Of a stretch of 64,000 nucleotides of DNA, positions 1 through 64,000 are shown piece after piece. The notes beneath the pieces are model-generated. The model ran no database searches. It was not told the DNA's origin and worked only from the letters and a program-made list of their open reading frames with translations. Every line of letters starts with the position of its first letter. The first letter of the stretch is position 1. Source of the DNA: Bifidobacterium breve (GTDB lineage: Bacteria; Actinomycetota; Thermoleophilia; Solirubrobacterales; Solirubrobacteraceae); NCBI GenBank assembly GCA_945878865.1, contig CAMCUD010000021.1, forward strand, positions 1 through 64,000, in the 5' to 3' direction. A program made the translations under genes and the position numbers.

Positions 1-348
1 GAGGCCGACGGCGCCCGCGTCGACGAGCTTGAGGACGAGCGCGGCGGTGTACGTCTTCGAGGCGGACGCCAGCGAGAAGCGGGTCGCGGTGGTGGCGCGG
101 CGGGTACGGCGCGCGGTGCGCCGGCCGGTTCGTGCGTCGACGCCGTCGGGATCGACGGCGCGGCCGATCGCTGCCGTCCACGTCACCCGGCCGTTCTGCA
201 CGACGGCCGCGGAGACGGCAGGGATCCCCTGCTCGTCGCGTGCCTCCTCGAGCGCGGCTCGCAGCTCGGCGCGGGGCAGCGTCGCGGCCCGCGCCGGCAG
301 CGCGGGGGCGACGACGGCGAGAACGGTGAGGGCCAGGACGCGCTTCAC
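1..348 (-). CDS. Exported serine hydrolase, beta-lactamase/DD-peptidase-like (3' end outside window)
   Basis: The first 116 codons are visible, from a GTG at 346-348 in frame to the window edge. Residues 1-22 form a Sec signal peptide (MKRVLALTVLAVVAPALPARA, split here as MKRVLALTVL then AVVAPALPARA) and the mature part begins ATLPRAEL. A segment EQGIPAVSAAVVQNG followed later by RFSLASASKTYTAALV is typical of class C beta-lactamase/D-Ala-D-Ala carboxypeptidase family proteins, with SASK as the SxxK nucleophile motif. Family knowledge predicts an acyl-serine hydrolase acting outside the membrane. The YxN and KTG motifs lie beyond the edge, so the substrate cannot be judged. It is divergent from the gene at 474, and a large inverted repeat sits between the two starts. 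Confidence 0.85.
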   Translation of the reverse strand, partial: MKRVLALTVLAVVAPALPARAATLPRAELRAALEEARDEQGIPAVSAAVVQNGRVTWTAAIGRAVDPDGVDARTGRRTARRTRRATTATRFSLASASKTYTAALVLKLVDAGAVGL

Positions 349-389
349 GCCCGAAACGTCGGTCGTCCGGCCGCGGACCTTGAAGGCGC

Positions 390-428
390 GTGGTCATTTT
401 TCGTCGCATACCGACGAAAAAAGACCAC
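390..428. promoter_or_regulatory. 17-bp inverted repeat between divergent genes
   Basis: Arms 390-406 (GTGGTCATTTTTCGTCG) and 412-428 pair over 17 bp with one mismatch around a 5-nt loop. It is an AT-rich island centred between the starts at 348 and 474. Its position suggests an operator or promoter element for one or both genes. A hairpin in a leader RNA is the alternative. No regulator gene is adjacent. Confidence 0.5.
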
Positions 429-473
429 GGTCGCGAGGGGGCGAGTTTCGGCCGGCCGCGGCCTAGAAGGAGC

Positions 474-776
474 ATGCACACCGATCCCTACGACGACGAC
501 CGCGACCAGGTCCGCGAGTTCGTCGAGACCGTCCTGCGCACCGGCTTCATGCTCACCGATCTGCTCGGCAGCCTGCTGGACGCGCTCCCCGAGGACGCCT
601 ACCCGGGTGAGAGCCCCGCGGAGGTGCTCGTCGAGATGCTCACCGGCTCCGTGCGCCCGGTGGCCGATGCCGCCGGCCCGCACGCGGTCCTCGACGCCAC
701 GGCGCTCCTCGGCGCGATGGCCGACCGCACGCTCGACGATCTGCGGGTCGCCGCGGAGCTGGCCCGGCGGCGATAG
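474..776 (+). CDS. Small acidic helical protein, unknown function
   Basis: 100 residues, starting at ATG 474 because a GAAGGAG Shine-Dalgarno lies at 466-472. The frame is open upstream, but that part covers the AT-rich inverted repeat and has no ribosome site. The protein is acidic and predicted mostly helical (MHTDPYDDDRDQVREF, then amphipathic helices to DDLRVAAELARRR). No signal peptide, membrane segment or cysteine is visible. I do not recognise the family. It stands alone between a divergent hydrolase and a downstream exported protein. Confidence 0.75.
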   Translation: MHTDPYDDDRDQVREFVETVLRTGFMLTDLLGSLLDALPEDAYPGESPAEVLVEMLTGSVRPVADAAGPHAVLDATALLGAMADRTLDDLRVAAELARRR

Positions 777-816
777 CGCTGCGCAACTTCGGTCGAACGA
801 ACCAGTTAGAACGGTC

Positions 817-1944
817 ATGCGAAGTCGACTATCGTTCGGCGTGCTCATGGCTCTTGGCGCGGCTGTGACTCCCGCGCACGCCGCCGATCCGCTGGCCTTG
901 GCCGGCGACCCGGCACACGGCCAGCCCATCGCGCTCACGACGGTTGACCGGCTGACGCTCCGGCCGACCGGGACCCCCATCCTCGAGATCCCGGAGCCGC
1001 ACGGCCTGCCTAGTGTGGCGCGCGGTGGCCAGCGTCTGGCGATCGGCGTTTCCACAAGCAACCCCGACCCCTCTCAGGGCCGAGTCGGGGTGCAGATCGT
1101 CAACGTCCGGCGGCGGACCGTGTCGCGGGCCGTTGCGACGGGCATCGCGGCGGAGGCTGTCGAGTGGTACGCCTCGCGCCGCATCGCCGCGCTCCTGCAG
1201 GACGGGCGCCTCGTGCTCATCAACACGGTCAGCGGCCGCATCGTGGCCACCACCTCGTTCGGGAAGCTCCAGTGCACCTACCAGTCCGGCCAGGCCGCCC
1301 AGGGCCGCGCCGTGTTTCTCGTCGCGCGTCCTGGCGCTCCGGCCGTGGTGGCGGTCGCTCGCAAGGACTCCACGATGGGCCGGCTGACGCTGCCCCGGGT
1401 GCGGTTCGCCGGGCGACGCTGTCAGACGAGGGCGATGGCCGGCGACGGCGAGTACGCCTACGTGTCCGCGCCGGGGACTGGCAGCATCACGCGCATCCGC
1501 CTGGCGACCATGGACGTTGACGTGCACCGTGTGCCCGGGTTGCCCGGGGCCGCCACCCGCCAGCTCGCCTGGGCCCGGCGGGGGAGACTGGTCGTCGCCG
1601 GAGCGGATGCGAGCCGGCCGGCGGGCGCGGTCGTGGTCGACACGGAACGCTGGCGCGCTCGTTCGCTCGACCACGACGCGTCAGCGGTGCGCCGTGTGGG
1701 CCCGCGGGTGCTCACCTTCGGCGCGACATCGACTCTCCGCGCGTTCGGCGGGCCGGCGCTGCGACTCCTCTGGACCGCACCTACGGGCCGCGTGACCGGC
1801 GACGTGCAGGCCGACGACCGCGGCGCGCTGATCTACGCCCGGACCAACACCGACGCGGTCGTCCTCGATCCCCGAACCGGTCGTATGCTCGCGCGTCCGG
1901 CGCTCGCGTCCACAGCCCGGCTCAACATCATCGGCGGGTCCTAG
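817..1944 (+). CDS. Exported beta-propeller-like protein
   Basis: 375 residues from ATG 817, placed at the start of a clear signal peptide (MRSRLSFGVLMALGAAVTPAHA, cleavage near AHA-AD). The mature protein has repeating beta-rich blades of the YVTN/WD40-like kind, with recurring patterns such as RRIAALLQDGRLVLIN, GEYAYVSAPGTGSITRI and RGALIYARTNTDAVVLD. No catalytic motif is seen. It is probably a secreted scaffold or ligand-binding propeller, and the fold assignment is inference from the repeat pattern. The frame stays open upstream of 817 to 607 but overlaps the previous gene with no signal peptide there. Confidence 0.8.
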   Translation: MRSRLSFGVLMALGAAVTPAHAADPLALAGDPAHGQPIALTTVDRLTLRPTGTPILEIPEPHGLPSVARGGQRLAIGVSTSNPDPSQGRVGVQIVNVRRRTVSRAVATGIAAEAVEWYASRRIAALLQDGRLVLINTVSGRIVATTSFGKLQCTYQSGQAAQGRAVFLVARPGAPAVVAVARKDSTMGRLTLPRVRFAGRRCQTRAMAGDGEYAYVSAPGTGSITRIRLATMDVDVHRVPGLPGAATRQLAWARRGRLVVAGADASRPAGAVVVDTERWRARSLDHDASAVRRVGPRVLTFGATSTLRAFGGPALRLLWTAPTGRVTGDVQADDRGALIYARTNTDAVVLDPRTGRMLARPALASTARLNIIGGS

Positions 1945-1968
1945 GCGCCCGCGTACTTGCCGACGACT

Positions 1969-1984
1969 GATCCCCGTGGGGATC
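1969..1984. promoter_or_regulatory. Small perfect inverted repeat upstream of the GltS-like gene
   Basis: GATCCCC-GT-GGGGATC lies 40 bp before the start at 2025 and 24 bp after the stop of the preceding gene. It could be a terminator stem (no T tract follows) or an operator for the downstream gene. Confidence 0.3.
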
Positions 1985-2024
1985 ACGGAAGTCAACCGCA
2001 CCGCGCCGCCGGTAGCCTCGCGGC

Positions 2025-3581
2025 ATGCCCCGGCGCTCCACCCTCCGCACCGCTGCCGCTGGCGCCGCCGCCGCGGTCGGCGGCCTCGCCGCGTGGGACG
2101 TCGTCCAGCGCCGCCACGCGATCCTGCACAACTTCCCGATCGTCGGGCACTTCCGCTACCTGCTCGAGGCGGTCGGGCCGGAACTGCGTCAGTACATCGT
2201 CACGAGCAACGACGAGGAGCGCCCGTTCTCCCGCGACCAGCGCGCGTGGGTCTACATGTCGTCGAAGGCCAAGCGCAACACGTTCGGCTTCGGCAGCGAC
2301 AACGACATGGAGGACGTCGACGACTACCTCATCATCAAGCACGCCACCCCGCCGTGGCCCGCGCCGGAGCCCGGGCGGCCGGGCAGCCCGCCCGAGCATC
2401 TCGTGCCGAGTCTGAAGGTGCTCGGTGCGGCGCACGGCCGGCGCCACGCGTTCCGCCCGGCGTCGATCGTCAACGTCAGCGGGATGAGTTTCGGCGCGCT
2501 CTCGGCGAACGCGATCAGCGCACTGAACCTCGGCGCCGCCGCCGCGCCGTGTCTGCAGAACACGGGGGAGGGCGGCCTGGCGCCGGCCCACCGTCACGGC
2601 GGCGAGCTCATCTTCCAGATCGGCACCGGATACTTCGGATGCCGCGACGAGCGCGGCCGCTTCGACCTCAACCGTCTGCAGGAGACCATCGCCGGCGCAC
2701 CCGTTCGCGCGCTGGAGATCAAGCTGAGCCAGGGCGCCAAGCCGGGGCTCGGCGGCATGCTGCCCGGCCGGAAGGTCACGCCGGAGATCGCGGCGATCCG
2801 CGGGGTCGAGCCGGGGAAGGACTGCGTCAGCCCGACCCACCACAGCGCGTTCGGCTCGGTGCCTGAGCTGTGCGACTTTGTCGAGCGGCTCGCCGAGGCG
2901 ACCGGACTGCCGGTCGGCATCAAGTCGGCGGTCGGCGTCGGGGCGTTCTGGGACGAGCTCGCGATGCACATGGCCCGCACGAACACCGGCCCGGATTACG
3001 TGCTCGTCGACGGCGGGGAAGGCGGGACGGGGGCGGCGCCGCTGGCGTTCAGCGACCACGTCGCGCTGCCGTTCAAGATCGGCTTCAGCCGCGTGTTCGC
3101 CCGCTTCGCCGCCGAAGGGCTGGCCGACGACATCGTCTTCATCGGCTCGGGCCGGCTGGGGCTCCCCGACGCCGGGCTGTTCGCCCTCGCGCTGGGCTGC
3201 GACATGATCAACGTCGGGCGCGAGGCGATGATGTCGATCGGGTGCATCCAGTCGCAGCGCTGCCACACCGACCGCTGCCCGACCGGCGTCGCCACGCAGA
3301 ACCGCTGGCTGACTCGCGGCCTGGAGCCCGTCGGGAAGGCCGAGCGGGCGGCCAACTACATCCGCATCCTGCGCGGCGAGATGCTCGCGCTCGCGGGGAC
3401 CTGCGGCGTGCCGCATCCCGGCCTTGTCGGCCCCGACCAACTCGAGCTCATCGACACCGGGTTCCGCGCGCGGACGGTGCGTGAGGTCTTCGGCTACGAG
3501 GCCGACTGGCTGGCGCCCCGACAGGAGCAGGTCGCCGAGGCCGCCGCGCTCATGGCGGTGGCCGAGGCGGCGGAATCCTAG
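2025..3581 (+). CDS. FMN-binding glutamate synthase family protein (GltS-like, stand-alone)
   Basis: 518 residues. The N-terminus has a hydrophobic stretch (TAAAGAAAAVGGLAAWDVV, about residues 8-26) that may anchor the protein. The synthase domain shows VNVSGMSFGALSANA (about 148-162), the FMN-phosphate loop DGGEGGTGAAPLAF (about 330-343) and CIQSQRCHTDRCPTGVATQ (about 406-424), whose C-x5-C-x4-C spacing matches the 3Fe-4S cluster of glutamate synthase. There is no glutaminase domain, as usual for this stand-alone family of ferredoxin-GOGAT-like oxidoreductases. The electron donor and physiological substrate are unknown. Its stop overlaps that of the convergent DUF2277 gene. Confidence 0.9.
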   Translation: MPRRSTLRTAAAGAAAAVGGLAAWDVVQRRHAILHNFPIVGHFRYLLEAVGPELRQYIVTSNDEERPFSRDQRAWVYMSSKAKRNTFGFGSDNDMEDVDDYLIIKHATPPWPAPEPGRPGSPPEHLVPSLKVLGAAHGRRHAFRPASIVNVSGMSFGALSANAISALNLGAAAAPCLQNTGEGGLAPAHRHGGELIFQIGTGYFGCRDERGRFDLNRLQETIAGAPVRALEIKLSQGAKPGLGGMLPGRKVTPEIAAIRGVEPGKDCVSPTHHSAFGSVPELCDFVERLAEATGLPVGIKSAVGVGAFWDELAMHMARTNTGPDYVLVDGGEGGTGAAPLAFSDHVALPFKIGFSRVFARFAAEGLADDIVFIGSGRLGLPDAGLFALALGCDMINVGREAMMSIGCIQSQRCHTDRCPTGVATQNRWLTRGLEPVGKAERAANYIRILRGEMLALAGTCGVPHPGLVGPDQLELIDTGFRARTVREVFGYEADWLAPRQEQVAEAAALMAVAEAAES

Positions 3582-3847
3582 GCGGCGTAGCGCTTCGCCG
3601 CGCGCGCCCGGGCCTTCTCGGCTTCGACCTCGCGGTTCTTCGGCGGCGCCTGCGTCACGAGTGCGTCGAGCAGCTCACGGGACGCCGCCGTGACCGCCTC
3701 GACCGCGCGCTCAAACGCCTCGGCGTTGGCCTGCGACGGCTTCGTCGACCCGCTGATCTTGCGGACGTACTGCAGCGCGGCGGCGTGGACCTCGTCGTCG
3801 GTCGCCGGCGGCTCGAAGTTGTGGAGCGTTCGGATGTTCCGGCACAT
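3578..3847 (-). CDS. DUF2277 family protein
   Basis: 89 residues beginning MCRNIRTLHNFEPPATDDEV, the conserved opening of the DUF2277 family, followed by ALQYVRKISGSTKPSQAN and a basic tail. No function is established for this family. It is cytoplasmic and probably helical. The start lies only 19 bp from the divergent start at 3867 with no ribosome site on either side, so both transcripts may be leaderless. The stop is shared with the convergent upstream gene in a CTAG tetranucleotide. Confidence 0.9.
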   Translation of the reverse strand: MCRNIRTLHNFEPPATDDEVHAAALQYVRKISGSTKPSQANAEAFERAVEAVTAASRELLDALVTQAPPKNREVEAEKARARAAKRYAA

Positions 3848-3866
3848 GACGTCAGCCTACCCCGGC

Positions 3867-4370
3867 ATGCTGGGCGCGATGCTCGAGCACGAACGCCAGC
3901 TGGAGCTTCTGCGCGGGGAGGTCGTCGCGCTCATCGACGACCACGTCGTCACGGCGCAGTGGTGTGCGCGCGCAGGGCGATTCGGCGACGACGGCCTGCG
4001 GGTCATCAAGGCGCTGAAGCGCTGGACCGCGCGCGGCGACCATCCGGCCGACCGCGCACCCGCGTGGAACATCCTGGCGCTCACGCCCACCCGGCTCGTC
4101 GTGTGCTCCGGGCGCTACGTCAAGCGCCTGCCGCCGGTGGAGCCGACGGGCGTGCTCGCCGCGTGGCCGCTCGATCAGGTCGAGCTCACGAGCCGGCGCA
4201 TCAAGGTCTCGTCGTTCTTCGCCTCGACGGGCTCGACGTACGACTCGACCATGCGCCGCGCCACCATCCGCTGGGACGGCGAGGAGCGGCCGCTCGAGCT
4301 GGACTTCCCGAACGACCGCCTCGCGCGCGACACGCTGAAGCTGGCGAGCCAGGCCTGTGCCGACGCCTAG
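3867..4370 (+). CDS. Conserved hypothetical protein, PH-like fold possible
   Basis: 167 residues from ATG 3867 (an in-frame ATG at 3879 is equally possible, with no ribosome site at either). An N-terminal helical part (ERQLELLRGEVVALIDDHVV) precedes a beta-rich segment with NILALTPTRLVVCSGRYVKR, WPLDQVELTSRRIKVSS and TIRWDGEERPLELDFPND. The last part resembles a small PH-like/GRAM-like domain of the kind that reads out as a value plus basic strands. No catalytic residues are apparent. It is divergent from the DUF2277 gene and its stop is shared with the next, convergent gene. Confidence 0.75.
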   Translation: MLGAMLEHERQLELLRGEVVALIDDHVVTAQWCARAGRFGDDGLRVIKALKRWTARGDHPADRAPAWNILALTPTRLVVCSGRYVKRLPPVEPTGVLAAWPLDQVELTSRRIKVSSFFASTGSTYDSTMRRATIRWDGEERPLELDFPNDRLARDTLKLASQACADA

Positions 4371-4771
4371 TCGCGGACGCTTCCGCGGAAGCGCAGCGTC
4401 GCCTTCGTCCCCTTCAGCGATCCGCTGAACGAGCCGCCGCCGCTCACGTTGCGGAACTTGCCGGTGCCGCCGGCGGCCTTCCACGTCCCGCGGACCGGCG
4501 AAGCGCTCGTGACCTTCCCGCGAATCCGCACGGTGCCGCCGGAGTACTTCAGCGTGGCGTTGAGGTTCGGCAGCGACAGGCTGCCGCGCACCGTGCCGTT
4601 GCCGTACGGACGGCCGCTCACCGTGCCGGTGAAGCTCGGCACGCCCTTGACCTTCACCGTGGCGTTGACCGACTTCGACGCGGCGCCGTTCGTCGCGGGC
4701 GCGGCGACCGCGAAGGCCGCAGCGATCGTGGCGGCACCGGCCGCCCAGCGGTTCATGACCGTCAGCGTCAT
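4367..4771 (-). CDS. Small exported repetitive protein
   Basis: 134 residues from ATG 4771, chosen because GAGGGGG lies about 8 nt upstream and a signal peptide follows (MTLTVMNRWAAGAATIAAA, cleavage near residues 30-33). The mature part is almost purely beta-like and Gly/Thr/Ser-rich with repeated short strands (VKVKGVPSFTGTVSGRPYG, GTVRIRGKVTSASPVRGTW, FSGSLKGTKATLRFRGSV). It looks like a one-domain beta-sandwich or barrel outside the membrane. I do not recognise the family and no enzyme motif is visible. Confidence 0.75.
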   Translation of the reverse strand: MTLTVMNRWAAGAATIAAAFAVAAPATNGAASKSVNATVKVKGVPSFTGTVSGRPYGNGTVRGSLSLPNLNATLKYSGGTVRIRGKVTSASPVRGTWKAAGGTGKFRNVSGGGSFSGSLKGTKATLRFRGSVRD

Positions 4772-4889
4772 GCGAGTTCCCCCTCGAGACATCGGCGGCG
4801 AGCCCCCTGCACGCCGCTTCGAGCGGGAGATCCTACCGGTCGGGCGAACCGGCGCATCCGACGGGGCACGGGCGTAGGCTCGGCCCATC

Positions 4890-5126
4890 GTGCTCACCTT
4901 CCGTGATCCTCCCCCCGATCCGGAGTGCGCCTGCTGCTGCGGCGGAGGTTTCGTGGCTGCGGGTGACGAGCACGTGGCCTGCCCGGCGTGCCGCCCCGTG
5001 GCGCACGGGCTCGAAGCCGAGCGCCGGGGCGCGACGTGCGCACCGGCGCCGGCGCGGCGCCGCGGCCGGTTCGTCGCGACGCGCCTGACCGATCGCGGCC
5101 TCGAGCCGCTGAAGCTCCTGCGCTAG
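4890..5126 (+). CDS. Small cysteine-rich protein, possible zinc ribbon
   Basis: 78 residues from GTG 4890. Six cysteines cluster near the front: CACCCGGGF at about 14-22 and CPAC at about 31-34, then a single Cys near 50. The pairing of a CxCC knot with CPAC about 12 residues later is compatible with a zinc ribbon. The rest is basic (APARRRGRFVATRLTD). There is no clear ribosome site. Its stop is shared with the convergent TetR gene, which supports a real reading frame. The function is unknown. Confidence 0.5.
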   Translation: MLTFRDPPPDPECACCCGGGFVAAGDEHVACPACRPVAHGLEAERRGATCAPAPARRRGRFVATRLTDRGLEPLKLLR

Positions 5127-5764
5127 CCCTGCGCTTCCGCGAGCGCGTCGCGGATGAACGGGCCGAGCAGTTCGGCGACCGCGTCGGGCGTCATGTGCGC
5201 CGGGCCCTCCGGGAGCGTGGCGAAGCTGATCGCCAGCCGGACCACGCTCTCGGCCAGCAGCGTCGCCTTGCGCTCGGCCACGCCGGGCCACCCCTCGGCG
5301 AAGACGCGGCCGAGCCGCTCGGTCGCCGTGTCGATGACCGGCCCGCCATGCGTGGTGATGAGCGGCAGGAGCTCGTCGGTGCCGTCGCCGGCGAGCACGG
5401 AGCGCAGGAGCGGATTCCGGGCGGCCGCCAGCAGGAAGACGCCGAACGCCGTGGAGACGGCCTTCGTCGGGTCGTCGAGGTTCGCCTCGACGGCCTCCTC
5501 GACGGCGGCGAGGAACCGGTCGACCTCGCGCAGCACGAACGCCTGGGCGAACTCCTGGCGCGAACCGAACTCGTTGTAGAGCGTCTGGCGGCTGACCCCC
5601 GCGCCCTTGGCGACGCCCGCCATCGTCACCTGGCTCCAGGTGCGGTCCTCGAGCAGGTCGACGGCGGCGTCCAGGAGCGAGTCGCGCAGCAGCTCACGCG
5701 CGGCCTCGGCGTAGGGGAGTCGGCGGGGTGGCGCCACCCGCTCCATGATGCCGGGCGGATTCAC
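5123..5764 (-). CDS. TetR family regulator of the alkane hydroxylase operon (AlkX-like)
   Basis: 213 residues. An N-terminal helix-turn-helix is visible at about 45-66 ([20 protein letters not shown]), then an all-helical ligand-binding domain. It starts at GTG 5764, overlapping the rubredoxin stop as GTGA, so translation is probably coupled; an in-frame ATG at 5746 is an alternative. As third gene after alkB and rubredoxin it matches the arrangement of actinobacterial alkane operons in which a TetR protein (AlkX/AlkU) represses its own operon. The ligand (a fatty acid or alkane product) is family-based inference. Confidence 0.88.
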
Positions 5765-5997
5765 GACGGGCGCTCAGGGGTGTCCGGAGAAGGAGCCTCT
5801 GGCGAGTTCTCCGAGTGGTACGCCGAGCCGCCAGGCGAGGCGTCCACGAAGTCGAGCTTGTCGCGCACGCCGCAGTCCGGGCACGTCCAGTCGTCCGGGA
5901 CCTCCGCAAACGGCGTGCCGGGCGGGAAGCCCTCGCGCGGCACGCCCGCGGCCTCGTCGTAGACGAAGCCGCACTCCGGGCAGCGGTAGACGCTCAT
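5761..5997 (-). CDS. Rubredoxin, electron donor to AlkB
   Basis: 78 residues. Two CxxC iron-binding knuckles are present, [13 protein letters not shown] (from residue 6) and [10 protein letters not shown], with the conserved WTCPDCG and [13 protein letters not shown] between them, as in AlkG2-type rubredoxins. It carries one Fe with four Cys ligands and passes electrons from rubredoxin reductase to the membrane hydroxylase. A 25-residue Ser/Pro-rich tail after the domain is longer than in a minimal rubredoxin. Its ATG overlaps the alkB stop (ATGA), so the two are translationally coupled. No rubredoxin reductase gene is in the window. Confidence 0.95.
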
Positions 5998-7196
5998 GCG
6001 GCCGCGGTCCCGTACTTCTTGAGCATGCGCTTGCGGGCGCGCGGGTGGATGTTCGCCTTGGTCACGTCGCCACCGTAGTGCTCGACGACGCGGTGGTCCA
6101 TGACGCGCTTCCACACGGGCGGCACGTACGCGGCGAGGATCATCGTCGCGTAGCCGGCGGGCAGCTCGGGCGCGCCTTCCCAGTTGCGCAGCGCCTGGTA
6201 GCGGCGCAGCGGATGCGCGTGGTGGTCGGAGTGGCGCTGCAGGTGGTAGAGGAACACGTTGCTGGCGACGATGTTCGAGTTCCAGCTGTGCTCCGGCGCG
6301 CAGCGCTCGTAGCGGCCGTCCTCGCGCTTCTGGCGCAGCAGGCCGTAGTGCTCGAGGTAGTTGACGACCTCGAGCATGCTGAAGCCGAAGATCGCCTGGA
6401 TGAGCAGGTACGGCAGGATCGCCGGGCCGAACGCGATGATCAGGGCGGCCCACAGGACGAGGCTGATGCACCACGCGTTGACGAGGTCGTTCTTCAGCGT
6501 CCACGGGCTCGTGCCCATGCGGTCGAAGCGCAGCTTCTCGAGCTTCCAGCCCGAGCGGAAGCTCCCGATGATCGTGCGCGGCAGGAACTCGTAGAAGTTC
6601 TCGCCCAGGCGCGAGCTCGCGGGATCCTCCGGGGTGGAGACACGGACGTGATGGCCGCGGTTGTGCTCGATGACGAAGTGCCCGTACCAGGTGGGCGCCA
6701 GCGCGATCTTCGCCAGCCACTTCTCGATCGCCTCGCGCTTGTGGCCGAGCTCGTGGGCGTTGGCGATGGCGATGCCGTTGACCGAGCCGACGGTGAACGC
6801 GAGGCCGACGGACTGCACGATCCCGATGTCCTGCGTGCCCCACACCCAGCAGGCGAAGACGAGGGAGACGTACTGCATCGGGATGAAGAGGTACGTGCAC
6901 CAGCGGTAGTACCGGTCCTCTTCCAGCCACTTGATGACGGCGTCCGGCGGGTTGTTGGGATCGGTGCCAAAGATGGTGTCGAGCAGCGGCATGAAGATGA
7001 AGATGAACATCGGGCCGAACCACCAGAACACCCCGAGCCCGGTGGCCTCGACGAGGCCGTAGGCCGCGATGGGCAGCGCCGGGACGACGATTCCGAGCAG
7101 CCAGGCATAGCGCTTGGAGTCCTTCCACGTCGGCGCGATGGCCTCCGTGTCGGATTCGTGGTGGTGATGCGCGTGAGCGTGCGCGTGTGCGGACAT
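5994..7196 (-). CDS. alkB: Alkane 1-monooxygenase (AlkB)
   Basis: 400 residues. An integral membrane di-iron hydroxylase that converts n-alkanes to 1-alkanols using O2 and rubredoxin electrons. The conserved histidine boxes are HELGHK (about 148-153), [10 protein letters not shown] (about 177-186) and [11 protein letters not shown] (about 320), and the signature [10 protein letters not shown] is present. About six hydrophobic segments can be seen. The N-terminus is unusual: [15 protein letters not shown] holds eight histidines within its first 13 residues. AGGAG lies 13 nt before ATG 7196, rather far. The operon continues into rubredoxin and a TetR regulator. Confidence 0.96.
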
Positions 7197-7280
7197 CAGG
7201 GGACAGAGACTCCTAAGACGTGGGCATCACAGCCGGTTGGCGTCGGCCAGGATGACACGAATGGCGTTGCGTGTAAAGAA

Positions 7281-7340
7281 GAAGGCAATTTCATGCCTTC
7301 TCTGTCCATGTCGGCATGTGACGGCGGTCACTGAAGTGAC
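7281..7340. promoter_or_regulatory. Inverted repeats upstream of alkB (candidate operators)
   Basis: Two perfect inverted repeats stand 85-145 bp before alkB: GAAGGCA-N6-TGCCTTC at 7281-7300 and GTGAC-GGCG-GTCAC at 7318-7331, the latter followed by a third GTGAC half at 7336-7340. The size and position suit binding by the TetR protein of the operon or a global regulator. The rest of the 7197-7490 gap shows no gene. Confidence 0.45.
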
Positions 7341-7490
7341 ATTGCCCCGTGTCGGAATCAGCGCTACAACTTGTGCGGTCCGGCACCTGCCAGCCGGGCG
7401 CGGATGCGTTCCTGAGGGGGAGGTCGAACACCGCGCGGCATCGCCGGCCGCGCGGCGCTCGATCCCCACGCACGCGAGATACTCCGGGGC

Positions 7491-8009
7491 ATGCATCGGC
7501 TTCTGCTCCCGCTCGCCGCGGTCTGCGCGGCCATGTGCCTCGCGCCGGCCTCGGCGTTGGCCAAGCGCTACGACGTCCCCGCGACCATGGGCGACAAGCT
7601 CACCGCCCTCGTTCAGGAGACCCCCGTCGCGGTTCTGCTGCCGCAGACCCTGGCGCTCGACTATGACGGCGCGCTGTACGCCACGAACGTCGTGGCGGGC
7701 ACGAAGCGCTGGTCCGTCGATCTCGCCGGCGATCCGGACTGCAACGGCGCGAACGCCTGCACCCTGGCCTGGCTGTCGGCGCAGCAGGGTGCGCGCCACA
7801 GCAACCGGATCAAGGTCAAGCTCGCCGGCGGACGCACCGGCTGGTACCGGGCACTGTCCTGCGGCGGCTCCTGCTCGCCGGGCTCGATCGAGTTCAGCCG
7901 CGGCGGGGTGCTCTTCGAGATCCAGGCGCGGGTCGCGCAGAAGGGCAAGAGCGAGAAGGCGCTGCTGGTCGCGGCGGCCAACTCGGCGCTTGCGTCAGGC
8001 CCGCGCTGA
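7491..8009 (+). CDS. Small exported protein, unknown function
   Basis: 172 residues. A signal peptide (MHRLLLPLAAVCAAMCLAPA, cleavage near SALA-KRY) is followed by a mixed domain with four cysteines, CNGANAC and CGGSC, which could form two disulfides outside the membrane. The segment VAVLLPQTLALDYDG and basic strands RIKVKLAGGRTGWYR suggest a beta-rich fold. The family is not recognised. It is divergent from alkB and ends at a strong bidirectional hairpin. Confidence 0.8.
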   Translation: MHRLLLPLAAVCAAMCLAPASALAKRYDVPATMGDKLTALVQETPVAVLLPQTLALDYDGALYATNVVAGTKRWSVDLAGDPDCNGANACTLAWLSAQQGARHSNRIKVKLAGGRTGWYRALSCGGSCSPGSIEFSRGGVLFEIQARVAQKGKSEKALLVAAANSALASGPR

Positions 8010-8019
8010 ACGCATGAAC

Positions 8020-8046
8020 GCGCGGGGCGGCCGGGCCGCCCCGCGC
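8020..8046. terminator. Bidirectional hairpin between convergent genes
   Basis: A perfect 13-bp GC stem with a one-base centre (arms 8020-8032 and 8034-8046, starting GCGCGGGGCGGCC). It lies 10 bp after the stop at 8009 and 16 bp after the convergent stop at 8063. There is no T tract, which is common for actinobacterial terminators. Confidence 0.65.
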
Positions 8047-8062
8047 TGATCCTGACCGACCG

Positions 8063-9526
8063 TCAGGAGGTCTTGAGGGTGAACGTCGCCGTCATCGCCT
8101 TGGCGACGGCGCCGTCCGTGCCCGTTGCCCGGGCCGTGACGCGGTAGACGCCGGGCGCAAGGGAGCGCTTGGCCGAGATCCGGCCGCCGAAGCGCACGCT
8201 GTGCTCACCGGCGGTCGTCACCTTCACGGAGAAGCCGCCCCGGACCGGGGTGAAGTACCGGCAGCGCTTCTTCGTGGCGTTCTTGCGCGTCAGCTTCACG
8301 CAGGACGTGCCGACCTTGCGGCCCGTCGCGGCCTTGGCGAACGTGAACCGCACGGTCGCCGGCTTCGTCACGGTGAAGCGGAACTGGCCGCCGGACCTCA
8401 CGAGCTTCGGCAGCAGCGACGTGCGGCGGACCGACGCGCTCGCCGACAGCTTCGTGATGGCGGTCTGCACTTCGGTCGTCGGCGGCACCGTCGTGGGCGG
8501 CGTGGTCGTCGTCGGGGGCGGCGTGGTCTGCGGGGCGGGCGCCGAGACCCCCGTGATCCGCGCGACCTTCTTCGCCGTCTCCAGGCCGACCCACAGCGTG
8601 TCGTTTGCGCCCTTGGCGATCCGGCGCGGGCCGGAGTTCGCTGAGAGCGGGAGCGTGGTGAACGCGCCGTCGGCCGTCACCCGCGCGACGTCGTTGCCGG
8701 CGAACCGGGCGATCCAGTACGCGGCGTCGTTGGCGTAGACGATGCCCTCCGGGTCCTTGCCGGTCATCACCGCGCCGCCGGTGACCGAGGTCGGGCCGAG
8801 CGCGGCGCCGCCGGTGATGAAGCCCATGTCGCGCGGCTTGGCGGCCGGTGCGGTGAACGCGATCTGGTTGCCCGGCCCGGCGGCGACCTGCCGCGCGCCG
8901 TTGGTGTTGTCGGTGTCGACGCCGACGAACGACGACGCGCCAGCGGTCGTCACCCGCGTGACCCGCTGGGTGCCGAAGCTCGCGAGGTACAGCGCGCCGT
9001 CACCGCCGGAGGCGATGCCCTCCGGGATGCCCATGCCGGCGACCGGGACCTGCGTCGACGTGCCGTCGGACGGCTTGATCTTCACGACCTTGTCGGTGCC
9101 GCCGGTCCACAGGTTGCCGTCGCTGCCGAGCGTGATCGCTTTCGAGTCGACCCCGGTGGCGGCGAAGTTCTCAGCGCCCGCGGGGTTCGCCGGCAGGAAC
9201 CGCGAGACGGCGGCCGTTCGCGTGACCCACAGGTACGTGCCGTCACTGGCGATGCCCGAGGCGTCCTGGAGATTGGCGACGTTGTAGCCGGTGACGGTCC
9301 CGTCCGGCGTGATCTTCGCGATGTCGTCGCCGTTGGACGCGCCCTGGATCGGGACCCAGATGTTCCCGTCCGGGCCCTGCGTGAGGTACTTCGGCGTGCC
9401 GTTGCCGGGGAGGGCGAACTCGCCGGCCACGGCTGGGGCGGCGTGCGCCGGTCCGGCGGCGGCCAGTGCAGCCGCGAGCGTCGCGGCGAGGCCGAGCGTG
9501 GTGGTGCGGATGCGCGAGCTGGTCAT
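8063..9526 (-). CDS. Exported NHL/Vgb-like beta-propeller with basic C-terminal domain
   Basis: 487 residues from ATG 9526, at the start of a signal peptide (MTSSRIRTTTLGLAATLAAA, cleavage near AHA-AP). An upstream in-frame ATG at 9565 gives only a 13-residue hydrophilic extension. Residues about 35-310 are a six-bladed virginiamycin-B-lyase-like propeller (LTQGPDGNIWV, LGSDGNLWTGG, SGGDGALYLASFG). A Thr/Pro linker (PPPTTTTPPTT, about 320-340) leads to a basic beta-sandwich-like C-terminal domain (GGQFRFTVTKPATVRFTFA, two Cys). Catalytic lyase residues are not claimed. The basic end recurs in other exported proteins of this window. Confidence 0.85.
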   Translation of the reverse strand: MTSSRIRTTTLGLAATLAAALAAAGPAHAAPAVAGEFALPGNGTPKYLTQGPDGNIWVPIQGASNGDDIAKITPDGTVTGYNVANLQDASGIASDGTYLWVTRTAAVSRFLPANPAGAENFAATGVDSKAITLGSDGNLWTGGTDKVVKIKPSDGTSTQVPVAGMGIPEGIASGGDGALYLASFGTQRVTRVTTAGASSFVGVDTDNTNGARQVAAGPGNQIAFTAPAAKPRDMGFITGGAALGPTSVTGGAVMTGKDPEGIVYANDAAYWIARFAGNDVARVTADGAFTTLPLSANSGPRRIAKGANDTLWVGLETAKKVARITGVSAPAPQTTPPPTTTTPPTTVPPTTEVQTAITKLSASASVRRTSLLPKLVRSGGQFRFTVTKPATVRFTFAKAATGRKVGTSCVKLTRKNATKKRCRYFTPVRGGFSVKVTTAGEHSVRFGGRISAKRSLAPGVYRVTARATGTDGAVAKAMTATFTLKTS

Positions 9527-9578
9527 GCAAGGAGTGTCCTCCTGTCCAGCTCGGGCGTCTGTCAAGTGCGCGACAGAC

Positions 9579-10358
9579 TCAGCTGCAGCCGGTGATCCCG
9601 CCGTCGACCGGGATGATCGCCCCCGTCAGGTAGGCGCCGGCCTTCGAGGCGAGGAACAGCGTGGCGCCGACGATGTCGTCCTCCTCGCCGATGCGTCCGA
9701 GCGGCACGGTCGACGCGACCATCGCGCGGCTCTCCTCGCTCTGGAGCATGAACGCCGTCATCTTGCTCTCGAACGGGCCCGGCGCGATCGCGTTGACCGT
9801 GATCCCTTCGCCCGCCAGGCGCTTGGCGAGATGACGGGTGAGCATGTGGACGGCGGCCTTGCTCGCGCTGTAGCTGTAGTTCTCCGTCAGCGGCGTGCGC
9901 AGCCCGTCGATCGAGCCGATGTTGATCACGCGCGCGCCGTCGGCGGCCCGCAGCGGCTCGAGCAGGGCCTGGGTGAGGTTGAAGATGCCGCGGACGTTGG
10001 TGTCCATCACCCGGTCCCACGCGTGGTCGGGGAACTCGCCGAGCGGCGCGCCCCAGGTCGCGCCCGCGTTGTTGACGAGCAGATCGAGCTTGTCGACCTT
10101 CCCGCTCACGGCCGCGGCGAGCGCCAGACAGCCCTCCTCGGTCGACAGGTCGGCCGGGATCGCACTGGCCGCGCCGAACTGCTTGAGCTCGGCGACGGCC
10201 TCCTCGCACGCGTCGGCCTTGCGCGAGGAGATGATCACCTCGGCGCCCGCGCGCACGAGGCCGCGGGCGATCATCAGGCCCACGCCGCGGGAACCGCCCG
10301 TGACAAGGGCGGTGCGGCCGTGGACGGAGAAGAGCTCGGACGGATGGGTCGAGGACAT
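9579..10358 (-). CDS. Short-chain dehydrogenase/reductase
   Basis: 259 residues from ATG 10358; a GTG-led extension to 10403 has no support. Classical SDR motifs: TGGSRGVG cofactor loop (about 18-25), NNAGA (about 92-96), catalytic Ser in NIGSIDG, Tyr and Lys in YSASK (about 158-162), and the C-terminal IPVDGG. The Arg and Lys after strand 2 (SSRKAD) favour NADPH. The substrate is not predictable. It is divergent from the large PQQ/lectin gene, with a 109-bp gap holding both promoters. Confidence 0.92.
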   Translation of the reverse strand: MSSTHPSELFSVHGRTALVTGGSRGVGLMIARGLVRAGAEVIISSRKADACEEAVAELKQFGAASAIPADLSTEEGCLALAAAVSGKVDKLDLLVNNAGATWGAPLGEFPDHAWDRVMDTNVRGIFNLTQALLEPLRAADGARVINIGSIDGLRTPLTENYSYSASKAAVHMLTRHLAKRLAGEGITVNAIAPGPFESKMTAFMLQSEESRAMVASTVPLGRIGEEDDIVGATLFLASKAGAYLTGAIIPVDGGITGCS

Positions 10359-10467
10359 GGAGGCGACCCTATCCGCCGGATGAACCGGATTCGCGCGCAC
10401 CAATGCTCAGCAGACGTGGAAGCACACCGGCGCCTGCGATATACCGTCTCGGTCCCTGGGAGGTCCT

Positions 10468-13400
10468 CTGCTCCGCCTGCGCGTCCCGCTGCTGCCTGTC
10501 ATCGTCGCCCTCGCGACCCTGGTCGCGTGCGCGCCTGCGCGCGCGGCGACGCTGCCGTCGGGCTTCTCCGAGCGCAGCGTCGTCACCGGGTTGTCGATGC
10601 CGACCGCCGCGGCGTGGACGCCGGACGGCCGGCTCCTCATCACCGAGAAGGCCGGGCTGGTCAAGCTCGCCGATCCCGGACAGACGACCGCGCGCACGAT
10701 CCTCGACCTGCGCTCCGTGGTCCACAGCTACTGGGACCGCGGGCTGCTCGGCATCGCCGTCGACGGCCAGTTCGCGACGAACCCCTACGTCTACCTGCTG
10801 TTTACGTACGAGATGAACCCGGCCGATCCGGACCGGTTCGGCGAGATGACCTCCCAGCTGCGCCGGTACCGGCTGACCGCCGCGGGGGACCTCGTCGACG
10901 GCACGCCGATCCTCGGCACGTTCACCGGGTCGCTGTGCCCGGCGCCGTCGAACGCCGTGGACTGCATCCCGTCGGAGGGCGACTCGCACTCCATCGGCAG
11001 CGTGAGGTCGGCCGCCGACGGGACGCTCTTCGTCGGCTCGGGGGACGCGGCGAGCTACTCGAAGGTCGACCCGCTCGCGCTGCGGACGTACGACGAGCAG
11101 AGCCTGGCCGGCAAGATCGTGCACATCGACCGAACCGGCCGCGGGCTCGCCGGCCACCCGTTCTGCCCGGGCGAATCCGACCTGTCGAAGGTGTGCACGA
11201 AGGTCTTCGCCAAGGGCTTTCGCAACCCGTTCCGCTTCGAGCTGCTGCCCGGCGACGCGGGGCTTGTCGTCGGCGACGTCGGCTGGAGCGAGCACGAGGA
11301 GGTCGACCTCGTCCGGACGGCCGGGGGGAACTACGGCTGGCCCTGTTACGAGGGCACCGCCCGCACCAGCGGCTATGACGCCTACGCGCAGTGCACCGCC
11401 GAGTACGCGAAGGAGGGCACGGCGCTGGCCGACCGCCAGCCGAACTGGACGTACGATCGCGCGGGCCAGGACGCCGCGGTGGTGGGCGGGCCTGTCTATC
11501 CCGGAGGCACGTATCCCGCGGGATACAGCGGCAGCGTGTTCGTCGCCGACTACGCGCAGCAGTGGATCAAGCGCCTGACGCTCGACGGCTCCGACCGCGT
11601 GACGGCCGTCGCCTCCTTTGCGACCGACTGGTCCGGCGTCCAGCTGCTGCTCACGCCGGCCGGAGATCTCGCGTACGTGTCCTTCGGGACAGGCGCCGAC
11701 GGCAGCGGATCGATCAAGGCGATCTCGTACGGCACCGGCAACCGCGCGCCGACGGCGAAGGCCGCTGCGACCCCGTCCAGCGGTGGGGCGCCGCTCACCG
11801 TGCGCCTCTCCTCGTCGGGCTCGAGCGACCCCGACGGAGACGCGCTCGCGTACCGCTGGACCTTCGGCGACGGATCGGATCCGAGCACCGACCCGGCCCC
11901 GCAGCACGTCTACAGCGCGCCGGGCACGTACACCGCGACGCTCACCGTCGACGACGGCCGCGGGCAGGCCGCCACCGACACCGTGCGCATCACGGTCGGC
12001 AATGACCCGCCGACGCCGAGGATCTCGGCGCCCGCGGCGGGTGCGACGTTCCGCGCGGGGGAGGTCGTCGACCTCGCCGGCGGCGCCACGGATCCGGAGA
12101 CGGGCGCTTTGTCCGCCGACGCGCTGACCTGGCGGGTGACGCTGCATCACTCCGCGCACACCCACCCGATCCTCGAGGTCGCGGGTACCGCGAGCCCGAA
12201 GTTCCGCGCGGTCTCCGACCACGACGCCGACAGCTGGTACGAGGTCGTGCTGACGGCGACCGATCCGACGGGCCTCAGCGCGAGCACCACGCTGGAGCTG
12301 CGACCCGAAACGATCTCGCTGCAGATCACCAGCACGCCGAGCGGCGCCCCCGTGACGTATGCGGGCCGGTCGCGGACGACGCCGGTCGCCCAGGACGCGG
12401 CCGTGGGCTTCAAGACCTCCGTCTCGGCGGCGCAGCGGTTCGTCAAGGACGGGCGGGTCTGGGAGTTCGCGGGCTGGTCGGACGGCGGCGAGCGCCTGCA
12501 CGACCTCACGATCCCGGCGGGCGCGCTGTCGCTGAAGGCGACGTACACCGATGCGGGCGCCGCGACGGGCGCCCTGGTCGCGAGCGCGGCGACGACGGCG
12601 TTCGGCACGGTGGCCCCGGGCGACAGCGCGACGAAGACAATCACGCTGCGCAACTCCGGCACGACGCCGGTCACGATCACCGGCTCGACGCTGCCCGGCG
12701 GCCAGTTCGCGCTCGACAGCCCGCTGGCGACCGGCACGGTCATCCCCGCCGGCGGCCAGCTCTCCCGCACGGTCACCTTCACGCCGACCGAGCTCGGGGA
12801 GGTCCAGGCCCGGTGGCGGGTGGCCGCCGACGACGGCAGCATCGTCTCGGCCGACCTCACCGCCGCGGGCGCGATCCCCGGGATCACGGACGCGCGGTGG
12901 AAGCGCGCGGGGGAGGCGAAGGTCTCCGGCGCGACGCTCGACCTGCAGACCGTCGCGCGCGACCGGCGCGGCACGTCATTCTGGCCCGTGCCCGTCGACG
13001 CCCGCCGGCTCGACGCGACGTTCGACGCGCTCATCACCGGCGGGACCGGCGCGGACGGCATGGCGCTCGTCCTCGCCGATCCCGCGCGCGGCGCGACCGC
13101 GACGTCCCTGGGCGCCAGCGGCGGCGGGCTCGGCTTCGCCGGGATCCCCGGCTGGGGCGCGGCGCTGGCGACGTGGGCGAACAACGGCGTGAACGGGCCG
13201 TTCGCCGGGATCACCGACGGCGCGGCCGCGGGCTCGTCGCTGCTGCGCTGGCTGGCGACGACGCAGAACGTGCCGGCGCTGCGCTCGACGACGCCGAACC
13301 GTGTGCGGGTGCAGATCGTCGACGGCGCGATGCGGGTGTCGATCAACGGGGTGCAGCGGGTCACCGCTCCGGTGGCGCTTCCCGATCGGGTGCTCGTCGG

Positions 13401-15438
13401 GTTCTCCGGCGCGACGGGTGGCCGGACTGATCGCCACGCGGTGTCGAACGTGACGATCGGCGGAGCGCCGGGCCCGGCGCTGCCGCCGCCTGACGGAACG
13501 GGCGGCGGGACGACGCCGGCCGAGCCGCCTTCGCTGCGGATCACGAACACCGTCGTCGCGCCGCCGGGCTCGGCGCAGGAGGGGACGTCGGTGCGGATCG
13601 CCGGCACGTGCCCGGCGACGGTCGGGCCGCTGACGATCGCGTCGGGCGCCTCGGCGGCGCCGTCGCTGGGCAGCGCCGCCGCCGGCGCGACCTGCGCGCT
13701 CCAGCAGGACGCGCCCGCGGGTGACGGGTGGTCGACCACGGTGGCGGTCAACGGCGGCGAGCCGCAGGCGCTCACCGTGACCGGCGGCGTGCTGAAGGTC
13801 CCATCGTTCGCGCTCAAGGAGGGGCCCAACACCGTCGTGCTGACGAACCGCTGGCAGCCACCCCTGGCGGGCCCGTCGGTGCCCGATCCGTCGGCGGGCG
13901 GCTGGACGCTGAACGGCAGCGCGTCGGTCGCGGGCGGCGCGCTCCAGCTCACGCCGCCGACGCAGGACGTCAAGGGCAGCGCGTTCTGGCCGCAGACGGT
14001 GGCGACCGACGGCCTCGTCGTGTCGTTCGACGCGACCGTCGCCGACGGCACGGGCGCGGACGGGATGGCGATGATCCTGGGTGACCCGTCGCGCGGGGCG
14101 GTGCCGTTGTCGCTGGGCGGCGGGGGCGGCAGCTTCGGCTTTGGCGGGGTCCCCGGCTGGGGTGTCGCGCTGGGCGCCTATCCGAACGGGACGCAGACGA
14201 CGGGGAACTTCATCGGTCTCTCCGATGGCGCGCAGGCCGGGGCGTGGCAGACGCTGAGCTGGCTGCAGACCTCGTCGCTGCTGACGCCGCTGCAGAACAC
14301 GACACGGCGGGTGCGCGTCGCGATCAGCGCCGGCGTCGTGACGGTCTCGCTGGACGGCGTCACCGTCCTGTCCAGGGCGGTCACGCTCCCGAGCCGTGTC
14401 CTGCTCGGCTTCAGCGCGGCGACCGGTGGGCTGACGAACCGCCACACGGTGCGTAACCTCGCCGTCAGCGGTGCGGGGACCACGCCGACGCCACCCGCCG
14501 CGGCGACGCTGCGCGTGCGCAGCACGGTCGTGGCGCCCGCCGGCTCCTCGGAGGCGACGACCGCGGCGGCCGTCAGCGGGTCGTGCCCGAGCGCGTTCAC
14601 CACCAGCGTCCCCGCGGGCGGCAGCACGACCCCCGCGCTCACCGGTGCGACCGAAGGCGTGTCCTGCGCGGTGGCGCAGACCGCACCGACCGGGACGGGC
14701 TGGGCGACGACGGCGTCGGTCAACGGCGGGCCCGCGCAACCGCTCACCGTGTCGGGCGGCGTTCCCGCGTTTACGCTGAAGGCGGGCGAGAACACGGTCG
14801 CCTTCGCCTCGACGTACACGCCGCCCGGGGGCAGCGCCGTCCCTGACCCGTCAGCCGGCGGCTGGACGCTCAATGGCAGCGCGTCGGTGACCGGAGGGTC
14901 GTTGCAGCTGACGCCCGCCGCGGAGGACGTCAAGGGCAGCGCGTTCTGGCCGCAGACGGTGGCGACCGACGGCCTCGTCGTGTCGTTCGACGCGACCGTC
15001 GCCGACGGCACGGGCGCGGACGGGATGGCGATGATCCTGGGTGATCCGTCGCGTGGGGCGGTGCCGTTGTCGCTGGGCGGCGGGGGCGGCAGCTTCGGCT
15101 TTGGCGGGGTCCCTGGCTGGGGTGTCGCGCTGGGCGCCTATCCGAACGGGACGCAGACGACGGGGAACTTCATCGGTCTCTCCGATGGCGCGCAGGCCGG
15201 GGCGTGGCAGACGCTGAGCTGGCTGCAGACCTCGTCGCTGCTGACGCCGCTGCAGAACACCACGCGGCGGGTGCGCGTCGCGATCAGCGCCGGCGTCGTG
15301 ACGGTCTCGCTGGACGGCGTCGCCGTCCTGTCCAGGGCGGTCACGCTCCCGAGCCGCGTCCTGCTCGGCTTCAGCGCGGCGACCGGCGGGCTGACGAACC
15401 GCCACACGGTGCGCAACCTGAGCGTGTCGACCGCCTGA
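10468..15438 (+). CDS. Giant secreted PQQ-dehydrogenase-like, PKD and triple lectin-like protein
   Basis: 1656 residues. No ATG, GTG or TTG follows the in-frame stop at 10381 until TTG 10585, past the signal peptide. CTG 10468 has GGGAGG at 10458-10463 and starts a good signal peptide (MLRLRVPLLPVIVALATLVA, then CAPARA), so I place the start there. Domains: soluble aldose/PQQ sugar-dehydrogenase propeller (about 30-425, with GGNYGWPCYEG near 285), PKD (about 427-513), a Big-like segment, a HYDIN/choice-of-anchor domain (about 700-800), then three ConA/L-type lectin-like domains (about 810-997, 1137-1333, 1457-1654), the last two separated by a DUF5979-like segment. A carbohydrate-binding and oxidising role outside the cell is inferred. 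The last two lectin units are nearly identical in DNA. Confidence 0.88.
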   Translation: MLRLRVPLLPVIVALATLVACAPARAATLPSGFSERSVVTGLSMPTAAAWTPDGRLLITEKAGLVKLADPGQTTARTILDLRSVVHSYWDRGLLGIAVDGQFATNPYVYLLFTYEMNPADPDRFGEMTSQLRRYRLTAAGDLVDGTPILGTFTGSLCPAPSNAVDCIPSEGDSHSIGSVRSAADGTLFVGSGDAASYSKVDPLALRTYDEQSLAGKIVHIDRTGRGLAGHPFCPGESDLSKVCTKVFAKGFRNPFRFELLPGDAGLVVGDVGWSEHEEVDLVRTAGGNYGWPCYEGTARTSGYDAYAQCTAEYAKEGTALADRQPNWTYDRAGQDAAVVGGPVYPGGTYPAGYSGSVFVADYAQQWIKRLTLDGSDRVTAVASFATDWSGVQLLLTPAGDLAYVSFGTGADGSGSIKAISYGTGNRAPTAKAAATPSSGGAPLTVRLSSSGSSDPDGDALAYRWTFGDGSDPSTDPAPQHVYSAPGTYTATLTVDDGRGQAATDTVRITVGNDPPTPRISAPAAGATFRAGEVVDLAGGATDPETGALSADALTWRVTLHHSAHTHPILEVAGTASPKFRAVSDHDADSWYEVVLTATDPTGLSASTTLELRPETISLQITSTPSGAPVTYAGRSRTTPVAQDAAVGFKTSVSAAQRFVKDGRVWEFAGWSDGGERLHDLTIPAGALSLKATYTDAGAATGALVASAATTAFGTVAPGDSATKTITLRNSGTTPVTITGSTLPGGQFALDSPLATGTVIPAGGQLSRTVTFTPTELGEVQARWRVAADDGSIVSADLTAAGAIPGITDARWKRAGEAKVSGATLDLQTVARDRRGTSFWPVPVDARRLDATFDALITGGTGADGMALVLADPARGATATSLGASGGGLGFAGIPGWGAALATWANNGVNGPFAGITDGAAAGSSLLRWLATTQNVPALRSTTPNRVRVQIVDGAMRVSINGVQRVTAPVALPDRVLVGFSGATGGRTDRHAVSNVTIGGAPGPALPPPDGTGGGTTPAEPPSLRITNTVVAPPGSAQEGTSVRIAGTCPATVGPLTIASGASAAPSLGSAAAGATCALQQDAPAGDGWSTTVAVNGGEPQALTVTGGVLKVPSFALKEGPNTVVLTNRWQPPLAGPSVPDPSAGGWTLNGSASVAGGALQLTPPTQDVKGSAFWPQTVATDGLVVSFDATVADGTGADGMAMILGDPSRGAVPLSLGGGGGSFGFGGVPGWGVALGAYPNGTQTTGNFIGLSDGAQAGAWQTLSWLQTSSLLTPLQNTTRRVRVAISAGVVTVSLDGVTVLSRAVTLPSRVLLGFSAATGGLTNRHTVRNLAVSGAGTTPTPPAAATLRVRSTVVAPAGSSEATTAAAVSGSCPSAFTTSVPAGGSTTPALTGATEGVSCAVAQTAPTGTGWATTASVNGGPAQPLTVSGGVPAFTLKAGENTVAFASTYTPPGGSAVPDPSAGGWTLNGSASVTGGSLQLTPAAEDVKGSAFWPQTVATDGLVVSFDATVADGTGADGMAMILGDPSRGAVPLSLGGGGGSFGFGGVPGWGVALGAYPNGTQTTGNFIGLSDGAQAGAWQTLSWLQTSSLLTPLQNTTRRVRVAISAGVVTVSLDGVAVLSRAVTLPSRVLLGFSAATGGLTNRHTVRNLSVSTA
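13964..14466 (+). repeat. Lectin-domain repeat, copy 1
   Basis: This roughly 500-bp segment matches 14924-15426 at an exact offset of 960 bp with about ten base differences, most of them silent. The flanking parts of the 960-bp unit are clearly diverged. Confidence 0.9.
14924..15426 (+). repeat. Lectin-domain repeat, copy 2
   Basis: Second copy of the segment at 13964-14466. Long stretches, such as 14941-15000 and 15121-15240, are identical to the first copy, pointing to recent duplication or gene conversion. Confidence 0.9.
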
Positions 15439-15531
15439 GCGCGCCGGTACTGGACGAGAGTCCGAGCCGGTACTGGGGATGCGCCAGCATGCCACGACCG
15501 CCGATACGGATGTCAGGCGTTCCACCCGCCC

Positions 15532-18183
15532 ATGCTCATCGCTGCCGCTCTCACCATCCTGCTCGTCGTCGCTGCCTGCGGCGTCGCCGTCGCGCGCCGC
15601 CGCCGTCGCGTGGCCATGAACGACGCGCGCGCCGCCGCGCTCTCGTCACTGACGATGGAAGGCATGCTCGTGCTCGACGAGCGCGACCGTGTCGCGTGGG
15701 TGAGCGATCACGCGCTGCGGATACTTGGCGCCCGGCGCGATGCGCTGATCGATCAGCGCCTCGACGAGATCACCGACCCGGAGCTGCGACGCCTGCTCGG
15801 CCGCGTGGACCTCACGATGTCGCGGGGCCGGGAGGACGACGTGGTCGTCGAGCGTGCGCGGGACGGGCGCACCTCGCAGCACCTGTGCCTCGGCGGCGCT
15901 GAGCTGCACGACGAGCAGGGCCGCTACATCGGCGCCGCCGTCTGGGTTCAGGACATCACCGACCGCATTCACGCCGACCGCCGGCTCGAGGCCAGCGAGG
16001 CGCGCTACCGGCGGCTGGTCGAGACCGCCCACGAGATCATCTGGAGCTGCGACGAGCAGCTGCGCATGACGTTCGTCAACGGCGCGATCGAGGAGGTCCT
16101 CGGCTTCACCACCGAAGAGTCGATCGGGCAGCCGCTGCTGGCCACCGTGCCGGACGAGCACCGGGAGGCCGCGCAGGAGGCGGTGCGCCGCGTGCTGGCC
16201 GGCGTGCCGCGCCTGGAGCTCGAGACGGTCATGCGCCGCGCCGACGGCGTCGACATCGACGTCGCCGTGGATCTCGTCCCGCTGGTCGAGCGCGAGCAGA
16301 TCGTCGGCGTGTCGGGTATCAGCCGCGACATCACCGCGTACCGCATGGCCGAGGCCGAGCGGGAACGCGCGAGCGCCCGCGCCGGGGCGATCGCCGAGCT
16401 CGGGCGCCGCGCGCTGCAGCTCGCCGAGCCCGCGGCGTTCATGACCGAGGCGGCCCGGACGCTGGCGTCCGTCTTGGAGCTCGGCTGCGGGCTCGTCCTC
16501 GAGTACGACCGCGACACCCGCGACCTGCGCGTCGTCGCGGAGGTCAGCGCCACCCCCGAGCTGCGGTCGCTGTGTGAGGTGCACGCCCCGGAGGACCACG
16601 ACGGCCATCTCGGGTTCGCGCTGCGTGTCGGGACCGTCGCCACGCTTCCCGGCGCCGACCGCCGCCAGACCGAGGACGAGGAGGCGTTCCGGACGTTCGG
16701 GCTGCGCAGCGGCCTGGCGATCCCCGTCCAGGTGCGCGGCCGGACCTTCGGGCTGCTCGCCGGCTACACCCGCGACGCACGCCGCTTCGATCCGGCGGAG
16801 ATCGCGTTCGCCGAGTCGGTCGCGAACGTCGTCGGCTCCGCAGTGGAGCGCCTCCAGGTCGAGCGCGCGGATCGCGAGCGCGCCCTGACCGACCAGCTCA
16901 CGGGGCTGCCGAACCGTGCGCTGTTCATGGACCGCCTGCGCGGCGCGGTGGCCCGTGCCCGGCGCAGCGGGGATCACGTCGCGGTCTTCATGGTCGGCGT
17001 CGACGGCTTCAAGACGATCAACGACGGCCTCGGCCGGTCCGCCGGCGACGACCTGCTCGCGACGATCGCCCAGCGCTTGCGCACCGAGGTGCGTGCCGCC
17101 GACACCGTCGCGCGCCTCGGCGGCGACGAGTTTGTCGTCCTCTGCGAGACGCTCGGCGGCGAGCGCGACGCCGTGGCCATCGCGGCGACGCTCAGCGAGC
17201 TGTGGCGCGAGCCGTTCGTCCTGGACGCCGGCGAGGTCTACACCACGGGCAGCATCGGGGTTGCGGTGGCCGAGGCGGGCGCCGCCGGCGCCGACGACCT
17301 CCTGCGCGACGCCGACGCCGCGATGCAGCGCGCCAAGCGCCGAGGCCGCGGGCGGTTCGAGCTCTTCGACGAGGAGCTGCGGGCCCGCGTCGGCGAGCGG
17401 ATGCAGCTCGAGCTCGACGTGCACCGCGCGCTGGAGCTCCAGCAGTTCCGCGTCGTGTACCAGCCGATCGTGCATCTCGGGACGGGCACGGTCTCCGGCG
17501 CCGAGGCGCTGCTGCGCTGGGACCACCCCGAGTGGGGCGCCGTCTCGCCGATGGAGTTCATCCCGGCTGCCGAGCGCACGGGCGACATCGTCGCCATCGG
17601 CGAGTGGGTGCTGCGCGAAGCGTGCACCCAGGTCGCGCGGTGGCAGGAGCGCTGGCCCGGCTTCACGCTGTCGGTCAACGTCTCCGGCCGGCAGATCGCC
17701 GACCCGTCGCTGCCCGACCGCGTCGCGGCGATCGTCGCGGAGGCGCAGCTCGCGCCGGGCACGCTGGGCCTGGAGATCACCGAGAGCGTGCTCATGGAGT
17801 CCGACGTCGACCCCGAGGTGATCCTCGCGCGCCTGCGGGCGGCGGGCGCCCGGCTGCTGCTCGACGACTTCGGCACCGGCTACTCGTCGCTGAGCTACCT
17901 CAAGCGCTTCCCCCTCGACACGCTGAAGGTCGACCGCTCCTTCGTCGACGGGCTGGGCGAGGAGGACGAGGACTCGGCGATCGTCGCGGCGATCGTGCAG
18001 CTCGCCTCGACGCTCGACCTCACGGTGGTGGCGGAGGGTGTCGAGACGGCCGAGCAGCTCGACCAGCTCTGCATGCTCGACTGCGACCTCGCGCAGGGCT
18101 ACCTACTCAGCCGCCCGCTGGACGGCGAGGACCTCGAGCGGCTGCTCGGGGACGCGTCGCAGCCGGTGCTGCGGGTCGCGTAG
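15532..18183 (+). CDS. PAS-PAS-GAF-GGDEF-EAL c-di-GMP signalling protein
   Basis: 883 residues. One N-terminal membrane helix (about 1-20) is followed by two PAS domains (about 35-145 and 150-275), a GAF domain (about 285-430), GGDEF (about 450-620) and EAL (about 625-880). The cyclase motif GGDEF is intact, with RAAD five residues before it as an inhibitory I-site. The EAL half shows EALLRW, NVSGRQ, ITES, DDFGTGYSSL, KVDRSF and VVAEGVET, all expected of an active phosphodiesterase. It may therefore make or break c-di-GMP depending on the sensory domains. It stands alone, and a second cyclase is at 21297. Confidence 0.95.
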   Translation: MLIAAALTILLVVAACGVAVARRRRRVAMNDARAAALSSLTMEGMLVLDERDRVAWVSDHALRILGARRDALIDQRLDEITDPELRRLLGRVDLTMSRGREDDVVVERARDGRTSQHLCLGGAELHDEQGRYIGAAVWVQDITDRIHADRRLEASEARYRRLVETAHEIIWSCDEQLRMTFVNGAIEEVLGFTTEESIGQPLLATVPDEHREAAQEAVRRVLAGVPRLELETVMRRADGVDIDVAVDLVPLVEREQIVGVSGISRDITAYRMAEAERERASARAGAIAELGRRALQLAEPAAFMTEAARTLASVLELGCGLVLEYDRDTRDLRVVAEVSATPELRSLCEVHAPEDHDGHLGFALRVGTVATLPGADRRQTEDEEAFRTFGLRSGLAIPVQVRGRTFGLLAGYTRDARRFDPAEIAFAESVANVVGSAVERLQVERADRERALTDQLTGLPNRALFMDRLRGAVARARRSGDHVAVFMVGVDGFKTINDGLGRSAGDDLLATIAQRLRTEVRAADTVARLGGDEFVVLCETLGGERDAVAIAATLSELWREPFVLDAGEVYTTGSIGVAVAEAGAAGADDLLRDADAAMQRAKRRGRGRFELFDEELRARVGERMQLELDVHRALELQQFRVVYQPIVHLGTGTVSGAEALLRWDHPEWGAVSPMEFIPAAERTGDIVAIGEWVLREACTQVARWQERWPGFTLSVNVSGRQIADPSLPDRVAAIVAEAQLAPGTLGLEITESVLMESDVDPEVILARLRAAGARLLLDDFGTGYSSLSYLKRFPLDTLKVDRSFVDGLGEEDEDSAIVAAIVQLASTLDLTVVAEGVETAEQLDQLCMLDCDLAQGYLLSRPLDGEDLERLLGDASQPVLRVA

Positions 18184-18233
18184 GCGCTCTGCGTCGCTTG
18201 AGCGATCTGGCAGGCCTGCGTCAGACTGTCCGC

Positions 18234-18371
18234 GTGCAGATCGTGCGCCGTGTTGTCTGCATCACCACGTGGACATCGCGGATCGCGGCGCTGGCGATCA
18301 CGCTCGCGGTCCTTGCGGCCGGTGGGGTGCTCGAGCGGCTCATCCGTCGCACGAGAACCGCGAACGTCTGA
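18234..18371 (+). CDS. Very small single-span membrane protein
   Basis: 45 residues from GTG 18234: a basic start (VQIVRRVVCITTWTSR), one membrane helix (IAALAITLAVLAAGGVL) and a basic tail (ERLIRRTRTANV). No ribosome site is clear. The stop codon lies inside the first copy of the palindromic element at 18361-18406, just as the next gene ends in the second copy. Existence is plausible but unproven. Confidence 0.4.
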   Translation: MQIVRRVVCITTWTSRIAALAITLAVLAAGGVLERLIRRTRTANV

Positions 18372-18406
18372 TCACCGTCGCTGGAGTGACGGTGATCAGA
18401 CGTTCG
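18361..18406. repeat. Palindromic element, copy 1
   Basis: Perfect 19-bp arms (18361-18379, CGAACGTCTGATCACCGTC, and 18388-18406) around an 8-nt loop. A second copy is at 18746-18789 with a different loop. It resembles a REP-like or terminator-derived dispersed palindrome. Confidence 0.8.
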
Positions 18407-18423
18407 GCGGGAAGGAGGGGATC

Positions 18424-18747
18424 GTGCGGCGTCTCCAGGTCACGATGATCGTCGCCGCCGCGCTCGTGGTCGGGTTCTGGCTCGGCGGCTTCGTGGTGTT
18501 GGATGGCGCGCTGCTGCTCGGCGACGAGTGCGTGGACGGGGCGTGGTCCTCATCGTTTGACGGGGCGCGGCGCCTGAACGGAAGCTGGCGCGCCGTCCCG
18601 CCGGGGGTGCGGTGCGTTGTCACAGGCGAGGGCGGCGCCGTCTTGGCCGAGCGTGTCACGCCAAGCGCCGCGACGTGGATCGTGGCGCTCATCCCGTCCG
18701 TCGCGATGGGGCTGGTCCTGCTCACGCGCCGGCCTGCCCTCCGGTGA
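18424..18747 (+). CDS. Small two-span membrane protein between palindromic elements
   Basis: 107 residues from GTG 18424 with a strong GGAAGGAGGGG ribosome site at 18410-18420. It has an N-terminal helix (VTMIVAAALVVGFWLGGFVV, about 6-25), an outside loop of about 55 residues with two cysteines (ECVDG and VRCVV) that may pair, and a C-terminal helix (TWIVALIPSVAMGLVLL, about 84-100). The family is not recognised. The gene is bracketed by two copies of the same palindromic element, and its own stop codon overlaps the second copy. Confidence 0.75.
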   Translation: MRRLQVTMIVAAALVVGFWLGGFVVLDGALLLGDECVDGAWSSSFDGARRLNGSWRAVPPGVRCVVTGEGGAVLAERVTPSAATWIVALIPSVAMGLVLLTRRPALR

Positions 18748-18789
18748 ACGTCTGATCACCGTCGTCATAGCGACGGTGATCGGACGTTC
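18746..18789. repeat. Palindromic element, copy 2
   Basis: Arms 18746-18764 and 18771-18789 match those of copy 1. The one change in the right arm (A to G) keeps pairing in RNA as a U-G wobble. The loop is TCATAG instead of the 8-nt loop of copy 1. The change that keeps pairing suggests the folded RNA or DNA matters. Confidence 0.8.
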
Positions 18790-18809
18790 GGCGCGTGGGG
18801 GCGGCGACG

Positions 18810-19097
18810 TTACGCCAGCCGCGCCGCGTGGTCCGCTTCCGCCGCCGCCGCGTCCTGCTCGAGCGGCACCGCGTAGACGATGTGCGCGCGGTGGATCGAG
18901 GCGAAGCGGTGCGTCCGCGTCGGGCCGCTGCCGTCCAGCGGGGTGATCTCGACGTCGGTGAGCGCCACGAAGTCCCGCTCGGTGGCGTTGAGCATGTCGG
19001 TGATCCGGCTGCGGTAGCCCTCGCGGGCGAGGGTGAGCGTCCCGACGATGCGGTGGCGCGCCGTCTCAAGCTCGACGCGTTCATGGCGAAGCTGCAT
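18810..19097 (-). CDS. Conserved hypothetical protein, possibly DUF6812-like
   Basis: 95 residues from ATG 19097, beginning MQLRHERVELETARHRIVGT and continuing LTLAREGYRSRITDMLNATE, RDFVALTDVEITPLDGSGPT, then a beta-strand with HRAHIVYAVPLE. The pattern of a leading strand, a loop and DxxxLNxxERDFxxLxDV is one I associate with a small actinobacterial family (DUF6812); the name is from memory and uncertain. It is probably cytoplasmic. No operon partner. Confidence 0.75.
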   Translation of the reverse strand: MQLRHERVELETARHRIVGTLTLAREGYRSRITDMLNATERDFVALTDVEITPLDGSGPTRTHRFASIHRAHIVYAVPLEQDAAAAEADHAARLA

Positions 19098-19151
19098 CGT
19101 TCTCTGGATCGGCGGGAACGGTCCCCGGGTTGAGCCCGCCATGATGGTGGG

Positions 19152-19565
19152 GTGGACGGCACGCTGCGCCTCACGTCGAACGTCGCGCTGCCCCTGGACG
19201 AGATCGAGCTGCGCACGAGCCGCTCCTCGGGTCCGGGCGGCCAGCACGCCAACGTCACCGCCTCGCGGGTGGAGGCGGTCTTCGACGTGCGCGCGTCCCA
19301 GACGCTGAGCGACGCGCAGAAGGACCGGATCATCGCCAAGCTCGGGCCGCGCGTGACCGCCGTGTCGCAGGACGCGCGCAGCCAGCTGCGCAACCGCGAC
19401 ATCGCGCTCGAGCGCCTGCGCGAACGGCTCGCGGCCGCGCTGCACGTGCCGCGCGCCCGACGCCCGACGAAGCCAACGAAGGCCTCCAAGCAGCGTCGAC
19501 TGCAGGCCAAGAAGGTGCGCGGCGAGCGCAAGGCGTCGCGGCGGCGCCCCCGCCACGACGACTAG
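19152..19565 (+). CDS. arfB: ArfB-like peptidyl-tRNA hydrolase (release factor family)
   Basis: 137 residues from GTG 19152. The release-factor catalytic loop SSGPGGQHANVTASRVE (about 26-42) contains the GGQ that hydrolyses peptidyl-tRNA. The C-terminus is highly basic (SKQRRLQAKKVRGERKASRR), the tail that ArfB/YaeJ proteins insert into the empty mRNA channel of stalled ribosomes. No codon-recognition domain is present, as expected. Its role is rescue of ribosomes stalled on mRNA without a stop codon. It ends 9 bp before the ABC transporter genes, with which it may be co-transcribed. Confidence 0.9.
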   Translation: MDGTLRLTSNVALPLDEIELRTSRSSGPGGQHANVTASRVEAVFDVRASQTLSDAQKDRIIAKLGPRVTAVSQDARSQLRNRDIALERLRERLAAALHVPRARRPTKPTKASKQRRLQAKKVRGERKASRRRPRHDD

Positions 19566-19574
19566 GGTCTCGGC

Positions 19575-20465
19575 ATGGCCGCCGACGCCATCGTCTGCGA
19601 GCGCCTCACGAAGGCCTACGGCAAGCACCGCGGGATCGAGGACATCGACCTGCGCGTCACCCCCGGGGAGGCCTTCGGGTTCCTCGGCCCCAACGGCGCG
19701 GGCAAGAGCACGACGATCCGCACGCTCATGGGCTTCCTGCGCCCCACCGGCGGGCAGGCGAAGATCTTCGGCCACGACTGCTGGCGCGAGGCGGTCGCGG
19801 TCGCGCGACAGGTCGGCAACCTCCCCGGCGACTTCGTCTACGACGAGCAGATGACCGGGTGGGAGGTCATCCGCCACGTCGCGCGGCTGCGCGGGCACGA
19901 CGACCTCGACCATGCCCGCGAGCTGGCCGAGCGCCTCCAAGCGGACATGGACCGCCCGCTGCGCCACCTCTCCCGCGGCAACCACCAGAAGGTCGGGCTT
20001 GTCCAGGCGATGTTCCACCGGCCGGAGCTCCTGCTCCTCGACGAGCCGACCGGCGGGCTGGATCCGCTCATGCAGGAGACGTTCCTCGACCTCGTCGGCG
20101 AGGCGCGGCAGCGCGGCGCCACCGTGTTCCTGTCGTCGCACAACCTCGACGAGGTCCATCGCGTCTGCGAGCGTGTGGGCATCATCCGCGAGGGCCGGCT
20201 CATCGCGGTGGAGAACATCGGCGACCTCATCCGCGGCGCGCTGCGGCACGTCCGCGTCGTCCTCGGCACGCCCGCCGACCCGGCGCCGTTCGCCGCGCTG
20301 CCGGGCGCCCAGGACGTGCGCGCCGACGGGGCCAGCGTGACGCTGCGGCTTGCCGGCGACGTCGCGCCGCTCGTGCGGCTGGTCGCCGATCTCGACGTCG
20401 TCGACCTCGAGATCGGCCGCGCCAGCCTCGAAGAGGTCTTCCTCTCCTACTACGGCCGCACATGA
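19575..20465 (+). CDS. ABC transporter ATP-binding protein
   Basis: 296 residues. Walker A GPNGAGKST (about 38-46), the ABC signature region LSRGNHQKVG (about 135-144), Walker B LLLLDEPTGGLDP (about 154-166) and the switch His in SSHNLDEVHR are all present. The C-terminal 80 residues form the small accessory domain seen in multidrug/antibiotic-type exporters (DrrA/CcmA-like). Its stop overlaps the permease start as ATGA. The cargo is unknown; the pairing with one ABC-2-like permease indicates export. Confidence 0.95.
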   Translation: MAADAIVCERLTKAYGKHRGIEDIDLRVTPGEAFGFLGPNGAGKSTTIRTLMGFLRPTGGQAKIFGHDCWREAVAVARQVGNLPGDFVYDEQMTGWEVIRHVARLRGHDDLDHARELAERLQADMDRPLRHLSRGNHQKVGLVQAMFHRPELLLLDEPTGGLDPLMQETFLDLVGEARQRGATVFLSSHNLDEVHRVCERVGIIREGRLIAVENIGDLIRGALRHVRVVLGTPADPAPFAALPGAQDVRADGASVTLRLAGDVAPLVRLVADLDVVDLEIGRASLEEVFLSYYGRT

Positions 20466-21250
20466 TCGAGCTCGTCCGCCACCAGCACGCCCGCCGCCTG
20501 CGCAGCACCCTCGTGTGGGGCGTGTCGTTCGGCCTGCTCGGCCTCATGATGGTCGCGGTCTTCAGCAGCATCGACACCGCGACGTTCGCCAAGGCGATCG
20601 AGGCCTACCCGCAGTCGCTGCTCGACGCGTTCGGCATCAGCCCGGACAGCTACACCACCACCGAGGGGTTCCTGCAGGGTGAGCTCATGAGCTTCATGCT
20701 GCCGCTGGCGATCGGCTTCTACCCGATCCTCGCCGCGGCCCGCGCGATGGCGGGCGCCGAGCAGAACCGCTCGCTCGACGTGGTGCTCAGCCAGCCCGTG
20801 CCGCGGTGGCAGGTGCCGGTCTCGACGTTCGTCGCGTTCACGATCGGGCTGCTCGAGATCGCGCTGCTCTTCACGGTGATCACGTGGGCGTCGGCCGCGG
20901 CGTTCGGGGTGGGCCTGGACTTCGGCGACATGCTCGCGGGCGCGGTCAACCTCCTGCCGCTGGCCCTGCTGTTCGGCGGCATCGCGCTCGTGGTCTCGGC
21001 GGTCGCCAGGCAGAGCAGCGTGGTGACGGGCGTCGCGGGCGGCGCGCTCGTCCTCGCCTACCTTGCCGACACCGCGGGGAAGATCGCCACGGACATCGAC
21101 TGGCTGACGAAGATCACGCCGTTCCGGTTCTACGGGGCGGCGATCCAGGACGGGCTCGACGCTGGAGACGTCGCGGCGCTGGTGGCCGGCGCGGTGCTGC
21201 TCTGCGCGATCTCCGTGCCGCTGTTCCGCCGCCACGACGTCCGCGCGTAG
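20462..21250 (+). CDS. ABC-2-type transporter permease
   Basis: 262 residues. About six membrane segments are visible, including TLVWGVSFGLLGLMMVAVFS (about 15-34), a pair near 85-150, and LVAGAVLLCAISVPLF near the end. The extracellular stretch between the first and second helices holds ALLDAFGISPDSYTT-like sequence (here LLDAFGISPDSYTT). This shape is typical of permeases paired with DrrA-like ATPases, so a homodimeric half-exporter is expected. It is translationally coupled to the ATPase. Confidence 0.9.
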   Translation: MIELVRHQHARRLRSTLVWGVSFGLLGLMMVAVFSSIDTATFAKAIEAYPQSLLDAFGISPDSYTTTEGFLQGELMSFMLPLAIGFYPILAAARAMAGAEQNRSLDVVLSQPVPRWQVPVSTFVAFTIGLLEIALLFTVITWASAAAFGVGLDFGDMLAGAVNLLPLALLFGGIALVVSAVARQSSVVTGVAGGALVLAYLADTAGKIATDIDWLTKITPFRFYGAAIQDGLDAGDVAALVAGAVLLCAISVPLFRRHDVRA

Positions 21251-21296
21251 CTCGGCGGCGTTCAATCGCGGGGCTCCGGGTCCGATCACCCGGACG

Positions 21297-22943
<1,647 letters not shown>

Positions 22944-22950
22944 CGGCGTC

Positions 22951-23193
22951 TCAGAGCGGCAGCTTGCCGCGCCCGCGGCGACCGGCGCTCGCGCTGCGTC
23001 CCGCGGCCTTCTGGCTCGTGTGAAACGGCTTGGAGAACCAGCGACCGAGGGGGCCGGGGGCGAGATGCGCCATCCGGCCGCCGGCCCCGAAGGTGCGCTG
23101 GGTGGCGCGCTCGGGATGGCGGGACAGCCGCGGCGCGACGAACGCGAGCACCAGGAGGACGATGCAGATGACGATGACGGCGGCGATGATCAT
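22951..23193 (-). CDS. Small single-span membrane protein, possibly DUF6411-like
   Basis: 80 residues. A strongly hydrophobic start (MIIAAVIVICIVLLVLAFVA, residues 1-20) leads to a basic tail with RLSRHPERATQRTF, APGPLGRWFSKPFHTSQ and SASAGRRGRGKLPL. The tail motif PGPLGRWFSKPFHTSQKAAG is one I associate with a small family in this bacterial group (DUF6411); the name is from memory. A membrane-bound cytoplasmic-tail protein of unknown function. It is convergent with the preceding gene with only 7 bp between the stops. Confidence 0.75.
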   Translation of the reverse strand: MIIAAVIVICIVLLVLAFVAPRLSRHPERATQRTFGAGGRMAHLAPGPLGRWFSKPFHTSQKAAGRSASAGRRGRGKLPL

Positions 23194-23234
23194 GGCCGCC
23201 TCATGCCCATGCAGGGGCGCCGCGAATCGCGCGA

Positions 23235-23942
23235 TCAGAGAGGCGGCTCGCCGGCCTCGAACATCCGCGCAAGCGCGACGCCGACGCGGTCACGCACGAC
23301 GAGCGCGCTACGCAGCACGTGCGCGCGCATGAAGGCGACCGCCGCCTGCCCCTCGCCGGCGCGGATCGCGTCGAGGATCTCGGCGTGCTCGGTGAGCGTC
23401 GCGGCGATCCGCTCGTCGCTCGTGAAGTCGTGGATGCGCAGGATCCGGATGCGGTCGTTGAGGTCGCGCAGCAGGCGCTCGGCGGTCTCGTGGCCGCTCG
23501 CGGCGGCGACCCGCTGGTGGAAGTCCTCGTCGGCGTGGACGAAGTCCGGCCCGCGCAGGTCGGCGCGGCCCTCACGCCAGTCCTCTGCCAGGCGGCTCCA
23601 GTCCTCGTGCAGCGCGGTGAGCGCATCCTGGTCGCCCGACTGGGCGGCGCGGGCGACGACGAGCTCCTCGATCGCGACGCGCACGTCGTAGAGCTCGCGC
23701 ATCTGCCGCACGCTCGGAACGGCCGGGCGCAGGCCGCCGGACGGGTCGCGCTCGAGATGGCCGTCGCCCTCCAGACGGCGCAGCGCCTCGCGGATCGGCG
23801 TGCGGCTCGTCCCGTGCTCCTCGGCGAGCTGGAGCTCGACGAGCCGCTGGCCCACGGGGAACTCTCCACGCAGCAGGCGGTCGCGAATCTCCAGGTACAC
23901 CCGCTCTGCGCGCGAGACGGTGGGCTGATCTCCGACGCTCAC
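23235..23942 (-). CDS. GntR family regulator, FadR/FCD subfamily
   Basis: 235 residues from GTG 23942. A winged helix-turn-helix (VYLEIRDRLLRGEFPVGQRL then GTSRTPIREALRRLEGDG, about 15-70) is followed by an all-helical FCD ligand domain with likely metal-site residues (DxxFHxxxAxASGH at about 127-140 and the C-terminal TEHAEILDAIRAG). The ATG at 23987 would place the 12-bp box at 23967-23978 inside the gene, so the GTG is preferred. It is divergent from a biuret-hydrolase-like gene and a permease. The matching boxes before both arms make it the likely repressor of this cluster. Confidence 0.92.
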   Translation of the reverse strand: MSVGDQPTVSRAERVYLEIRDRLLRGEFPVGQRLVELQLAEEHGTSRTPIREALRRLEGDGHLERDPSGGLRPAVPSVRQMRELYDVRVAIEELVVARAAQSGDQDALTALHEDWSRLAEDWREGRADLRGPDFVHADEDFHQRVAAASGHETAERLLRDLNDRIRILRIHDFTSDERIAATLTEHAEILDAIRAGEGQAAVAFMRAHVLRSALVVRDRVGVALARMFEAGEPPL

Positions 23943-23966
23943 GCCGTCGATCCTACGCCCCCATGC

Positions 23967-23978
23967 TGCATACACCGC
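23967..23978. promoter_or_regulatory. Candidate GntR box, regulator side
   Basis: TGCATACACCGC, 24 bp before the GntR start at 23942. It is identical to the box at 24166-24177 and resembles the TGTATACA-type sites of FCD regulators. Confidence 0.6.
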
Positions 23979-24165
23979 TGTGTCCATGCCGATTCGCCAC
24001 ATGGTCGGAAGTGGGGACCCCCGCTGGCGGACCACCCCCGCGAAGCCGCCGCAACGACGGGGAATTCGGCGGTCAGTCGAAGTCACTTCGGACCGTTGGT
24101 CCAAAGCCATGCGGGGGAGGCGGACGTAGCGTGCCGACCGTCGTCCACCCGGCCGTCGACGACAT

Positions 24166-24177
24166 TGCATACACCGC
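24166..24177. promoter_or_regulatory. Candidate GntR box, enzyme side
   Basis: TGCATACACCGC, 24 bp before the ATG at 24202, the same distance as on the other arm. In the intergenic stretch 23943-24201 the two identical boxes are the only shared motif I see. Confidence 0.6.
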
Positions 24178-24201
24178 ACGGGGCCGGACCAGCGGAGCCA
24201 C

Positions 24202-24906
24202 ATGACACCACCACTCACCGCGAGCGTCGACGCCGCGCCGTACGCGTACGAGTTCGACCCGGCGACGACCGCGCTCGTGATCATCGACATGCAGCGGGAC
24301 TTCCTCGAACCCGGCGGGTTCGGCGAGATGCTCGGCAACGACGTCAGCCTGCTCGCCAAGACCGTCGAGCCGCTGAAGAAGGTCCTCGCCGCCGCGCGTG
24401 AGACCGGGATGACCGTCATCCACACGCGTGAGGGCCACCGTCCCGACCTCACCGACCTGCCGCCCTCCAAACGCGATCGCGGCAAGGGCGAGAAGACGAT
24501 CGGCAGCCCCGGGCCGAAGGGCCGCATCCTCGTCCGCGGGGAGTACGGCCACGACATCATCGACGACCTCGCCCCGATCGACGGGGAGGCGGTGCTCGAC
24601 AAGCCCGGCAAGGGCGCGTTCTACGCCACCGACCTCGAGCTCCTGCTCAAGAACACCGGCATCACCCACCTGATCGTGACGGGCGTCACCACCGAGGTGT
24701 GCGTCCACACGACGACCCGGGAGGCCAACGACCGCGGCTTCGAGTGCCTCGTGCTCTCGGACTGCACGGGGTCGTACTTCCCGGAGTTCCACGAGATGGC
24801 CCTGAAGATGATCTCCGCACAGGGCGGGATCTTCGGCTGGGTCGCCGACTCGGAGGCGCTGCTCGCGGCGCTTCCCGTTCCGTCCACCGCGAGTCAGGGA
24901 GCCTGA
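24202..24906 (+). CDS. Isochorismatase-family amidohydrolase, biuret-hydrolase-like
   Basis: 234 residues. The catalytic triad of the cysteine hydrolase family is seen: Asp in [13 protein letters not shown] (about 29-41), Lys in [13 protein letters not shown] (about 133-145) and Cys in [18 protein letters not shown] (about 159-176). The segments [29 protein letters not shown] and [12 protein letters not shown] resemble the biuret/ureidoacrylate amidohydrolase branch (BiuH, RutB) more than isochorismatases. I recall the BiuH match from memory, so the exact substrate is not proven. The likely reaction is hydrolysis of a ureide or similar C-N bond to free nitrogen. The permease gene begins 3 bp downstream. 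Confidence 0.88.
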
Positions 24907-24909
24907 TCC

Positions 24910-26544
24910 GTGTCTGCCAACGCTGCATCCCCTCCGTCGCTTCCGCTGTGGACGAGGGGCGACCTGAACGCCTTCTTCGGGCTGTTCATCAACATGCTCG
25001 TCAACGTCATCGTCCTCACGGGCCTGTGCATCTTCGTCGTGAAGATCCCCGCGGGTGATGTGACCGGGACGATCCTGCCCGCGCTCGGCCTCGGGCTGCT
25101 GTTCGGCAACTGCTTCTACTTCTACCTCGCCCGCCAGCTGGCGGCGAAGACCGGGCGGTCGGACGTCACCGCGCTGCCGTACGGGCCGTCCGTCCCGCAC
25201 ATGTTCATCGTCGCGCTCGTGATCATGCTGCCGACGTTCCTGGCCACGAAGGACCCGGGCAAGGCCTGGGCGGCGGGCGTCGCATGGGCGTTCATCATCG
25301 GCGTGATCGTCCTCATCGGGGCGTTCGTCGGGCCGTTCATCCGCAAGTACACGCCGACGGCGGCGATGCTCGGCACCCTCGCCGGCATCTCGATCACGTT
25401 CATCTCGATGCGGCCCGCCGCGCAGATGTGGGAGGCGGCGTGGATCGCGCTGCCCGTGCTCGCGATCATCATCATCGGCTTCGTCTCCGGGGTGAAGCTC
25501 CCCGGCAACTTCCCGATCGGACTCGCGGCGCTGCTCGTCGGCACGGCGATCGGCTGGATCGGCGGCTTCATGGAGACCGCCGCCGTGAGCGACGCGGCGA
25601 AGGACATCGCGGTCGGCCTGCCCAACCTCCAGATCGACCGTCTGCTCGACGGTCTGGACGGCATCTCGCCGCTGCTCGCCACCGCGATCCCACTCGGCAT
25701 CTACAACTTCACCGAGGCGATGAGCAACGTCGAATCGGCGAAGGCCGCGGGCGACGACTACAACCTGCGGGCGGTGCTCCTCGCCGACGGCACCGGCGCC
25801 GTCATCGGCTCGGCGCTCGGCAGCCCGTTCCCGCCCGCCGTCTACATCGGCCACCCGGGCTGGAAGGCCGCCGGCGGACGCGTCAGCTACTCGCTGGCGA
25901 CCGGCGTCGTGATCTTCCTGCTCTGCACGCTGTCGCTGTTCCCGCTGCTGTCCGCGCTCCTGCCGATCCCCGCGATCGTGCCGGTCCTGCTGTTCATCGG
26001 CCTCGTCATCGGCGCCCAGGCGTTCACGTCGGTGCCGCGGGCGTACTACCCGGCGATCATCCTCGCGATCGTGCCGAACGTCGCCTCGTGGGGCGCCGGG
26101 CTCATCGACTCGACGCTGTCGGCGGCGGGCACGACGGTGGACAAGGTCGGCCTGGAGAACCTCTCCGCGGCCGGCGCGATCTACGGCGGGCTCAGTGCCC
26201 TGGGCGCCGGCGCGGTGCTCGCGGGCATGATCCTCGGCGCGATCGCGGTGTACATGATCGATCGCAACTTCCTCGCGGCCGCCGCGTGGTCGGGGATCGG
26301 CGCGGCGCTGTCGGCGATCGGCCTGATCCACGGCGCGAAGGTCGAGATCTTCGCCGACACGAAGATCGCGCTGGGCTACGCGTTCATGGCGATCGTCTGT
26401 CTGGGCTTCTACCTCCTGAAGCCGCCCCCTCGCGAGCGCGACAAGGACGACCCGCTGGATCTCCACTTGGGCGATGCCGGAGTCGAGCCCGTCGAGCTGC
26501 TGTCCCCGATGCCCGAGAAGAAGGAGGCACCCGCTCCCGCGTAG
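24910..26544 (+). CDS. NCS2-like nucleobase/ureide permease
   Basis: 544 residues from GTG 24910, only 3 bp after the amidohydrolase stop. About 13 membrane segments are visible, for example NMLVNVIVLTGLCIFVVKI (about 28-46) and GTLAGISITFISMRP. The motif ALPYGPSVPHMF (about 89-100) and a central FTEAMSNVESAKAAGDDYN (about 271-289) recall the substrate-binding helices of xanthine/uracil/vitamin C-type permeases. It probably imports the substrate of the coupled enzyme. A hydrophilic tail of about 45 residues ends in Pro/Glu/Lys repeats. Confidence 0.88.
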   Translation: MSANAASPPSLPLWTRGDLNAFFGLFINMLVNVIVLTGLCIFVVKIPAGDVTGTILPALGLGLLFGNCFYFYLARQLAAKTGRSDVTALPYGPSVPHMFIVALVIMLPTFLATKDPGKAWAAGVAWAFIIGVIVLIGAFVGPFIRKYTPTAAMLGTLAGISITFISMRPAAQMWEAAWIALPVLAIIIIGFVSGVKLPGNFPIGLAALLVGTAIGWIGGFMETAAVSDAAKDIAVGLPNLQIDRLLDGLDGISPLLATAIPLGIYNFTEAMSNVESAKAAGDDYNLRAVLLADGTGAVIGSALGSPFPPAVYIGHPGWKAAGGRVSYSLATGVVIFLLCTLSLFPLLSALLPIPAIVPVLLFIGLVIGAQAFTSVPRAYYPAIILAIVPNVASWGAGLIDSTLSAAGTTVDKVGLENLSAAGAIYGGLSALGAGAVLAGMILGAIAVYMIDRNFLAAAAWSGIGAALSAIGLIHGAKVEIFADTKIALGYAFMAIVCLGFYLLKPPPRERDKDDPLDLHLGDAGVEPVELLSPMPEKKEAPAPA

Positions 26545-26571
26545 ACCTCAGTCCGTCGTTTCGAGTGCAGG

Positions 26572-26599
26572 CAACGGCCCCGCTTCGGCGGGGCCGTTG
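26572..26599 (+). terminator. Terminator hairpin after the permease
   Basis: A perfect 12-bp stem CAACGGCCCCGC / GCGGGGCCGTTG closed by a TTCG tetraloop, 27 bp after the stop at 26544 and just before the convergent stop at 26605. It probably serves both genes, although there is only a weak T run after it. Confidence 0.8.
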
Positions 26600-26604
26600 T
26601 CGTC

Positions 26605-26955
26605 TCAGAAGGGCCGGCGCGCGAACGCGAACGCCGTCCGGTCCAGGCGGGCGCCGTCGATCTGCGCGCACACCGTGCCCGTCAGGGCGTCCGCGCTGGC
26701 GCGGGCGCGCACCGTCACGCCGTGCGCGCGGACGGTGAAGCGCCCGTCGGGCCCGACGGGCACGCCGTCCTCCCGCAGCCGGACGTCCCGGACGCCCGAC
26801 GCCTCGCCGTACGTGCGCACGCAGCCCTCGAGACGGGCCACGTTCGATGGCGAGATCGTCACCACGACGCGGGCGTCGGACATCACGCCGTCGGGGGAGG
26901 CGGTGGTGAGGGTCCCGGCGTAGAAGCCGGCGGGGGAGGCGGTGGTCGCGTGCAT
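26605..26955 (-). CDS. Small hypothetical protein
   Basis: 116 residues from ATG 26955, with an open frame further upstream that I see no reason to use. Beta-rich composition: TLTTASPDGVMSDARVVVTI, GRFTVRAHGVTVRARASADA, AQIDGARLDRTAFAFARRPF, and two cysteines. TTASPAGFYAG and TTASPDG near the front form a short internal repeat. No signal peptide from this start. The family is not recognised. It shares a terminator with the permease gene. Confidence 0.6.
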   Translation of the reverse strand: MHATTASPAGFYAGTLTTASPDGVMSDARVVVTISPSNVARLEGCVRTYGEASGVRDVRLREDGVPVGPDGRFTVRAHGVTVRARASADALTGTVCAQIDGARLDRTAFAFARRPF

Positions 26956-26984
26956 GTCGGGACAACCGCCTCCCCGCCGTGGTG

Positions 26985-27965
26985 TTACGCGCCGCCGCCC
27001 TTGATCTTGCGGGCCTCGCGCTGGAGCCGGCTGTAGGAGCGCCCGCGGCGTTCGCGCTCGCGCGACGCCGCCCGCCGGTCGTCGACCCACGCCTGCTCGC
27101 GGCGGAGCTTGTGCCAGTCGGCCAGGCGGCCGGGATCGACGCCGGCCGCCACGGCGCAGCCGGGCTCGCCGTCGTGCGCGCAGTCGGCGAACCGGCAGCC
27201 TGCGGCAAGCTCGTCGATGTCGGTGAACCCGGCCGTCCCGTCGTCCCACACGCCGATCTCCCGGATCCCGGGCGTGTCGATGAGCAGGGCACCGTGGGGG
27301 AGGGTCAACAGCTCGCGCGTCACCGTCGTGTGCCGACCGCGGTCGTCGGCGGCGCGGACGTCGCTGGTGGCCTGCCGGTCGGTGCCGAGCAGGGCGTTGG
27401 CGAGCGTGGACTTCCCGGCGCCGCTCGGCCCGAGGAGCACGGCGGTCTCCCCCGGAACGAGCAGCGTGCGCAGGATCGCCACGCCCTCCCCGCTCGGGGC
27501 GCTGACGGCGACGCCGTCGGGGACACCGAGGTGGCGGGCCAGGGTCACCGCACGCTCGTCCCCGTCGTCGGCGCGGTCGGCCTTCGTCAGGACGAGCGCG
27601 CCCGCCACTCCGCCCGCTGCCGCGAGCGCGACGAGCCGCTCGGCGCGCCGCACGTTCGGGTCGGGCAACGGCTCGACGACGAGCGCGAGGTCGACGTTCG
27701 CGGCGAGGACCTGGCCGGTCGTCGCGCTGCCGGCGGCACGACGCACGATCGTGCCCGCCCGGTCGTGGATGTGCGCGATCGCGCCGGCCTCGTCGAGGTC
27801 GACCCAGTCGCCGGTGACCGGCGGGCCGGTCCGTTCGTCACGCAGGCGCCCGCGAGCGGGCACGAGCAGGGGGCCGGAGCCCCCGTCGCCGGTCGGCTGC
27901 ACGAGCCACCGGTCGGGGTACTGCGCCAGAACCCGCGCACGGCGCGGGCCATCGGAAGGTGTCAC
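26985..27965 (-). CDS. rsgA: RsgA, small ribosomal subunit GTPase
   Basis: 326 residues from GTG 27965. An N-terminal OB fold (about 5-75) precedes a circularly permuted GTPase whose motifs come in the order G4 TKAD (about 127-130), G1 GPSGAGKST (about 181-189), G2/switch GRHTTVTREL and G3 DTPGIREIG (about 231-239), then the zinc motif CRFADCAHDGEPGC (about 257-270). It acts in late maturation of the 30S subunit. The basic C-terminus (RSYSRLQREARKIKGGGA) is typical. A 10-bp hairpin lies 40 bp upstream of the start. It appears monocistronic. Confidence 0.95.
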   Translation of the reverse strand: MTPSDGPRRARVLAQYPDRWLVQPTGDGGSGPLLVPARGRLRDERTGPPVTGDWVDLDEAGAIAHIHDRAGTIVRRAAGSATTGQVLAANVDLALVVEPLPDPNVRRAERLVALAAAGGVAGALVLTKADRADDGDERAVTLARHLGVPDGVAVSAPSGEGVAILRTLLVPGETAVLLGPSGAGKSTLANALLGTDRQATSDVRAADDRGRHTTVTRELLTLPHGALLIDTPGIREIGVWDDGTAGFTDIDELAAGCRFADCAHDGEPGCAVAAGVDPGRLADWHKLRREQAWVDDRRAASRERERRGRSYSRLQREARKIKGGGA

Positions 27966-28005
27966 TGGAGGAACTCCACATCGTCGTCACGGTCAGGGTC
28001 GCGGG

Positions 28006-28030
28006 GCGCCGGGCCACAGCGGCCCGGCGC
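28006..28030. promoter_or_regulatory. Hairpin in the rsgA upstream region
   Basis: A perfect 10-bp stem GCGCCGGGCC / GGCCCGGCGC with a 5-nt loop, in the 27966-28161 gap that otherwise shows no gene. It lies 41 bp before the rsgA start and could be a leader structure, a terminator of something upstream, or an operator. Confidence 0.35.
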
Positions 28031-28161
28031 GGTCAGGCGACCGCGGCGGCGTGCGAGGAGATGTGGAGGCGATGCGTCATCCGCAGATGACGGTAGCGGG
28101 CGCCGCGCCCGGGTTCAACCGCTCGACGCCCTTCGCGCAGACCTGCAACCCTTGCGTGGCT

Positions 28162-28365
28162 ATGAGCTTGTCCCCCGTCATCGAGCGCCGCTCGACCAAC
28201 GGACCGACGCACCCCGGCGAGGAGATCTGCCACATCGTCACCGAGGACGATCCCGACCGCGCGCTGTGCGGCAAGGACGTCACCGGCTGGCCGTGGAACC
28301 CGCCGTGGCCCGTGTGCGTCGTCTGCGAGGACCTCGCCGGGTCTCCGCTGCGCCCGCCCGTCTGA
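28162..28365 (+). CDS. Small Cys/Trp protein, possible zinc-binding
   Basis: 67 residues from ATG 28162; an in-frame ATG at 28072 with GGAGG just before it would add 30 residues. The core reads EEICHIVTEDDPDRALCGKD, GWPWNPPWPVCVVCEDLAG. The Cys/His set C-x-I, C-G and CVVC could bind one zinc. The pattern resembles small actinobacterial proteins annotated as zinc-finger-like; function unknown. It is convergent with the response regulator gene at 28375. Confidence 0.7.
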   Translation: MSLSPVIERRSTNGPTHPGEEICHIVTEDDPDRALCGKDVTGWPWNPPWPVCVVCEDLAGSPLRPPV

Positions 28366-28374
28366 GCCGAACCG

Positions 28375-29019
28375 CTACGCCCCGAGGTACGTCAGCACCG
28401 CCAGCACCCGGCGGTGCCCGCCGTCCCCTGCGCTGAGGCCGAGCTTCTCAAAGATCGCCGTCACGTGGCGCTCGACCGCGCCGACGCTCACGACGAGCCG
28501 GTCGGCGATCTGCTTGTTGCCGAGCCCCTCGGCCATCGCCTCGAGCACCTCGCGCTCGCGCGGGGTGAGCGTCTCCAGCGGGTCGTCGGCGCGGCGGCGG
28601 CCGAGCATCTGCGCGACGACCTCCGGGTCGAGGACCGAGCCGCCCTCGGCCACGCGGCGCACCGCGTCGACGAAGCGGTCGACCTCGGCGATGCGGTCCT
28701 TCAGCAGGTAGCCGACACCCTCGGTGCCGCCTTCGAGCAGGCGGGTCACGTAGTGCTCTTCGACGTACTGCGAGAGCACGAGGATGCCGGTGTCCGGCAG
28801 CTCGGCGCGGATCGCCTCGGCGGCGCGCAGGCCCTCGTCGCCGTGGTCCGGGGGCATGCGGATGTCGATGATCGCGACGTCCGGCTTGTGGCCGCGGACC
28901 TTGCGGACGAGCTCCTCGCCGTCGCCGGCCTGGCCGACGACCTCGATGCCCTCACCCTCGAGGATCCTCGCCGCGCCCTCGCGCAGCAGGACGCTGTCCT
29001 CGCCGATCACGACCCGCAT
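28375..29019 (-). CDS. NarL-type response regulator
   Basis: 214 residues. Receiver domain 1-125 with the phospho-acceptor Asp in AIIDIRMPP (about 49-57) and acidic pair GEDS (6-9), then a LuxR-type helix-turn-helix (LTPREREVLEAMAEGLGNKQ and IADRLVVSVGAVERHV, about 150-185). An unusual GDGGHRR stretch follows the DNA-binding helix. The ATG lies inside the kinase gene (13-bp overlap), so the two are co-translated and form a cognate pair. Confidence 0.95.
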   Translation of the reverse strand: MRVVIGEDSVLLREGAARILEGEGIEVVGQAGDGEELVRKVRGHKPDVAIIDIRMPPDHGDEGLRAAEAIRAELPDTGILVLSQYVEEHYVTRLLEGGTEGVGYLLKDRIAEVDRFVDAVRRVAEGGSVLDPEVVAQMLGRRRADDPLETLTPREREVLEAMAEGLGNKQIADRLVVSVGAVERHVTAIFEKLGLSAGDGGHRRVLAVLTYLGA

Positions 29020-30524
29020 GGGACCTCCGCGCGCAGCACCGTCCCGGCGCCTGCCGGGCTGACGACCGTCAGGGTCCCGTCGAGGGCGGCGAGCCGGTCG
29101 GCGAGGCCGCGCAGGCCGCCGCCGGCGATGTCGGCGCCGCCGCGGCCGTCGTCGCGGACCTCGGCGACGAGGACACCCTCCTCGTGCGTGACCTCGATCG
29201 TGATCTCGCGAGGCTCGGCGTGCCGGACGGCGTTCGTCAGGCCCTCGGACAGGATGAAGTACACCGCCGATTCGACCGCGGGGTCGAAGCGGTCTTCCGG
29301 GACGCTCGCGATCTCCACCGCGATCGGGCTGCGGCGCACCAGACCGCGCAGCGCCGGCGTCAGGCCGCCCTCGGTGAGCACCGCGGGGTGGATGCCGCGC
29401 GCAAGCTCGCGGAGCTGGGAGATGGCCTCGCCGAGATCCTCCACCGCCTCGTCGAGCAGCTCGCCCGTCGTCTCGACGTCGCCCTTGGCCAACCGCGACT
29501 TCGCCCCGCGCAGGTTCACCGCGAGGCCGACCAGCTGCTGCTGCGCGCCGTCGTGCAGGTCGCGCTCGATCTTCCGGCGCGCCGCGTCGGCGGCCTCCAC
29601 GATGCGCGCCCGGGACGCCCGCAGCTCCGCCTCGTTGGTCAGGCGGTCCGTGATGTCGCGCAGGTGGCCGGTGAACACCGGCGGCCCGGGGACGTCGATG
29701 CGCGTGATCGTCAACTCGACAGGCAGGCGCGAGCCGTCGGCGCGCACCGCCTCGACTTCGAGGCGCTGGTCGAGCACGTGCGGCCGGGACGTCTCCAAGT
29801 AGCGGCGCAGGCCCGCGCGGTGCGGTTCGCGCAGCTCCTCGGGCACGATGAGCTCGGCCATCTCGCGGCCGACGGCGTCGCTGCTCGTCCAGCCGAAGAC
29901 GCGCTCGGCGGCCGGATTGAACTCGATGACCCGGCCCTCGTGGTCCATCGTCACCACCGGGTCCAGGGCGGCCTGCAGCGTCGCGCGGTAGCGCTGCTCG
30001 GACAGGTGCATGTCGGCCTCGGCGCGCCGGCGCTCGGCGACCTGGCCGAGCAGTCCGCCGACGACCTCCATGGAGGCGAGCAGGTCGGCGTCGGGCTCGA
30101 CCTGTTCACGGCCGAAGCACTCCAGCACCCCGCAGACGCCCCGTCCGCTCTCGATGGGCACGCCGATCGCGGTGCGCAGCCCGGCCTCGCCGGCGAGGGC
30201 GCGGCGTGGAAGCTCGGGGTCGGCGGTCGCGTCGGTGATCCACGCCGGAGCGCGTGCCGTCCAGACCCGCCCGGGAAGGCCCTCGTCGCGGCGGAACGAG
30301 TACGCGCGGGTGGCCTCGGCGAACGCATCGAGCGCCGGGTCGGCCTCGACCCACACGTCGGTGCAGCGCAGCACGTCGGAGCGGTCGGGCTCCCAGGTGG
30401 CCGCGAGCGACCAGCCAAGGCTTCGGCAGAGCGCCTCGAGCGCCTGGTGCTGCGCCTCGCCGCTGTCGGCGGCGCCGGCGACCGCGCGGGCGACTGCCTG
30501 TTCCGTGCGCACGCCGATCGCCAT
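29007..30524 (-). CDS. GAF-PAS-HisKA_3 sensor histidine kinase
   Basis: 505 residues, no membrane helix, so cytoplasmic. A GAF-like domain (about 20-160; GLPGRVWTARAPAWI), a PAS domain (about 175-295; AALDPVVTMDHEGRVIEFN), the dimerisation helix with phospho-His in IERDLHDGAQQQLVGLAVNL (about 318-337) and an HATPase domain with EGLTNAVRHA (N-box) and GGGLRGLADRL (about 410-500). This is the NarX/DesK-type kinase class. Partner of the NarL-type regulator, which overlaps its 3' end. A lone receiver gene lies 13 bp upstream and may compete for the phosphate. Confidence 0.95.
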   Translation of the reverse strand: MAIGVRTEQAVARAVAGAADSGEAQHQALEALCRSLGWSLAATWEPDRSDVLRCTDVWVEADPALDAFAEATRAYSFRRDEGLPGRVWTARAPAWITDATADPELPRRALAGEAGLRTAIGVPIESGRGVCGVLECFGREQVEPDADLLASMEVVGGLLGQVAERRRAEADMHLSEQRYRATLQAALDPVVTMDHEGRVIEFNPAAERVFGWTSSDAVGREMAELIVPEELREPHRAGLRRYLETSRPHVLDQRLEVEAVRADGSRLPVELTITRIDVPGPPVFTGHLRDITDRLTNEAELRASRARIVEAADAARRKIERDLHDGAQQQLVGLAVNLRGAKSRLAKGDVETTGELLDEAVEDLGEAISQLRELARGIHPAVLTEGGLTPALRGLVRRSPIAVEIASVPEDRFDPAVESAVYFILSEGLTNAVRHAEPREITIEVTHEEGVLVAEVRDDGRGGADIAGGGLRGLADRLAALDGTLTVVSPAGAGTVLRAEVPCGS

Positions 30525-30536
30525 TGGACCGGAAAG

Positions 30537-30893
30537 CTACTTGGTGAGCAGGGCGTCCAGCGCGTCGCCGGACAGGTCGGCCTTGGGGAGGAAACCGCAC
30601 GCGCCGTGTTCGACGGCCAGGCCGGCGTAGTCCTCCTCCTCGTGCGTCGAGACGAGCACGACGTCGCTGCCCGGGACCTCGTCGCGCAGGCGCCGTGCGA
30701 TCTCCAGCCCGCTGACGTCGGGGAGCATGACGTCGAGCAGCACGACGTCCGGCGCGAGCCGCTCCGCTTCGGCGAGGCCGGAGAGGCCGTCGGCCGCTTC
30801 GCCGACGACCGCCCACCCGTCGACCTCGAGCGCCCGGCGCGCGACGCTGCGGAAGCGCTCGTGGTCATCGACGATGAGGATGCTGCGGGTCAT
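30537..30893 (-). CDS. Single-domain response regulator
   Basis: 118 residues: one receiver domain and no output domain. Acidic pair VDDHERF (8-14), phospho-Asp in VLLDVMLPDV (about 50-59), Thr in VSTHEEEDY and Lys in FLPKADLS are all in place. ATG 30893 is used; the codon before it is GTG and could also serve. Translated 12 bp before the histidine kinase, it is likely a phosphate sink or a regulator of that kinase (inference). Confidence 0.9.
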   Translation of the reverse strand: MTRSILIVDDHERFRSVARRALEVDGWAVVGEAADGLSGLAEAERLAPDVVLLDVMLPDVSGLEIARRLRDEVPGSDVVLVSTHEEEDYAGLAVEHGACGFLPKADLSGDALDALLTK

Positions 30894-30932
30894 CACGAGA
30901 CATGATGCTCGCTTCCGACCCGCGGCAACCTT

Positions 30933-30942
30933 GGGTTAACCC
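30933..30942. promoter_or_regulatory. GGGTTAACCC palindrome before the receiver gene
   Basis: A perfect 10-bp palindrome about 40 bp upstream of the receiver start that also covers the stop codon of the PucR gene. A longer 16-bp form (CTCGGGTTAACCCGAG) occurs at 58303-58318, upstream of another gene. Chance is possible for the short form. Confidence 0.3.
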
Positions 30943-32222
30943 GACAATCTCGCGGTGGCCGGTCGCAGCCCGCTCGGGACGACGGCGTCCTCGCGCCGCC
31001 CCGCCGCCCGGCGGTTGAGCAGCCACCACACCGCGACGAGGTCCTCGGTGCGCCGCAGATCCAGGCCGGTGAGCTCGCGGAAGCGGCCGAGCCGGTAGCG
31101 GATGGTGTTGACGTGGACGCACAGCCCTTTCGCGGTGGTCTCGGCGTCCTGGTCGTTGGCGAGGTACTCGTGGACGGTCCGCTCGATCTCGGTCGGCTCG
31201 GGCCCGTCGGGGAAGGCGGCGAGCAGCCGCTGATCCAGCCGGCAGGCCGCGCGCTCAGCGGCGACGACCAGCGGCCGTGGCCCGAGGTCCTCGAGCGCGA
31301 GCGTGCCCGTCATCTCGAACGCGTGCGCCGCGTCGAGCGCCGCGCACGCGTCGGCGAACGCCTCGTGCACGTGGGCGAGGACGAGCGGTTCGCCGATCGC
31401 GACGAGGTGGCCCGAGACGTCGGGCCGGGCCGGCGTCAGGCCGACGAGGTCTCCGTCGAGGGTCTCGACGATCGGTGAGAGCTCGCCGTCTCCGCCGGTG
31501 CGCAGGATCGCCGAGGCGATCTCCAGTGCGTCGCGCCGGCTGCTCGGCCGGCTGCACACCGGGATGTACGGGCGGTCGAGGGCCAGGCCGAAACGCGCCG
31601 CGTTGGCGCGCAGACGGTCGGGCTGGTAGGTGCCGAGCAGGAGGGTGCGGATGAACTCCGTGCGCCGCGCGCGCTCGCGGCGCACGCGCTGCTCCTCCAG
31701 CTGCCCGTGCATGCGGGCGATCGTGCTCGTGATGCCGTTGACCCAGTCCCACGCGAGGTCCCGCATCTCCACCAGGCCCTCGGTGGGCACGCCGGCGCGG
31801 AGCATCTCCTCGTCGACCGCGGCGATGATGTTCCGCGACGTCAGGTGGACGGCCTCCAGCAGCGCGTCGAGCGGCAAACCGTCGAACGTCCGCAGGCGCG
31901 CGTGCTCCTCGAACGGCTCGAGCAGCTCGCGGCCCGGCGCCTCCGCCGTCTTGGCGTGCAGGAGCACGGCGCCGACGAGCCGGAACACCGCGGACCGGAT
32001 CTCCGCCTCGTCGATATTCGCGTACGCCGCGATCCGCGCGCGGATCTCGAGCACGACGCGGTCGGTCACCTCGGGCAGCCGGGCCTCGAGACGTTCGACG
32101 ATGAGCCCCTCGGATTCGGCCGACACCCCAGGATGCCGGGCGAAGAATTCGCGTGCCAGACCTCGCAGATCAGGCAACGCATCAGCGACCGGCGCACCGG
32201 CACGCGGACTGGACATCTGCAT
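30936..32222 (-). CDS. PucR/CdaR-like transcriptional regulator
   Basis: 428 residues. N-terminal helical part (about 20-175) with a heptad-like region, a GGDEF-like degenerate central domain (about 200-320; ARPDVSGHLVAIGEPLVLAH) and a C-terminal PucR helix-turn-helix (TAKGLCVHVNTIRYRLGRFR and LDLRRTEDLVAVWWLLNRR, about 350-400). PucR proteins typically control catabolic or stress genes. The start could be either of two Met codons (32222, 32216). No gene in the same direction upstream, and its target is unclear. Confidence 0.9.
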   Translation of the reverse strand: MQMSSPRAGAPVADALPDLRGLAREFFARHPGVSAESEGLIVERLEARLPEVTDRVVLEIRARIAAYANIDEAEIRSAVFRLVGAVLLHAKTAEAPGRELLEPFEEHARLRTFDGLPLDALLEAVHLTSRNIIAAVDEEMLRAGVPTEGLVEMRDLAWDWVNGITSTIARMHGQLEEQRVRRERARRTEFIRTLLLGTYQPDRLRANAARFGLALDRPYIPVCSRPSSRRDALEIASAILRTGGDGELSPIVETLDGDLVGLTPARPDVSGHLVAIGEPLVLAHVHEAFADACAALDAAHAFEMTGTLALEDLGPRPLVVAAERAACRLDQRLLAAFPDGPEPTEIERTVHEYLANDQDAETTAKGLCVHVNTIRYRLGRFRELTGLDLRRTEDLVAVWWLLNRRAAGRREDAVVPSGLRPATARLSG

Positions 32223-32342
32223 GTTCCCCCTCCTTCATGCGGGGCGGACAGGACCCCGTGGGAGGGACGTATACAGGACGCGCTGCCCAGGTGTCCACCA
32301 CCCCGACGGCGCGCCCTATGCAGAATGCGCAGCGTTTCTCAA

Positions 32343-32993
32343 TCAGGCGGAGGTGACGGCTCCATCGCGCCGTGCCCGGGCGCGCAGGCCGATGAGCACC
32401 GTGTGCTGCACGAGCGCCGCGGCATCGCGCGCCCGCGCCTCGCCGACGGTGACCTGCCGGGCCCCGTCGAGGAGGATCGCGCCGAGCATCCGCAGCAGGG
32501 TGTCGACGTCGAAGTCGCGCGACGCGACCCCGAGGCGCTGGAGCCGTGCGATGGCGGCGCGTCCGGCGGGGCCGAGGCCGTCGGCGAGCTCGCGGCGCAG
32601 CGCCGGATCCCACACGACGACGCCGGGGACGCCGTCCGGGTCGGCATCGAAGGCCGCGAACGCCTCGCGGACGTACGCGCTGAACGCCCCGGCGATGTCA
32701 GCGGCCGACGGCTCGGGCGCGGACAGGGCCGCGAGTAGGCGGGTGCGCGCCGGCAGCTCAGCCGCCAGCACATGCGTCCGCAGCGCGTGGAGCAGCGCCC
32801 CGATCGACGAGTAGTGGCGGTACATCGTGGCGCGGGATACCCCGGCGCGCTCGGCGATCGCGGCAACGGACGCGTGCGGATCGTCGGACAGGACACGGGC
32901 GGCGACCCGCAGGATGCGCGCGTCCGTCGCGCGGTAATCGGCCCGGCCGGAGCTGATCGGGATGGCGTCGGCGGGCTGGAACGAAGCCTCCAT
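32343..32993 (-). CDS. TetR family regulator
   Basis: 216 residues from ATG 32993. An N-terminal helix-turn-helix (VAAIAERAGVSRATMYRHYS, about 43-62) and a helical C-terminal domain without recognisable ligand motif. It lacks a neighbour that would obviously be regulated. A 7-bp inverted repeat with 5-nt spacer lies 80 bp upstream (33073-33091) and may be its own operator. The frame extends upstream to 33233, but the Met at 32993 begins the usual TetR length. Confidence 0.9.
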   Translation of the reverse strand: MEASFQPADAIPISSGRADYRATDARILRVAARVLSDDPHASVAAIAERAGVSRATMYRHYSSIGALLHALRTHVLAAELPARTRLLAALSAPEPSAADIAGAFSAYVREAFAAFDADPDGVPGVVVWDPALRRELADGLGPAGRAAIARLQRLGVASRDFDVDTLLRMLGAILLDGARQVTVGEARARDAAALVQHTVLIGLRARARRDGAVTSA

Positions 32994-33072
32994 GGCGGGC
33001 AAGGTACGTCCGATACAAAGCCCGGCACGCGAGCTTGTCGCCACCGACAGAGAGGGACCGCACGCGGGCGAA

Positions 33073-33091
33073 GTGCGACGGATCGTCGCAC
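33073..33091. promoter_or_regulatory. Inverted repeat GTGCGAC-N5-GTCGCAC
   Basis: A perfect 7-bp inverted repeat in the 32994-33270 stretch, where I see no gene. TetR proteins often bind such sites near their own promoter. Confidence 0.4.
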
Positions 33092-33270
33092 CTCGCGGCG
33101 TGGGCGTTGGTGGCGCGCTGAGACGCCGCCTAGCGTCGCCGCGGCCGTGACGTCGGCGGTGGCGAGGACAGGCGCCACCGCCGGCATCGGGCCGGAAGCC
33201 CGGCCCGGTTGTCCACGGAGCGCGTGGCCGCACCCCAGGGTGGCTGCGCGCTCCCGTGGGCCGTCCGGGA

Positions 33271-33591
33271 TCAGTGGTGGGCGGGTTCGAGCAGCTCGGC
33301 CTTCGCCCTGGACACCTCGACCGACCCGCTCATCACGCCCATGCGGTGGATGTCGACGTCGTCCATCTCCTGCGTGATCCACGCGTGGGCGAGCTCATTC
33401 GAGCGCTCGGACTGCTCCATGGTCTCGAAGATCGTCATCGAGGCGATCCGGCCGTTACCCATGTCCAGGCACTGGTAGGAGATGAATCCCGGCTCCTGGG
33501 CGAGCGCTTCGGCGAAGTCGCGGTCCACGCGGTGGATGAGCGTGTCGACGGCCCGCTGCTCGACCCGGTAGGTACGGATGCTGGCGAACAT
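33271..33591 (-). CDS. Antibiotic-biosynthesis-monooxygenase-like (ABM) protein
   Basis: 106 residues from ATG 33591 with AAGGAAGG seven bases upstream. FASIRTYRVEQ, EPGFISYQCLDMGNGRIASM and IFETMEQSERSNELAHAWIT fit a dimeric alpha+beta barrel of the ABM/YgiN type, used for small oxidative or isomerising enzymes or as a stress protein. A catalytic residue cannot be assigned. It lies 23 bp after the SnoaL-like gene in the same direction, so the two form an operon. Confidence 0.85.
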   Translation of the reverse strand: MFASIRTYRVEQRAVDTLIHRVDRDFAEALAQEPGFISYQCLDMGNGRIASMTIFETMEQSERSNELAHAWITQEMDDVDIHRMGVMSGSVEVSRAKAELLEPAHH

Positions 33592-33614
33592 CGTGGGTCC
33601 TTCCTTTCGCTCGG

Positions 33615-34052
33615 TCAGCCCGCCGCCTCGGCGAGCTGGGGGAGGGCATGGAGCTGCCGGTACAGGCCGGCGGCGTCGGTGTAGGTGGTTTCCGAGGCGA
33701 TCTCGCCGTTGGCGTCCAGGCGGATGATGTTGCAGCCGGCCATCGTCGCCGGATAGCCCGTCGCCGCCAGCCCGACGAGATCCCCGAGGTGCGTGCCGGA
33801 GGCCCGCCACTCCTCGCAGATGAGGTCGCCGTCGCACGCCACCCTGGTGGCGCGCAGACGCAGGTCGGGAAAGGCACCGAGGTAGGCGTCGGCGGCGTTG
33901 CGGATCGCGGTGCGGCCGTGCAGCGCCTCGGTCAGCGTGATGTCGCGGGAGACGGCGTCCGGCGCGTAGCAGGCGGCGACGCCGTCAGCGTCATGCGCGT
34001 TCCACGCGTCGACGAGCCGGTCGATGAGATCGGCGCCCTGACGGTGCGTCAT
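33615..34052 (-). CDS. SnoaL-like / NTF2-fold protein
   Basis: 145 residues from ATG 34052, with AAAGGAG upstream. The pattern LVDAWNAHDADGVAACYAPD, YLGAFPDLRLRATRVACDGD, EEWRASGTHLG and YPATMAGCNIIRLDANGEI is the SnoaL polyketide-cyclase-like cone fold. Such proteins act as small-molecule cyclases, hydratases or ligand carriers, and the substrate cannot be guessed here. It is the first gene of the pair with the ABM-like gene. A long open frame on this strand reaches upstream but is noise. Confidence 0.85.
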   Translation of the reverse strand: MTHRQGADLIDRLVDAWNAHDADGVAACYAPDAVSRDITLTEALHGRTAIRNAADAYLGAFPDLRLRATRVACDGDLICEEWRASGTHLGDLVGLAATGYPATMAGCNIIRLDANGEIASETTYTDAAGLYRQLHALPQLAEAAG

Positions 34053-34142
34053 GGCGATCTCCTTTCTGGACGGTTGAACCCGCCCCACCCACGGCTCCCC
34101 AGCCGCCACCGACGGTACGCCCGTCCGCGCAGGGCTGCAACC

Positions 34143-34691
34143 ATGAACCGCATGAGCGACGCCCCCGCCCCCGAGCCGCACCACGCGACCGTCGAGTTTC
34201 ACGAGCCCGGTGATGTCCTGCCGCATCTGCTCGGCCTCGACGGGCTGGGCTATGTCGAGGCCGTGCGCGACGGCCGGCTTCCGCCCGACCCGCTCATGGA
34301 GGCGATGGGGATCGCGGTGACGGAGGTCGAGGCCGGCCGGGTCGTCATGGAGGCCGTGCCTCAGCGCCACCACCTCAACCTCGGCGGGATCGTGCACGGC
34401 GGGTTCCTCGCGACGATCCTCGACGCGGCGACTGGCTTCGCTCTGCACAGCACGCTGCCCGCGGGCGCCACGTCTCCGCATGTCGCCGTCGCCTACCAGT
34501 TCCTGCGCGCCGGGCTGCCCGGCGTCCGGATGCGCGCCGACGCCCAGGTGCTGCGCAAGGGCACGCGGCTGGGCCACGTGCGCGCCGAGCTCAGCGATGA
34601 GAACGGGCGCCAGCTGGCGACCGCCGAGACGACGCATGCCGTCGTCGTGGTGGACGGCTTCGACCACCTGCAGGCCGGTCCGTCGGCGTAG
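34143..34691 (+). CDS. PaaI-like hotdog thioesterase
   Basis: 182 residues (ATG 34143; the ATG at 34152 is an alternative). Hotdog signature: HHLNLGGIVHGGFLATILDA (about 79-98) with the conserved active-site region HGG, and AYQFLRAGLPGVRMRADAQV after it. The N-terminal 50 residues (PGDVLPHLLGLDGLGYVEAV) are a helical extension. It should hydrolyse an acyl-CoA. The stop codon overlaps the GTG of the next gene (TAGTG). Confidence 0.9.
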   Translation: MNRMSDAPAPEPHHATVEFHEPGDVLPHLLGLDGLGYVEAVRDGRLPPDPLMEAMGIAVTEVEAGRVVMEAVPQRHHLNLGGIVHGGFLATILDAATGFALHSTLPAGATSPHVAVAYQFLRAGLPGVRMRADAQVLRKGTRLGHVRAELSDENGRQLATAETTHAVVVVDGFDHLQAGPSA

Positions 34692-35443
34692 TGCGGCGGA
34701 TCCTCGTCGTCGCCACGGCGGCGCTCGTTGTCGCTGCCCCTCCTGCGCAGGCCGCGCGCTGGCAGCCCGACGTCGCCGCGGCGCGCGCGTACGTGAAGAC
34801 CCGGCCGGGCGCGGTCTCGTTCTCCGTGCGAGACGGCGCGCGGGCGTGGGGCCTGCATCCCCGCCGCCGGGTGCGCACGGCGAGCCTCGCCAAGACGATG
34901 CTCCTGCTCGCCTATCTGCGGCGCGAGGACGTGCGCTTCCGCCCGCTCGGGCGCGAGCAGAAGCGCCTCCTGGCGCCGATGATCCGGCGATCGGACAACG
35001 ACGCGGCCACCCGCATCTACGACGTCGTCGGCAACGAGGGGCTGCAGCGCATCGCCCGGCGCGCCGGGATGCGCGGGTTCCGCGTGGGCGCGTACTGGGG
35101 CGGGTGCCAGACCACCGCACGCGACCAGGCGGTGCTCTTCCAGCGGGTCGAGCGGCTGCTGCCGCCCCGACACCGCGCCTACGGCATGCGGTTGCTCCGC
35201 ACGATCGTGCCGTCCCAGCGCTGGGGGGTCGCGCGGGTCGCGCCGCGCGGCTGGCGCCTGTACTTCAAGGGCGGATGGGGCTCGGGCTCGGGCGCGGTCG
35301 ACCACCAGGCGGCGCTGCTCGTCAAGGGCGATCGGCGCGTGACGCTCGCGATCACCACGACGGACAACCCGAGCCATGCCGTCGGCGTCGTCACGCTGCG
35401 CGGCGTCGCGGCCCGGCTGCTGCGCGGCCTCAACCGGCGGTGA
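34691..35443 (+). CDS. Exported class A beta-lactamase-like serine hydrolase
   Basis: 250 residues from GTG 34691, with a signal peptide (MRRILVVATAALVVAAPPAQ, cleavage near AQA-AR). Three active-site motifs are present in order: S65-LA-K68 (RTASLAKTMLL), SDN near 102 (RRSDNDAATR) and KGG near 195 (YFKGGWGSGSG, where beta-lactamases often have KTG). No E166-type omega-loop Glu can be assigned by eye, so the protein may act as a DD-peptidase rather than a true lactamase. Mature length is near 228 residues, short for a beta-lactamase. Its 3' end overlaps the convergent SGNH gene by 14 bp. Confidence 0.85.
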   Translation: MRRILVVATAALVVAAPPAQAARWQPDVAAARAYVKTRPGAVSFSVRDGARAWGLHPRRRVRTASLAKTMLLLAYLRREDVRFRPLGREQKRLLAPMIRRSDNDAATRIYDVVGNEGLQRIARRAGMRGFRVGAYWGGCQTTARDQAVLFQRVERLLPPRHRAYGMRLLRTIVPSQRWGVARVAPRGWRLYFKGGWGSGSGAVDHQAALLVKGDRRVTLAITTTDNPSHAVGVVTLRGVAARLLRGLNRR

Positions 35444-36605
35444 GCCGGACAGCCGGCTTCGGCGCGTCACCGACGTAGGCGGCGACCTGCACCTTCGCGC
35501 CGCGCGCCGCACGGTGCCGCAGTGCGACCTTCACCGTGGCGGCCCGGCCGGGCGCCAGCCGCACCCGGGCGCGGCCGAGCTCGTGCCCGCGCTGGCGCAC
35601 GACGACGAGGATGCGGCAGGTCCGCGGCCGATCCGAGGCGCACCGTGCCTGCACGTGGAGCGCGCGCCGCCCGGAGAGCAGGCGCGGGGCGCCGAAGCGG
35701 GCGGGCACGCTCGCCTGCGCGGCCTTCACCTCCCCGGTGGGCACGGGCACCTTCGTCCCGCCTGTCGCCGGGGTGCCGAAGGTCGCGATGTCCGGCGTCG
35801 GGGCCGGCGGGGTCGCGACGGCGGGGACGAGGTTCTCGTACCCGAGGGCGTTCCAGACCAGCTGCGCGTAGACGCGATGCCCGACGTCGGTGGGATGCGG
35901 ATCGGCGCCGTCGCACATGCGGGTGTACACGCAGATCGCGGTGTCCTGCGCGGCGGGCGGGTTGTTGAAGATCGGGTGCGGGTCGGCGAACGCCGCGCCC
36001 GCGCCGGTGGCCGCGGCCCGCAAGCGCTGCTCGAACGCGGCGTGCGCGTCGAACCGGGCGACCTGGTCGGCGCGGCCGAGCGCGAGCGGGTCGCCGTAGC
36101 CGGTGACCACGAGGTCGGCGGCCGGCGCGGCGGCACGCAGCTGGCTGACGATCGTGCTCAGGCGGGCCTGCATCGCGTCGAGGTCGTCGCCGTTGAGGAG
36201 GTCGTTGCCGCCGGCCGTCACCACGATCGGGCTGACATCGCCGGGGTGGGCGGCGAGGAACGCGAGCGCCGCCGCGAGCTGGCTGCCGCTGTGCGGCGCG
36301 TACTGCGCGGTGCCCTGGCACGCCGAGGCGGCCGGGCCGGCGATGTCGGCGGTCGTCGCCCCCGGGCAGCTGTAGTTGATCGCCGTGTTGCCGGGGCGGA
36401 TGACCTGCACGCGGGCGGTGAGCAGATCGATGAAGCTCGTGAACCGCGCGCCTGAGCCGGGGGCCCCGTTGACCACGCCGTAGGGCACGGAGTCCCCGAT
36501 TGCGAGCGTGTAGCGCGCCGGCGCGGCGGCGCCGGTCGCGGGCAGCGCGAGCAGCGTGAGGAAGACCGCCGTGAGCGACACGGCGATGCGGCGCGAGAGC
36601 GACAT
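35430..36605 (-). CDS. Exported SGNH/GDSL hydrolase with basic C-terminal domain
   Basis: 391 residues from ATG 36605 with a signal peptide (MSLSRRIAVSLTAVFLTLLA, cleavage near GAAA). Block I AIGDSVPYG (about 35-43) gives the nucleophile Ser, VVTAGGNDLLNGDD (about 131-144) the oxyanion Gly/Asn and DPHPTDVGHRVY (about 233-244) the Asp and His of an esterase/lipase. The C-terminal 115 residues form a basic beta-sandwich-like domain with Cys pair CASDRPRTC, similar in style to the C-termini of other exported proteins here. Probably a cell-envelope esterase. It is convergent with the lactamase-like gene. Confidence 0.9.
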   Translation of the reverse strand: MSLSRRIAVSLTAVFLTLLALPATGAAAPARYTLAIGDSVPYGVVNGAPGSGARFTSFIDLLTARVQVIRPGNTAINYSCPGATTADIAGPAASACQGTAQYAPHSGSQLAAALAFLAAHPGDVSPIVVTAGGNDLLNGDDLDAMQARLSTIVSQLRAAAPAADLVVTGYGDPLALGRADQVARFDAHAAFEQRLRAAATGAGAAFADPHPIFNNPPAAQDTAICVYTRMCDGADPHPTDVGHRVYAQLVWNALGYENLVPAVATPPAPTPDIATFGTPATGGTKVPVPTGEVKAAQASVPARFGAPRLLSGRRALHVQARCASDRPRTCRILVVVRQRGHELGRARVRLAPGRAATVKVALRHRAARGAKVQVAAYVGDAPKPAVRLTAG

Positions 36606-36654
36606 CAGCCGAAATAGTCGGCGATCACGGGCGGCGCTGCAGTCAGCGATCCGT

Positions 36655-38421
36655 CTACTCGCCCTCGGCGGGCACGCCATAGGTGGTCGTCACGGGTTCA
36701 CGGCGGGTCTCGCCGCCCGGCATCTTGATGACGCGCGTGATGGTGATGGAGAACCCGCCGTCGTCGGTTGGCTGGCGCGAGCCGGGAATCGCCTGAACCT
36801 TCCGGCCGCCGTTGTCGCCGTAGAGGCGGACGGTCACCGAGTCGTCGTCGCTGCTCGTGCGGATGAGGATCGGCGTCTTCGTGTCGTTTGTCCACCGCAG
36901 GTCGATGCTGCCCCAGTTCAACGTCGACTCGCGGCCGGCGGGGTAGCGATCGATGTAGAAGCTGTGCGCGGTGTGCTGGTCGAGCTGCAGGCCGGCGAAG
37001 TACGCGGCGTTGTACATCGTCGTGGAGAACTGCGAGACGCCGCCGCCGACCGAGTCCTCGAGCTTGTTGCCCTCGGCGATGAACGGCGCTTTGACGTAGC
37101 CCTTCTCCTCGGTGCGCTCCCCGGCGATGTCGTTGAGCGAGAACTGGCCGCCGGCGGGGATCACGGTGCCGTCGACCGCCGCGGCGATGTGCTGGATGTT
37201 CGTGACCCGGGGCTGGCCCGGGACGTAGTACGTCGTGAATGTGCCGATGAGCTGGTCGACGCCGCGTGCCTGTGCGGCGGTGACCGGCGGGGCCACGGTC
37301 TTGACGGGGAGCTTGGCGTCGTGGCGGCCCGCGCGGATCGCCCGGTCGATGCGCGCCGCAGCCTTCTTGCGGTCCACCGATCGGCCGGCCCGGCCTTCCG
37401 ACTTCACGGTCACGTTCGCCGCGCGGGGGCGCCAGCTGACCTCGGCCTTCCCGTCGACGACGACGTCGCTGCCGGTCGCGGAGAACTTCACGCCCTTGGG
37501 CGGGCGCTCGCGCTTGGCGGCGAGCTCGGCCACGAGCGCGTCGAGCGCCGCCTGGTTGGTGGCCAGTCGCGCGTCGCGTCCGCCGTCGAGCGACTTCAGC
37601 GTCAGCAGGGGGGCGAGCTGCTCGGGCGTGACGGTGAGGTCGCCGCCGGGCGCGTCGATGACCATCGGGCGGCGCAGCGTGTCGCGGGCGCGCGACGCGA
37701 TGTTCTCCACGCGCTTCTTCGAGACGGCCGGGCGAACGGTGATGGGGAGGGCCACGCTGGCGCTGCGGCGGCTCGCGAAGGCCTGCTCCAGGCGCTGCGC
37801 GAGCTCCGTGCGCCGGACGCGGCGGCCGTCGCTGGGGGTGGTGGCCGTGACCTCGAGCGACGTCGGATCGACGGCGATCGACCCCGCCGAGACGGGTGTG
37901 TCGACCTGCTCGGCGACATCGCGCACGGCGGCCAGGAGCTTTGCTTGGTCGACGCGGGTGACGGGCGGCACCTCACGCCCCCCGGTGATCCCGCCCAGGA
38001 CCCCGCGGACGGTGCCCAGCGGCCCGTCGCGCCCGGCGTCCATGGCCCGCCGCACGGTCGCGTCGAGGTCGACGCGGTAGCCGGCGTCCTGCGGATCGAC
38101 GCTGATCACGGTGCGCCCGGCGGCGAGCTTCACCGGCGCCGGGTCGGCGAGCACCGGCTTCAGCCGCCGCTCGGCCTCCGCGGCGTCGGCGCCGCCGAGG
38201 TCGACGCCGGCGACCTTCGTCCCGGGCAGCACGCGGTCGCTGTAGCGGCTGCCGACCACGAGCAGGAGCAGCAGCACGGCGAAGATGGCGAGGCCGGCGA
38301 CGAGGAGAGGACCCCGCCACCTGCGGCGAGGTGGGGCGGGCCGGCGCTCGGAGCTGCGAGGCGGCGGCGTGGGCTCGGGGTCGTCGAACCAGTCGCGGCG
38401 CGTGGCGGTGCTGGTCGTCAT
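36655..38421 (-). CDS. VanW family membrane-anchored protein
   Basis: 588 residues from ATG 38421. An N-terminal basic/Pro-rich cytoplasmic part, one membrane helix (about 42-62), an extracytoplasmic region with two repeats of the YoaR/peptidoglycan-binding kind (TVISVDPQDAGYRVDLDA and VVSWRPRAANVTVKSEG-like strands) and the C-terminal VanW domain (about 405-560: TFTTYYVPGQPRVTNIQHIA, AEGNKLEDSVGGGVSQFSTT, YNAAYFAGLQLDQHTAHS). VanW proteins are linked to envelope or glycopeptide stress but their activity is unknown. It is divergent from the dehydrogenase gene. Confidence 0.92.
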   Translation of the reverse strand: MTTSTATRRDWFDDPEPTPPPRSSERRPAPPRRRWRGPLLVAGLAIFAVLLLLLVVGSRYSDRVLPGTKVAGVDLGGADAAEAERRLKPVLADPAPVKLAAGRTVISVDPQDAGYRVDLDATVRRAMDAGRDGPLGTVRGVLGGITGGREVPPVTRVDQAKLLAAVRDVAEQVDTPVSAGSIAVDPTSLEVTATTPSDGRRVRRTELAQRLEQAFASRRSASVALPITVRPAVSKKRVENIASRARDTLRRPMVIDAPGGDLTVTPEQLAPLLTLKSLDGGRDARLATNQAALDALVAELAAKRERPPKGVKFSATGSDVVVDGKAEVSWRPRAANVTVKSEGRAGRSVDRKKAAARIDRAIRAGRHDAKLPVKTVAPPVTAAQARGVDQLIGTFTTYYVPGQPRVTNIQHIAAAVDGTVIPAGGQFSLNDIAGERTEEKGYVKAPFIAEGNKLEDSVGGGVSQFSTTMYNAAYFAGLQLDQHTAHSFYIDRYPAGRESTLNWGSIDLRWTNDTKTPILIRTSSDDDSVTVRLYGDNGGRKVQAIPGSRQPTDDGGFSITITRVIKMPGGETRREPVTTTYGVPAEGE

Positions 38422-38611
38422 GCGCACCTCCACGGTACGCAATCGGTGCCACGGTTCCTGGTCGTCTCCGTGCAAGTGGGCGCCGATCCGCCTGAGGAAA
38501 CGGTCGCCAGGCGGCCCTTTCCTCAGGAGCGTTCGGTACGGTCGGCCGATCACCGAGTCCTCCTCACCGCACGCCGTCGTCGCGTTCCATCTCGAGGCCG
38601 CCGGGGAGCGG

Positions 38612-39802
38612 TTGAAGCTCGCCGAGGCGACGCTCGACCTCCTGCGCTCCTCCGAGCGCGAGGTCCAGGTGCAGCTGCCCGTCGAGCGCACGGACGGCTC
38701 GACGAGCGTCTACACCGGCTACCGCGTCCAGCACAACGCGGCGCGCGGACCGTTCAAGGGCGGGATCCGCTTCCACCCCGACGTCGATCTCGATGTCGTC
38801 CAGGGGCTCGCCTCGCTCATGACGTACAAGTGCGCGCTCGTGAACATCCCGTTCGGCGGGGCGAAGGGCGCCGTCCGCTGCCCGGCCGGCGAGCTCGACG
38901 CGCGCGAGCGCGGCCGGCTGGCGCGCGTGCTGACGCGGCGGCTGGCCGACGTGATCGGTCCCGAGCGCGACATCCCGGCGCCGGACATCGGCACCGACGA
39001 GACGACGATGGCGCACATGATGGATGAGTGGTCCCACATCGTCGGGCCGACGCCCGCGGTGGTGACCGGCAAGCCGCTCGTCCTCGGCGGCACGTACGGG
39101 CGGCGCGACGCCGTCGGCCGCGGCCTGGCCCAGCTGTTCTCCTACGCCGCAGACGAGCTCGGGGTTGACGTGGAGGGCGCGCGCATCGCCATCCAGGGGT
39201 TCGGCAAGGTCGGCGCGGCCGCCGCGGTGGCGTTCACGCGCCTGGGCTGCAAGGTGGTGGCGGTCAGCGATGCGGACACCGCGGTCCTGGCGCCCGGCGG
39301 CGCATTCGACCTCATCGCACTCGAGGAGGCCGTCGCCCGGCAGGAGCCCGCCGAGGCGCTGCCCGGGGACCGGATCGCACGCGACGAGCTCCTGACGGTG
39401 CCCTGCGACGTGCTCATCCCGGCGGCGCTGGGTGGCGCCATCCATCCCGGCAACGTCGCCGACGTCGACTGCCAGGTGATCCTCGAGGGCGCCAACGCGC
39501 CGGTGACCCTGTCGGCCGAGCAGGAGCTGCTCGAGCGCGGGGTGCGCATCGTCCCGGATCTGCTGGCCAACGCCGGCGGCGTGATCGTCTCGTACTTCGA
39601 GTGGGTGCAGAACCTCCAGCACCTGCACTGGGACGCCGGCGAGGTCGACGAGCGGCTCGGCCGCACGATGCGCCGCGCGTGGGACGAGCTGCACGCCGCC
39701 GTGGAGCATCAGGACGGCGGGCCGAGAACGCTGCGCGAGGCGGCGTACGACCTGGGTGTCCAGCGGGTGACGCAGGCGATGGCGCTTCGCCGCGCGGTCT
39801 AA
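38612..39802 (+). CDS. Glu/Leu/Phe/Val dehydrogenase
   Basis: 396 residues from TTG 38612, preceded by GGGGAG. The N-terminal domain shows YTGYRVQHNAARGPFKGGIR (about 34-53) and the catalytic Lys region MTYKCALVNIPFGGAKG, then the Rossmann domain with QGFGKVGAAAA and the DPLLANAGGVIVSYFEW-type ending (here DLLANAGGVIVSYFEWVQN). It catalyses reversible oxidative deamination of glutamate or a branched-chain amino acid. The start is uncertain: coding-like third-position GC extends upstream to about 38550 without a standard start codon, and the ATG at 38420 would overlap the VanW gene. Confidence 0.93.
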   Translation: MKLAEATLDLLRSSEREVQVQLPVERTDGSTSVYTGYRVQHNAARGPFKGGIRFHPDVDLDVVQGLASLMTYKCALVNIPFGGAKGAVRCPAGELDARERGRLARVLTRRLADVIGPERDIPAPDIGTDETTMAHMMDEWSHIVGPTPAVVTGKPLVLGGTYGRRDAVGRGLAQLFSYAADELGVDVEGARIAIQGFGKVGAAAAVAFTRLGCKVVAVSDADTAVLAPGGAFDLIALEEAVARQEPAEALPGDRIARDELLTVPCDVLIPAALGGAIHPGNVADVDCQVILEGANAPVTLSAEQELLERGVRIVPDLLANAGGVIVSYFEWVQNLQHLHWDAGEVDERLGRTMRRAWDELHAAVEHQDGGPRTLREAAYDLGVQRVTQAMALRRAV

Positions 39803-40011
39803 CGGCGGCGCAGCATGTCGGCCCGCGCGCGTTGCGCCTGCGCGTGCCGCAGCTCCCGCTCGGCTTCCTCGCGCGCCTGCGCGGCCTGAAGCTCGTCGCC
39901 GCGCAGGCTGAGGTACTCGGCACGCGCCCGATGGCTGCGGGCGACGCGCTCGTGCGTGGTGGCCTCGAACTCGAACTGCTCAGGCGTGCTGCCGTAGCGG
40001 AAGTCGACCAT
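39799..40011 (-). CDS. Small coiled-coil-like protein
   Basis: 70 residues from ATG 40011 with a GGGGACG site. After MVDFRYGSTPEQFEFEATTH the sequence is one long charged helix (HRARAEYLSLRGDELQAAQA, REEAERELRHAQAQRARADM) ending in RRR, likely a coiled coil. No other feature. Its stop is shared with the dehydrogenase gene in a CTAA tetranucleotide. Family unknown. Confidence 0.65.
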   Translation of the reverse strand: MVDFRYGSTPEQFEFEATTHERVARSHRARAEYLSLRGDELQAAQAREEAERELRHAQAQRARADMLRRR

Positions 40012-40144
40012 CGTCCCCGGTTCTCGGCGCGGTCCGGCGGAATGTGACGCCTGCCGCGCGGAAGCTGGCGCGTGACTCGCTCCCGGAAACAGGCGCGTTG
40101 CCGCTGGGCGAAAGGTTCCGCCTTCCGGTGCCGATATCCTGAGC

Positions 40145-40600
40145 ATGGCCATGACGGTTGCGTCGCTGACTTCGCGCACGTTCCGGATCGCCCCCGCGGC
40201 AGGCGGGGGACAGGAGGTTGTGGCCACGGTGCTGCTCAGCGCCGCCGACGGCCGCGCGCTCTCCGAGGCGCTGAGCTGGATCCGCCAGCGCGACTACCTC
40301 GCACCGGCGGTGGAGTCGGCCGACCAGATCCTCGCGATGCGGGCGCTGACCGCGCTCATCGATCAGATCGACGGCATCGTCGACGACGGCCACGGCGCGC
40401 CGATCGACCTGCGCCAGGACCAGGTGGCCCTGCTCGGCGAGGCGGCCGTGCGCTACGCCGCCGAGCGCGACCTCGACGACGGCTACCAGACGCCCGCCGA
40501 GCGTGAGCGCGTGGCCCGGCTGCGGGAGCTGTCGCATCGCCTCTTCGATCTCTCGGCGGACTTCGCCGGCGCGGCCGCCGAGGCGCGGCAGCCCCACTAG
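40145..40600 (+). CDS. Helical hypothetical protein
   Basis: 151 residues. Leading beta-like part (MAMTVASLTSRTFRIAPAAG, VVATVLLSAADGR) then mostly amphipathic helices (SWIRQRDYLAPAVESADQIL, RALTALIDQIDGIVDDGHGA, RLRELSHRLFDLSADFAGAA). No signal peptide, membrane helix or cysteine. I do not recognise the family. It precedes the DUF4870 gene by 7 bp in the same direction, so both may be one operon. Confidence 0.7.
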   Translation: MAMTVASLTSRTFRIAPAAGGGQEVVATVLLSAADGRALSEALSWIRQRDYLAPAVESADQILAMRALTALIDQIDGIVDDGHGAPIDLRQDQVALLGEAAVRYAAERDLDDGYQTPAERERVARLRELSHRLFDLSADFAGAAAEARQPH

Positions 40601-40607
40601 CCCCGCC

Positions 40608-41120
40608 ATGGCCGCGCAGCCGCCGCCGCAGGCCCCGCCCCCGGGGTGGTATCCCGACCCTCAGGCCCAAGGCGCCGAGCGCTGGTGGGACGGTGCGCAG
40701 TGGACGGCCAACCAGCGGCCGGCCGGCGGCATGGCGCCCGTCGCGATGCGCCAGCCGATGAGCCCCTCGGACGAGAAGTCGTGGGCGTGCATCGCGCATG
40801 TCTCCGCGCTCGCCGCGTCGTTCATCGGGCTGCCGGTGATCGGCCCGCTGATCGTCTACCTCATCAAGAAGGACGAGAGCCCGTTCGTGCGCGCGCACGC
40901 CGTCGCCTCGCTGAACTTCCAGCTGAGCTGGCTGATCTGGTTCATCGTGCTCGGTGTCGCGACGGTCGTCCTGATGTTTGTCATCGTCGGGTTCCTGCTG
41001 CTGCCCGTCCTGCTCGTCGCGGCGATCGCGTGGCTCGTGCTCGTCATCGTGGCCAGCGTCAAAGCGGCCAATGGCGAGCCGCCGATGAACTACCCGCTGA
41101 CGATCGACTTCGTCAGGTAG
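40608..41120 (+). CDS. DUF2510-DUF4870 membrane protein
   Basis: 170 residues. An N-terminal DUF2510 motif, PPGWYPDPQAQGAERWWDGA (about 11-30), with QWT following, is the small actinobacterial Trp/Tyr-rich domain. The DUF4870 part has SWACIAHVSALAASFIGLPV, PLIVYLIKKDESPFVRAHAV and three to four membrane helices. Both domains are of unknown function and are often joined. Membrane protein, cytoplasmic N-terminus inferred. Its 3' end overlaps the transglutaminase gene by 8 bp. Confidence 0.92.
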   Translation: MAAQPPPQAPPPGWYPDPQAQGAERWWDGAQWTANQRPAGGMAPVAMRQPMSPSDEKSWACIAHVSALAASFIGLPVIGPLIVYLIKKDESPFVRAHAVASLNFQLSWLIWFIVLGVATVVLMFVIVGFLLLPVLLVAAIAWLVLVIVASVKAANGEPPMNYPLTIDFVR

Positions 41121-41994
41121 CCGCGGGCTCGCCCACGACGTCGACTTCGACCTTCATCGACGTCGTGCGCCCCCGCGTGTAGATCACGCCGGTGAGCGGT
41201 GCCACGTCGCCGTAGTCGCGCCCGTACGCGGTGACGATGTGGCGCTCGCCGACGATCTGCCCGTTCGTGGGGTCGAGATCGAGCCACCCCGCCCCCGGGA
41301 ACAGCACGCTGAACCAGGCGTGGGACACGTCGGCGCCGGTGAGCTTGGGCCGACCGGGCGGCGGGTCGGTCTCCAGGTACCCGCTGACGTAGCGTGCGGG
41401 CAGGCCGAGCGAGCGCAGGCACGCGATACCGAGATGGGCGAAGTCCTGGCAGACGCCCTGGCGCCGGGCGAGCACGTCCTTCAGCGGCGTGTCGACGTCC
41501 GTCTCCCCGGGGGCGAACTCGAAGTCCTCGTGGATGCGCGTGGACAGCTCGGTGACCGCCTCGATGAGCTGGCGGCCCGGGGTGAACGAGGGCGCGGCGT
41601 ACTCGGCGAACGGCGCGGCGGCCTCGACCCGCGGGGAATCCAGGGTGAACTGGACGACGTCGGGGTCGCGGCTGGCGCGCACCTCCTCCCAGGCCTGCTG
41701 GCCGAACAGCGACAGGGACGCCGGGCCCCGGCTGTTGGCGATCTCGACGACGCTCGTCGCCGTCACCGTCAGCCGGCGGTGCGGCGCGCCCACGGCGACG
41801 TACGCGACGCGATTGCCGAAGAAGTCGATGTGCTCGCGGTGGTCCTCGGGCGCGGGATCCACGGTGATCGACGACGACACGCAACGCTGGCCGGGCGCGT
41901 CGCGCGGGAGCAGGTGCATCAGGCTCAGGCTTGGCGTGACGCGCGAGGAGTACCGGTACTCCGTGCGGTGGGTGATGCGGTACGTGGAAGCCAT
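41113..41994 (-). CDS. Transglutaminase-like protein of the amidoligase operon (Tgl-N)
   Basis: 293 residues from ATG 41994. The N-terminal bacterial transglutaminase domain (RITHRTEYRYSSRVTPSLSL, about 5-24; LMHLLPRD) is followed by a transglutaminase core with the Cys in RRQGVCQDFAHLGIAC (about 166-181), His in GADVSHAWFSVLFP (about 214-227) and Asp in LDLDPTNG (about 235-242), a complete Cys-His-Asp triad. It is the third gene of the operon after the ATP-grasp gene (2-bp gap). In related clusters this protein is thought to cut or form amide bonds in the same product as the ATP-grasp enzyme. Confidence 0.93.
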   Translation of the reverse strand: MASTYRITHRTEYRYSSRVTPSLSLMHLLPRDAPGQRCVSSSITVDPAPEDHREHIDFFGNRVAYVAVGAPHRRLTVTATSVVEIANSRGPASLSLFGQQAWEEVRASRDPDVVQFTLDSPRVEAAAPFAEYAAPSFTPGRQLIEAVTELSTRIHEDFEFAPGETDVDTPLKDVLARRQGVCQDFAHLGIACLRSLGLPARYVSGYLETDPPPGRPKLTGADVSHAWFSVLFPGAGWLDLDPTNGQIVGERHIVTAYGRDYGDVAPLTGVIYTRGRTTSMKVEVDVVGEPAAT

Positions 41995-41996
41995 GC

Positions 41997-44543
41997 CTAC
42001 GCGCCCTCGGTCGGCCCGGCCCACCCGAGCGCGTGCTGGGGCAGGCGGTGGACGAAGTGCGCGCGCTCGAGCGCGTCGCTGCCTTGCAGCAGCTCGCCGG
42101 AGATCTCGTCGAGGACCGCGGCGAGCGCGAGGTGCGGCCCGTCGTCGCCGAGCAGGCCGGCGGGCTCGGCGAGGCGCAGTGCGGTGCGCGCCCGCAGCAC
42201 GTGGCGCTGGTCGTCGCGCAGGCGGCGCTCGCCCTCGGCAGGAAGCGCGTCGAGGTCGTCGGTCAGGCGCTCGAGCTGGTAGGCGACCGACCGCGGATTG
42301 CGCTCGTCGTGCAGGAGCAGCTCGAGGGCCGTCTCGAGCTGCGCGCGCGAGCGGTAGCGGCGGCGGTAGGTGATGATGCTCTCCGCCGCGGTGAGCGTGG
42401 ATTCCAGGACGAGGCTGCCGGCGCCGACGTCGTGCTGTGGCGTGAGCGTCGTGCGGACGAGCGCGACGAGCTGCAGCGCGCGCTCGAGCCGCCGGCCGGC
42501 GTCCAGGAACCTCCAACCGAGGTCGTGGACCATGCTCTCCTCACCGAGACCGCCGAGCGCGAGCAGCCCCTGGATCAGCCGCTGCATCGTCGCCTGGACG
42601 GCGGGTGACGTCGCGTCCTCGTGGCGGCGCAGGCGCAGCAGCTGGCGGTCCAGCGCGCCGATGACGAGCCACGTGTCGCCCGAGAGCTGGTCGCGGACCG
42701 CGTAGGCGGCCTGCAGCAGCGCCCGGACGGCGTGCGCGACGGTCCCCGGCCGCGACTCGTCGACGAGGAGTGCGAGCAGCTCCCCGCCGGGGGCGCTGCG
42801 CAGGGAGGGGTCGGCGAAGCCCGGGCCGGTCGCCGTGACGTCCGTGAGCGCCATGAGCAGCGTGGCGAGCGCGGCATCGCCCGCCTCGGTGCCGCCGCCC
42901 TGCAGTTCGTTGCGCCGGTCGTGGACCGTGCGCAGCAGGCGGACCGTCGCCTCCGCCCGCTCGGCGTAGCGCCCGAGCCACCACAGGTTCTCCGCGGCGC
43001 GGGCGGGCAGCGACGTCATCGGGTCGATCTGCTCGTGCGCCGGCCCACCCTCCAGCCAGAAGCCGGTCGCGCCTTCCGGCTCGGAGGCCAGGACCCACGT
43101 GTCCTTGCTGATCGCGCCGGCCTGGTTGGAGATCCGCGCGCCGTCGTCGGCGCCCGCGACCCGCGTCAGGCCACCGGGCATGACGGTGTACGAGTCGCGG
43201 CGCGCGACGGCGAACGTCCGCAGCACCGCGCGGCGCGCCTCCAGCCCGTCGTCGCCGAGGGTCGGCGTCGTCGACAGCGCGAGCGGCTCCTGGCCGACCC
43301 ACATCGCGGGGTGCGCGACGATCCGGTCGCGCAGCGCTTCGAGCTCGGCGGTGCTGCACTCCCAGCCGAGGATCGACGCCGGCCCGGCGCCGCGCGAGAC
43401 GGGCCGCAGGACGAGCTCTTCGAGGCGGTCGAGGACGACGCGGCGCTGCGCGTCGTCGCCGCACCACCAGCTCTCCGCGCTGGCCATCCGCGGCGCGCGG
43501 CCGAGCAGGTGCTCGCCGATCGCCGGCAGGAAGTGCATGAGCGCCGGGTTCTCCAGGACGCTCGCGCCCAGCGGGTTGACCACCGAGACGGTGCCGCGGC
43601 GGGTGGCCTCCACCAACCCCGCGACGCCGAGCTGCGAGTCGGGCTTGAGCTCGAGCGGGTCGCAGTACCAGCCATCAACGCGGCGCAGGATGACGTGGAC
43701 GGGCTCGAGTGCGCCCAGCGCGCCCATGTACACCCCGTCCGGGCGCACGACCAGATCGGCGCCCTCGACGAGCGGATAGCCGAGCGTCGAGGACAGGACG
43801 GCGTGCTCGAACGCCGTCTCGTTCCACGGGCCGGGCGTGAGGACGACGATGCGCGGGTCCTCGATGCCGGGCGGCGCCATCGCCTGCAGCGCGCCGCGCA
43901 GCGCGCGGAAGAAGGGCGCGAGCCGGTGCACGTTCGCGCCCCGGTAGAGGCTGGGCAGCACGCGCGAGACGACCGTGCGGTTCTCCAGCGCGTAGCCGAA
44001 CCCCGAGGGCGCCTGCGTCCGGTCGGCGACGACGCGCCACGTGCCGTCGCCGTCGCGGCCCAGGTCCGCGGCGTAGAGGAAGAGCTGCGTGTCGCCGCCG
44101 AGGCGCACCCCGTGGCAGGGCCGCAGGAACCCGGCGTGGCCGAAGACGACCTCGGGCGGCAGCAGCCCGCGCCGCAGCAGGTCGCGCTCGCCGTAGAGGT
44201 CGTCGAGGACGAGGTTCAGCAGCTCGGCGCGCTCGATGACGGCCGACTCGATGCCCTGCCATTCGCGGCTGGAGACGAGGGTCGGGACCGGATCGAACTG
44301 CCACGAGCGGCTGGCGGGCGCGGCGGCGGACGTGCCGTTCGCGCCGTACGCGTGGTAGACGACGCCGTCCTGATCGAGCAGGCGGCTGCTCTCCTCACGG
44401 CGGCGCAGCAGCTCCTCCGTGCCCAGCTCGCTCAGCGCGCCCGCCAGCTCGGCCCAGTGCGCGCGCGGCAGCCCGGCGGCGTCGAGCATCTCGTCGTGGC
44501 GGCCGGGCGGCTGCGCGTAGGCGGATGAGGTCGTCGTGATCAC
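41997..44543 (-). CDS. Circularly permuted ATP-grasp and Alpha-E fusion protein
   Basis: 848 residues. Residues about 10-500 form the circularly permuted ATP-grasp domain (PGPWNETAFEHAVLSSTLGY, LVEGADLVVRPDGVYMGALG, DPLELKPDSQLGVAGLVEAT, KDTWVLAS); residues about 520-840 form the Alpha-E domain (LPARAAENLWWLGRYAERAE, GDTWLVIGALDRQLLRLRR, RRYRSRAQLETALELLLHDE). The two are separate genes in many genomes, and here one polypeptide. Predicted activity is ATP-dependent amide (peptide-like) bond formation, but the product is not known. It is followed 2 bp later by a transglutaminase. Confidence 0.93.
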   Translation of the reverse strand: MITTTSSAYAQPPGRHDEMLDAAGLPRAHWAELAGALSELGTEELLRRREESSRLLDQDGVVYHAYGANGTSAAAPASRSWQFDPVPTLVSSREWQGIESAVIERAELLNLVLDDLYGERDLLRRGLLPPEVVFGHAGFLRPCHGVRLGGDTQLFLYAADLGRDGDGTWRVVADRTQAPSGFGYALENRTVVSRVLPSLYRGANVHRLAPFFRALRGALQAMAPPGIEDPRIVVLTPGPWNETAFEHAVLSSTLGYPLVEGADLVVRPDGVYMGALGALEPVHVILRRVDGWYCDPLELKPDSQLGVAGLVEATRRGTVSVVNPLGASVLENPALMHFLPAIGEHLLGRAPRMASAESWWCGDDAQRRVVLDRLEELVLRPVSRGAGPASILGWECSTAELEALRDRIVAHPAMWVGQEPLALSTTPTLGDDGLEARRAVLRTFAVARRDSYTVMPGGLTRVAGADDGARISNQAGAISKDTWVLASEPEGATGFWLEGGPAHEQIDPMTSLPARAAENLWWLGRYAERAEATVRLLRTVHDRRNELQGGGTEAGDAALATLLMALTDVTATGPGFADPSLRSAPGGELLALLVDESRPGTVAHAVRALLQAAYAVRDQLSGDTWLVIGALDRQLLRLRRHEDATSPAVQATMQRLIQGLLALGGLGEESMVHDLGWRFLDAGRRLERALQLVALVRTTLTPQHDVGAGSLVLESTLTAAESIITYRRRYRSRAQLETALELLLHDERNPRSVAYQLERLTDDLDALPAEGERRLRDDQRHVLRARTALRLAEPAGLLGDDGPHLALAAVLDEISGELLQGSDALERAHFVHRLPQHALGWAGPTEGA

Positions 44544-44558
44544 GGGTCCACCGGAGGC

Positions 44559-47500
44559 TCAGCGCTGCGACGGGCGGCGCAGATCGAGCGTGCGAGGGTA
44601 TTCACCGGGGACGACGGGCGGCGGCACGTCCACCGGGCCGGGGGTGTGCCCGGCGGCTTCGAAGCGGTTGGAGCGGCGCGATTGCGCCTCGCTGGCGTTG
44701 ACCGGGAACGTCTCGTAGGCCCGCCCGCCGGGATGGACGACGTGGTACGTGCACCCGCCCAGCGACCGCGAGCCCCACGCGTCGAGGACGTCGAACACCA
44801 GCGGGCTGTGGATGCCGATCGTGGGATGCAGCGCCGACCACGGCTGCCACGCGCGGTAGCGCACGCCGGCGACGAGCTCCCCCGGCGTGCCAGTGGGCTG
44901 CAGCGGGATCCGCTCGCCGTTGCAGGTGATGACGTGCCGCCCGTCGATCGCCCCGGTCACCCGCACCTGCAGGCGCTCGAGCGACGAGTCGACGTACCGC
45001 GCGGTGCCGGCGCCGGACTCCTCGCCGAGCACGTGCCATGGCTCGATCGCCATCCGCAGCTCGAGCGTCACGCCGTCCACGTGCGCGGTCCCCAGGTGCG
45101 GGAACCGGAACTCCAGGAACGGGTCGAGCCAGTTCGGGTCGAACCCCACGTCGCCGTGGTTGATCTCCGCGACCACCGCGCGGATGTCCTGCTCGCACCA
45201 CCACGGCAGGAGGAAGCGGTCGTGCAGCTCGGTGCCCCAGCGCACGAGCGGGCCGGTGTACGGCTCGTGCCAGAACCGGGCGACCAGCGCGCGCACGAGC
45301 AGCGCCTGGACGAGCGCCATCTGCGGGTGCGGCGGCATCTCGAAGCCGCGCAGCTCCACGATCCCGAGCCGACCGGTCTCGGACCCGGGGTTGAAGAGCT
45401 TGTCGATGCAGAACTCGGCTCGGTGCGTGTTGCCCGTGAGGTCGGTGAGCAGGTTGCGCAAAAGGCGGTCGACCTGCCAGGCCGGGGTGAAGCCGTCCTC
45501 CTCCTCGGCCAGGCGGGCCATCTCGTTGAAGGCGATCTCCAGCTCGTAGAGGTTCTCGTGGCGCGCCTCGTCGACCCGCGGCGCCTGGCTCGTCGGGCCC
45601 ACGAACCGGCCGCTGAACAGGTAGGACAGCGACGGGTGGTGCTGCCAGTACGTGACCATGCTGCGCAGCAGGTCGGGGCGGCGCAGGAACGGGCTGTCCG
45701 GCGGCGTCGTTCCCCCGAGTGTCAGGTGGGCGCCGCCGCCGGTGCCGGTGTGGACGCCGTCGAGGGCGAACTTCTCCGCGGCGAGGCCCACGGCCCGGGC
45801 GTGCGCGTAGAGCGTCTCGGTCTGGGCGACGAGCTCCTCCCAGCTCGAGGACGGGTGGATGTTGACCTCGATGACGCCCGGGTCCGGCGTGACGCTGAAG
45901 CTCTTCGACGCGCCGCCTCCCGGCGGGGCGTAGCCCTCGACGACCACCGGGGTCCCGGCGGCGCGGGCGGCGTCTTCGACGATCCGCAGCAGCTCCGCGG
46001 CGTGGGCGAGCTCGTCGATCGGCGGGAGGAACACGTGGACGCGTCCGTCGCGAACCTCCACGCAGAGCGCGGTGATCGGGGGCGGGTCGACCTCCTCGAC
46101 GGGCGCGCGGGCGGGTTCGCCCTCGGGCGCGCCGACCGCCGCGAATCGCGACGGCTCCGGGTCGGGGACCGGCGGGGTCCAGGTCAGCGCGTCGAGCGGC
46201 AGGCGCAGGCCGACGGGCGAGTCGCCGGGGATGAGGAACAGCCGGCCGCGGCGCAGGTGCCAGCGCCCGGTGCGCCAGTGCGCGTCGCCGACGCCGCGCT
46301 GCAGGGGCAGCGCCCAGCCGACCGGCGCACCGCGGTCCTCGTCGAGCTCGCGGACGAGCTGCGCCCGCGCGTCTCCGTCGCCGAGTTCGTCCGGGTCGTC
46401 GAGTGGGGGCGGCTCGCCGCCCGGCAGGCGCGCCTCGTCCCACAGCCGCGCCAGCGGATCCTCGTACGCGGGGACCGGGGCGTCAGGCAGATCGAGCACG
46501 CCGGCGATCGTCTCCATCACGGCGCGTGCGTCGTCGGCCGTCGCGTCGCCGGGCTCCCCGACCGGGTGGGCGAGCAGCGTCCGGTCGCGCCACAGCGGCA
46601 CGCCATCGGTGCGCCAGCGCACGCGGATGTCCCACCGGGGCAGCGGCTCACCGGGGTACCACTTGCCCTGGCCGTGCTGGATGAGCGCGCCCGGGGCGAC
46701 GTCGTCGGCCAGCCGCAGCGCCAGGTCCACCGCCAGCGCGTGCTTCGCCGGGCCGAGCGCGGCGGTGTTCCACTCGTCGGCATCCGTCCCGGTGCGCGCG
46801 ACGAACGTCGGCTCGCCGCCCATCGTCAGGCGCACGTCGCCTTCGTCGAGCGCCTCGTCCACTGCACGGCCGAGCGCGTCGATTCGCTCCCACTGCTCGG
46901 GGGTGTACGGCAGCGTGACGCGCGGGCGTTCCTCGTGGCGGGTCACGGTGTTCGAGAACTCGAAGTCGACGGCCCCGCGGCTGACGGCTCCGGCGATCGG
47001 CGCCGACGCGGCGGGCGTCGGCGTGCACGACAGCGGGATGTGCCCCTCGCCGGTGAGCAGCCCCGAGGTCGCGTCGAGCCCGATCCACCCGGCGCCCGGC
47101 ACGTACGCCTCGGCCCAGGCGTGCAGGTCGGTGAAGTCCTGCTGGACACTGGGGCGGTCGTTGACGACCGCCGCCTCGTCCTCGGCGAGCTGGACGAGGT
47201 ACCCGGAGGCGAATCGCGCCGCGATGCCGAGCTGGCGCAGCGCCTGCACCAGCAGCCACGCGCTGTCCCGGCAGGAGCCGACGCCTCGCGTCAGCGTCTC
47301 GTCCGGGGTGAGGACGCCGGGCTCCATCCGCACCGAGTAGTCGACGCTCGCGCGGACGCGCCGGTTGATCTCGATGAGCAGGTCGATGGTCTGCTGCCGC
47401 TCGTCGGGCAGCGTGTCGAGCCAGCGGGCGAACGCGGGGGTGGCCGGGTCGGCGGCGAGGTAGGGCGCGAGGTCGTGGGCGAGCGCCGGCTCGTAGGCGA

Positions 47501-47810
47501 ACGGCCAGGCCTTCGCGTCCTCCTCGACGAAGAAGTCGAACGGGTTGATCACCGTCATGTCGGCGAGCAGGTCGACCGTGACGCTGAACTCCGCCGTCGG
47601 CTCGGGGAGGACGATGCGCGCGAGGTGGTTGCCGAACGGGTCCTGCTGCCAGTTGACGAAGTGCTCGGCCGGTTCGATCTTCAGCGAGTAGGCGAGGATC
47701 GGCGTGCGGCAGTGCGGCGCGGGCCGCAGCCGGATGGTCTGCGGCCCGAGCTCGGCGGGGCCGTCGTAGCGGTACACCGTGCGGTGCTCGAGGGCGACCG
47801 TGATGCTCAC
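44559..47810 (-). CDS. Transglutaminase-DUF2126 protein, first gene of the amidoligase operon
   Basis: 1083 residues from ATG 47810. An N-terminal transglutaminase-N domain (VALEHRTVYRYDGPAELGPQ, about 5-24), a core with the Cys in RGVGSCRDSAWLLVQALRQL (about 175-194), His in FTDLHAWAEAYVPGAG (about 223-238) and Asp in GLDATSGL, then the long DUF2126 region (about 290-1050; LTMGGEPTFVARTGTDADEW, VEGYAPPGGGASKSFSVTPD, ALDGVHTGTGGGAHLTLGGT-like motifs with many acidic and His residues). DUF2126 resembles a glutamine-synthetase-like/amidoligase fold in published predictions. A 15-bp gap leads to the ATP-grasp gene. Confidence 0.93.
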   Translation of the reverse strand: MSITVALEHRTVYRYDGPAELGPQTIRLRPAPHCRTPILAYSLKIEPAEHFVNWQQDPFGNHLARIVLPEPTAEFSVTVDLLADMTVINPFDFFVEEDAKAWPFAYEPALAHDLAPYLAADPATPAFARWLDTLPDERQQTIDLLIEINRRVRASVDYSVRMEPGVLTPDETLTRGVGSCRDSAWLLVQALRQLGIAARFASGYLVQLAEDEAAVVNDRPSVQQDFTDLHAWAEAYVPGAGWIGLDATSGLLTGEGHIPLSCTPTPAASAPIAGAVSRGAVDFEFSNTVTRHEERPRVTLPYTPEQWERIDALGRAVDEALDEGDVRLTMGGEPTFVARTGTDADEWNTAALGPAKHALAVDLALRLADDVAPGALIQHGQGKWYPGEPLPRWDIRVRWRTDGVPLWRDRTLLAHPVGEPGDATADDARAVMETIAGVLDLPDAPVPAYEDPLARLWDEARLPGGEPPPLDDPDELGDGDARAQLVRELDEDRGAPVGWALPLQRGVGDAHWRTGRWHLRRGRLFLIPGDSPVGLRLPLDALTWTPPVPDPEPSRFAAVGAPEGEPARAPVEEVDPPPITALCVEVRDGRVHVFLPPIDELAHAAELLRIVEDAARAAGTPVVVEGYAPPGGGASKSFSVTPDPGVIEVNIHPSSSWEELVAQTETLYAHARAVGLAAEKFALDGVHTGTGGGAHLTLGGTTPPDSPFLRRPDLLRSMVTYWQHHPSLSYLFSGRFVGPTSQAPRVDEARHENLYELEIAFNEMARLAEEEDGFTPAWQVDRLLRNLLTDLTGNTHRAEFCIDKLFNPGSETGRLGIVELRGFEMPPHPQMALVQALLVRALVARFWHEPYTGPLVRWGTELHDRFLLPWWCEQDIRAVVAEINHGDVGFDPNWLDPFLEFRFPHLGTAHVDGVTLELRMAIEPWHVLGEESGAGTARYVDSSLERLQVRVTGAIDGRHVITCNGERIPLQPTGTPGELVAGVRYRAWQPWSALHPTIGIHSPLVFDVLDAWGSRSLGGCTYHVVHPGGRAYETFPVNASEAQSRRSNRFEAAGHTPGPVDVPPPVVPGEYPRTLDLRRPSQR

Positions 47811-47903
47811 CGGCCGATCCTAGGTTTGGCCTGCACCGCGGCGGTATCGCCGGGCGGTCGGTGCCGGCGGGGCACGATGCGCCACCGTGTCGACCGGGGT
47901 GTG

Positions 47904-47936
47904 GCCGAAACCGGTCCGATCTCGACCGGTTTCGGC
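47904..47936 (-). terminator. Hairpin downstream of the BNR-like gene
   Basis: A perfect 13-bp stem GCCGAAACCGGTC / GACCGGTTTCGGC with a 7-nt loop, 16 bp after the stop at 47952 on the minus strand and 94 bp before the DUF2126 start at 47810. Most simply a terminator; the lack of a T tract leaves an operator possible. Confidence 0.55.
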
Positions 47937-47951
47937 GTCACCCCCGGCGGG

Positions 47952-50405
47952 TCAGCGCGTGATCCGGAAGGCCAGCACCTTCGCCTTGCCGACGTTGCCC
48001 GCCGCGTCAATCGGCGTGACGACCGCCTGATAGCGACCGGCGCGCAGCTTCTTGCCGCCGACCTTCAGCGCGATCTTCACGCTGCCCGCCCCGGCGCCCG
48101 CGGCGACGGTCTTCGTCAGCACCGTCGTGGCGATGACGCAGCGCTTGCCCTTCTTGGCCTTCGTCGAGCAGCTCTTGCCCTTCTTGCGGCCGCGCTTGAG
48201 GGACTGGATCTGCACGCGGACCTTCCCACCCTCGGTCGGCTGGAACGCCACGGTCAGCGCGCCGCCGCGCGTGATCGAGGCGGACGCCAGCGTCGCCTTG
48301 GCCAGCGACGGGGCGGTCGTGTCCTTCGCCGGGACGACGTTCTGCCCGCCGCCGCCCGCGCCACCACCGGCCGGGGGAGGCGCCGGGGCGTCCGAGGGCG
48401 GGTTGACGACGACGCCGCTCAGCGGGGTCATGACGTACACGGCGAGCGGGAGCTGGTTGTCGCCGTTGGAATCGGCCTTGATCTCCGCCTTCAGCCGCTT
48501 GCCCAGGTCGGCGGAGGTCAGCTTGTACGTCGCGCCCTTCTGGCCGGACAGCGTCTCGCAGGACGAGCCGTCGGCCTCGCAGCGGATCCACTGGCGCGCG
48601 TACGTGGTGCCCGGGTACTCCCACTTGCCGACGTTGGCCGAGAGCGACTCGCCGACCTCGGCCTTGCCGACGAGGAACGGCGCGACGAGATTCGTCGCCT
48701 GCTTGGGGAGAATCTCATTCGACGGGTTGCTGAAGTCCGTCGTCGCACTGCCCTCGGAGTTCTTGCCGGTGACCTTCACCATGATGCGCTGGGTGACGTC
48801 GGCGTCGGTCAGCGTGTACGTGCCGCCGTTCACACCTGCCGTCGTCCGGACGAAGACGCACGAGCTCGTGTTGGTGTTCGTGCAGCGGAACCACTTCGCG
48901 GTGTACGAATCCGCGCTCGGGTTGAAGAACAGGCCGCTCGGCGTCAGGGTGTCGCCGGAGTACTTCAGCGCGCTCGTCAGCGTCGGATTCCACATCTGGC
49001 TGTAGCCCGGCAGGACCGTGGGGTCACCGCCGATCGAGCCGTACGTGTCGCTGCCCGCGTCGACCGAGACGAACGTGTCGACGTCGTTCTCCGCGGTGAC
49101 GACGATGCGGACCCACTTGTTCTTGTCGTCCTTGCTGAGGGTGTACGTCGGCTGGTCCGCGCCGTCGATGTCGGTGCAGGACCCGGTGGACGACGTGGTG
49201 CAGCGCTGCCACTGGAACGTGTAGTCGATCTGCTTCGTGCCGTTCCAGTTGCCCTCGTGGCCGGTGAGAGTCTGGCCGACGGTCTTCGTGCCGGTGATGT
49301 ACGGCTTGTTCGCTGCCGTGCCGTCGTTGGACGGCGGCACGAGCGTGAGCGCGTATCCGCCGCCGCCGTCACTGCCGGCGATGTACGTCAGCGGAAGCGT
49401 GGGGACCTTCGCGATCGTCCAGAAGATGTTGTGGCCGCCGAGCCCGGTGTCCTCGACGTGGCGCCAGTCGACCGGCCCGGGGTTCAGGACGTTGTCGTTG
49501 CGCGCCCGGCCGACCCACAGGCCCGCGTCCGTGGCGGCGTAGATCCGCGTGCGGCTCGCGACGTTGCGGATGACCATGCCGCGGACCGTTCCGCCGTTCA
49601 TGGCCTTCGAGCCCGTGCCGTTGATCGACGACCACGTGAGGCCGGCGTTGACCGTGCGGTACACGCCGTCGGTGGTGCCCGCGTAGTAGATGAGCGGGTT
49701 CTGCGTGTCCTTGTAGATGCGCAGGGTCGTGGCGGGGATGCCGTCGCCGGCGAACGTCCAGGACGCGCCGCCGTCGAGCGAACGGAAGACGCCGCTGCTC
49801 GTCGCCGCGAGCACCGTGCCGGGGACGAACGACGTCAGGCTCCACACCGTCGTCGCCGGCGGGATGCCGTTGCCCGGCTGCGGCGGGATCCAGGTGTTGC
49901 CGCCGTCGTTGCTGCGGTACACGCCGCTGGAGAAGCCGCCCACCAGCAGCGGGCCGCCCGTGAGGCCGAGGATCGCCTGCACGGCGGTGTTGAGCTTCTT
50001 CGGGTTCTTCGGATCGTCCTCCGGGCCCTGGGCGACGGGCTGCCACGCGCCGCCGCCGGTCGAGGCGAACAGGCCGGCGCTCGTGCCGGCGAGCATCCGG
50101 CTGCCGTCGGCGTACACGGCGCGGACATCCTTCGCGCCGGGGACGCCCTCGAGGCCGGCGTTGAACGCCGACCAGCTCACGCCGCCGGTCGTCGACCGGA
50201 AGACGCCGTCACCCTCGGTCGCCGCGTAGACCGTCGTCGGAATCTGCCCGGTCGTGTACTCGCGGACATGGTCGGGCACCGGCGCGCTCAGTCCTGGGAG
50301 GCTCACCCACGGCGGGGTGATCGCCTGCGCTGGACCAGCGAGGAGGGTGGCGCCGCCGAGAAGCAGCACGACGGACAGGACGAGACGACGGGCATGACGC
50401 AGCAT
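47952..50405 (-). CDS. Exported BNR-like propeller with Ig-like and basic C-terminal domains
   Basis: 817 residues from ATG 50405 with a signal peptide (MLRHARRLVLSVVLLLGGAT, cleavage near AQA-IT). BNR/sortilin-like blades cover about 50-310 (YAATEGDGVFRSTTGGVSW, GVYRSNDGGNTWIPPQPG, GVFRSLDGGASWTF). Three Ig-like repeats follow with paired Cys (QWQRCTTSSTGSCTDIDGAD, KWFRCTNTNTSSCVFVRT, QWIRCEADGSSCETL). A Pro/Gly-rich linker (PAPPPAGGGAGGGGQ) leads to a basic C-terminal domain (SLKRGRKKGKSCSTKAKKG). No sialidase active site is visible. A cell-surface scaffold is likely. Confidence 0.88.
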   Translation of the reverse strand: MLRHARRLVLSVVLLLGGATLLAGPAQAITPPWVSLPGLSAPVPDHVREYTTGQIPTTVYAATEGDGVFRSTTGGVSWSAFNAGLEGVPGAKDVRAVYADGSRMLAGTSAGLFASTGGGAWQPVAQGPEDDPKNPKKLNTAVQAILGLTGGPLLVGGFSSGVYRSNDGGNTWIPPQPGNGIPPATTVWSLTSFVPGTVLAATSSGVFRSLDGGASWTFAGDGIPATTLRIYKDTQNPLIYYAGTTDGVYRTVNAGLTWSSINGTGSKAMNGGTVRGMVIRNVASRTRIYAATDAGLWVGRARNDNVLNPGPVDWRHVEDTGLGGHNIFWTIAKVPTLPLTYIAGSDGGGGYALTLVPPSNDGTAANKPYITGTKTVGQTLTGHEGNWNGTKQIDYTFQWQRCTTSSTGSCTDIDGADQPTYTLSKDDKNKWVRIVVTAENDVDTFVSVDAGSDTYGSIGGDPTVLPGYSQMWNPTLTSALKYSGDTLTPSGLFFNPSADSYTAKWFRCTNTNTSSCVFVRTTAGVNGGTYTLTDADVTQRIMVKVTGKNSEGSATTDFSNPSNEILPKQATNLVAPFLVGKAEVGESLSANVGKWEYPGTTYARQWIRCEADGSSCETLSGQKGATYKLTSADLGKRLKAEIKADSNGDNQLPLAVYVMTPLSGVVVNPPSDAPAPPPAGGGAGGGGQNVVPAKDTTAPSLAKATLASASITRGGALTVAFQPTEGGKVRVQIQSLKRGRKKGKSCSTKAKKGKRCVIATTVLTKTVAAGAGAGSVKIALKVGGKKLRAGRYQAVVTPIDAAGNVGKAKVLAFRITR

Positions 50406-50513
50406 GGAACGGAACTCCGGGTCGAGGAAGGCAGTGCTGCCAGGAGAACGGGCGACGCCGCGCGAACTTACGCGCGGCGCCGCATCCTTCCAAAATCCCC
50501 GATTTCAGGGAGG

Positions 50514-52016
50514 TCAGCGCTTCAGCGTGACTGCCTGCGCGCCCGTGATCTTCGCGCCCTGGGCCGGGGTGAACGTGACCGCCAGGGCGAGCTTCGCGCT
50601 GCGCGCCCGGCGCAGCTTCCGCTTGCCGGTCTTGGTGAAGCGCACCTTCACCGCGACCTTCTTCGCGCCCGACGCCTTGGCCGCGCCCTTGGCGACGACC
50701 TTGCCGGCCCGCGTCGCGACGACGGCGACCCTGCCCTTGCCGGGCGCCTGGACGTCGACGACGAAGCCGCGCTTCAGCGCCTTGCCGAGCTTGATCGCGC
50801 GGGCCTTCAGGGCGATGGTCGTCACGTCGGCGTTCTGCGGAGCGACGTTCGGCCCGGCGCCCTTCACGACGTTCTCGCACCCGGACACGACGTCGTTGGC
50901 GTCGACGTACGCGGTGTCCGTCCCGACGCCGCAGTCGATCTGGTCGACCTCGCCGTCCTGGGCGTAGATCGTGTCGTTGCCGTACGGCATGCGGCACTGG
51001 ATCCAGTGGCACGTCGAGCCGGTCGTGTCGCCGTTGATCGTGTCGCGGCCGGGCCCGCCGGTGACGATGTCGTTGCCGTACCCGCCGGCGACCTGATCGT
51101 TGCCCGGGCCGCCGTCGACCTCGTCATCGAGGTCGAACGCGTTGAGCTTGTCGTCGCCGCCGTTGCCGACGAGCTTGGACCCCGACGTGTCGGTGTTGAA
51201 GATCGTGAACTCCTCGGCGTCGTTGCCGCCCACGAGGGTGGCCGCGGCGTTGAGGTAGATCTTCTCCAGGCCCGTGACGTTGTCGTTCTCGCCGGGGCGC
51301 CCGTCGTTCGCTGCGCCGTCCTGCGAGACGCTGATCGGCGGCTGGCGCTGACCGGACTCGACCATCCAGTCGCCGTCGGTCTGGTCGTAGCCCGCGCCGC
51401 CGTCGATGACGTCGGAGAACTGGTCGCGGAAGCCGTCGCCCTTGAGCTTGTCGTCGCCGCCCTCGCCGAAGAGCTGGTCGTTGCCGGCCTGGCCCTCGAG
51501 CTCGTCGTTGCCGTCGCCGCCGCGCAGGACGTCGTCGCCGGGGCCGCCGACCATCTTGTCGTTGCCCGGGCCGCCGAGCAGCGTCTCGGCGCGCTCGCCG
51601 AAGGCCGAGCCGCGCAGCGTGTCGTCACCCGCGCCGCCGTCGACGGTGATCGCGACCGACGCGGAGAGCTTCTCCGCGGCGTTGACGATGTCGTTGCCGT
51701 CGCCGGTCTCGACGCGGATCGCGGCGGGCATCGGGCAGGTCACCGCGGTGAACCCTTCGATCTCCGCGGTGCAGAGGCCGCCGGACTCCGGGGCGTAGGT
51801 GTCGTCGAAGCGCAGGTTGCCGGTGGCGTCGACGTCGAAGGCGATGAAGTTCTTCTCGCCGGGGTTGGCCCTGAAGACCAAGACACCCCCTTCGCTGCTG
51901 AGGGTGCCGGCTTGAGCCGAGGCGGCGCCGACGGCGCCGAGGCAGAGGGCGAGCAGGGCCGTGAGCAGGCCGGCGCGCCGGATGAGGCGGATATGGGTGA
52001 AGGTGGAGGTCGTCAT
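50514..52016 (-). CDS. RTX-type calcium-binding exported protein, copy 1
   Basis: 500 residues from ATG 52016, with GGGTGGAG close upstream and a signal peptide ending near AQAG (RLIRRAGLLTALLALCLGAV). RTX nonapeptides GGxGxDxLx lie at about 120-220 and 280-350 (GGPGNDKMVGGPGDDVLRGG, GNDELEGQAGNDQLFGEGG, GGYGNDIVTGGPGRDTINGD), expected to form a Ca-filled beta-roll. A basic C-terminus (FVVDVQAPGKGRVAVVATRA) matches that of copy 2 and other exported proteins. Unlike most RTX proteins it carries a Sec signal peptide and no type I secretion genes are seen. Same length as copy 2 at 54519. Confidence 0.92.
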   Translation of the reverse strand: MTTSTFTHIRLIRRAGLLTALLALCLGAVGAASAQAGTLSSEGGVLVFRANPGEKNFIAFDVDATGNLRFDDTYAPESGGLCTAEIEGFTAVTCPMPAAIRVETGDGNDIVNAAEKLSASVAITVDGGAGDDTLRGSAFGERAETLLGGPGNDKMVGGPGDDVLRGGDGNDELEGQAGNDQLFGEGGDDKLKGDGFRDQFSDVIDGGAGYDQTDGDWMVESGQRQPPISVSQDGAANDGRPGENDNVTGLEKIYLNAAATLVGGNDAEEFTIFNTDTSGSKLVGNGGDDKLNAFDLDDEVDGGPGNDQVAGGYGNDIVTGGPGRDTINGDTTGSTCHWIQCRMPYGNDTIYAQDGEVDQIDCGVGTDTAYVDANDVVSGCENVVKGAGPNVAPQNADVTTIALKARAIKLGKALKRGFVVDVQAPGKGRVAVVATRAGKVVAKGAAKASGAKKVAVKVRFTKTGKRKLRRARSAKLALAVTFTPAQGAKITGAQAVTLKR

Positions 52017-52046
52017 GGCTCCACCCTTCCGCGCGAGTGCCCGCGC

Positions 52047-52084
52047 GCCATCGGGTGCAGCCCGAGACCGCACCCCCAAGATCT
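52047..52084 (-). promoter_or_regulatory. Shared upstream block, RTX copy 1
   Basis: This minus-strand block, beginning AGATCTTGGGGGTGCGG and ending GATGGC, ends 30 bp before the ATG. A clearly related block with the same order and a one-base spacing difference precedes RTX copy 2 (56053-56092). The flanking DNA is not conserved, so a common promoter or regulator site is likely. Confidence 0.6.
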
Positions 52085-52107
52085 TCCCGGGCCACCCCTA
52101 AGACGTC

Positions 52108-53295
52108 ATGTCTCGCGTTGTTCGGGCGAGCCGTGGCGGGTACCGTTCGCCGCCGCCCGTGCTCCGTCTCACCACCATCGGAGCGTGCCTCTGCGCCCTC
52201 GCTGCGACCCCGCTGCTGCCCGGAACCGCGGGTGCGGCACCCCTGCCGGTCGTGGACTGCATCACGCCGAGCGGCACCGCCGACGGCGTCTGGCAGGTCT
52301 ACTTCGGCTACGTCAACACCGGTGGGCAGACGACCGTTGCGTTCGGAGACGACAACCAGATCGTGCCCGGGCTCGGCTTCCAGGGGCAACCGTCGGTCTT
52401 CAACGAGGGCTCCTACCTGCGGGTCCTGCGCGCGGTGTTCAACGCGAACGCGTTCACCGGCGTCTCCTGGGTGCTGGCGGGCTCGAGCGCGCAAGCGACC
52501 CTGGCCTCACCGCGCTGCCGCGCCGGGGCGACCGGCCCCGCGAGCGACGTGACGACGCAGAGCGCGACGCTGCACGGCCTCGTGGAGCCCGAGGGCGCCG
52601 ACACCGCGTACCTCTTCAACTACGGCACGACGATCGCCTACGGGAGCACGACGCCCGAGCGGCGCACGAGCGCGACGGCGCAGGTCGCCGAGCCGCTGAC
52701 CGGCCTGCTGCCCGGCACGACGTACCACTACCGCCTCGTCGCGAGTGGCTCGATGACGACGGTCGGGGAGGATCGGACCTTCACGACGCCGCCCGTGCCC
52801 GCGCCGCCCGCCACGACGACCGTGGTGCAGACGCAGACCGTCACCCAGCCGGTGTCGGCGCCCGCTGCCTCCTCGCCGCCGCCCGCCGGCGCGGCGGCTG
52901 CCCCCGTCCTCACCGATCTCGCGGTCATCCGGTCGCGTCCACGGGCCCGGGTGCGCCGCGGCGCCACCCTGACGCTGCGCTTCACCATCCTCAACCGCGG
53001 CCCGGCGACGGCGACGAACGCCGGGTTCGTCGACCGCCTCGGCGAGGGCCTGCGGCTGCGGTCGGCCCGCGGGCCGGCGGGCCGCTGCATGGGTCGGACG
53101 GTCGTGCGCTGCCCGCTCGGGACGCTCGCGGCGGGCCGGGCCGCGCGCGTCACCCTGCGGGTCCAGCTGATCCGCGCCGGCCGCCTGTCGGACACCGCGG
53201 TGGTGGCGGCCGATCAGCCTGACAGCCGGGTCGCCGACAACGCCGCGACCGGCACGCAGCGCGTCAGCCGCGCTCACCCTCGAGGAACGCGCTGA
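52108..53295 (+). CDS. Exported FN3- and DUF11-like protein
   Basis: 395 residues (ATG 52108). A GTG at 52159 in the same frame would start directly at a better signal peptide (LRLTTIGACLCALAATPLLP); neither has a clear ribosome site. Mature part: a beta-rich domain (about 45-145; VDCITPSGTADGVWQVYFGY, two Cys), an FN3-like repeat (about 150-235; ATLHGLVEPEGADTAYLFNY, GLLPGTTYHYRLVASG), a Thr/Pro/Ala linker and a DUF11/CARDB-like domain (RRGATLTLRFTILNRGPATA). A cell-surface protein of unknown function. Its end overlaps the convergent enoyl-CoA hydratase by 32 bp. Confidence 0.83.
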   Translation: MSRVVRASRGGYRSPPPVLRLTTIGACLCALAATPLLPGTAGAAPLPVVDCITPSGTADGVWQVYFGYVNTGGQTTVAFGDDNQIVPGLGFQGQPSVFNEGSYLRVLRAVFNANAFTGVSWVLAGSSAQATLASPRCRAGATGPASDVTTQSATLHGLVEPEGADTAYLFNYGTTIAYGSTTPERRTSATAQVAEPLTGLLPGTTYHYRLVASGSMTTVGEDRTFTTPPVPAPPATTTVVQTQTVTQPVSAPAASSPPPAGAAAAPVLTDLAVIRSRPRARVRRGATLTLRFTILNRGPATATNAGFVDRLGEGLRLRSARGPAGRCMGRTVVRCPLGTLAAGRAARVTLRVQLIRAGRLSDTAVVAADQPDSRVADNAATGTQRVSRAHPRGTR

Positions 53296-54142
53296 CGCTG
53301 CCGGCCTCGAGCCAGCGGACGAACCAGTCGGGCAGGTCGCTGCTGACCTTGTCGGGGAACGCCGGCTCGCGCTTCTCCAGAAACGCCATGACGCCCTCCT
53401 GGACGTCGGGCATCCGGCCGCGGGTGAAGATCCCGCGCGAGTCGATGACGTGCGCGGCCGCGGGGTCGGGCTCGCCGAGCATCCGCCAGAGCATCGCCCG
53501 CGTCATGGCGACGGACACGGGCGCGGTGCCGTCAGCCATCTCCCGCGCGAGCGCCCGCGCGGCGTCGACGACCTCCTCCTTCGGGTGCACGCTGCGCACA
53601 AGGCCGCCGGCGAGCGCCTCGTCGGGCCCGAACACGCGCCCGGTCAGCATCCACTCGGCGGCCTGCGAGACGCCGACGATCCGCGGCAGGAACCAGCTCG
53701 AGCAGGCCTCGGGCACGATGCCGCGCCGGACGAAGACGAAGCCGAGCTTCGCGCCCTCGGCGACGAACCGCACGTCCATGGCGAGCGTCATCGTCAGCCC
53801 GACGCCGACGGCGGACCCGTTGATGGCGCCGATCACCGGCTTCGGGCTCGCGAAGATCCGGCGGGTCAGCAGCCCGCCGCCGTCCTCGTAATCGGCCATC
53901 GCGAGGTCGTCGCCCGCCGAGAACGCAGCGCCGCCCTCGGAGAGGTCCGCGCCGGCGCAGTACGCGCGGCCGCGGCCGGTGAAGATGATCACGCGCACGT
54001 CGTCGTCGGCGTCCGCGCGGTCGAGCGCGTCGATGAGCTCCTCGTGCATGCGCATCGTGTAGGCGTTCATCTGCTCGGGGCGGTCGAGGGTGATCGTGGC
54101 GATCCCGTCCTCGACCTCGTAGGCGATCTGCTCGTAGGTCAC
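53264..54142 (-). CDS. Enoyl-CoA hydratase/isomerase family protein
   Basis: 292 residues from GTG 54142 (VTYEQIAYEVEDGIATITLD); an ATG at 54175 would add 11 residues. Crotonase motifs: the oxyanion-hole strands AYCAGADLSEGG (about 61-72) and VIGAINGSAVGVGLTMTLAM (about 102-121), and EACSSWFLPRIVGVSQAAEW (about 145-164), which holds a Glu at the catalytic position. It probably hydrates or isomerises an enoyl-CoA in fatty-acid or aromatic catabolism. Divergent from the small Cys/His gene. Confidence 0.93.
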   Translation of the reverse strand: MTYEQIAYEVEDGIATITLDRPEQMNAYTMRMHEELIDALDRADADDDVRVIIFTGRGRAYCAGADLSEGGAAFSAGDDLAMADYEDGGGLLTRRIFASPKPVIGAINGSAVGVGLTMTLAMDVRFVAEGAKLGFVFVRRGIVPEACSSWFLPRIVGVSQAAEWMLTGRVFGPDEALAGGLVRSVHPKEEVVDAARALAREMADGTAPVSVAMTRAMLWRMLGEPDPAAAHVIDSRGIFTRGRMPDVQEGVMAFLEKREPAFPDKVSSDLPDWFVRWLEAGSVSAFLEGERG

Positions 54143-54237
54143 GCGCGCGACGCTACCTGGCCCGCGCGTCGACATGCGTGGGATTTTCCCTGCACAACGT
54201 TCAGTTCGGGTGTGGCCGGACCGACTACTCGGGAGCG

Positions 54238-54516
54238 ATGTACGTGCCCGCCGACGTCACCACGAAGCGCATCCAGCGCGGCGACTTCTACGAGGACTGC
54301 CATTACCACCCGATGCTCTGCCTGTCGGCGGATGGCGACAAGCTCGTCGGGGTGTCGCTCATCACGGGCGGCGTGGGGGTGTGCAGCGAGCACGACTGCG
54401 CGGCGGTGCCGATGACCTCCGAGGAGGCCGCCGACCGCCGCGAGCACTGGGACGAGTACGCCGAGGACCTCGTGGATCGCCCGGAGGCGATCCACTGGGA
54501 GTCCATCGACGACTGA
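54238..54516 (+). CDS. Small Cys/His protein, unknown function
   Basis: 92 residues from ATG 54238 (MYVPADVTTKRIQRGDFYED); a GTG at 54178 would add 20 residues, but the DNA there is AT-richer and looks like a promoter. CHYHPMLC (about 21-28) and CSEHDC (about 46-51) form a possible metal site of two Cys and two His. The end DEYAEDLVDRPEAIHWESID is acidic. I know no family name. It ends 2 bp before the convergent RTX copy 2. Confidence 0.7.
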   Translation: MYVPADVTTKRIQRGDFYEDCHYHPMLCLSADGDKLVGVSLITGGVGVCSEHDCAAVPMTSEEAADRREHWDEYAEDLVDRPEAIHWESIDD

Positions 54517-54518
54517 GC

Positions 54519-56021
54519 TCAGCGCTTCAGCGTCACCTGCTGCGACGAGCTGAGGGCCTTGCCCTTGGCGGGCGTGAAGCTGGCGCGAAGCGTGAGGCTC
54601 GCGCTCTTGGCCCTGCGCAGCACGCGCTTGCCGGCCTTGGTGAAGCGCACCTTCACGGCGACCTTCTTCGCGGCGTTCGTGGTCGTGCTGCCCTTGGCGA
54701 CGGTCTTGCCCTTCATCGTCGCGACGACCGTCACCTTGCCCTTGCCAGGCGTGGTCACGCTCACGGTGAACCCGGACTTCAGCGCCTTGCCGAGCTTCGT
54801 GGCCTTCAGCGCGGCGGGCAGCCCGCTGACCCCGGCGTTCGCGCCGGTCGGGCCACCGCTGCCCGTGGGCTGGGCGGCGCCGTTCTTCACCACGTTCTCG
54901 CAGGTCGCCGAGACCACGTCGGCCGCGTCGACGTACGCGGTGTCGGTCCCGATGCCGCAGTCGATCTGGTCGACCTCGCCGTCCTGCGCGTAGATCGTGT
55001 CGTTGCCGTAGGGCATGCGGCACTGGATCCAGTTGCACGCGCTGCTGGCGACGTCGCCGTTGATGACGTCGCGGCCGGGCCCGCCGGTGACGGTGTCGTT
55101 GCCGTACCCGCCGACGAGCTGGTCGTTGCCCGCGCCGCCCTCGACGGTGTCGTCGTAGTCGAACGCGCTGAGCTTGTCGTCGCCGCCGTTGCCGACGAGC
55201 TTGGTCGGCCCGTTGTCGGTGTTGAACACCGTGAACTCCTCGGCGCCGTCACCGCCGACGAGTGTGGCGGGCGCGTTGAGGTAGATCTTCTCGAGGCCCG
55301 TGACGTTGTCGCCCTCGCCTGGGCGGCCGTCGTTGGCGGCGCCGTCGAGGCTCACGCCGATCGGCGGCTGGTAGCTGCCCGACTCGACCATCCAGTCGCC
55401 GTCGGTCTGGTCGTAGCCTGCGCCGCCGTCGATGACGTCCGCGCCGGTGGAGCGGTGGTCGTCGCCGCGGAGCTTGTCGTTGCCGCCCTCGCCGTAGAGC
55501 TGGTCGTTGCCGCCGACGCCCTCGAGCTCATCGTCGCCGTCGCCGGCGCGCAGGACGTCGTCGCCCCCGCCGCCGTAGAGCTTGTCGTTGCCGGGGCCGC
55601 CGAGGAGCGTCTCGGGACGGTTGCCGTACAGGTCGCCCTTCAGCCAGTCGTCGCCGGAGCCGCCGTCGGCGGTCACCGCGACGTTCGCCGGGATGTCGCC
55701 GTCGATGTTCACCGCGTCGTTGCCGTCGGCGGTCTCGACGCGGATCGCGGACGGCATCGGGCCGGTCACCCAGGCGTGGTACTCGCTGTCGTACGTGCAG
55801 CTGCCGTCGGTCAGGACCTTGCCGATGTCCATGACGGCGAGCATGCCGGGCTTGTCGTCGTGCGGGCCGATGATGACGTTGTTGGCCTCGCCGGGGGCGG
55901 CCCTGACGACGAGCACACCCCCTTCCATGGTCGCGGTGCTCGCTTGAGCGGTCGCGGCCCCCGTCGCGCCGAGGGCGCAGGCGGCGAGCACGATGGTGGA
56001 GATGCGGCGGGAGGTGGTCAT
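54519..56021 (-). CDS. RTX-type calcium-binding exported protein, copy 2
   Basis: 500 residues, exactly the length of copy 1, from ATG 56021. Signal peptide (RRISTIVLAACALGATGAAT, end near AQAS). RTX units (GGPGNDKLYGGGGDDVLRAG, GNDQLYGEGGNDKLRGDD, GGYGNDTVTGGPGRDVINGD), the shared block AGYDQTDGDWMVESG, and a C-terminal basic domain with FTVSVTTPGKGKVTVVATMK. The two paralogues are highly similar from the first repeat to the end but differ in the N-terminal domain (this one carries KVLTDGSCTYDSEYHAWVTG). No partner for type I export. Probably a Ca-dependent surface protein. Confidence 0.92.
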   Translation of the reverse strand: MTTSRRISTIVLAACALGATGAATAQASTATMEGGVLVVRAAPGEANNVIIGPHDDKPGMLAVMDIGKVLTDGSCTYDSEYHAWVTGPMPSAIRVETADGNDAVNIDGDIPANVAVTADGGSGDDWLKGDLYGNRPETLLGGPGNDKLYGGGGDDVLRAGDGDDELEGVGGNDQLYGEGGNDKLRGDDHRSTGADVIDGGAGYDQTDGDWMVESGSYQPPIGVSLDGAANDGRPGEGDNVTGLEKIYLNAPATLVGGDGAEEFTVFNTDNGPTKLVGNGGDDKLSAFDYDDTVEGGAGNDQLVGGYGNDTVTGGPGRDVINGDVASSACNWIQCRMPYGNDTIYAQDGEVDQIDCGIGTDTAYVDAADVVSATCENVVKNGAAQPTGSGGPTGANAGVSGLPAALKATKLGKALKSGFTVSVTTPGKGKVTVVATMKGKTVAKGSTTTNAAKKVAVKVRFTKAGKRVLRRAKSASLTLRASFTPAKGKALSSSQQVTLKR

Positions 56022-56052
56022 GGGCCGCACCTTCGCGTCGGCCCTCGGCCCT

Positions 56053-56092
56053 GCCATCAGGACCACCCCGAAACCTGCACCCCAAAGATCTA
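56053..56092 (-). promoter_or_regulatory. Shared upstream block, RTX copy 2
   Basis: The counterpart of 52047-52084, reading AGATCTTTGGGGTGCAG and ending GATGGC 31 bp before the ATG on the minus strand. Similarity between the two is limited to this block of about 38 bases. Confidence 0.6.
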
Positions 56093-56242
56093 GGAGCGCC
56101 GGCGCACGGGTCGCCGCCGCCGGGGGTACGACAGGCGCTCGGGCAGGCACCAGTGCACCGACTGGACCCCGGCCGGGCACGCGGGGAGCTCCCGCGGCCC
56201 GAACCAGGCGCGCCGGCGCGGGGCTGCGCGCCGGCGCCGCAT
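56090..56242 (-). CDS. Very short arginine-rich protein coupled to the protease gene
   Basis: 50 residues, from ATG 56240-56242, which overlaps the protease stop as TGATG. The ends are basic (MRRRRAAPRRRAWFGPRE and YPRRRRPVRRRS) and the middle reads LPACPAGVQSVHWCLPERLS with two Cys. Coupled start and a non-random middle argue for expression, the low complexity argues against. Function unknown; a DNA-, RNA- or membrane-binding peptide could be imagined. Confidence 0.35.
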   Translation of the reverse strand: MRRRRAAPRRRAWFGPRELPACPAGVQSVHWCLPERLSYPRRRRPVRRRS

Positions 56243-57183
56243 CACGCGCCCGCCCCGAAGGGGATGGCGTCCTGCTGCTGGGGCTCCTCGTAGGGCGAGC
56301 CGCCGTACGGGTCGGCCTGGCCGCCGTACGGGTCGACCTGCTGCTGCTCCTGGCCGTACGGGTCAGCTTGCTGCTGGCCGTAGGGGTCGACCTGCTGCTG
56401 CTCGGGCTGCTGCTGCTCCTGCTGCGCCGAGCCCTGCCCGTTCTTCGCCGCGTCGAGGAACTGCTTGACGGTGTCGGCCGAGATCGCGAACCCGACGCCG
56501 GTGCTGCCGCCGGACTGCGAGGCGATCTGCGAGTTCACGCCGATGACCTGGCCGTCCTCGTCGAGGAGCGGGCCGCCCGAGTTGCCCGGGTTGATCGCGG
56601 CGTCCGTCTGGATCGCGCCCGTGATCGTCGAGCCGTCCGGCGCCTGGATGTCCCGGTTGAGCGCCGAGACGATGCCGGTCGTCAGCGTCTGGTCGAGGCC
56701 GAAGGGGCTGCCGACCGCGAAGACGTTGTCGCCGACGTTTGCGCCGTCGGCGAGCTTCAGCGGCGTCAGGCCGGTCTGGTCGACCTTGATGAGCGCGAGG
56801 TCGTGCGACGGGTCCGTCGCGATGACCTGGGCGGACTGGAGCTTGCCGTCGGTGCCGAGCTTGACGCCGATCTGCGTCGCGCCGTCGACGACGTGCTCGT
56901 TGGTCACGATGAGCCCGTCGTCGGAGACGACGAAGCCCGAGCCGGCGCCCTGCCCCTGCTGGGTGGCGACGGCGATGTAGGCGACCGAGTTCTTCGCGCC
57001 GTCGTAGACGGTCCGCGCGGTCGTGTTGTCGGACACGCTCTTGGCGATGCCCGTCTGCGCCGACGAGGCGGCGCTGCTCTTGCTGGGGGTGGTGGAGGGC
57101 GACAGGGCGTCGAACGCCACTGCGCCGCCCGCGGCCGCAGCAGCGGCCACGGCGACGGTCGCCAGTGCGGTCTTCGGATGCAT
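56242..57183 (-). CDS. HtrA-like trypsin-fold serine protease without PDZ domain
   Basis: 313 residues from ATG 57183. N-terminal hydrophobic anchor or signal (ALATVAVAAAAAAGGAVAFD). Catalytic triad of the chymotrypsin fold: His in IVTNEHVVDG (about 95-104), Asp in DPSHDLALIKV (about 125-135) and Ser in INPGNSGGPLLDEDG (about 196-210). The usual PDZ domain is replaced by a tail of about 60 residues with a repeated QQVDPYG/QADPYGG pattern rich in Gln. An extracellular quality-control protease with an unstructured tail is inferred. Divergent from the epimerase gene. Confidence 0.93.
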   Translation of the reverse strand: MHPKTALATVAVAAAAAAGGAVAFDALSPSTTPSKSSAASSAQTGIAKSVSDNTTARTVYDGAKNSVAYIAVATQQGQGAGSGFVVSDDGLIVTNEHVVDGATQIGVKLGTDGKLQSAQVIATDPSHDLALIKVDQTGLTPLKLADGANVGDNVFAVGSPFGLDQTLTTGIVSALNRDIQAPDGSTITGAIQTDAAINPGNSGGPLLDEDGQVIGVNSQIASQSGGSTGVGFAISADTVKQFLDAAKNGQGSAQQEQQQPEQQQVDPYGQQQADPYGQEQQQVDPYGGQADPYGGSPYEEPQQQDAIPFGAGA

Positions 57184-57235
57184 GACGACCACTGTGGGGC
57201 GGCTCGCTGGGCCTGGCCTAACGCTTCTCCAAGTT

Positions 57236-57259
57236 CTCGCTAAGCGCGGGGATAGCGAG
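57236..57259. promoter_or_regulatory. Inverted repeat CTCGCTA-N10-TAGCGAG
   Basis: Perfect 7-bp arms in the 105-bp divergent gap between the protease start (57183) and the epimerase start (57289). Could be an operator of either gene. Nothing else is visible in the gap. Confidence 0.4.
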
Positions 57260-57288
57260 AGATAAAGGCGCGGGATACGCTGCCCTGC

Positions 57289-58278
57289 GTGAGCGATGCG
57301 GTCATCCGGCGCGCCTTCGTCACCGGCGGCTCGGGCTTCGTCGGCGGCGCCCTGATCCGGCGGCTCGTCGCCGACGGGGTCGAGGTCCGCGCGCTCGCGA
57401 GGTCCGCGCACGCCGTCGAGACCGTCACGGGGTCGGGCGCGGTGGCCGTCCGCGGCGACCTCGAGGACCGCAGCGCTCTGCGCTCAGGCGCGGAGGGCTC
57501 CGACGTCGTCTTCCACGCCGCCGCGAAGGTCGAGGACTTCGGCGATCCCGACGCATTCCACCGCGTCAACGTCGAGGGGACGCGCAACGCCGTCGACGCC
57601 GCGCGGGCGGCCGGCGCCCCGCGCTTCGTGCACGTCGGGACGGAAGCCGCGCTCATGGCGGGCACGCCGCTGCGCGGGGTCGACGAGACGGCGCCGCTGC
57701 GGCCAGACTCGCCCGTCCTCTACAGCCGGACGAAGGCCCAGGCCGAGGCGATCGTCGTCCGCTCAGCCGTGCCGGACGTGTTCGTGACGGTGTCGATCCG
57801 CCCGCGCTTCGTCTGGGGGCCGGGGGACACGACCGTGCTGCCCCAGTTCGCCGACGCGGTGCGCGCGGGACAGTTCGCGTGGGTCGCCGGTGGGCGCCAC
57901 CTGACGGACACCACCCACGTGGACAACGTCGTCGAGGGGCTGCTCCTCGGCGCGCGGCGCGGCGCCGCCGGGCGCGCGTACTTCGTGACCGACGGGCCGC
58001 CGGTGGAGTTCCGCGCGTTCGTCACCGCCCTGCTGCGCACGCAGGGGCTCGAACCGCCCGATCGCAGCATCCCGCAGCCGGTCGCGACGGCCGCGGCGAT
58101 CGGCGGCGAGGCCGCGTGGCGGCTGCTTCGCCGCCCTGGAGCGCCGCCGCTCACGCGCTTCGCGCTCTGGGCGATGAGTCAGGAGTGCACACTGGACACC
58201 TCGCGGGCCCGCGAGGAGCTGGGGTACGTCCCGGTGATCACGCGCGAGGACGGTCTCGTGCAGCTCTCACCGGCCTGA
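57289..58278 (+). CDS. NAD(P)-dependent epimerase/dehydratase family protein
   Basis: 329 residues from GTG 57289. Rossmann loop VTGGSGFVGGALI (about 10-22), HAAAKVEDFGDPDAFHRVNV (about 74-93), catalytic YSRTK (about 144-148), and the C-terminal region with RFVWGPGDTTVLPQF (about 163-177). Extended SDR family with sterol/3-beta-HSD-like flavour (THVDNVVEGLLLGAR). It may act on a sugar nucleotide or a hydroxy-lipid, which I cannot tell apart here. It is divergent from the protease. Confidence 0.9.
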   Translation: MSDAVIRRAFVTGGSGFVGGALIRRLVADGVEVRALARSAHAVETVTGSGAVAVRGDLEDRSALRSGAEGSDVVFHAAAKVEDFGDPDAFHRVNVEGTRNAVDAARAAGAPRFVHVGTEAALMAGTPLRGVDETAPLRPDSPVLYSRTKAQAEAIVVRSAVPDVFVTVSIRPRFVWGPGDTTVLPQFADAVRAGQFAWVAGGRHLTDTTHVDNVVEGLLLGARRGAAGRAYFVTDGPPVEFRAFVTALLRTQGLEPPDRSIPQPVATAAAIGGEAAWRLLRRPGAPPLTRFALWAMSQECTLDTSRAREELGYVPVITREDGLVQLSPA

Positions 58279-58302
58279 TTGGCGGGCGCGCCCGACGCCG
58301 TT

Positions 58303-58318
58303 CTCGGGTTAACCCGAG
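58303..58318. promoter_or_regulatory. 16-bp palindrome CTCGGGTTAACCCGAG
   Basis: A perfect 16-bp palindrome, 35 bp before the ATG at 58354 and 24 bp after the stop at 58278. It shares its centre GGGTTAACCC with the element at 30933-30942. An operator or a terminator stem are both possible. Confidence 0.45.
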
Positions 58319-58353
58319 GGAACGGTCTTCTTCCCGGTGCGACGGTGGTGGGC

Positions 58354-60261
58354 ATGACCCGCGCGCTTCGTCTTGCACTCCTGCTCGTCTGCTTCGTGCT
58401 GCCCGCCTCCCCTGCCGCCGCCGCGACCTTCACGGTCGCCACCACCGGCGACGGCCAGGACACCGATCCGGGCAATGGGCTGTGCGCGACGGGCGGCGGC
58501 GCGTGCACCCTCCGCGCCGCGCTGCAGGAGGCGGCGGGGCTGGCCGGGGCGGACACCGTCACGGTGCCGAGCGGCACGTACGCGCTGGATGCCGCCCTCG
58601 GCGAGCTCGTGGCCGACTCCACAGTCACGGTGGACGGCGCCGGTGCGCGCACCACCATCGTGCAGGCGGGGGCGAACCGCCGCGTCCTGCAGGCAACGGG
58701 CAACCTCACGCTGCGCGGCGTCACCGTCACGGGCGGGACGCCGACAGGCACGAGCGTGCTGCGCGGCGGCGGCATCCTCGTCAGCGCCGGCGACGTCACG
58801 CTCGAGCGCGTCACGGTGCGCAACAACACCGCCGCGTCGGAGACCCACGCCAACGGCGGCGGTGTGGCGTCCTCGGGGGGCAGCCTGACCATCCTCGACT
58901 CGACGATCTCCGACAACCTGGCGATCGGCCGGGTCGGCGGCTCTTCCGGCGGCTCGGGGACCGGCGGCGGCGTCTACGCCGGCGCGCCGACGACGATCCG
59001 TCGGTCGACGATCTCGGGCAACGTCGCGCAGAACGTCGGCGCGGGCCAGTTCGCCTCCGGTGGCGGTGTCGCCGTGGGAGCGAATGTGACCCTCGATCAC
59101 GTCAGTGTCGTCGGGAACTCCGCGACGACCTTCGGCGGGTCGAGCGGCTTTCGCCAGGGCGGCAACGTCTACGCCTCCAACGGGACGACGCTGACGATCG
59201 GCGGCTCGATCCTCGCCAACGGCCAGGCCAGCCAGGGCCCGAACTGTTACGCGTCGGGCACGGTCACGGAGTCCGCGCGCAACCTCGCCGACAACACCGA
59301 CTGCCTCGGAGCGGGCAGCCTGCGCAACACGAACCCCAAGCTCGGCGCGCTCGTCGACAACGGCGGGGGCACGGACACCCGCCGGCCCGCCGCCGACTCG
59401 CCCGCGCTGAACGCCGCGACGACCTGCGGCGCGCGCTCGGCCGACCAGCGTGGCAACGCGCTGAAGGCCGGCGGCTCGTGCGACCTCGGTGCCGTGGAGC
59501 TCGGGGCCGACCGCGCGGTCACGGTGCAGGCGTCGAAGACGGCGGCGGCCGCGGGCGAGGACGTCACCGTCATCGCGACGCTGACGAACGCCGGCGCCGA
59601 CGAGGCGGCCGAGACGCTCACCCTGGAGCTGCCCGCCGGGGCAGTCGCGACGGCCGCCACGACCACTGCGGGGACCTGCGTCACCGGCGCGACGGTGACC
59701 TGCACGCCCGGGACGCTCGGCCGCAACGCGGGGGCGACGATCATCGCAACGGTCCGTGCGACCGGCGACGCGATGACGATCACCGCGCGGCGCGGCGGCG
59801 CGCTGCCCGACCAGGTGGCGGCCAACGACGCGGCGAGCGTCGCGATCGCCGGCCTGGGCACGTCCGCGGGCCCGACCCCGGGCGGCGGCAATGGGGGCGG
59901 CGGGCCGGACACCGGCACGGGCGGCGGCAGCACGATCGCGAAGGACGTCGCCGCCCCGGCGCTCACGGGCCTGAAGCTCGTCGGCCGGGCGAGCGTGCGC
60001 CGCGGCGCGAAACTGCGCTTCACCCTCTCCGAGGCCGCGACGGTGCGCATCACCGCCGAGCGCAAGGTCCGCGTCCGGGGCAAGACGCGCTACGTCAAGC
60101 TCGCGACGACGACGGCGAAGGGCCGGCGCGGCACGAACACCGTGACGATCCCCAAGCAGGTGTTGAAGACCGGAAGCGTGCGGTTCACCGCCGTGGCGAC
60201 CGACGCCGCGGGCAACCGTTCGACGCCGCGGCCGCTGGGCGCGAAGATCCGTCGCCGCTGA
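58354..60261 (+). CDS. Exported CSLREA/beta-helix protein with DUF11 and basic C-terminal domain
   Basis: 635 residues from ATG 58354 with a signal peptide (MTRALRLALLLVCFVLPASP, end near AAA-TF). A CSLREA-like start (TFTVATTGDGQDTDPGNG, CTLRAALQEAAG with paired Cys) leads into a parallel beta-helix (about 80-330; LTLRGVTVTGGT, LTILDSTISDNL, TIRRSTISGNVA). A DUF11-like domain (about 390-500; VTVIATLTNAGADEAAETLT) and a Gly-rich linker precede a basic domain (VRRGAKLRFTLSEAATVRIT, RKVRVRGKTRYVK). It is likely a surface adhesin or polysaccharide-binding protein, without visible lyase residues. Confidence 0.88.
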   Translation: MTRALRLALLLVCFVLPASPAAAATFTVATTGDGQDTDPGNGLCATGGGACTLRAALQEAAGLAGADTVTVPSGTYALDAALGELVADSTVTVDGAGARTTIVQAGANRRVLQATGNLTLRGVTVTGGTPTGTSVLRGGGILVSAGDVTLERVTVRNNTAASETHANGGGVASSGGSLTILDSTISDNLAIGRVGGSSGGSGTGGGVYAGAPTTIRRSTISGNVAQNVGAGQFASGGGVAVGANVTLDHVSVVGNSATTFGGSSGFRQGGNVYASNGTTLTIGGSILANGQASQGPNCYASGTVTESARNLADNTDCLGAGSLRNTNPKLGALVDNGGGTDTRRPAADSPALNAATTCGARSADQRGNALKAGGSCDLGAVELGADRAVTVQASKTAAAAGEDVTVIATLTNAGADEAAETLTLELPAGAVATAATTTAGTCVTGATVTCTPGTLGRNAGATIIATVRATGDAMTITARRGGALPDQVAANDAASVAIAGLGTSAGPTPGGGNGGGGPDTGTGGGSTIAKDVAAPALTGLKLVGRASVRRGAKLRFTLSEAATVRITAERKVRVRGKTRYVKLATTTAKGRRGTNTVTIPKQVLKTGSVRFTAVATDAAGNRSTPRPLGAKIRRR

Positions 60262-60302
60262 TCGCCCGCAGCTCGGGCGGGCGAACTACCGAGGAACGGT
60301 GT

Positions 60303-60329
60303 GGCGCGCGCCGGATGACGGCGCGCGCC
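60303..60329. promoter_or_regulatory. Hairpin upstream of the YWTD gene
   Basis: Arms GGCGCGCGCC at 60303-60312 and 60320-60329 with a 7-nt loop, 24 bp before the start at 60354. GGAG lies just after it. It could terminate the preceding gene or fold in the leader. Confidence 0.4.
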
Positions 60330-60353
60330 CTGAGGAGCAGCCTGTGAGGTGTC

Positions 60354-61934
60354 ATGCGACGGCCCCTCTTCCTGCTCGGCCTGCTGACCGCCTCGGCGGC
60401 ACTCACCGGGACGCCCGCACTCGCCGCGCCGGCGTCCTACGTGTACTGGACGAACACGGGAACGAACACGATCGGCCGGGCGAACCTCGACGGCTCGGGC
60501 GTGAACCAGAGCTTCATCACCGGGGCGAACAGCCCTCAGGGGGTCGCCGTCGACGCCGAGCACCTCTACTGGGCGAACGCGGGGACGAACACGATCGGCC
60601 GGGCGAACTTCGACGGCTCTGGCGTGAACCAGAGCTTCATCACCGGGGCGAGCGGCCCGTCAGGCGTTGCCGTCGACGCCGGCCACGTCTACTGGACGAA
60701 CCACTGGAGCTACTCCATCGGCCGGGCGGACCTTGACGGCTCTGACGCGAACCAGAGCTTCATCACGGGGTACAGGCACGACGAGGCACCCGGGATCGCG
60801 GTGAATGGACGCCACATCTTCTGGACGGTGTTCGGCTCGGGCGGCGTGTACCGGGCCAACCTCGACGGCACGGGAGCCGCCCCCTTCATCGCGCAGGGTT
60901 TCCCGTTCGGCGTGGCCGTCAACGCAACGCACGTCTTCTACACCGATGACGTCGGTCCCGACTGGGTGTATCGCGCGAACCTCGACGGCAGCGGGCCGCT
61001 GCAGATCGTCTCGCTCAATCCGCTCAGCAACATCTACCCGACCGGGCTCGCCCTCGACGCCGCGCACGTGTACTGGGGACGGATGAGCCCGGGCGCGATC
61101 GGTCGCGCGAACCTCGACGGCAGCGGCGCCGTGGAGGACTTCATCACCGGCGCGTCGGCGCCCCGCGGCGTGGCCGTGGCGGCACCCGCGGTCTCGACCA
61201 TCGGCGGCGACGCCGGCGACCAGTACGTGGGCGCGCGCAGCGCGGGCATCCCCGTCTTCGTGACGAACACCGGCATCCGGCCGCTGGCGATGACCTCGGC
61301 GGCGATCTCCACCGGGGTCGGCGCCTGGAAGGAGTGGGAGATCACCGCTGACGGCTGCTCGGCAACGACGCTGCAGCCCGGCGCGAGTTGCGTGGTCGTG
61401 GTGCGCTTCACGCCCCAGTGGGTCGGGGGGCGGTCGGCCGAGCTCGTGTTCACCGACAGCGCGCCGGACGGGACGCAGCACGTGACGCTGTCGGGGATGG
61501 GCGTCCAGGCGCCGGTCGGCCCGACGGGCCCGACCGGCCCGACGGGCGCGACGGGCGCAGCGGGCGCGACGGGCGCTGCCGGCCCCGCTGGCGAGACCGG
61601 CATCCCGGGCCCTGCCGGCCCGGCCGGTGTCTCCGGCGCGAGCGCCGCGACGACGACCCTCGTCCTCGTCGCCTATCAGGCGAAGACCACCGCCCGGAAG
61701 GTCACGGTCAGCTACGCGGTGACGACGCCCGCCGCGGTCTCGCTGCGGGTGGTCCGCTCGCGGGGCAAGACGGTCGAGGTCGCCACCGCGAAGGCGAAGA
61801 CCGGCATCAACACGATCTCGTGGAATCGCAAGCTCAACGGCAAGGCCGCGAAGAAGGGCGCCTACACGCTCCAGGTGGTCGCGGCCGATGGCGGGCAGAC
61901 CACGCGGAGCGCGGTGCGCATCACGCTCCGCTAA
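60354..61934 (+). CDS. Exported YWTD-like propeller with collagen-like segment
   Basis: 526 residues from ATG 60354 with a signal peptide (MRRPLFLLGLLTASAALTGT, end near ALAA). Six YWTD-like repeats form a propeller (about 30-280; VYWTNTGTNTIGRANLDGSG, LYWANAGTNTIGRANFDG, VYWTNHWSYSIGRADLDGS). A HYDIN/ASPM-like domain (about 285-385; VFVTNTGIRPLAMTSAAIS) is followed by 14 Gly-X-Y triplets at DNA 61518-61643 (GPTGPTGPTGATGAAGATGA) and a basic beta-sandwich end. Collagen-like triplets suggest trimerisation. Its stop is shared with the convergent TetR gene. Surface protein of unknown target. Confidence 0.9.
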   Translation: MRRPLFLLGLLTASAALTGTPALAAPASYVYWTNTGTNTIGRANLDGSGVNQSFITGANSPQGVAVDAEHLYWANAGTNTIGRANFDGSGVNQSFITGASGPSGVAVDAGHVYWTNHWSYSIGRADLDGSDANQSFITGYRHDEAPGIAVNGRHIFWTVFGSGGVYRANLDGTGAAPFIAQGFPFGVAVNATHVFYTDDVGPDWVYRANLDGSGPLQIVSLNPLSNIYPTGLALDAAHVYWGRMSPGAIGRANLDGSGAVEDFITGASAPRGVAVAAPAVSTIGGDAGDQYVGARSAGIPVFVTNTGIRPLAMTSAAISTGVGAWKEWEITADGCSATTLQPGASCVVVVRFTPQWVGGRSAELVFTDSAPDGTQHVTLSGMGVQAPVGPTGPTGPTGATGAAGATGAAGPAGETGIPGPAGPAGVSGASAATTTLVLVAYQAKTTARKVTVSYAVTTPAAVSLRVVRSRGKTVEVATAKAKTGINTISWNRKLNGKAAKKGAYTLQVVAADGGQTTRSAVRITLR

Positions 61935-62572
61935 TCCTGCCGGTCCCGCGGCTCGGCATCCCCGTAGATCGACAGCCACACCGCCCGGCCCACGGCGGCG
62001 GCGACCTTCTCGTCGTCCGCCGGGTCGCCGTGGCGGATGTGGATCATCGCCGCCCGCTCGACCATGCACACCAGCGTGAAGGCCAGCGTCTGCAGGTCGA
62101 CGTCGGGCGCGATGCGGCCCGCCGCCTGTAGCGGCTCGAGCGCCTGCGCCGCGCGGGTGGCGAACTCGTTGACGTTCGCGTACCAGTGGTCGGCCAGCAC
62201 GGGGTCATAGGTCGTGACCTCGATCACGGCGAGCGTCACGTCACGGTGCTCGCGAAACGTCGCCAGTGTCTCCATCCCCGCCTCCTTCGCACCCTCCGGC
62301 CCGGTGCGGTGGTCGAAGACGAACCATGACGCCGCCGCGTCGTAGACCTCGGCGAGTGCGACCTCGCTGAGGCGCATGAGCAGCTCCGTCTTGTCGCGGA
62401 ACTGCATGTAGAGCGTCGTGCGCGGCACGCCGAGCTCGTCGGCGATCGCCTTGAACGAGATCTCGCTGTAGGGGTGCCCCTCGGCGAGGTGCCGGCGGAC
62501 GACCTCCAGCGCACGGGTCTCGATCTCCTCGCGCCGCGCTCGGACGGCGGCGCGTGAGCGGAGAGGCGGCAT
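61931..62572 (-). CDS. TetR family regulator
   Basis: 213 residues from ATG 62572. Helix-turn-helix at about 43-62 (FKAIADELGVPRTTLYMQFR), then a helical ligand-binding domain (EGAKEAGMETLATFREHRDV, LQTLAFTLVCMVERAAMIHI). It is divergent from the CrtC/AttH-like gene, and the 151-bp gap holds inverted repeats that may be its operator. The most likely target is therefore the 62724-64000 operon. Confidence 0.92.
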   Translation of the reverse strand: MPPLRSRAAVRARREEIETRALEVVRRHLAEGHPYSEISFKAIADELGVPRTTLYMQFRDKTELLMRLSEVALAEVYDAAASWFVFDHRTGPEGAKEAGMETLATFREHRDVTLAVIEVTTYDPVLADHWYANVNEFATRAAQALEPLQAAGRIAPDVDLQTLAFTLVCMVERAAMIHIRHGDPADDEKVAAAVGRAVWLSIYGDAEPRDRQD

Positions 62573-62654
62573 GCCGCGCGATGGTACCGCCGCCCTGGGC
62601 GGTCGTGGCGGCGCAGCGCGGCGCGAGAACCTGCGAGGTTGCATTTCGGACACG

Positions 62655-62675
62655 GTGTAGGCAGTATGCCGACAC
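62655..62675. promoter_or_regulatory. Candidate TetR operator
   Basis: GTGTAGGC-AGTAT-GCCGACAC, an 8-bp inverted repeat with one mismatch, about 50 bp upstream of the start at 62724. A second, shorter repeat TGTCG-N6-CGACA lies at 62678-62693. Both are in the gap between the divergent genes. Confidence 0.5.
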
Positions 62676-62723
62676 CCTGTCGACAATGCGACAGCAATCG
62701 TCCGAAGTCTCTGGGAGGAGAAT

Positions 62724-63809
62724 GTGGTGCGACGAGTCGGTGCTGCCTGGGCGCTCGCCCTGGTGTCCGCAGCTGTACTAGCCGGGGCCGCGCACGCGGC
62801 CATCCCCAGTTCCACACCGCCGCGTGTGTCCGACCCCACGCCGCGCGAGGGCTGGCCGGCCGTCCCGCAGGACAACCGCATGCACGGCGGGACCACCGAG
62901 TGGTGGTACTGGCACGTCATCGACCCCAAGACGAAGCTCCAGTACGTCGGCGGCCTCGTCAACAAGCCGAGCACCTGGCACTTCGGAATGCTCCAGTACG
63001 GCCGGCAGAAGCACGTCGTCGCCGTCGATCAGCGCGCGCCGATCCCCGTGAGCATGAGCCGCGCGATCAAGCCCGCCAACGACGGGCTTCCCGGCGTGCG
63101 CACCCCGGGCGCGCGACTCGACTACGACCCGGTCGCCAACACCTGGCACCTGAAGGTCACGACCGGCTTCCAGGCCGACATCTGGTTCGACGGATGGCTG
63201 CCCGGCGTCACCGGCACGATCCCGCTCGGCGAGCGCCGCTGGATGGGCTGGACCTCCGCCGTCGTGACGAGCACCGCGCGCGGCTGGATCAAGCCACCCG
63301 GCGGCAAGCGCATCGACGTCAGCGGCTGGCGCGGGTACACCGACCACAACTGGGGCCCGTTCAACATGTTCGACAACTCCACCGGCGGGTGGGAGTGGGG
63401 CGTCGTGCATGAACCCAACGGCGGCGCGAAGGTCATCGGCGGCGTCGTCACGCGCAACGGCACCTACATCGGCACCGCCGCCGACATCCAGCCCGGCCAG
63501 AAGCCGAAGGGCTGCGCGTCGACGTACATGGAGCAGACCGACTTCTACTCCGGCAACAACTACTTCACCGGCCAGACCTTCGCGATGCCGGGCAAGGTGC
63601 ACGTCAGGTGCGCCGCGCTGCTGCCTGGCTTCGAGGGCACGGAGTTCACGATGAAGTTGCTCACCCCGGGCATCGCCGACGGCGGCATCGTCGCCGCGAC
63701 CCTCGAGGCGCAGTACTACACCGAGCCCGGGTCCATCGGCATGTACGAGCACGTCCGGACGATGATCGGCCGCTGGAACGCGTTCCAGCAGCAGCGGAAC
63801 AGGAAGTAG
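62724..63809 (+). CDS. Exported CrtC/AttH-like lipocalin-type protein
   Basis: 361 residues. Two GTG codons (62724, 62727) follow GGGAGGAG at 62713-62720; spacing slightly favours 62727. Signal peptide (VGAAWALALVSAAVLAGAAH, end near AHA-AI). RMHGGTTEWWYWHVIDPKTK near residue 52, HFGMLQYGRQKH and YTDHNWGPFNMFDNSTGGWE are typical of the CrtC (carotenoid 1,2-hydratase) / AttH-like calycin fold. Whether it hydrates a carotenoid or binds another lipid cannot be told. The Tat-exported FAD protein follows 12 bp later. Confidence 0.85.
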   Translation: MVRRVGAAWALALVSAAVLAGAAHAAIPSSTPPRVSDPTPREGWPAVPQDNRMHGGTTEWWYWHVIDPKTKLQYVGGLVNKPSTWHFGMLQYGRQKHVVAVDQRAPIPVSMSRAIKPANDGLPGVRTPGARLDYDPVANTWHLKVTTGFQADIWFDGWLPGVTGTIPLGERRWMGWTSAVVTSTARGWIKPPGGKRIDVSGWRGYTDHNWGPFNMFDNSTGGWEWGVVHEPNGGAKVIGGVVTRNGTYIGTAADIQPGQKPKGCASTYMEQTDFYSGNNYFTGQTFAMPGKVHVRCAALLPGFEGTEFTMKLLTPGIADGGIVAATLEAQYYTEPGSIGMYEHVRTMIGRWNAFQQQRNRK

Positions 63810-63821
63810 GGGAGACCACCG

Positions 63822-64000
63822 ATGAAGACCTCCATCAGCCGGCGGCGGTTCGTCGGCGGCGCGGCCGCGATGGGCGCGGCCGCCACGTTCCCGCTGGCCC
63901 GCGCCGGGATGGCGCGGGCGGACGTCCCGGGCAAGCGGGTGGCCGTGTTCGGCGCCGGCATGTCCGGGCTCGTGGTCGCGCATGAGCTCGCCGAGCTCGG
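63822..64000 (+). CDS. Tat-exported FAD/NAD-binding oxidoreductase (5' part)
   Basis: 59 codons are visible. A twin-arginine signal with ISRRRFVGGAAAMGAAATF (residues 5-23) is followed by the nucleotide-binding beta-alpha-beta loop GKRVAVFGAGMSGLVVAHEL (about 37-56; GxGxxG). This opening is typical of amine oxidase / phytoene-desaturase-like flavoproteins. Together with the CrtC-like gene it suggests oxidation and hydration of a hydrophobic lipid at the outside of the membrane. The rest lies beyond the edge. Confidence 0.85.
   Translation, partial: MKTSISRRRFVGGAAAMGAAATFPLARAGMARADVPGKRVAVFGAGMSGLVVAHELAEL

Follow-up and report, generated by a model that had tools for sequence, protein, structure and literature searches.

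An amidoligase-type operon encoding DUF2126, transglutaminase and fused ATP-grasp-Alpha-E proteins, and the altered ATP/metal site of its ATP-grasp domain

Gene content of the operon and its surroundings

In the window (viz. the whole stretch of 64,000 nucleotides that was analysed), three tightly packed genes are present on the minus strand, and their coordinates, their strand and the gaps between them (15 bp at positions 44544-44558 and 2 bp at positions 41995-41996) are as given in the original prediction for this DNA. Gene 1 (44559..47810, minus strand; GTG start, 1083 aa) codes for a protein containing Bact_transglu_N, a transglutaminase core and DUF2126; gene 2 (41997..44543, minus strand; GTG start, 848 aa) codes for a circularly permuted (CP) ATP-grasp that is fused to Alpha-E; and gene 3 (41113..41994, minus strand; ATG start, 293 aa) codes for a stand-alone transglutaminase-like protein. 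Profile searches with these three proteins matched the families that had been expected for them, with all of the Pfam scores far over the cut-off: 1169 bits (cut-off 27) for DUF2126 in gene 1, 475 bits for CP_ATPgrasp_2 and 237 bits for Alpha-E in gene 2, 92 and 97 bits for the two matches to Bact_transglu_N, and 62 (gene 1) and 71 bits for the two matches to Transglut_core. The description of the cluster as flanked by two transglutaminases is a loose one: two of them are present, but the first makes up the N-terminal part of the DUF2126 protein and has no gene of its own. The joining of DUF2126 to a transglutaminase domain, as seen in gene 1, is what defines the DUF2126 amidoligase module, and the operon is a real one that belongs to a known kind of cluster, for which both the formation and the cleavage of amide bonds have been predicted, as had been proposed.

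With a GC content of 0.74 the cluster differs little from the window (0.73), so that nothing in its composition points to a recent import. None of the three proteins matched an NCBIfam model or a PADLOC model for anti-phage defence, and on account of the empty PADLOC search the identification of the operon as a defence system was dropped. In the neighbouring reading frames that were scanned, no carrier-peptide or transporter gene adjoining the cluster was recognised, which agrees with what had been noted for this locus. A glutamate dehydrogenase gene (38285-39799 of the window, plus strand) is convergent with the operon, its end being 1.3 kb away, and the nearest relative likewise has a gene of this kind close to its operon. 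Upstream of the operon, on the same strand, a gene is present (47952-50405, minus strand) whose product is probably secreted and contains Ig-like repeats; this gene is conserved in the nearest relative, and a perfect 13-bp inverted repeat is located between this gene and the operon.

Distribution of the module and conserved residues of its transglutaminase and DUF2126 domains

To describe the gene order, 80 relatives of gene 1 with their flanking DNA were taken from species-level genomes, and 65 of these loci, having at least 6.5 kb downstream of the gene 1 relative, could be scored. A fused ATP-grasp-Alpha-E gene was present on the same strand in 56 of the 65 scoreable loci, the second transglutaminase was found in all 56 loci with the fused gene, and the order transglutaminase-DUF2126, fused ATP-grasp-Alpha-E, transglutaminase is likewise kept in 56/65. 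In all, 62 linked fused genes were found. The presence of both ligase-like partners in one polypeptide, which had been pointed out for this locus, is confirmed, but it represents the usual form of the DUF2126 module. The module is found in Actinomycetota, Poribacteria, Bacteroidota, Pseudomonadota, Chloroflexota, Deinococcota and other phyla; in the class to which the window belongs DUF2126 is a rarity, with 2 of 119 genomes having it. Additional ORFs that recur beside the module in Poribacteria look like local synteny of close relatives and they were not retained as partners.

The catalytic residues of the transglutaminase domains are well conserved, and both proteins contain the Cys-His-Asp triad of the transglutaminase-like superfamily. 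In gene 1 the triad C180/H230/D246 is present in 81/81 relatives, and the full triad earlier ascribed to the second transglutaminase was located in gene 3 at C182/H225/D241, with Cys kept in 61/62 relatives, His in 62/62 and Asp in 62/62. The sole case lacking Cys is a transglutaminase downstream of the fused gene (locus L066) that has Ser in its place (GEGTSRDHAH).

Approximately from residue 298 to residue 905 (45096..46919, minus strand), gene 1 has a region that resembles glutamine synthetase. The AlphaFold2 model of gene 1 that was examined has a mean pLDDT of 73, weaker than that of the gene 2 model. The best 50 VIA-align rows for this model are all glutamine synthetases or their homologues (Z 15.3-17.1), with a superposition on glutamine synthetase at Z 17.1 and 3.9 A over 274 residues, and the model thus predicts a glutamine-synthetase-like fold for DUF2126. 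Further, the residues E333, E648, H695, E819 and R821 of gene 1, which were likened by eye to metal/substrate residues of glutamine synthetase, are invariant in 81 sequences; hhalign of DUF2126 with one GlnA sequence gave no reliable residue mapping. Based on the predicted fold and these invariant motif residues, DUF2126 is probably the only intact ligase within the operon.

The same structural neighbours also bear upon a different explanation, in which the operon would serve for scavenging of nitrogen and not for synthesis, with DUF2126 glutamylating amines in the manner of gamma-glutamylmethylamide synthetase (GmaS) or 1-naphthylamine glutamine synthetase, and with the transglutaminase domains hydrolysing gamma-glutamyl/isopeptide bonds to release nitrogen. 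GmaS (7cql, Z 15.9) and 1-naphthylamine glutamine synthetase (8wwv, Z 15.8) are indeed among the matches. However, they tie with ordinary glutamine synthetases, and the structural rank cannot separate these substrate classes. Moreover, no amine transporter or oxidase was recognised adjoining the operon, and this explanation leaves unaccounted for both Alpha-E and the conserved ATP-grasp domain described below; we consider it unlikely, although the regulatory data discussed in the last section speak in its favour.

Fused and unfused forms of the ATP-grasp domain

The CP_ATPgrasp_2 domain of gene 2 (43155..44285, minus strand) has kept the ATP-grasp fold. The model of gene 2 has a pLDDT of 85, and its structural matches include 3n6x (Z 43), glutathione synthetases (Z about 24-24.7) and GspS (Z 20-21.5). 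For Alpha-E, which occupies the other half of this protein (42054..43010, minus strand) and was assigned by Pfam and by its conserved GRY.ER motif, the best structural rows have Z about 10, which is below the helical background. The residues of the ATP-grasp domain were compared with those of E. coli GspS, in which we take D318, E330 and N332 to be Mg2+ ligands and K498 and K533 to be ATP ligands. The best local profile alignment places the DLVR..VLEDN..PSG stretch on D318..E330-N332 and the LENP sequence of the fused form on the stretch containing K498; taken by itself, this profile match is not significant (E about 0.05-0.08), and it is the motif, its spacing and the fold that carry the mapping.

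In an alignment of these domains, the unfused ATP-grasps contain VLEDN..PSG, whereas the fused ones mostly contain VLxDR..APSG. In gene 2, the degenerate Mg2+ motif VVADRTQAPSG (residues 171-181; 44001..44033, minus strand) has A173 in place of Glu and R175 in place of Asn, while LENP (residues 330-333; 43545..43556, minus strand) corresponds to ADDK of the unfused form, with P333 at the position of the ATP-binding Lys (GspS K498). The Gly-rich loop, which reads VVK..(S/A)GGxG in the unfused form, is represented in gene 2 by the degenerate ELVLRPVSRGAGPASILGW (residues 376-394; 43362..43418, minus strand), and the GGxG is missing from the fused form. Hence, at the D318, E330, N332, K498 and K533 positions gene 2 has D160, A173, R175, P333 and R380, of which only the first is kept, and the ligands expected of an active ATP-grasp are otherwise lacking.

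This pattern is not confined to the protein from the window. In 73 fused sequences the D318 equivalent is present in 73/73, but those of E330, N332 and K498 are each found in 0/73; the N332 position is occupied by Arg in 66 and the K498 position by Pro in 68, while the K533 position has Lys in 42 and Arg in 29. In contrast, of 91 unfused sequences the equivalents of D318, E330, N332 and K533 are kept in 91 and that of K498 in 90. Excluded from both counts is a protein encoded in a planctomycete genome (L176), which is CP ATP-grasp-like but divergent, has neither the intact nor the fused-type motif and fits neither type. The same split was seen again in an out-of-sample set that was fetched later (7 fused, 26 unfused) and also in a sample of the class drawn without reference to DUF2126. 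Judged from these sequences, the canonical ATP/metal site is lost throughout the fused clade and kept in the unfused form, which is the useful new point here; in the open literature searched, of which Iyer et al. 2009 did not form part, no account of an inactive form of this ATP-grasp was found. The loss of the E330, N332, K498 and Gly-loop equivalents also provides a quick means to discriminate between the two kinds of ATP-grasp in any genome.

All fused proteins group in a single clade (support 1.0, branch length 0.49) in which many positions, including WWCG, LEN and R175, are near-invariant, and the ATP-grasp domain encoded in the window, when compared with that of its nearest relative, shows dN 0.13 and dS 0.46. 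The existence of a single constrained clade with near-invariant positions argues for a conserved pseudo-ATP-grasp and not for simple decay, and the domain of gene 2 looks like such a pseudo-ATP-grasp, which presumably has lost its activity. However, as D160 is retained and the K533 position is still basic, it could bind nucleotide weakly or in a metal-independent manner. The original prediction had treated the fused ATP-grasp as a second working ligase, acting with DUF2126 and the transglutaminases of one operon. The fold and the family on which it was based are right, D160 does not vary and the domain evolves under constraint, but in all 73 fused proteins two Mg2+ ligands out of three are missing, as are one ATP lysine and the Gly-rich loop, features which their unfused relatives retain in almost every member. 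A loss of ATP-binding residues is what the original prediction had itself named as grounds for its refutation; this part of the prediction is therefore not supported, and an operon with two working ligases now appears quite improbable.

An intact unfused ATP-grasp, with its own Alpha-E and transglutaminase, is present elsewhere in the same genome (contig C5). An ATP-grasp of unfused length was found in 44/44 DUF2126 genomes searched, 42 of which also have a fused or contig-truncated second ATP-grasp, the two exceptions being small drafts; since the choice of these genomes was based on their resemblance to gene 1, and draft assemblies are frequent among them, the co-occurrence is strong but not unbiased. 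The unfused gene is near 29 of 52 scoreable loci, usually beside an unfused Alpha-E, and all unfused genes from DUF2126 genomes that were read back have the intact E and N. In the window's class, both of the DUF2126 genomes contain the unfused ATP-grasp, while any CP ATP-grasp is found in only 21/119 genomes. Many genomes have the unfused ATP-grasp without DUF2126, whereas all of the DUF2126 genomes searched have it, and due to this the DUF2126 module appears to be an addition onto the unfused module. A third type of CP ATP-grasp, with an intact LEDN motif, is also present in this genome (contig C2; L142, 9510-11342), with an AMP-binding enzyme on one side, an acyl-CoA dehydrogenase on the other and a wax ester synthase nearby; related copies, which make up a separate clade, are found in a few of the genomes from the class.

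Related systems and possible function of the operon

The domain families and the kind of cluster are those of the amidoligase/Alpha-E/transglutaminase clusters of Iyer et al. 2009. The Anbu operons (that of Y. bercovieri and PP_2685-2688 of P. putida), which consist of an unfused ATP-grasp, Alpha-E, a transglutaminase and Anbu, share three of these families with the operon in the window, and the unfused trio on contig C5 is of this type. The operon described here, however, differs from them in having DUF2126 and a fused degenerate ATP-grasp, and no Anbu/proteasome gene (PF00227) was matched in its genome (96% complete, 79 contigs), as a result of which Anbu was dropped as a partner. For Anbu operons it has been proposed that a peptide is attached to proteins and later removed (Iyer et al. 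2009, as quoted in PMC6376114 and PMC5666114). Such protein tagging is the least probable of the explanations considered for the present operon, as no Anbu gene was matched in its genome and no tag gene was recognised, and a peptidase that may substitute for Anbu elsewhere is unlinked here. This zinc metallopeptidase (Peptidase_Mx with a zinc ribbon) recurs beside the clusters in several phyla (L009, 3889-5058; L011, 16831-17934; L138, 4193-5251; and, by its annotation, L139, 7408-8489) and may take the part of Anbu. It was not retained as a fixed partner, since it adjoins only 7/80 loci and the copy in this genome is on another contig (C8, locus L140).

The statement that no product or phenotype is established for such clusters needs to be qualified. 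The unfused ATP-grasp from the Anbu operon of Y. bercovieri releases phosphate from ATP (PMC6376114), and clusters related to this one respond to nitrogen starvation under the control of NtrC (PMC5491218, PMC7801951, PMC8050072). In B. cenocepacia, a cluster of DUF404/407, DUF403, a transglutaminase and a large transglutaminase depends upon NtrC and sigma-54 (PMC5491218); judged by its description, this cluster (I35_5080-5083) appears to include a large transglutaminase of the DUF2126 type, but its ATP-grasp and Alpha-E are separate genes in this proteobacterium whereas they are fused here. The genes PP_2686-2688 of P. putida, listed under NtrB/NtrC, are up 11 to 15 fold in nitrogen limitation (first strain column; PMC7801951), and PP_2685 and PP_2688 rise when nitrate replaces ammonium (PMC8050072). 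The cluster type is found in many phyla and its proteobacterial relatives are among the strong responders to nitrogen starvation. The induction of related clusters together with urea and nitrate uptake genes in nitrogen limitation (PMC7801951, PMC8050072) is also what nitrogen scavenging would lead one to expect, as is the report of a protease activity for Rv2569c (PMC11081392), to which we return below.

Taking these observations together, the operon may be regarded as the DUF2126 module of a widespread Alpha-E/ATP-grasp/transglutaminase system predicted to form and cleave amide bonds. Based on its predicted fold and invariant residues, DUF2126 would act as the working ligase, using ATP to activate a carboxylate that is then joined to an amine. 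As the fused ATP-grasp is without most of the ATP/metal residues, the operon probably relies on DUF2126 and on a matching intact enzyme elsewhere, and the ATP-grasp chemistry would be supplied by the unfused enzyme encoded on contig C5, working with the operon. The pseudo-ATP-grasp half of gene 2 together with Alpha-E would probably be a binding or scaffold subunit, while the transglutaminase domains, whose triads are intact, may break the amide or act in its transfer. As the product one would expect either a peptide with an amide or isopeptide linkage or a small amide, which, as suggested by the published regulation of the proteobacterial relatives, is probably made or recycled in nitrogen limitation. 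To this explanation as a whole, in which a DUF2126 ligase, a pseudo-ATP-grasp/Alpha-E subunit, the ATP-grasp from contig C5 and the transglutaminases make an amide product, we assign a probability of about one half. Somewhat more tentative is the broader proposal that the pseudo-ATP-grasp-Alpha-E protein, of single origin and kept in many phyla, serves as an obligate subunit without catalysis of its own, through which the glutamine-synthetase-like ligase is paired with a separately encoded active ATP-grasp. If this is true, the system should be viewed as a ligase machine of two modules and not as two ligases within a single operon. A point against the explanation given first is that no complex was detected when pull-downs were done for a related Anbu operon (PMC6376114). 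If the fused ATP-grasp is catalytically dead, searches for activity should target DUF2126 and the unfused ATP-grasp jointly.

In M. tuberculosis, Rv2566-Rv2569c presumably correspond to transglutaminase-DUF2126, fused ATP-grasp-Alpha-E and transglutaminase, split on two strands, with Rv2569c being, as we understand it, the neighbouring transglutaminase of that cluster. The Rv2569c protein has been reported to act as a serine protease that is not affected by cysteine inhibitors, even though the domain analysis of the same authors pointed to a cysteine protease (PMC11081392). As the transglutaminase family examined here keeps its Cys, that report deserves a second look. A set of ATP-grasp, Alpha-E, transglutaminase and protease is also described for an antinematode clone, jj117, according to the citation of a PhD thesis in PMC7764037.
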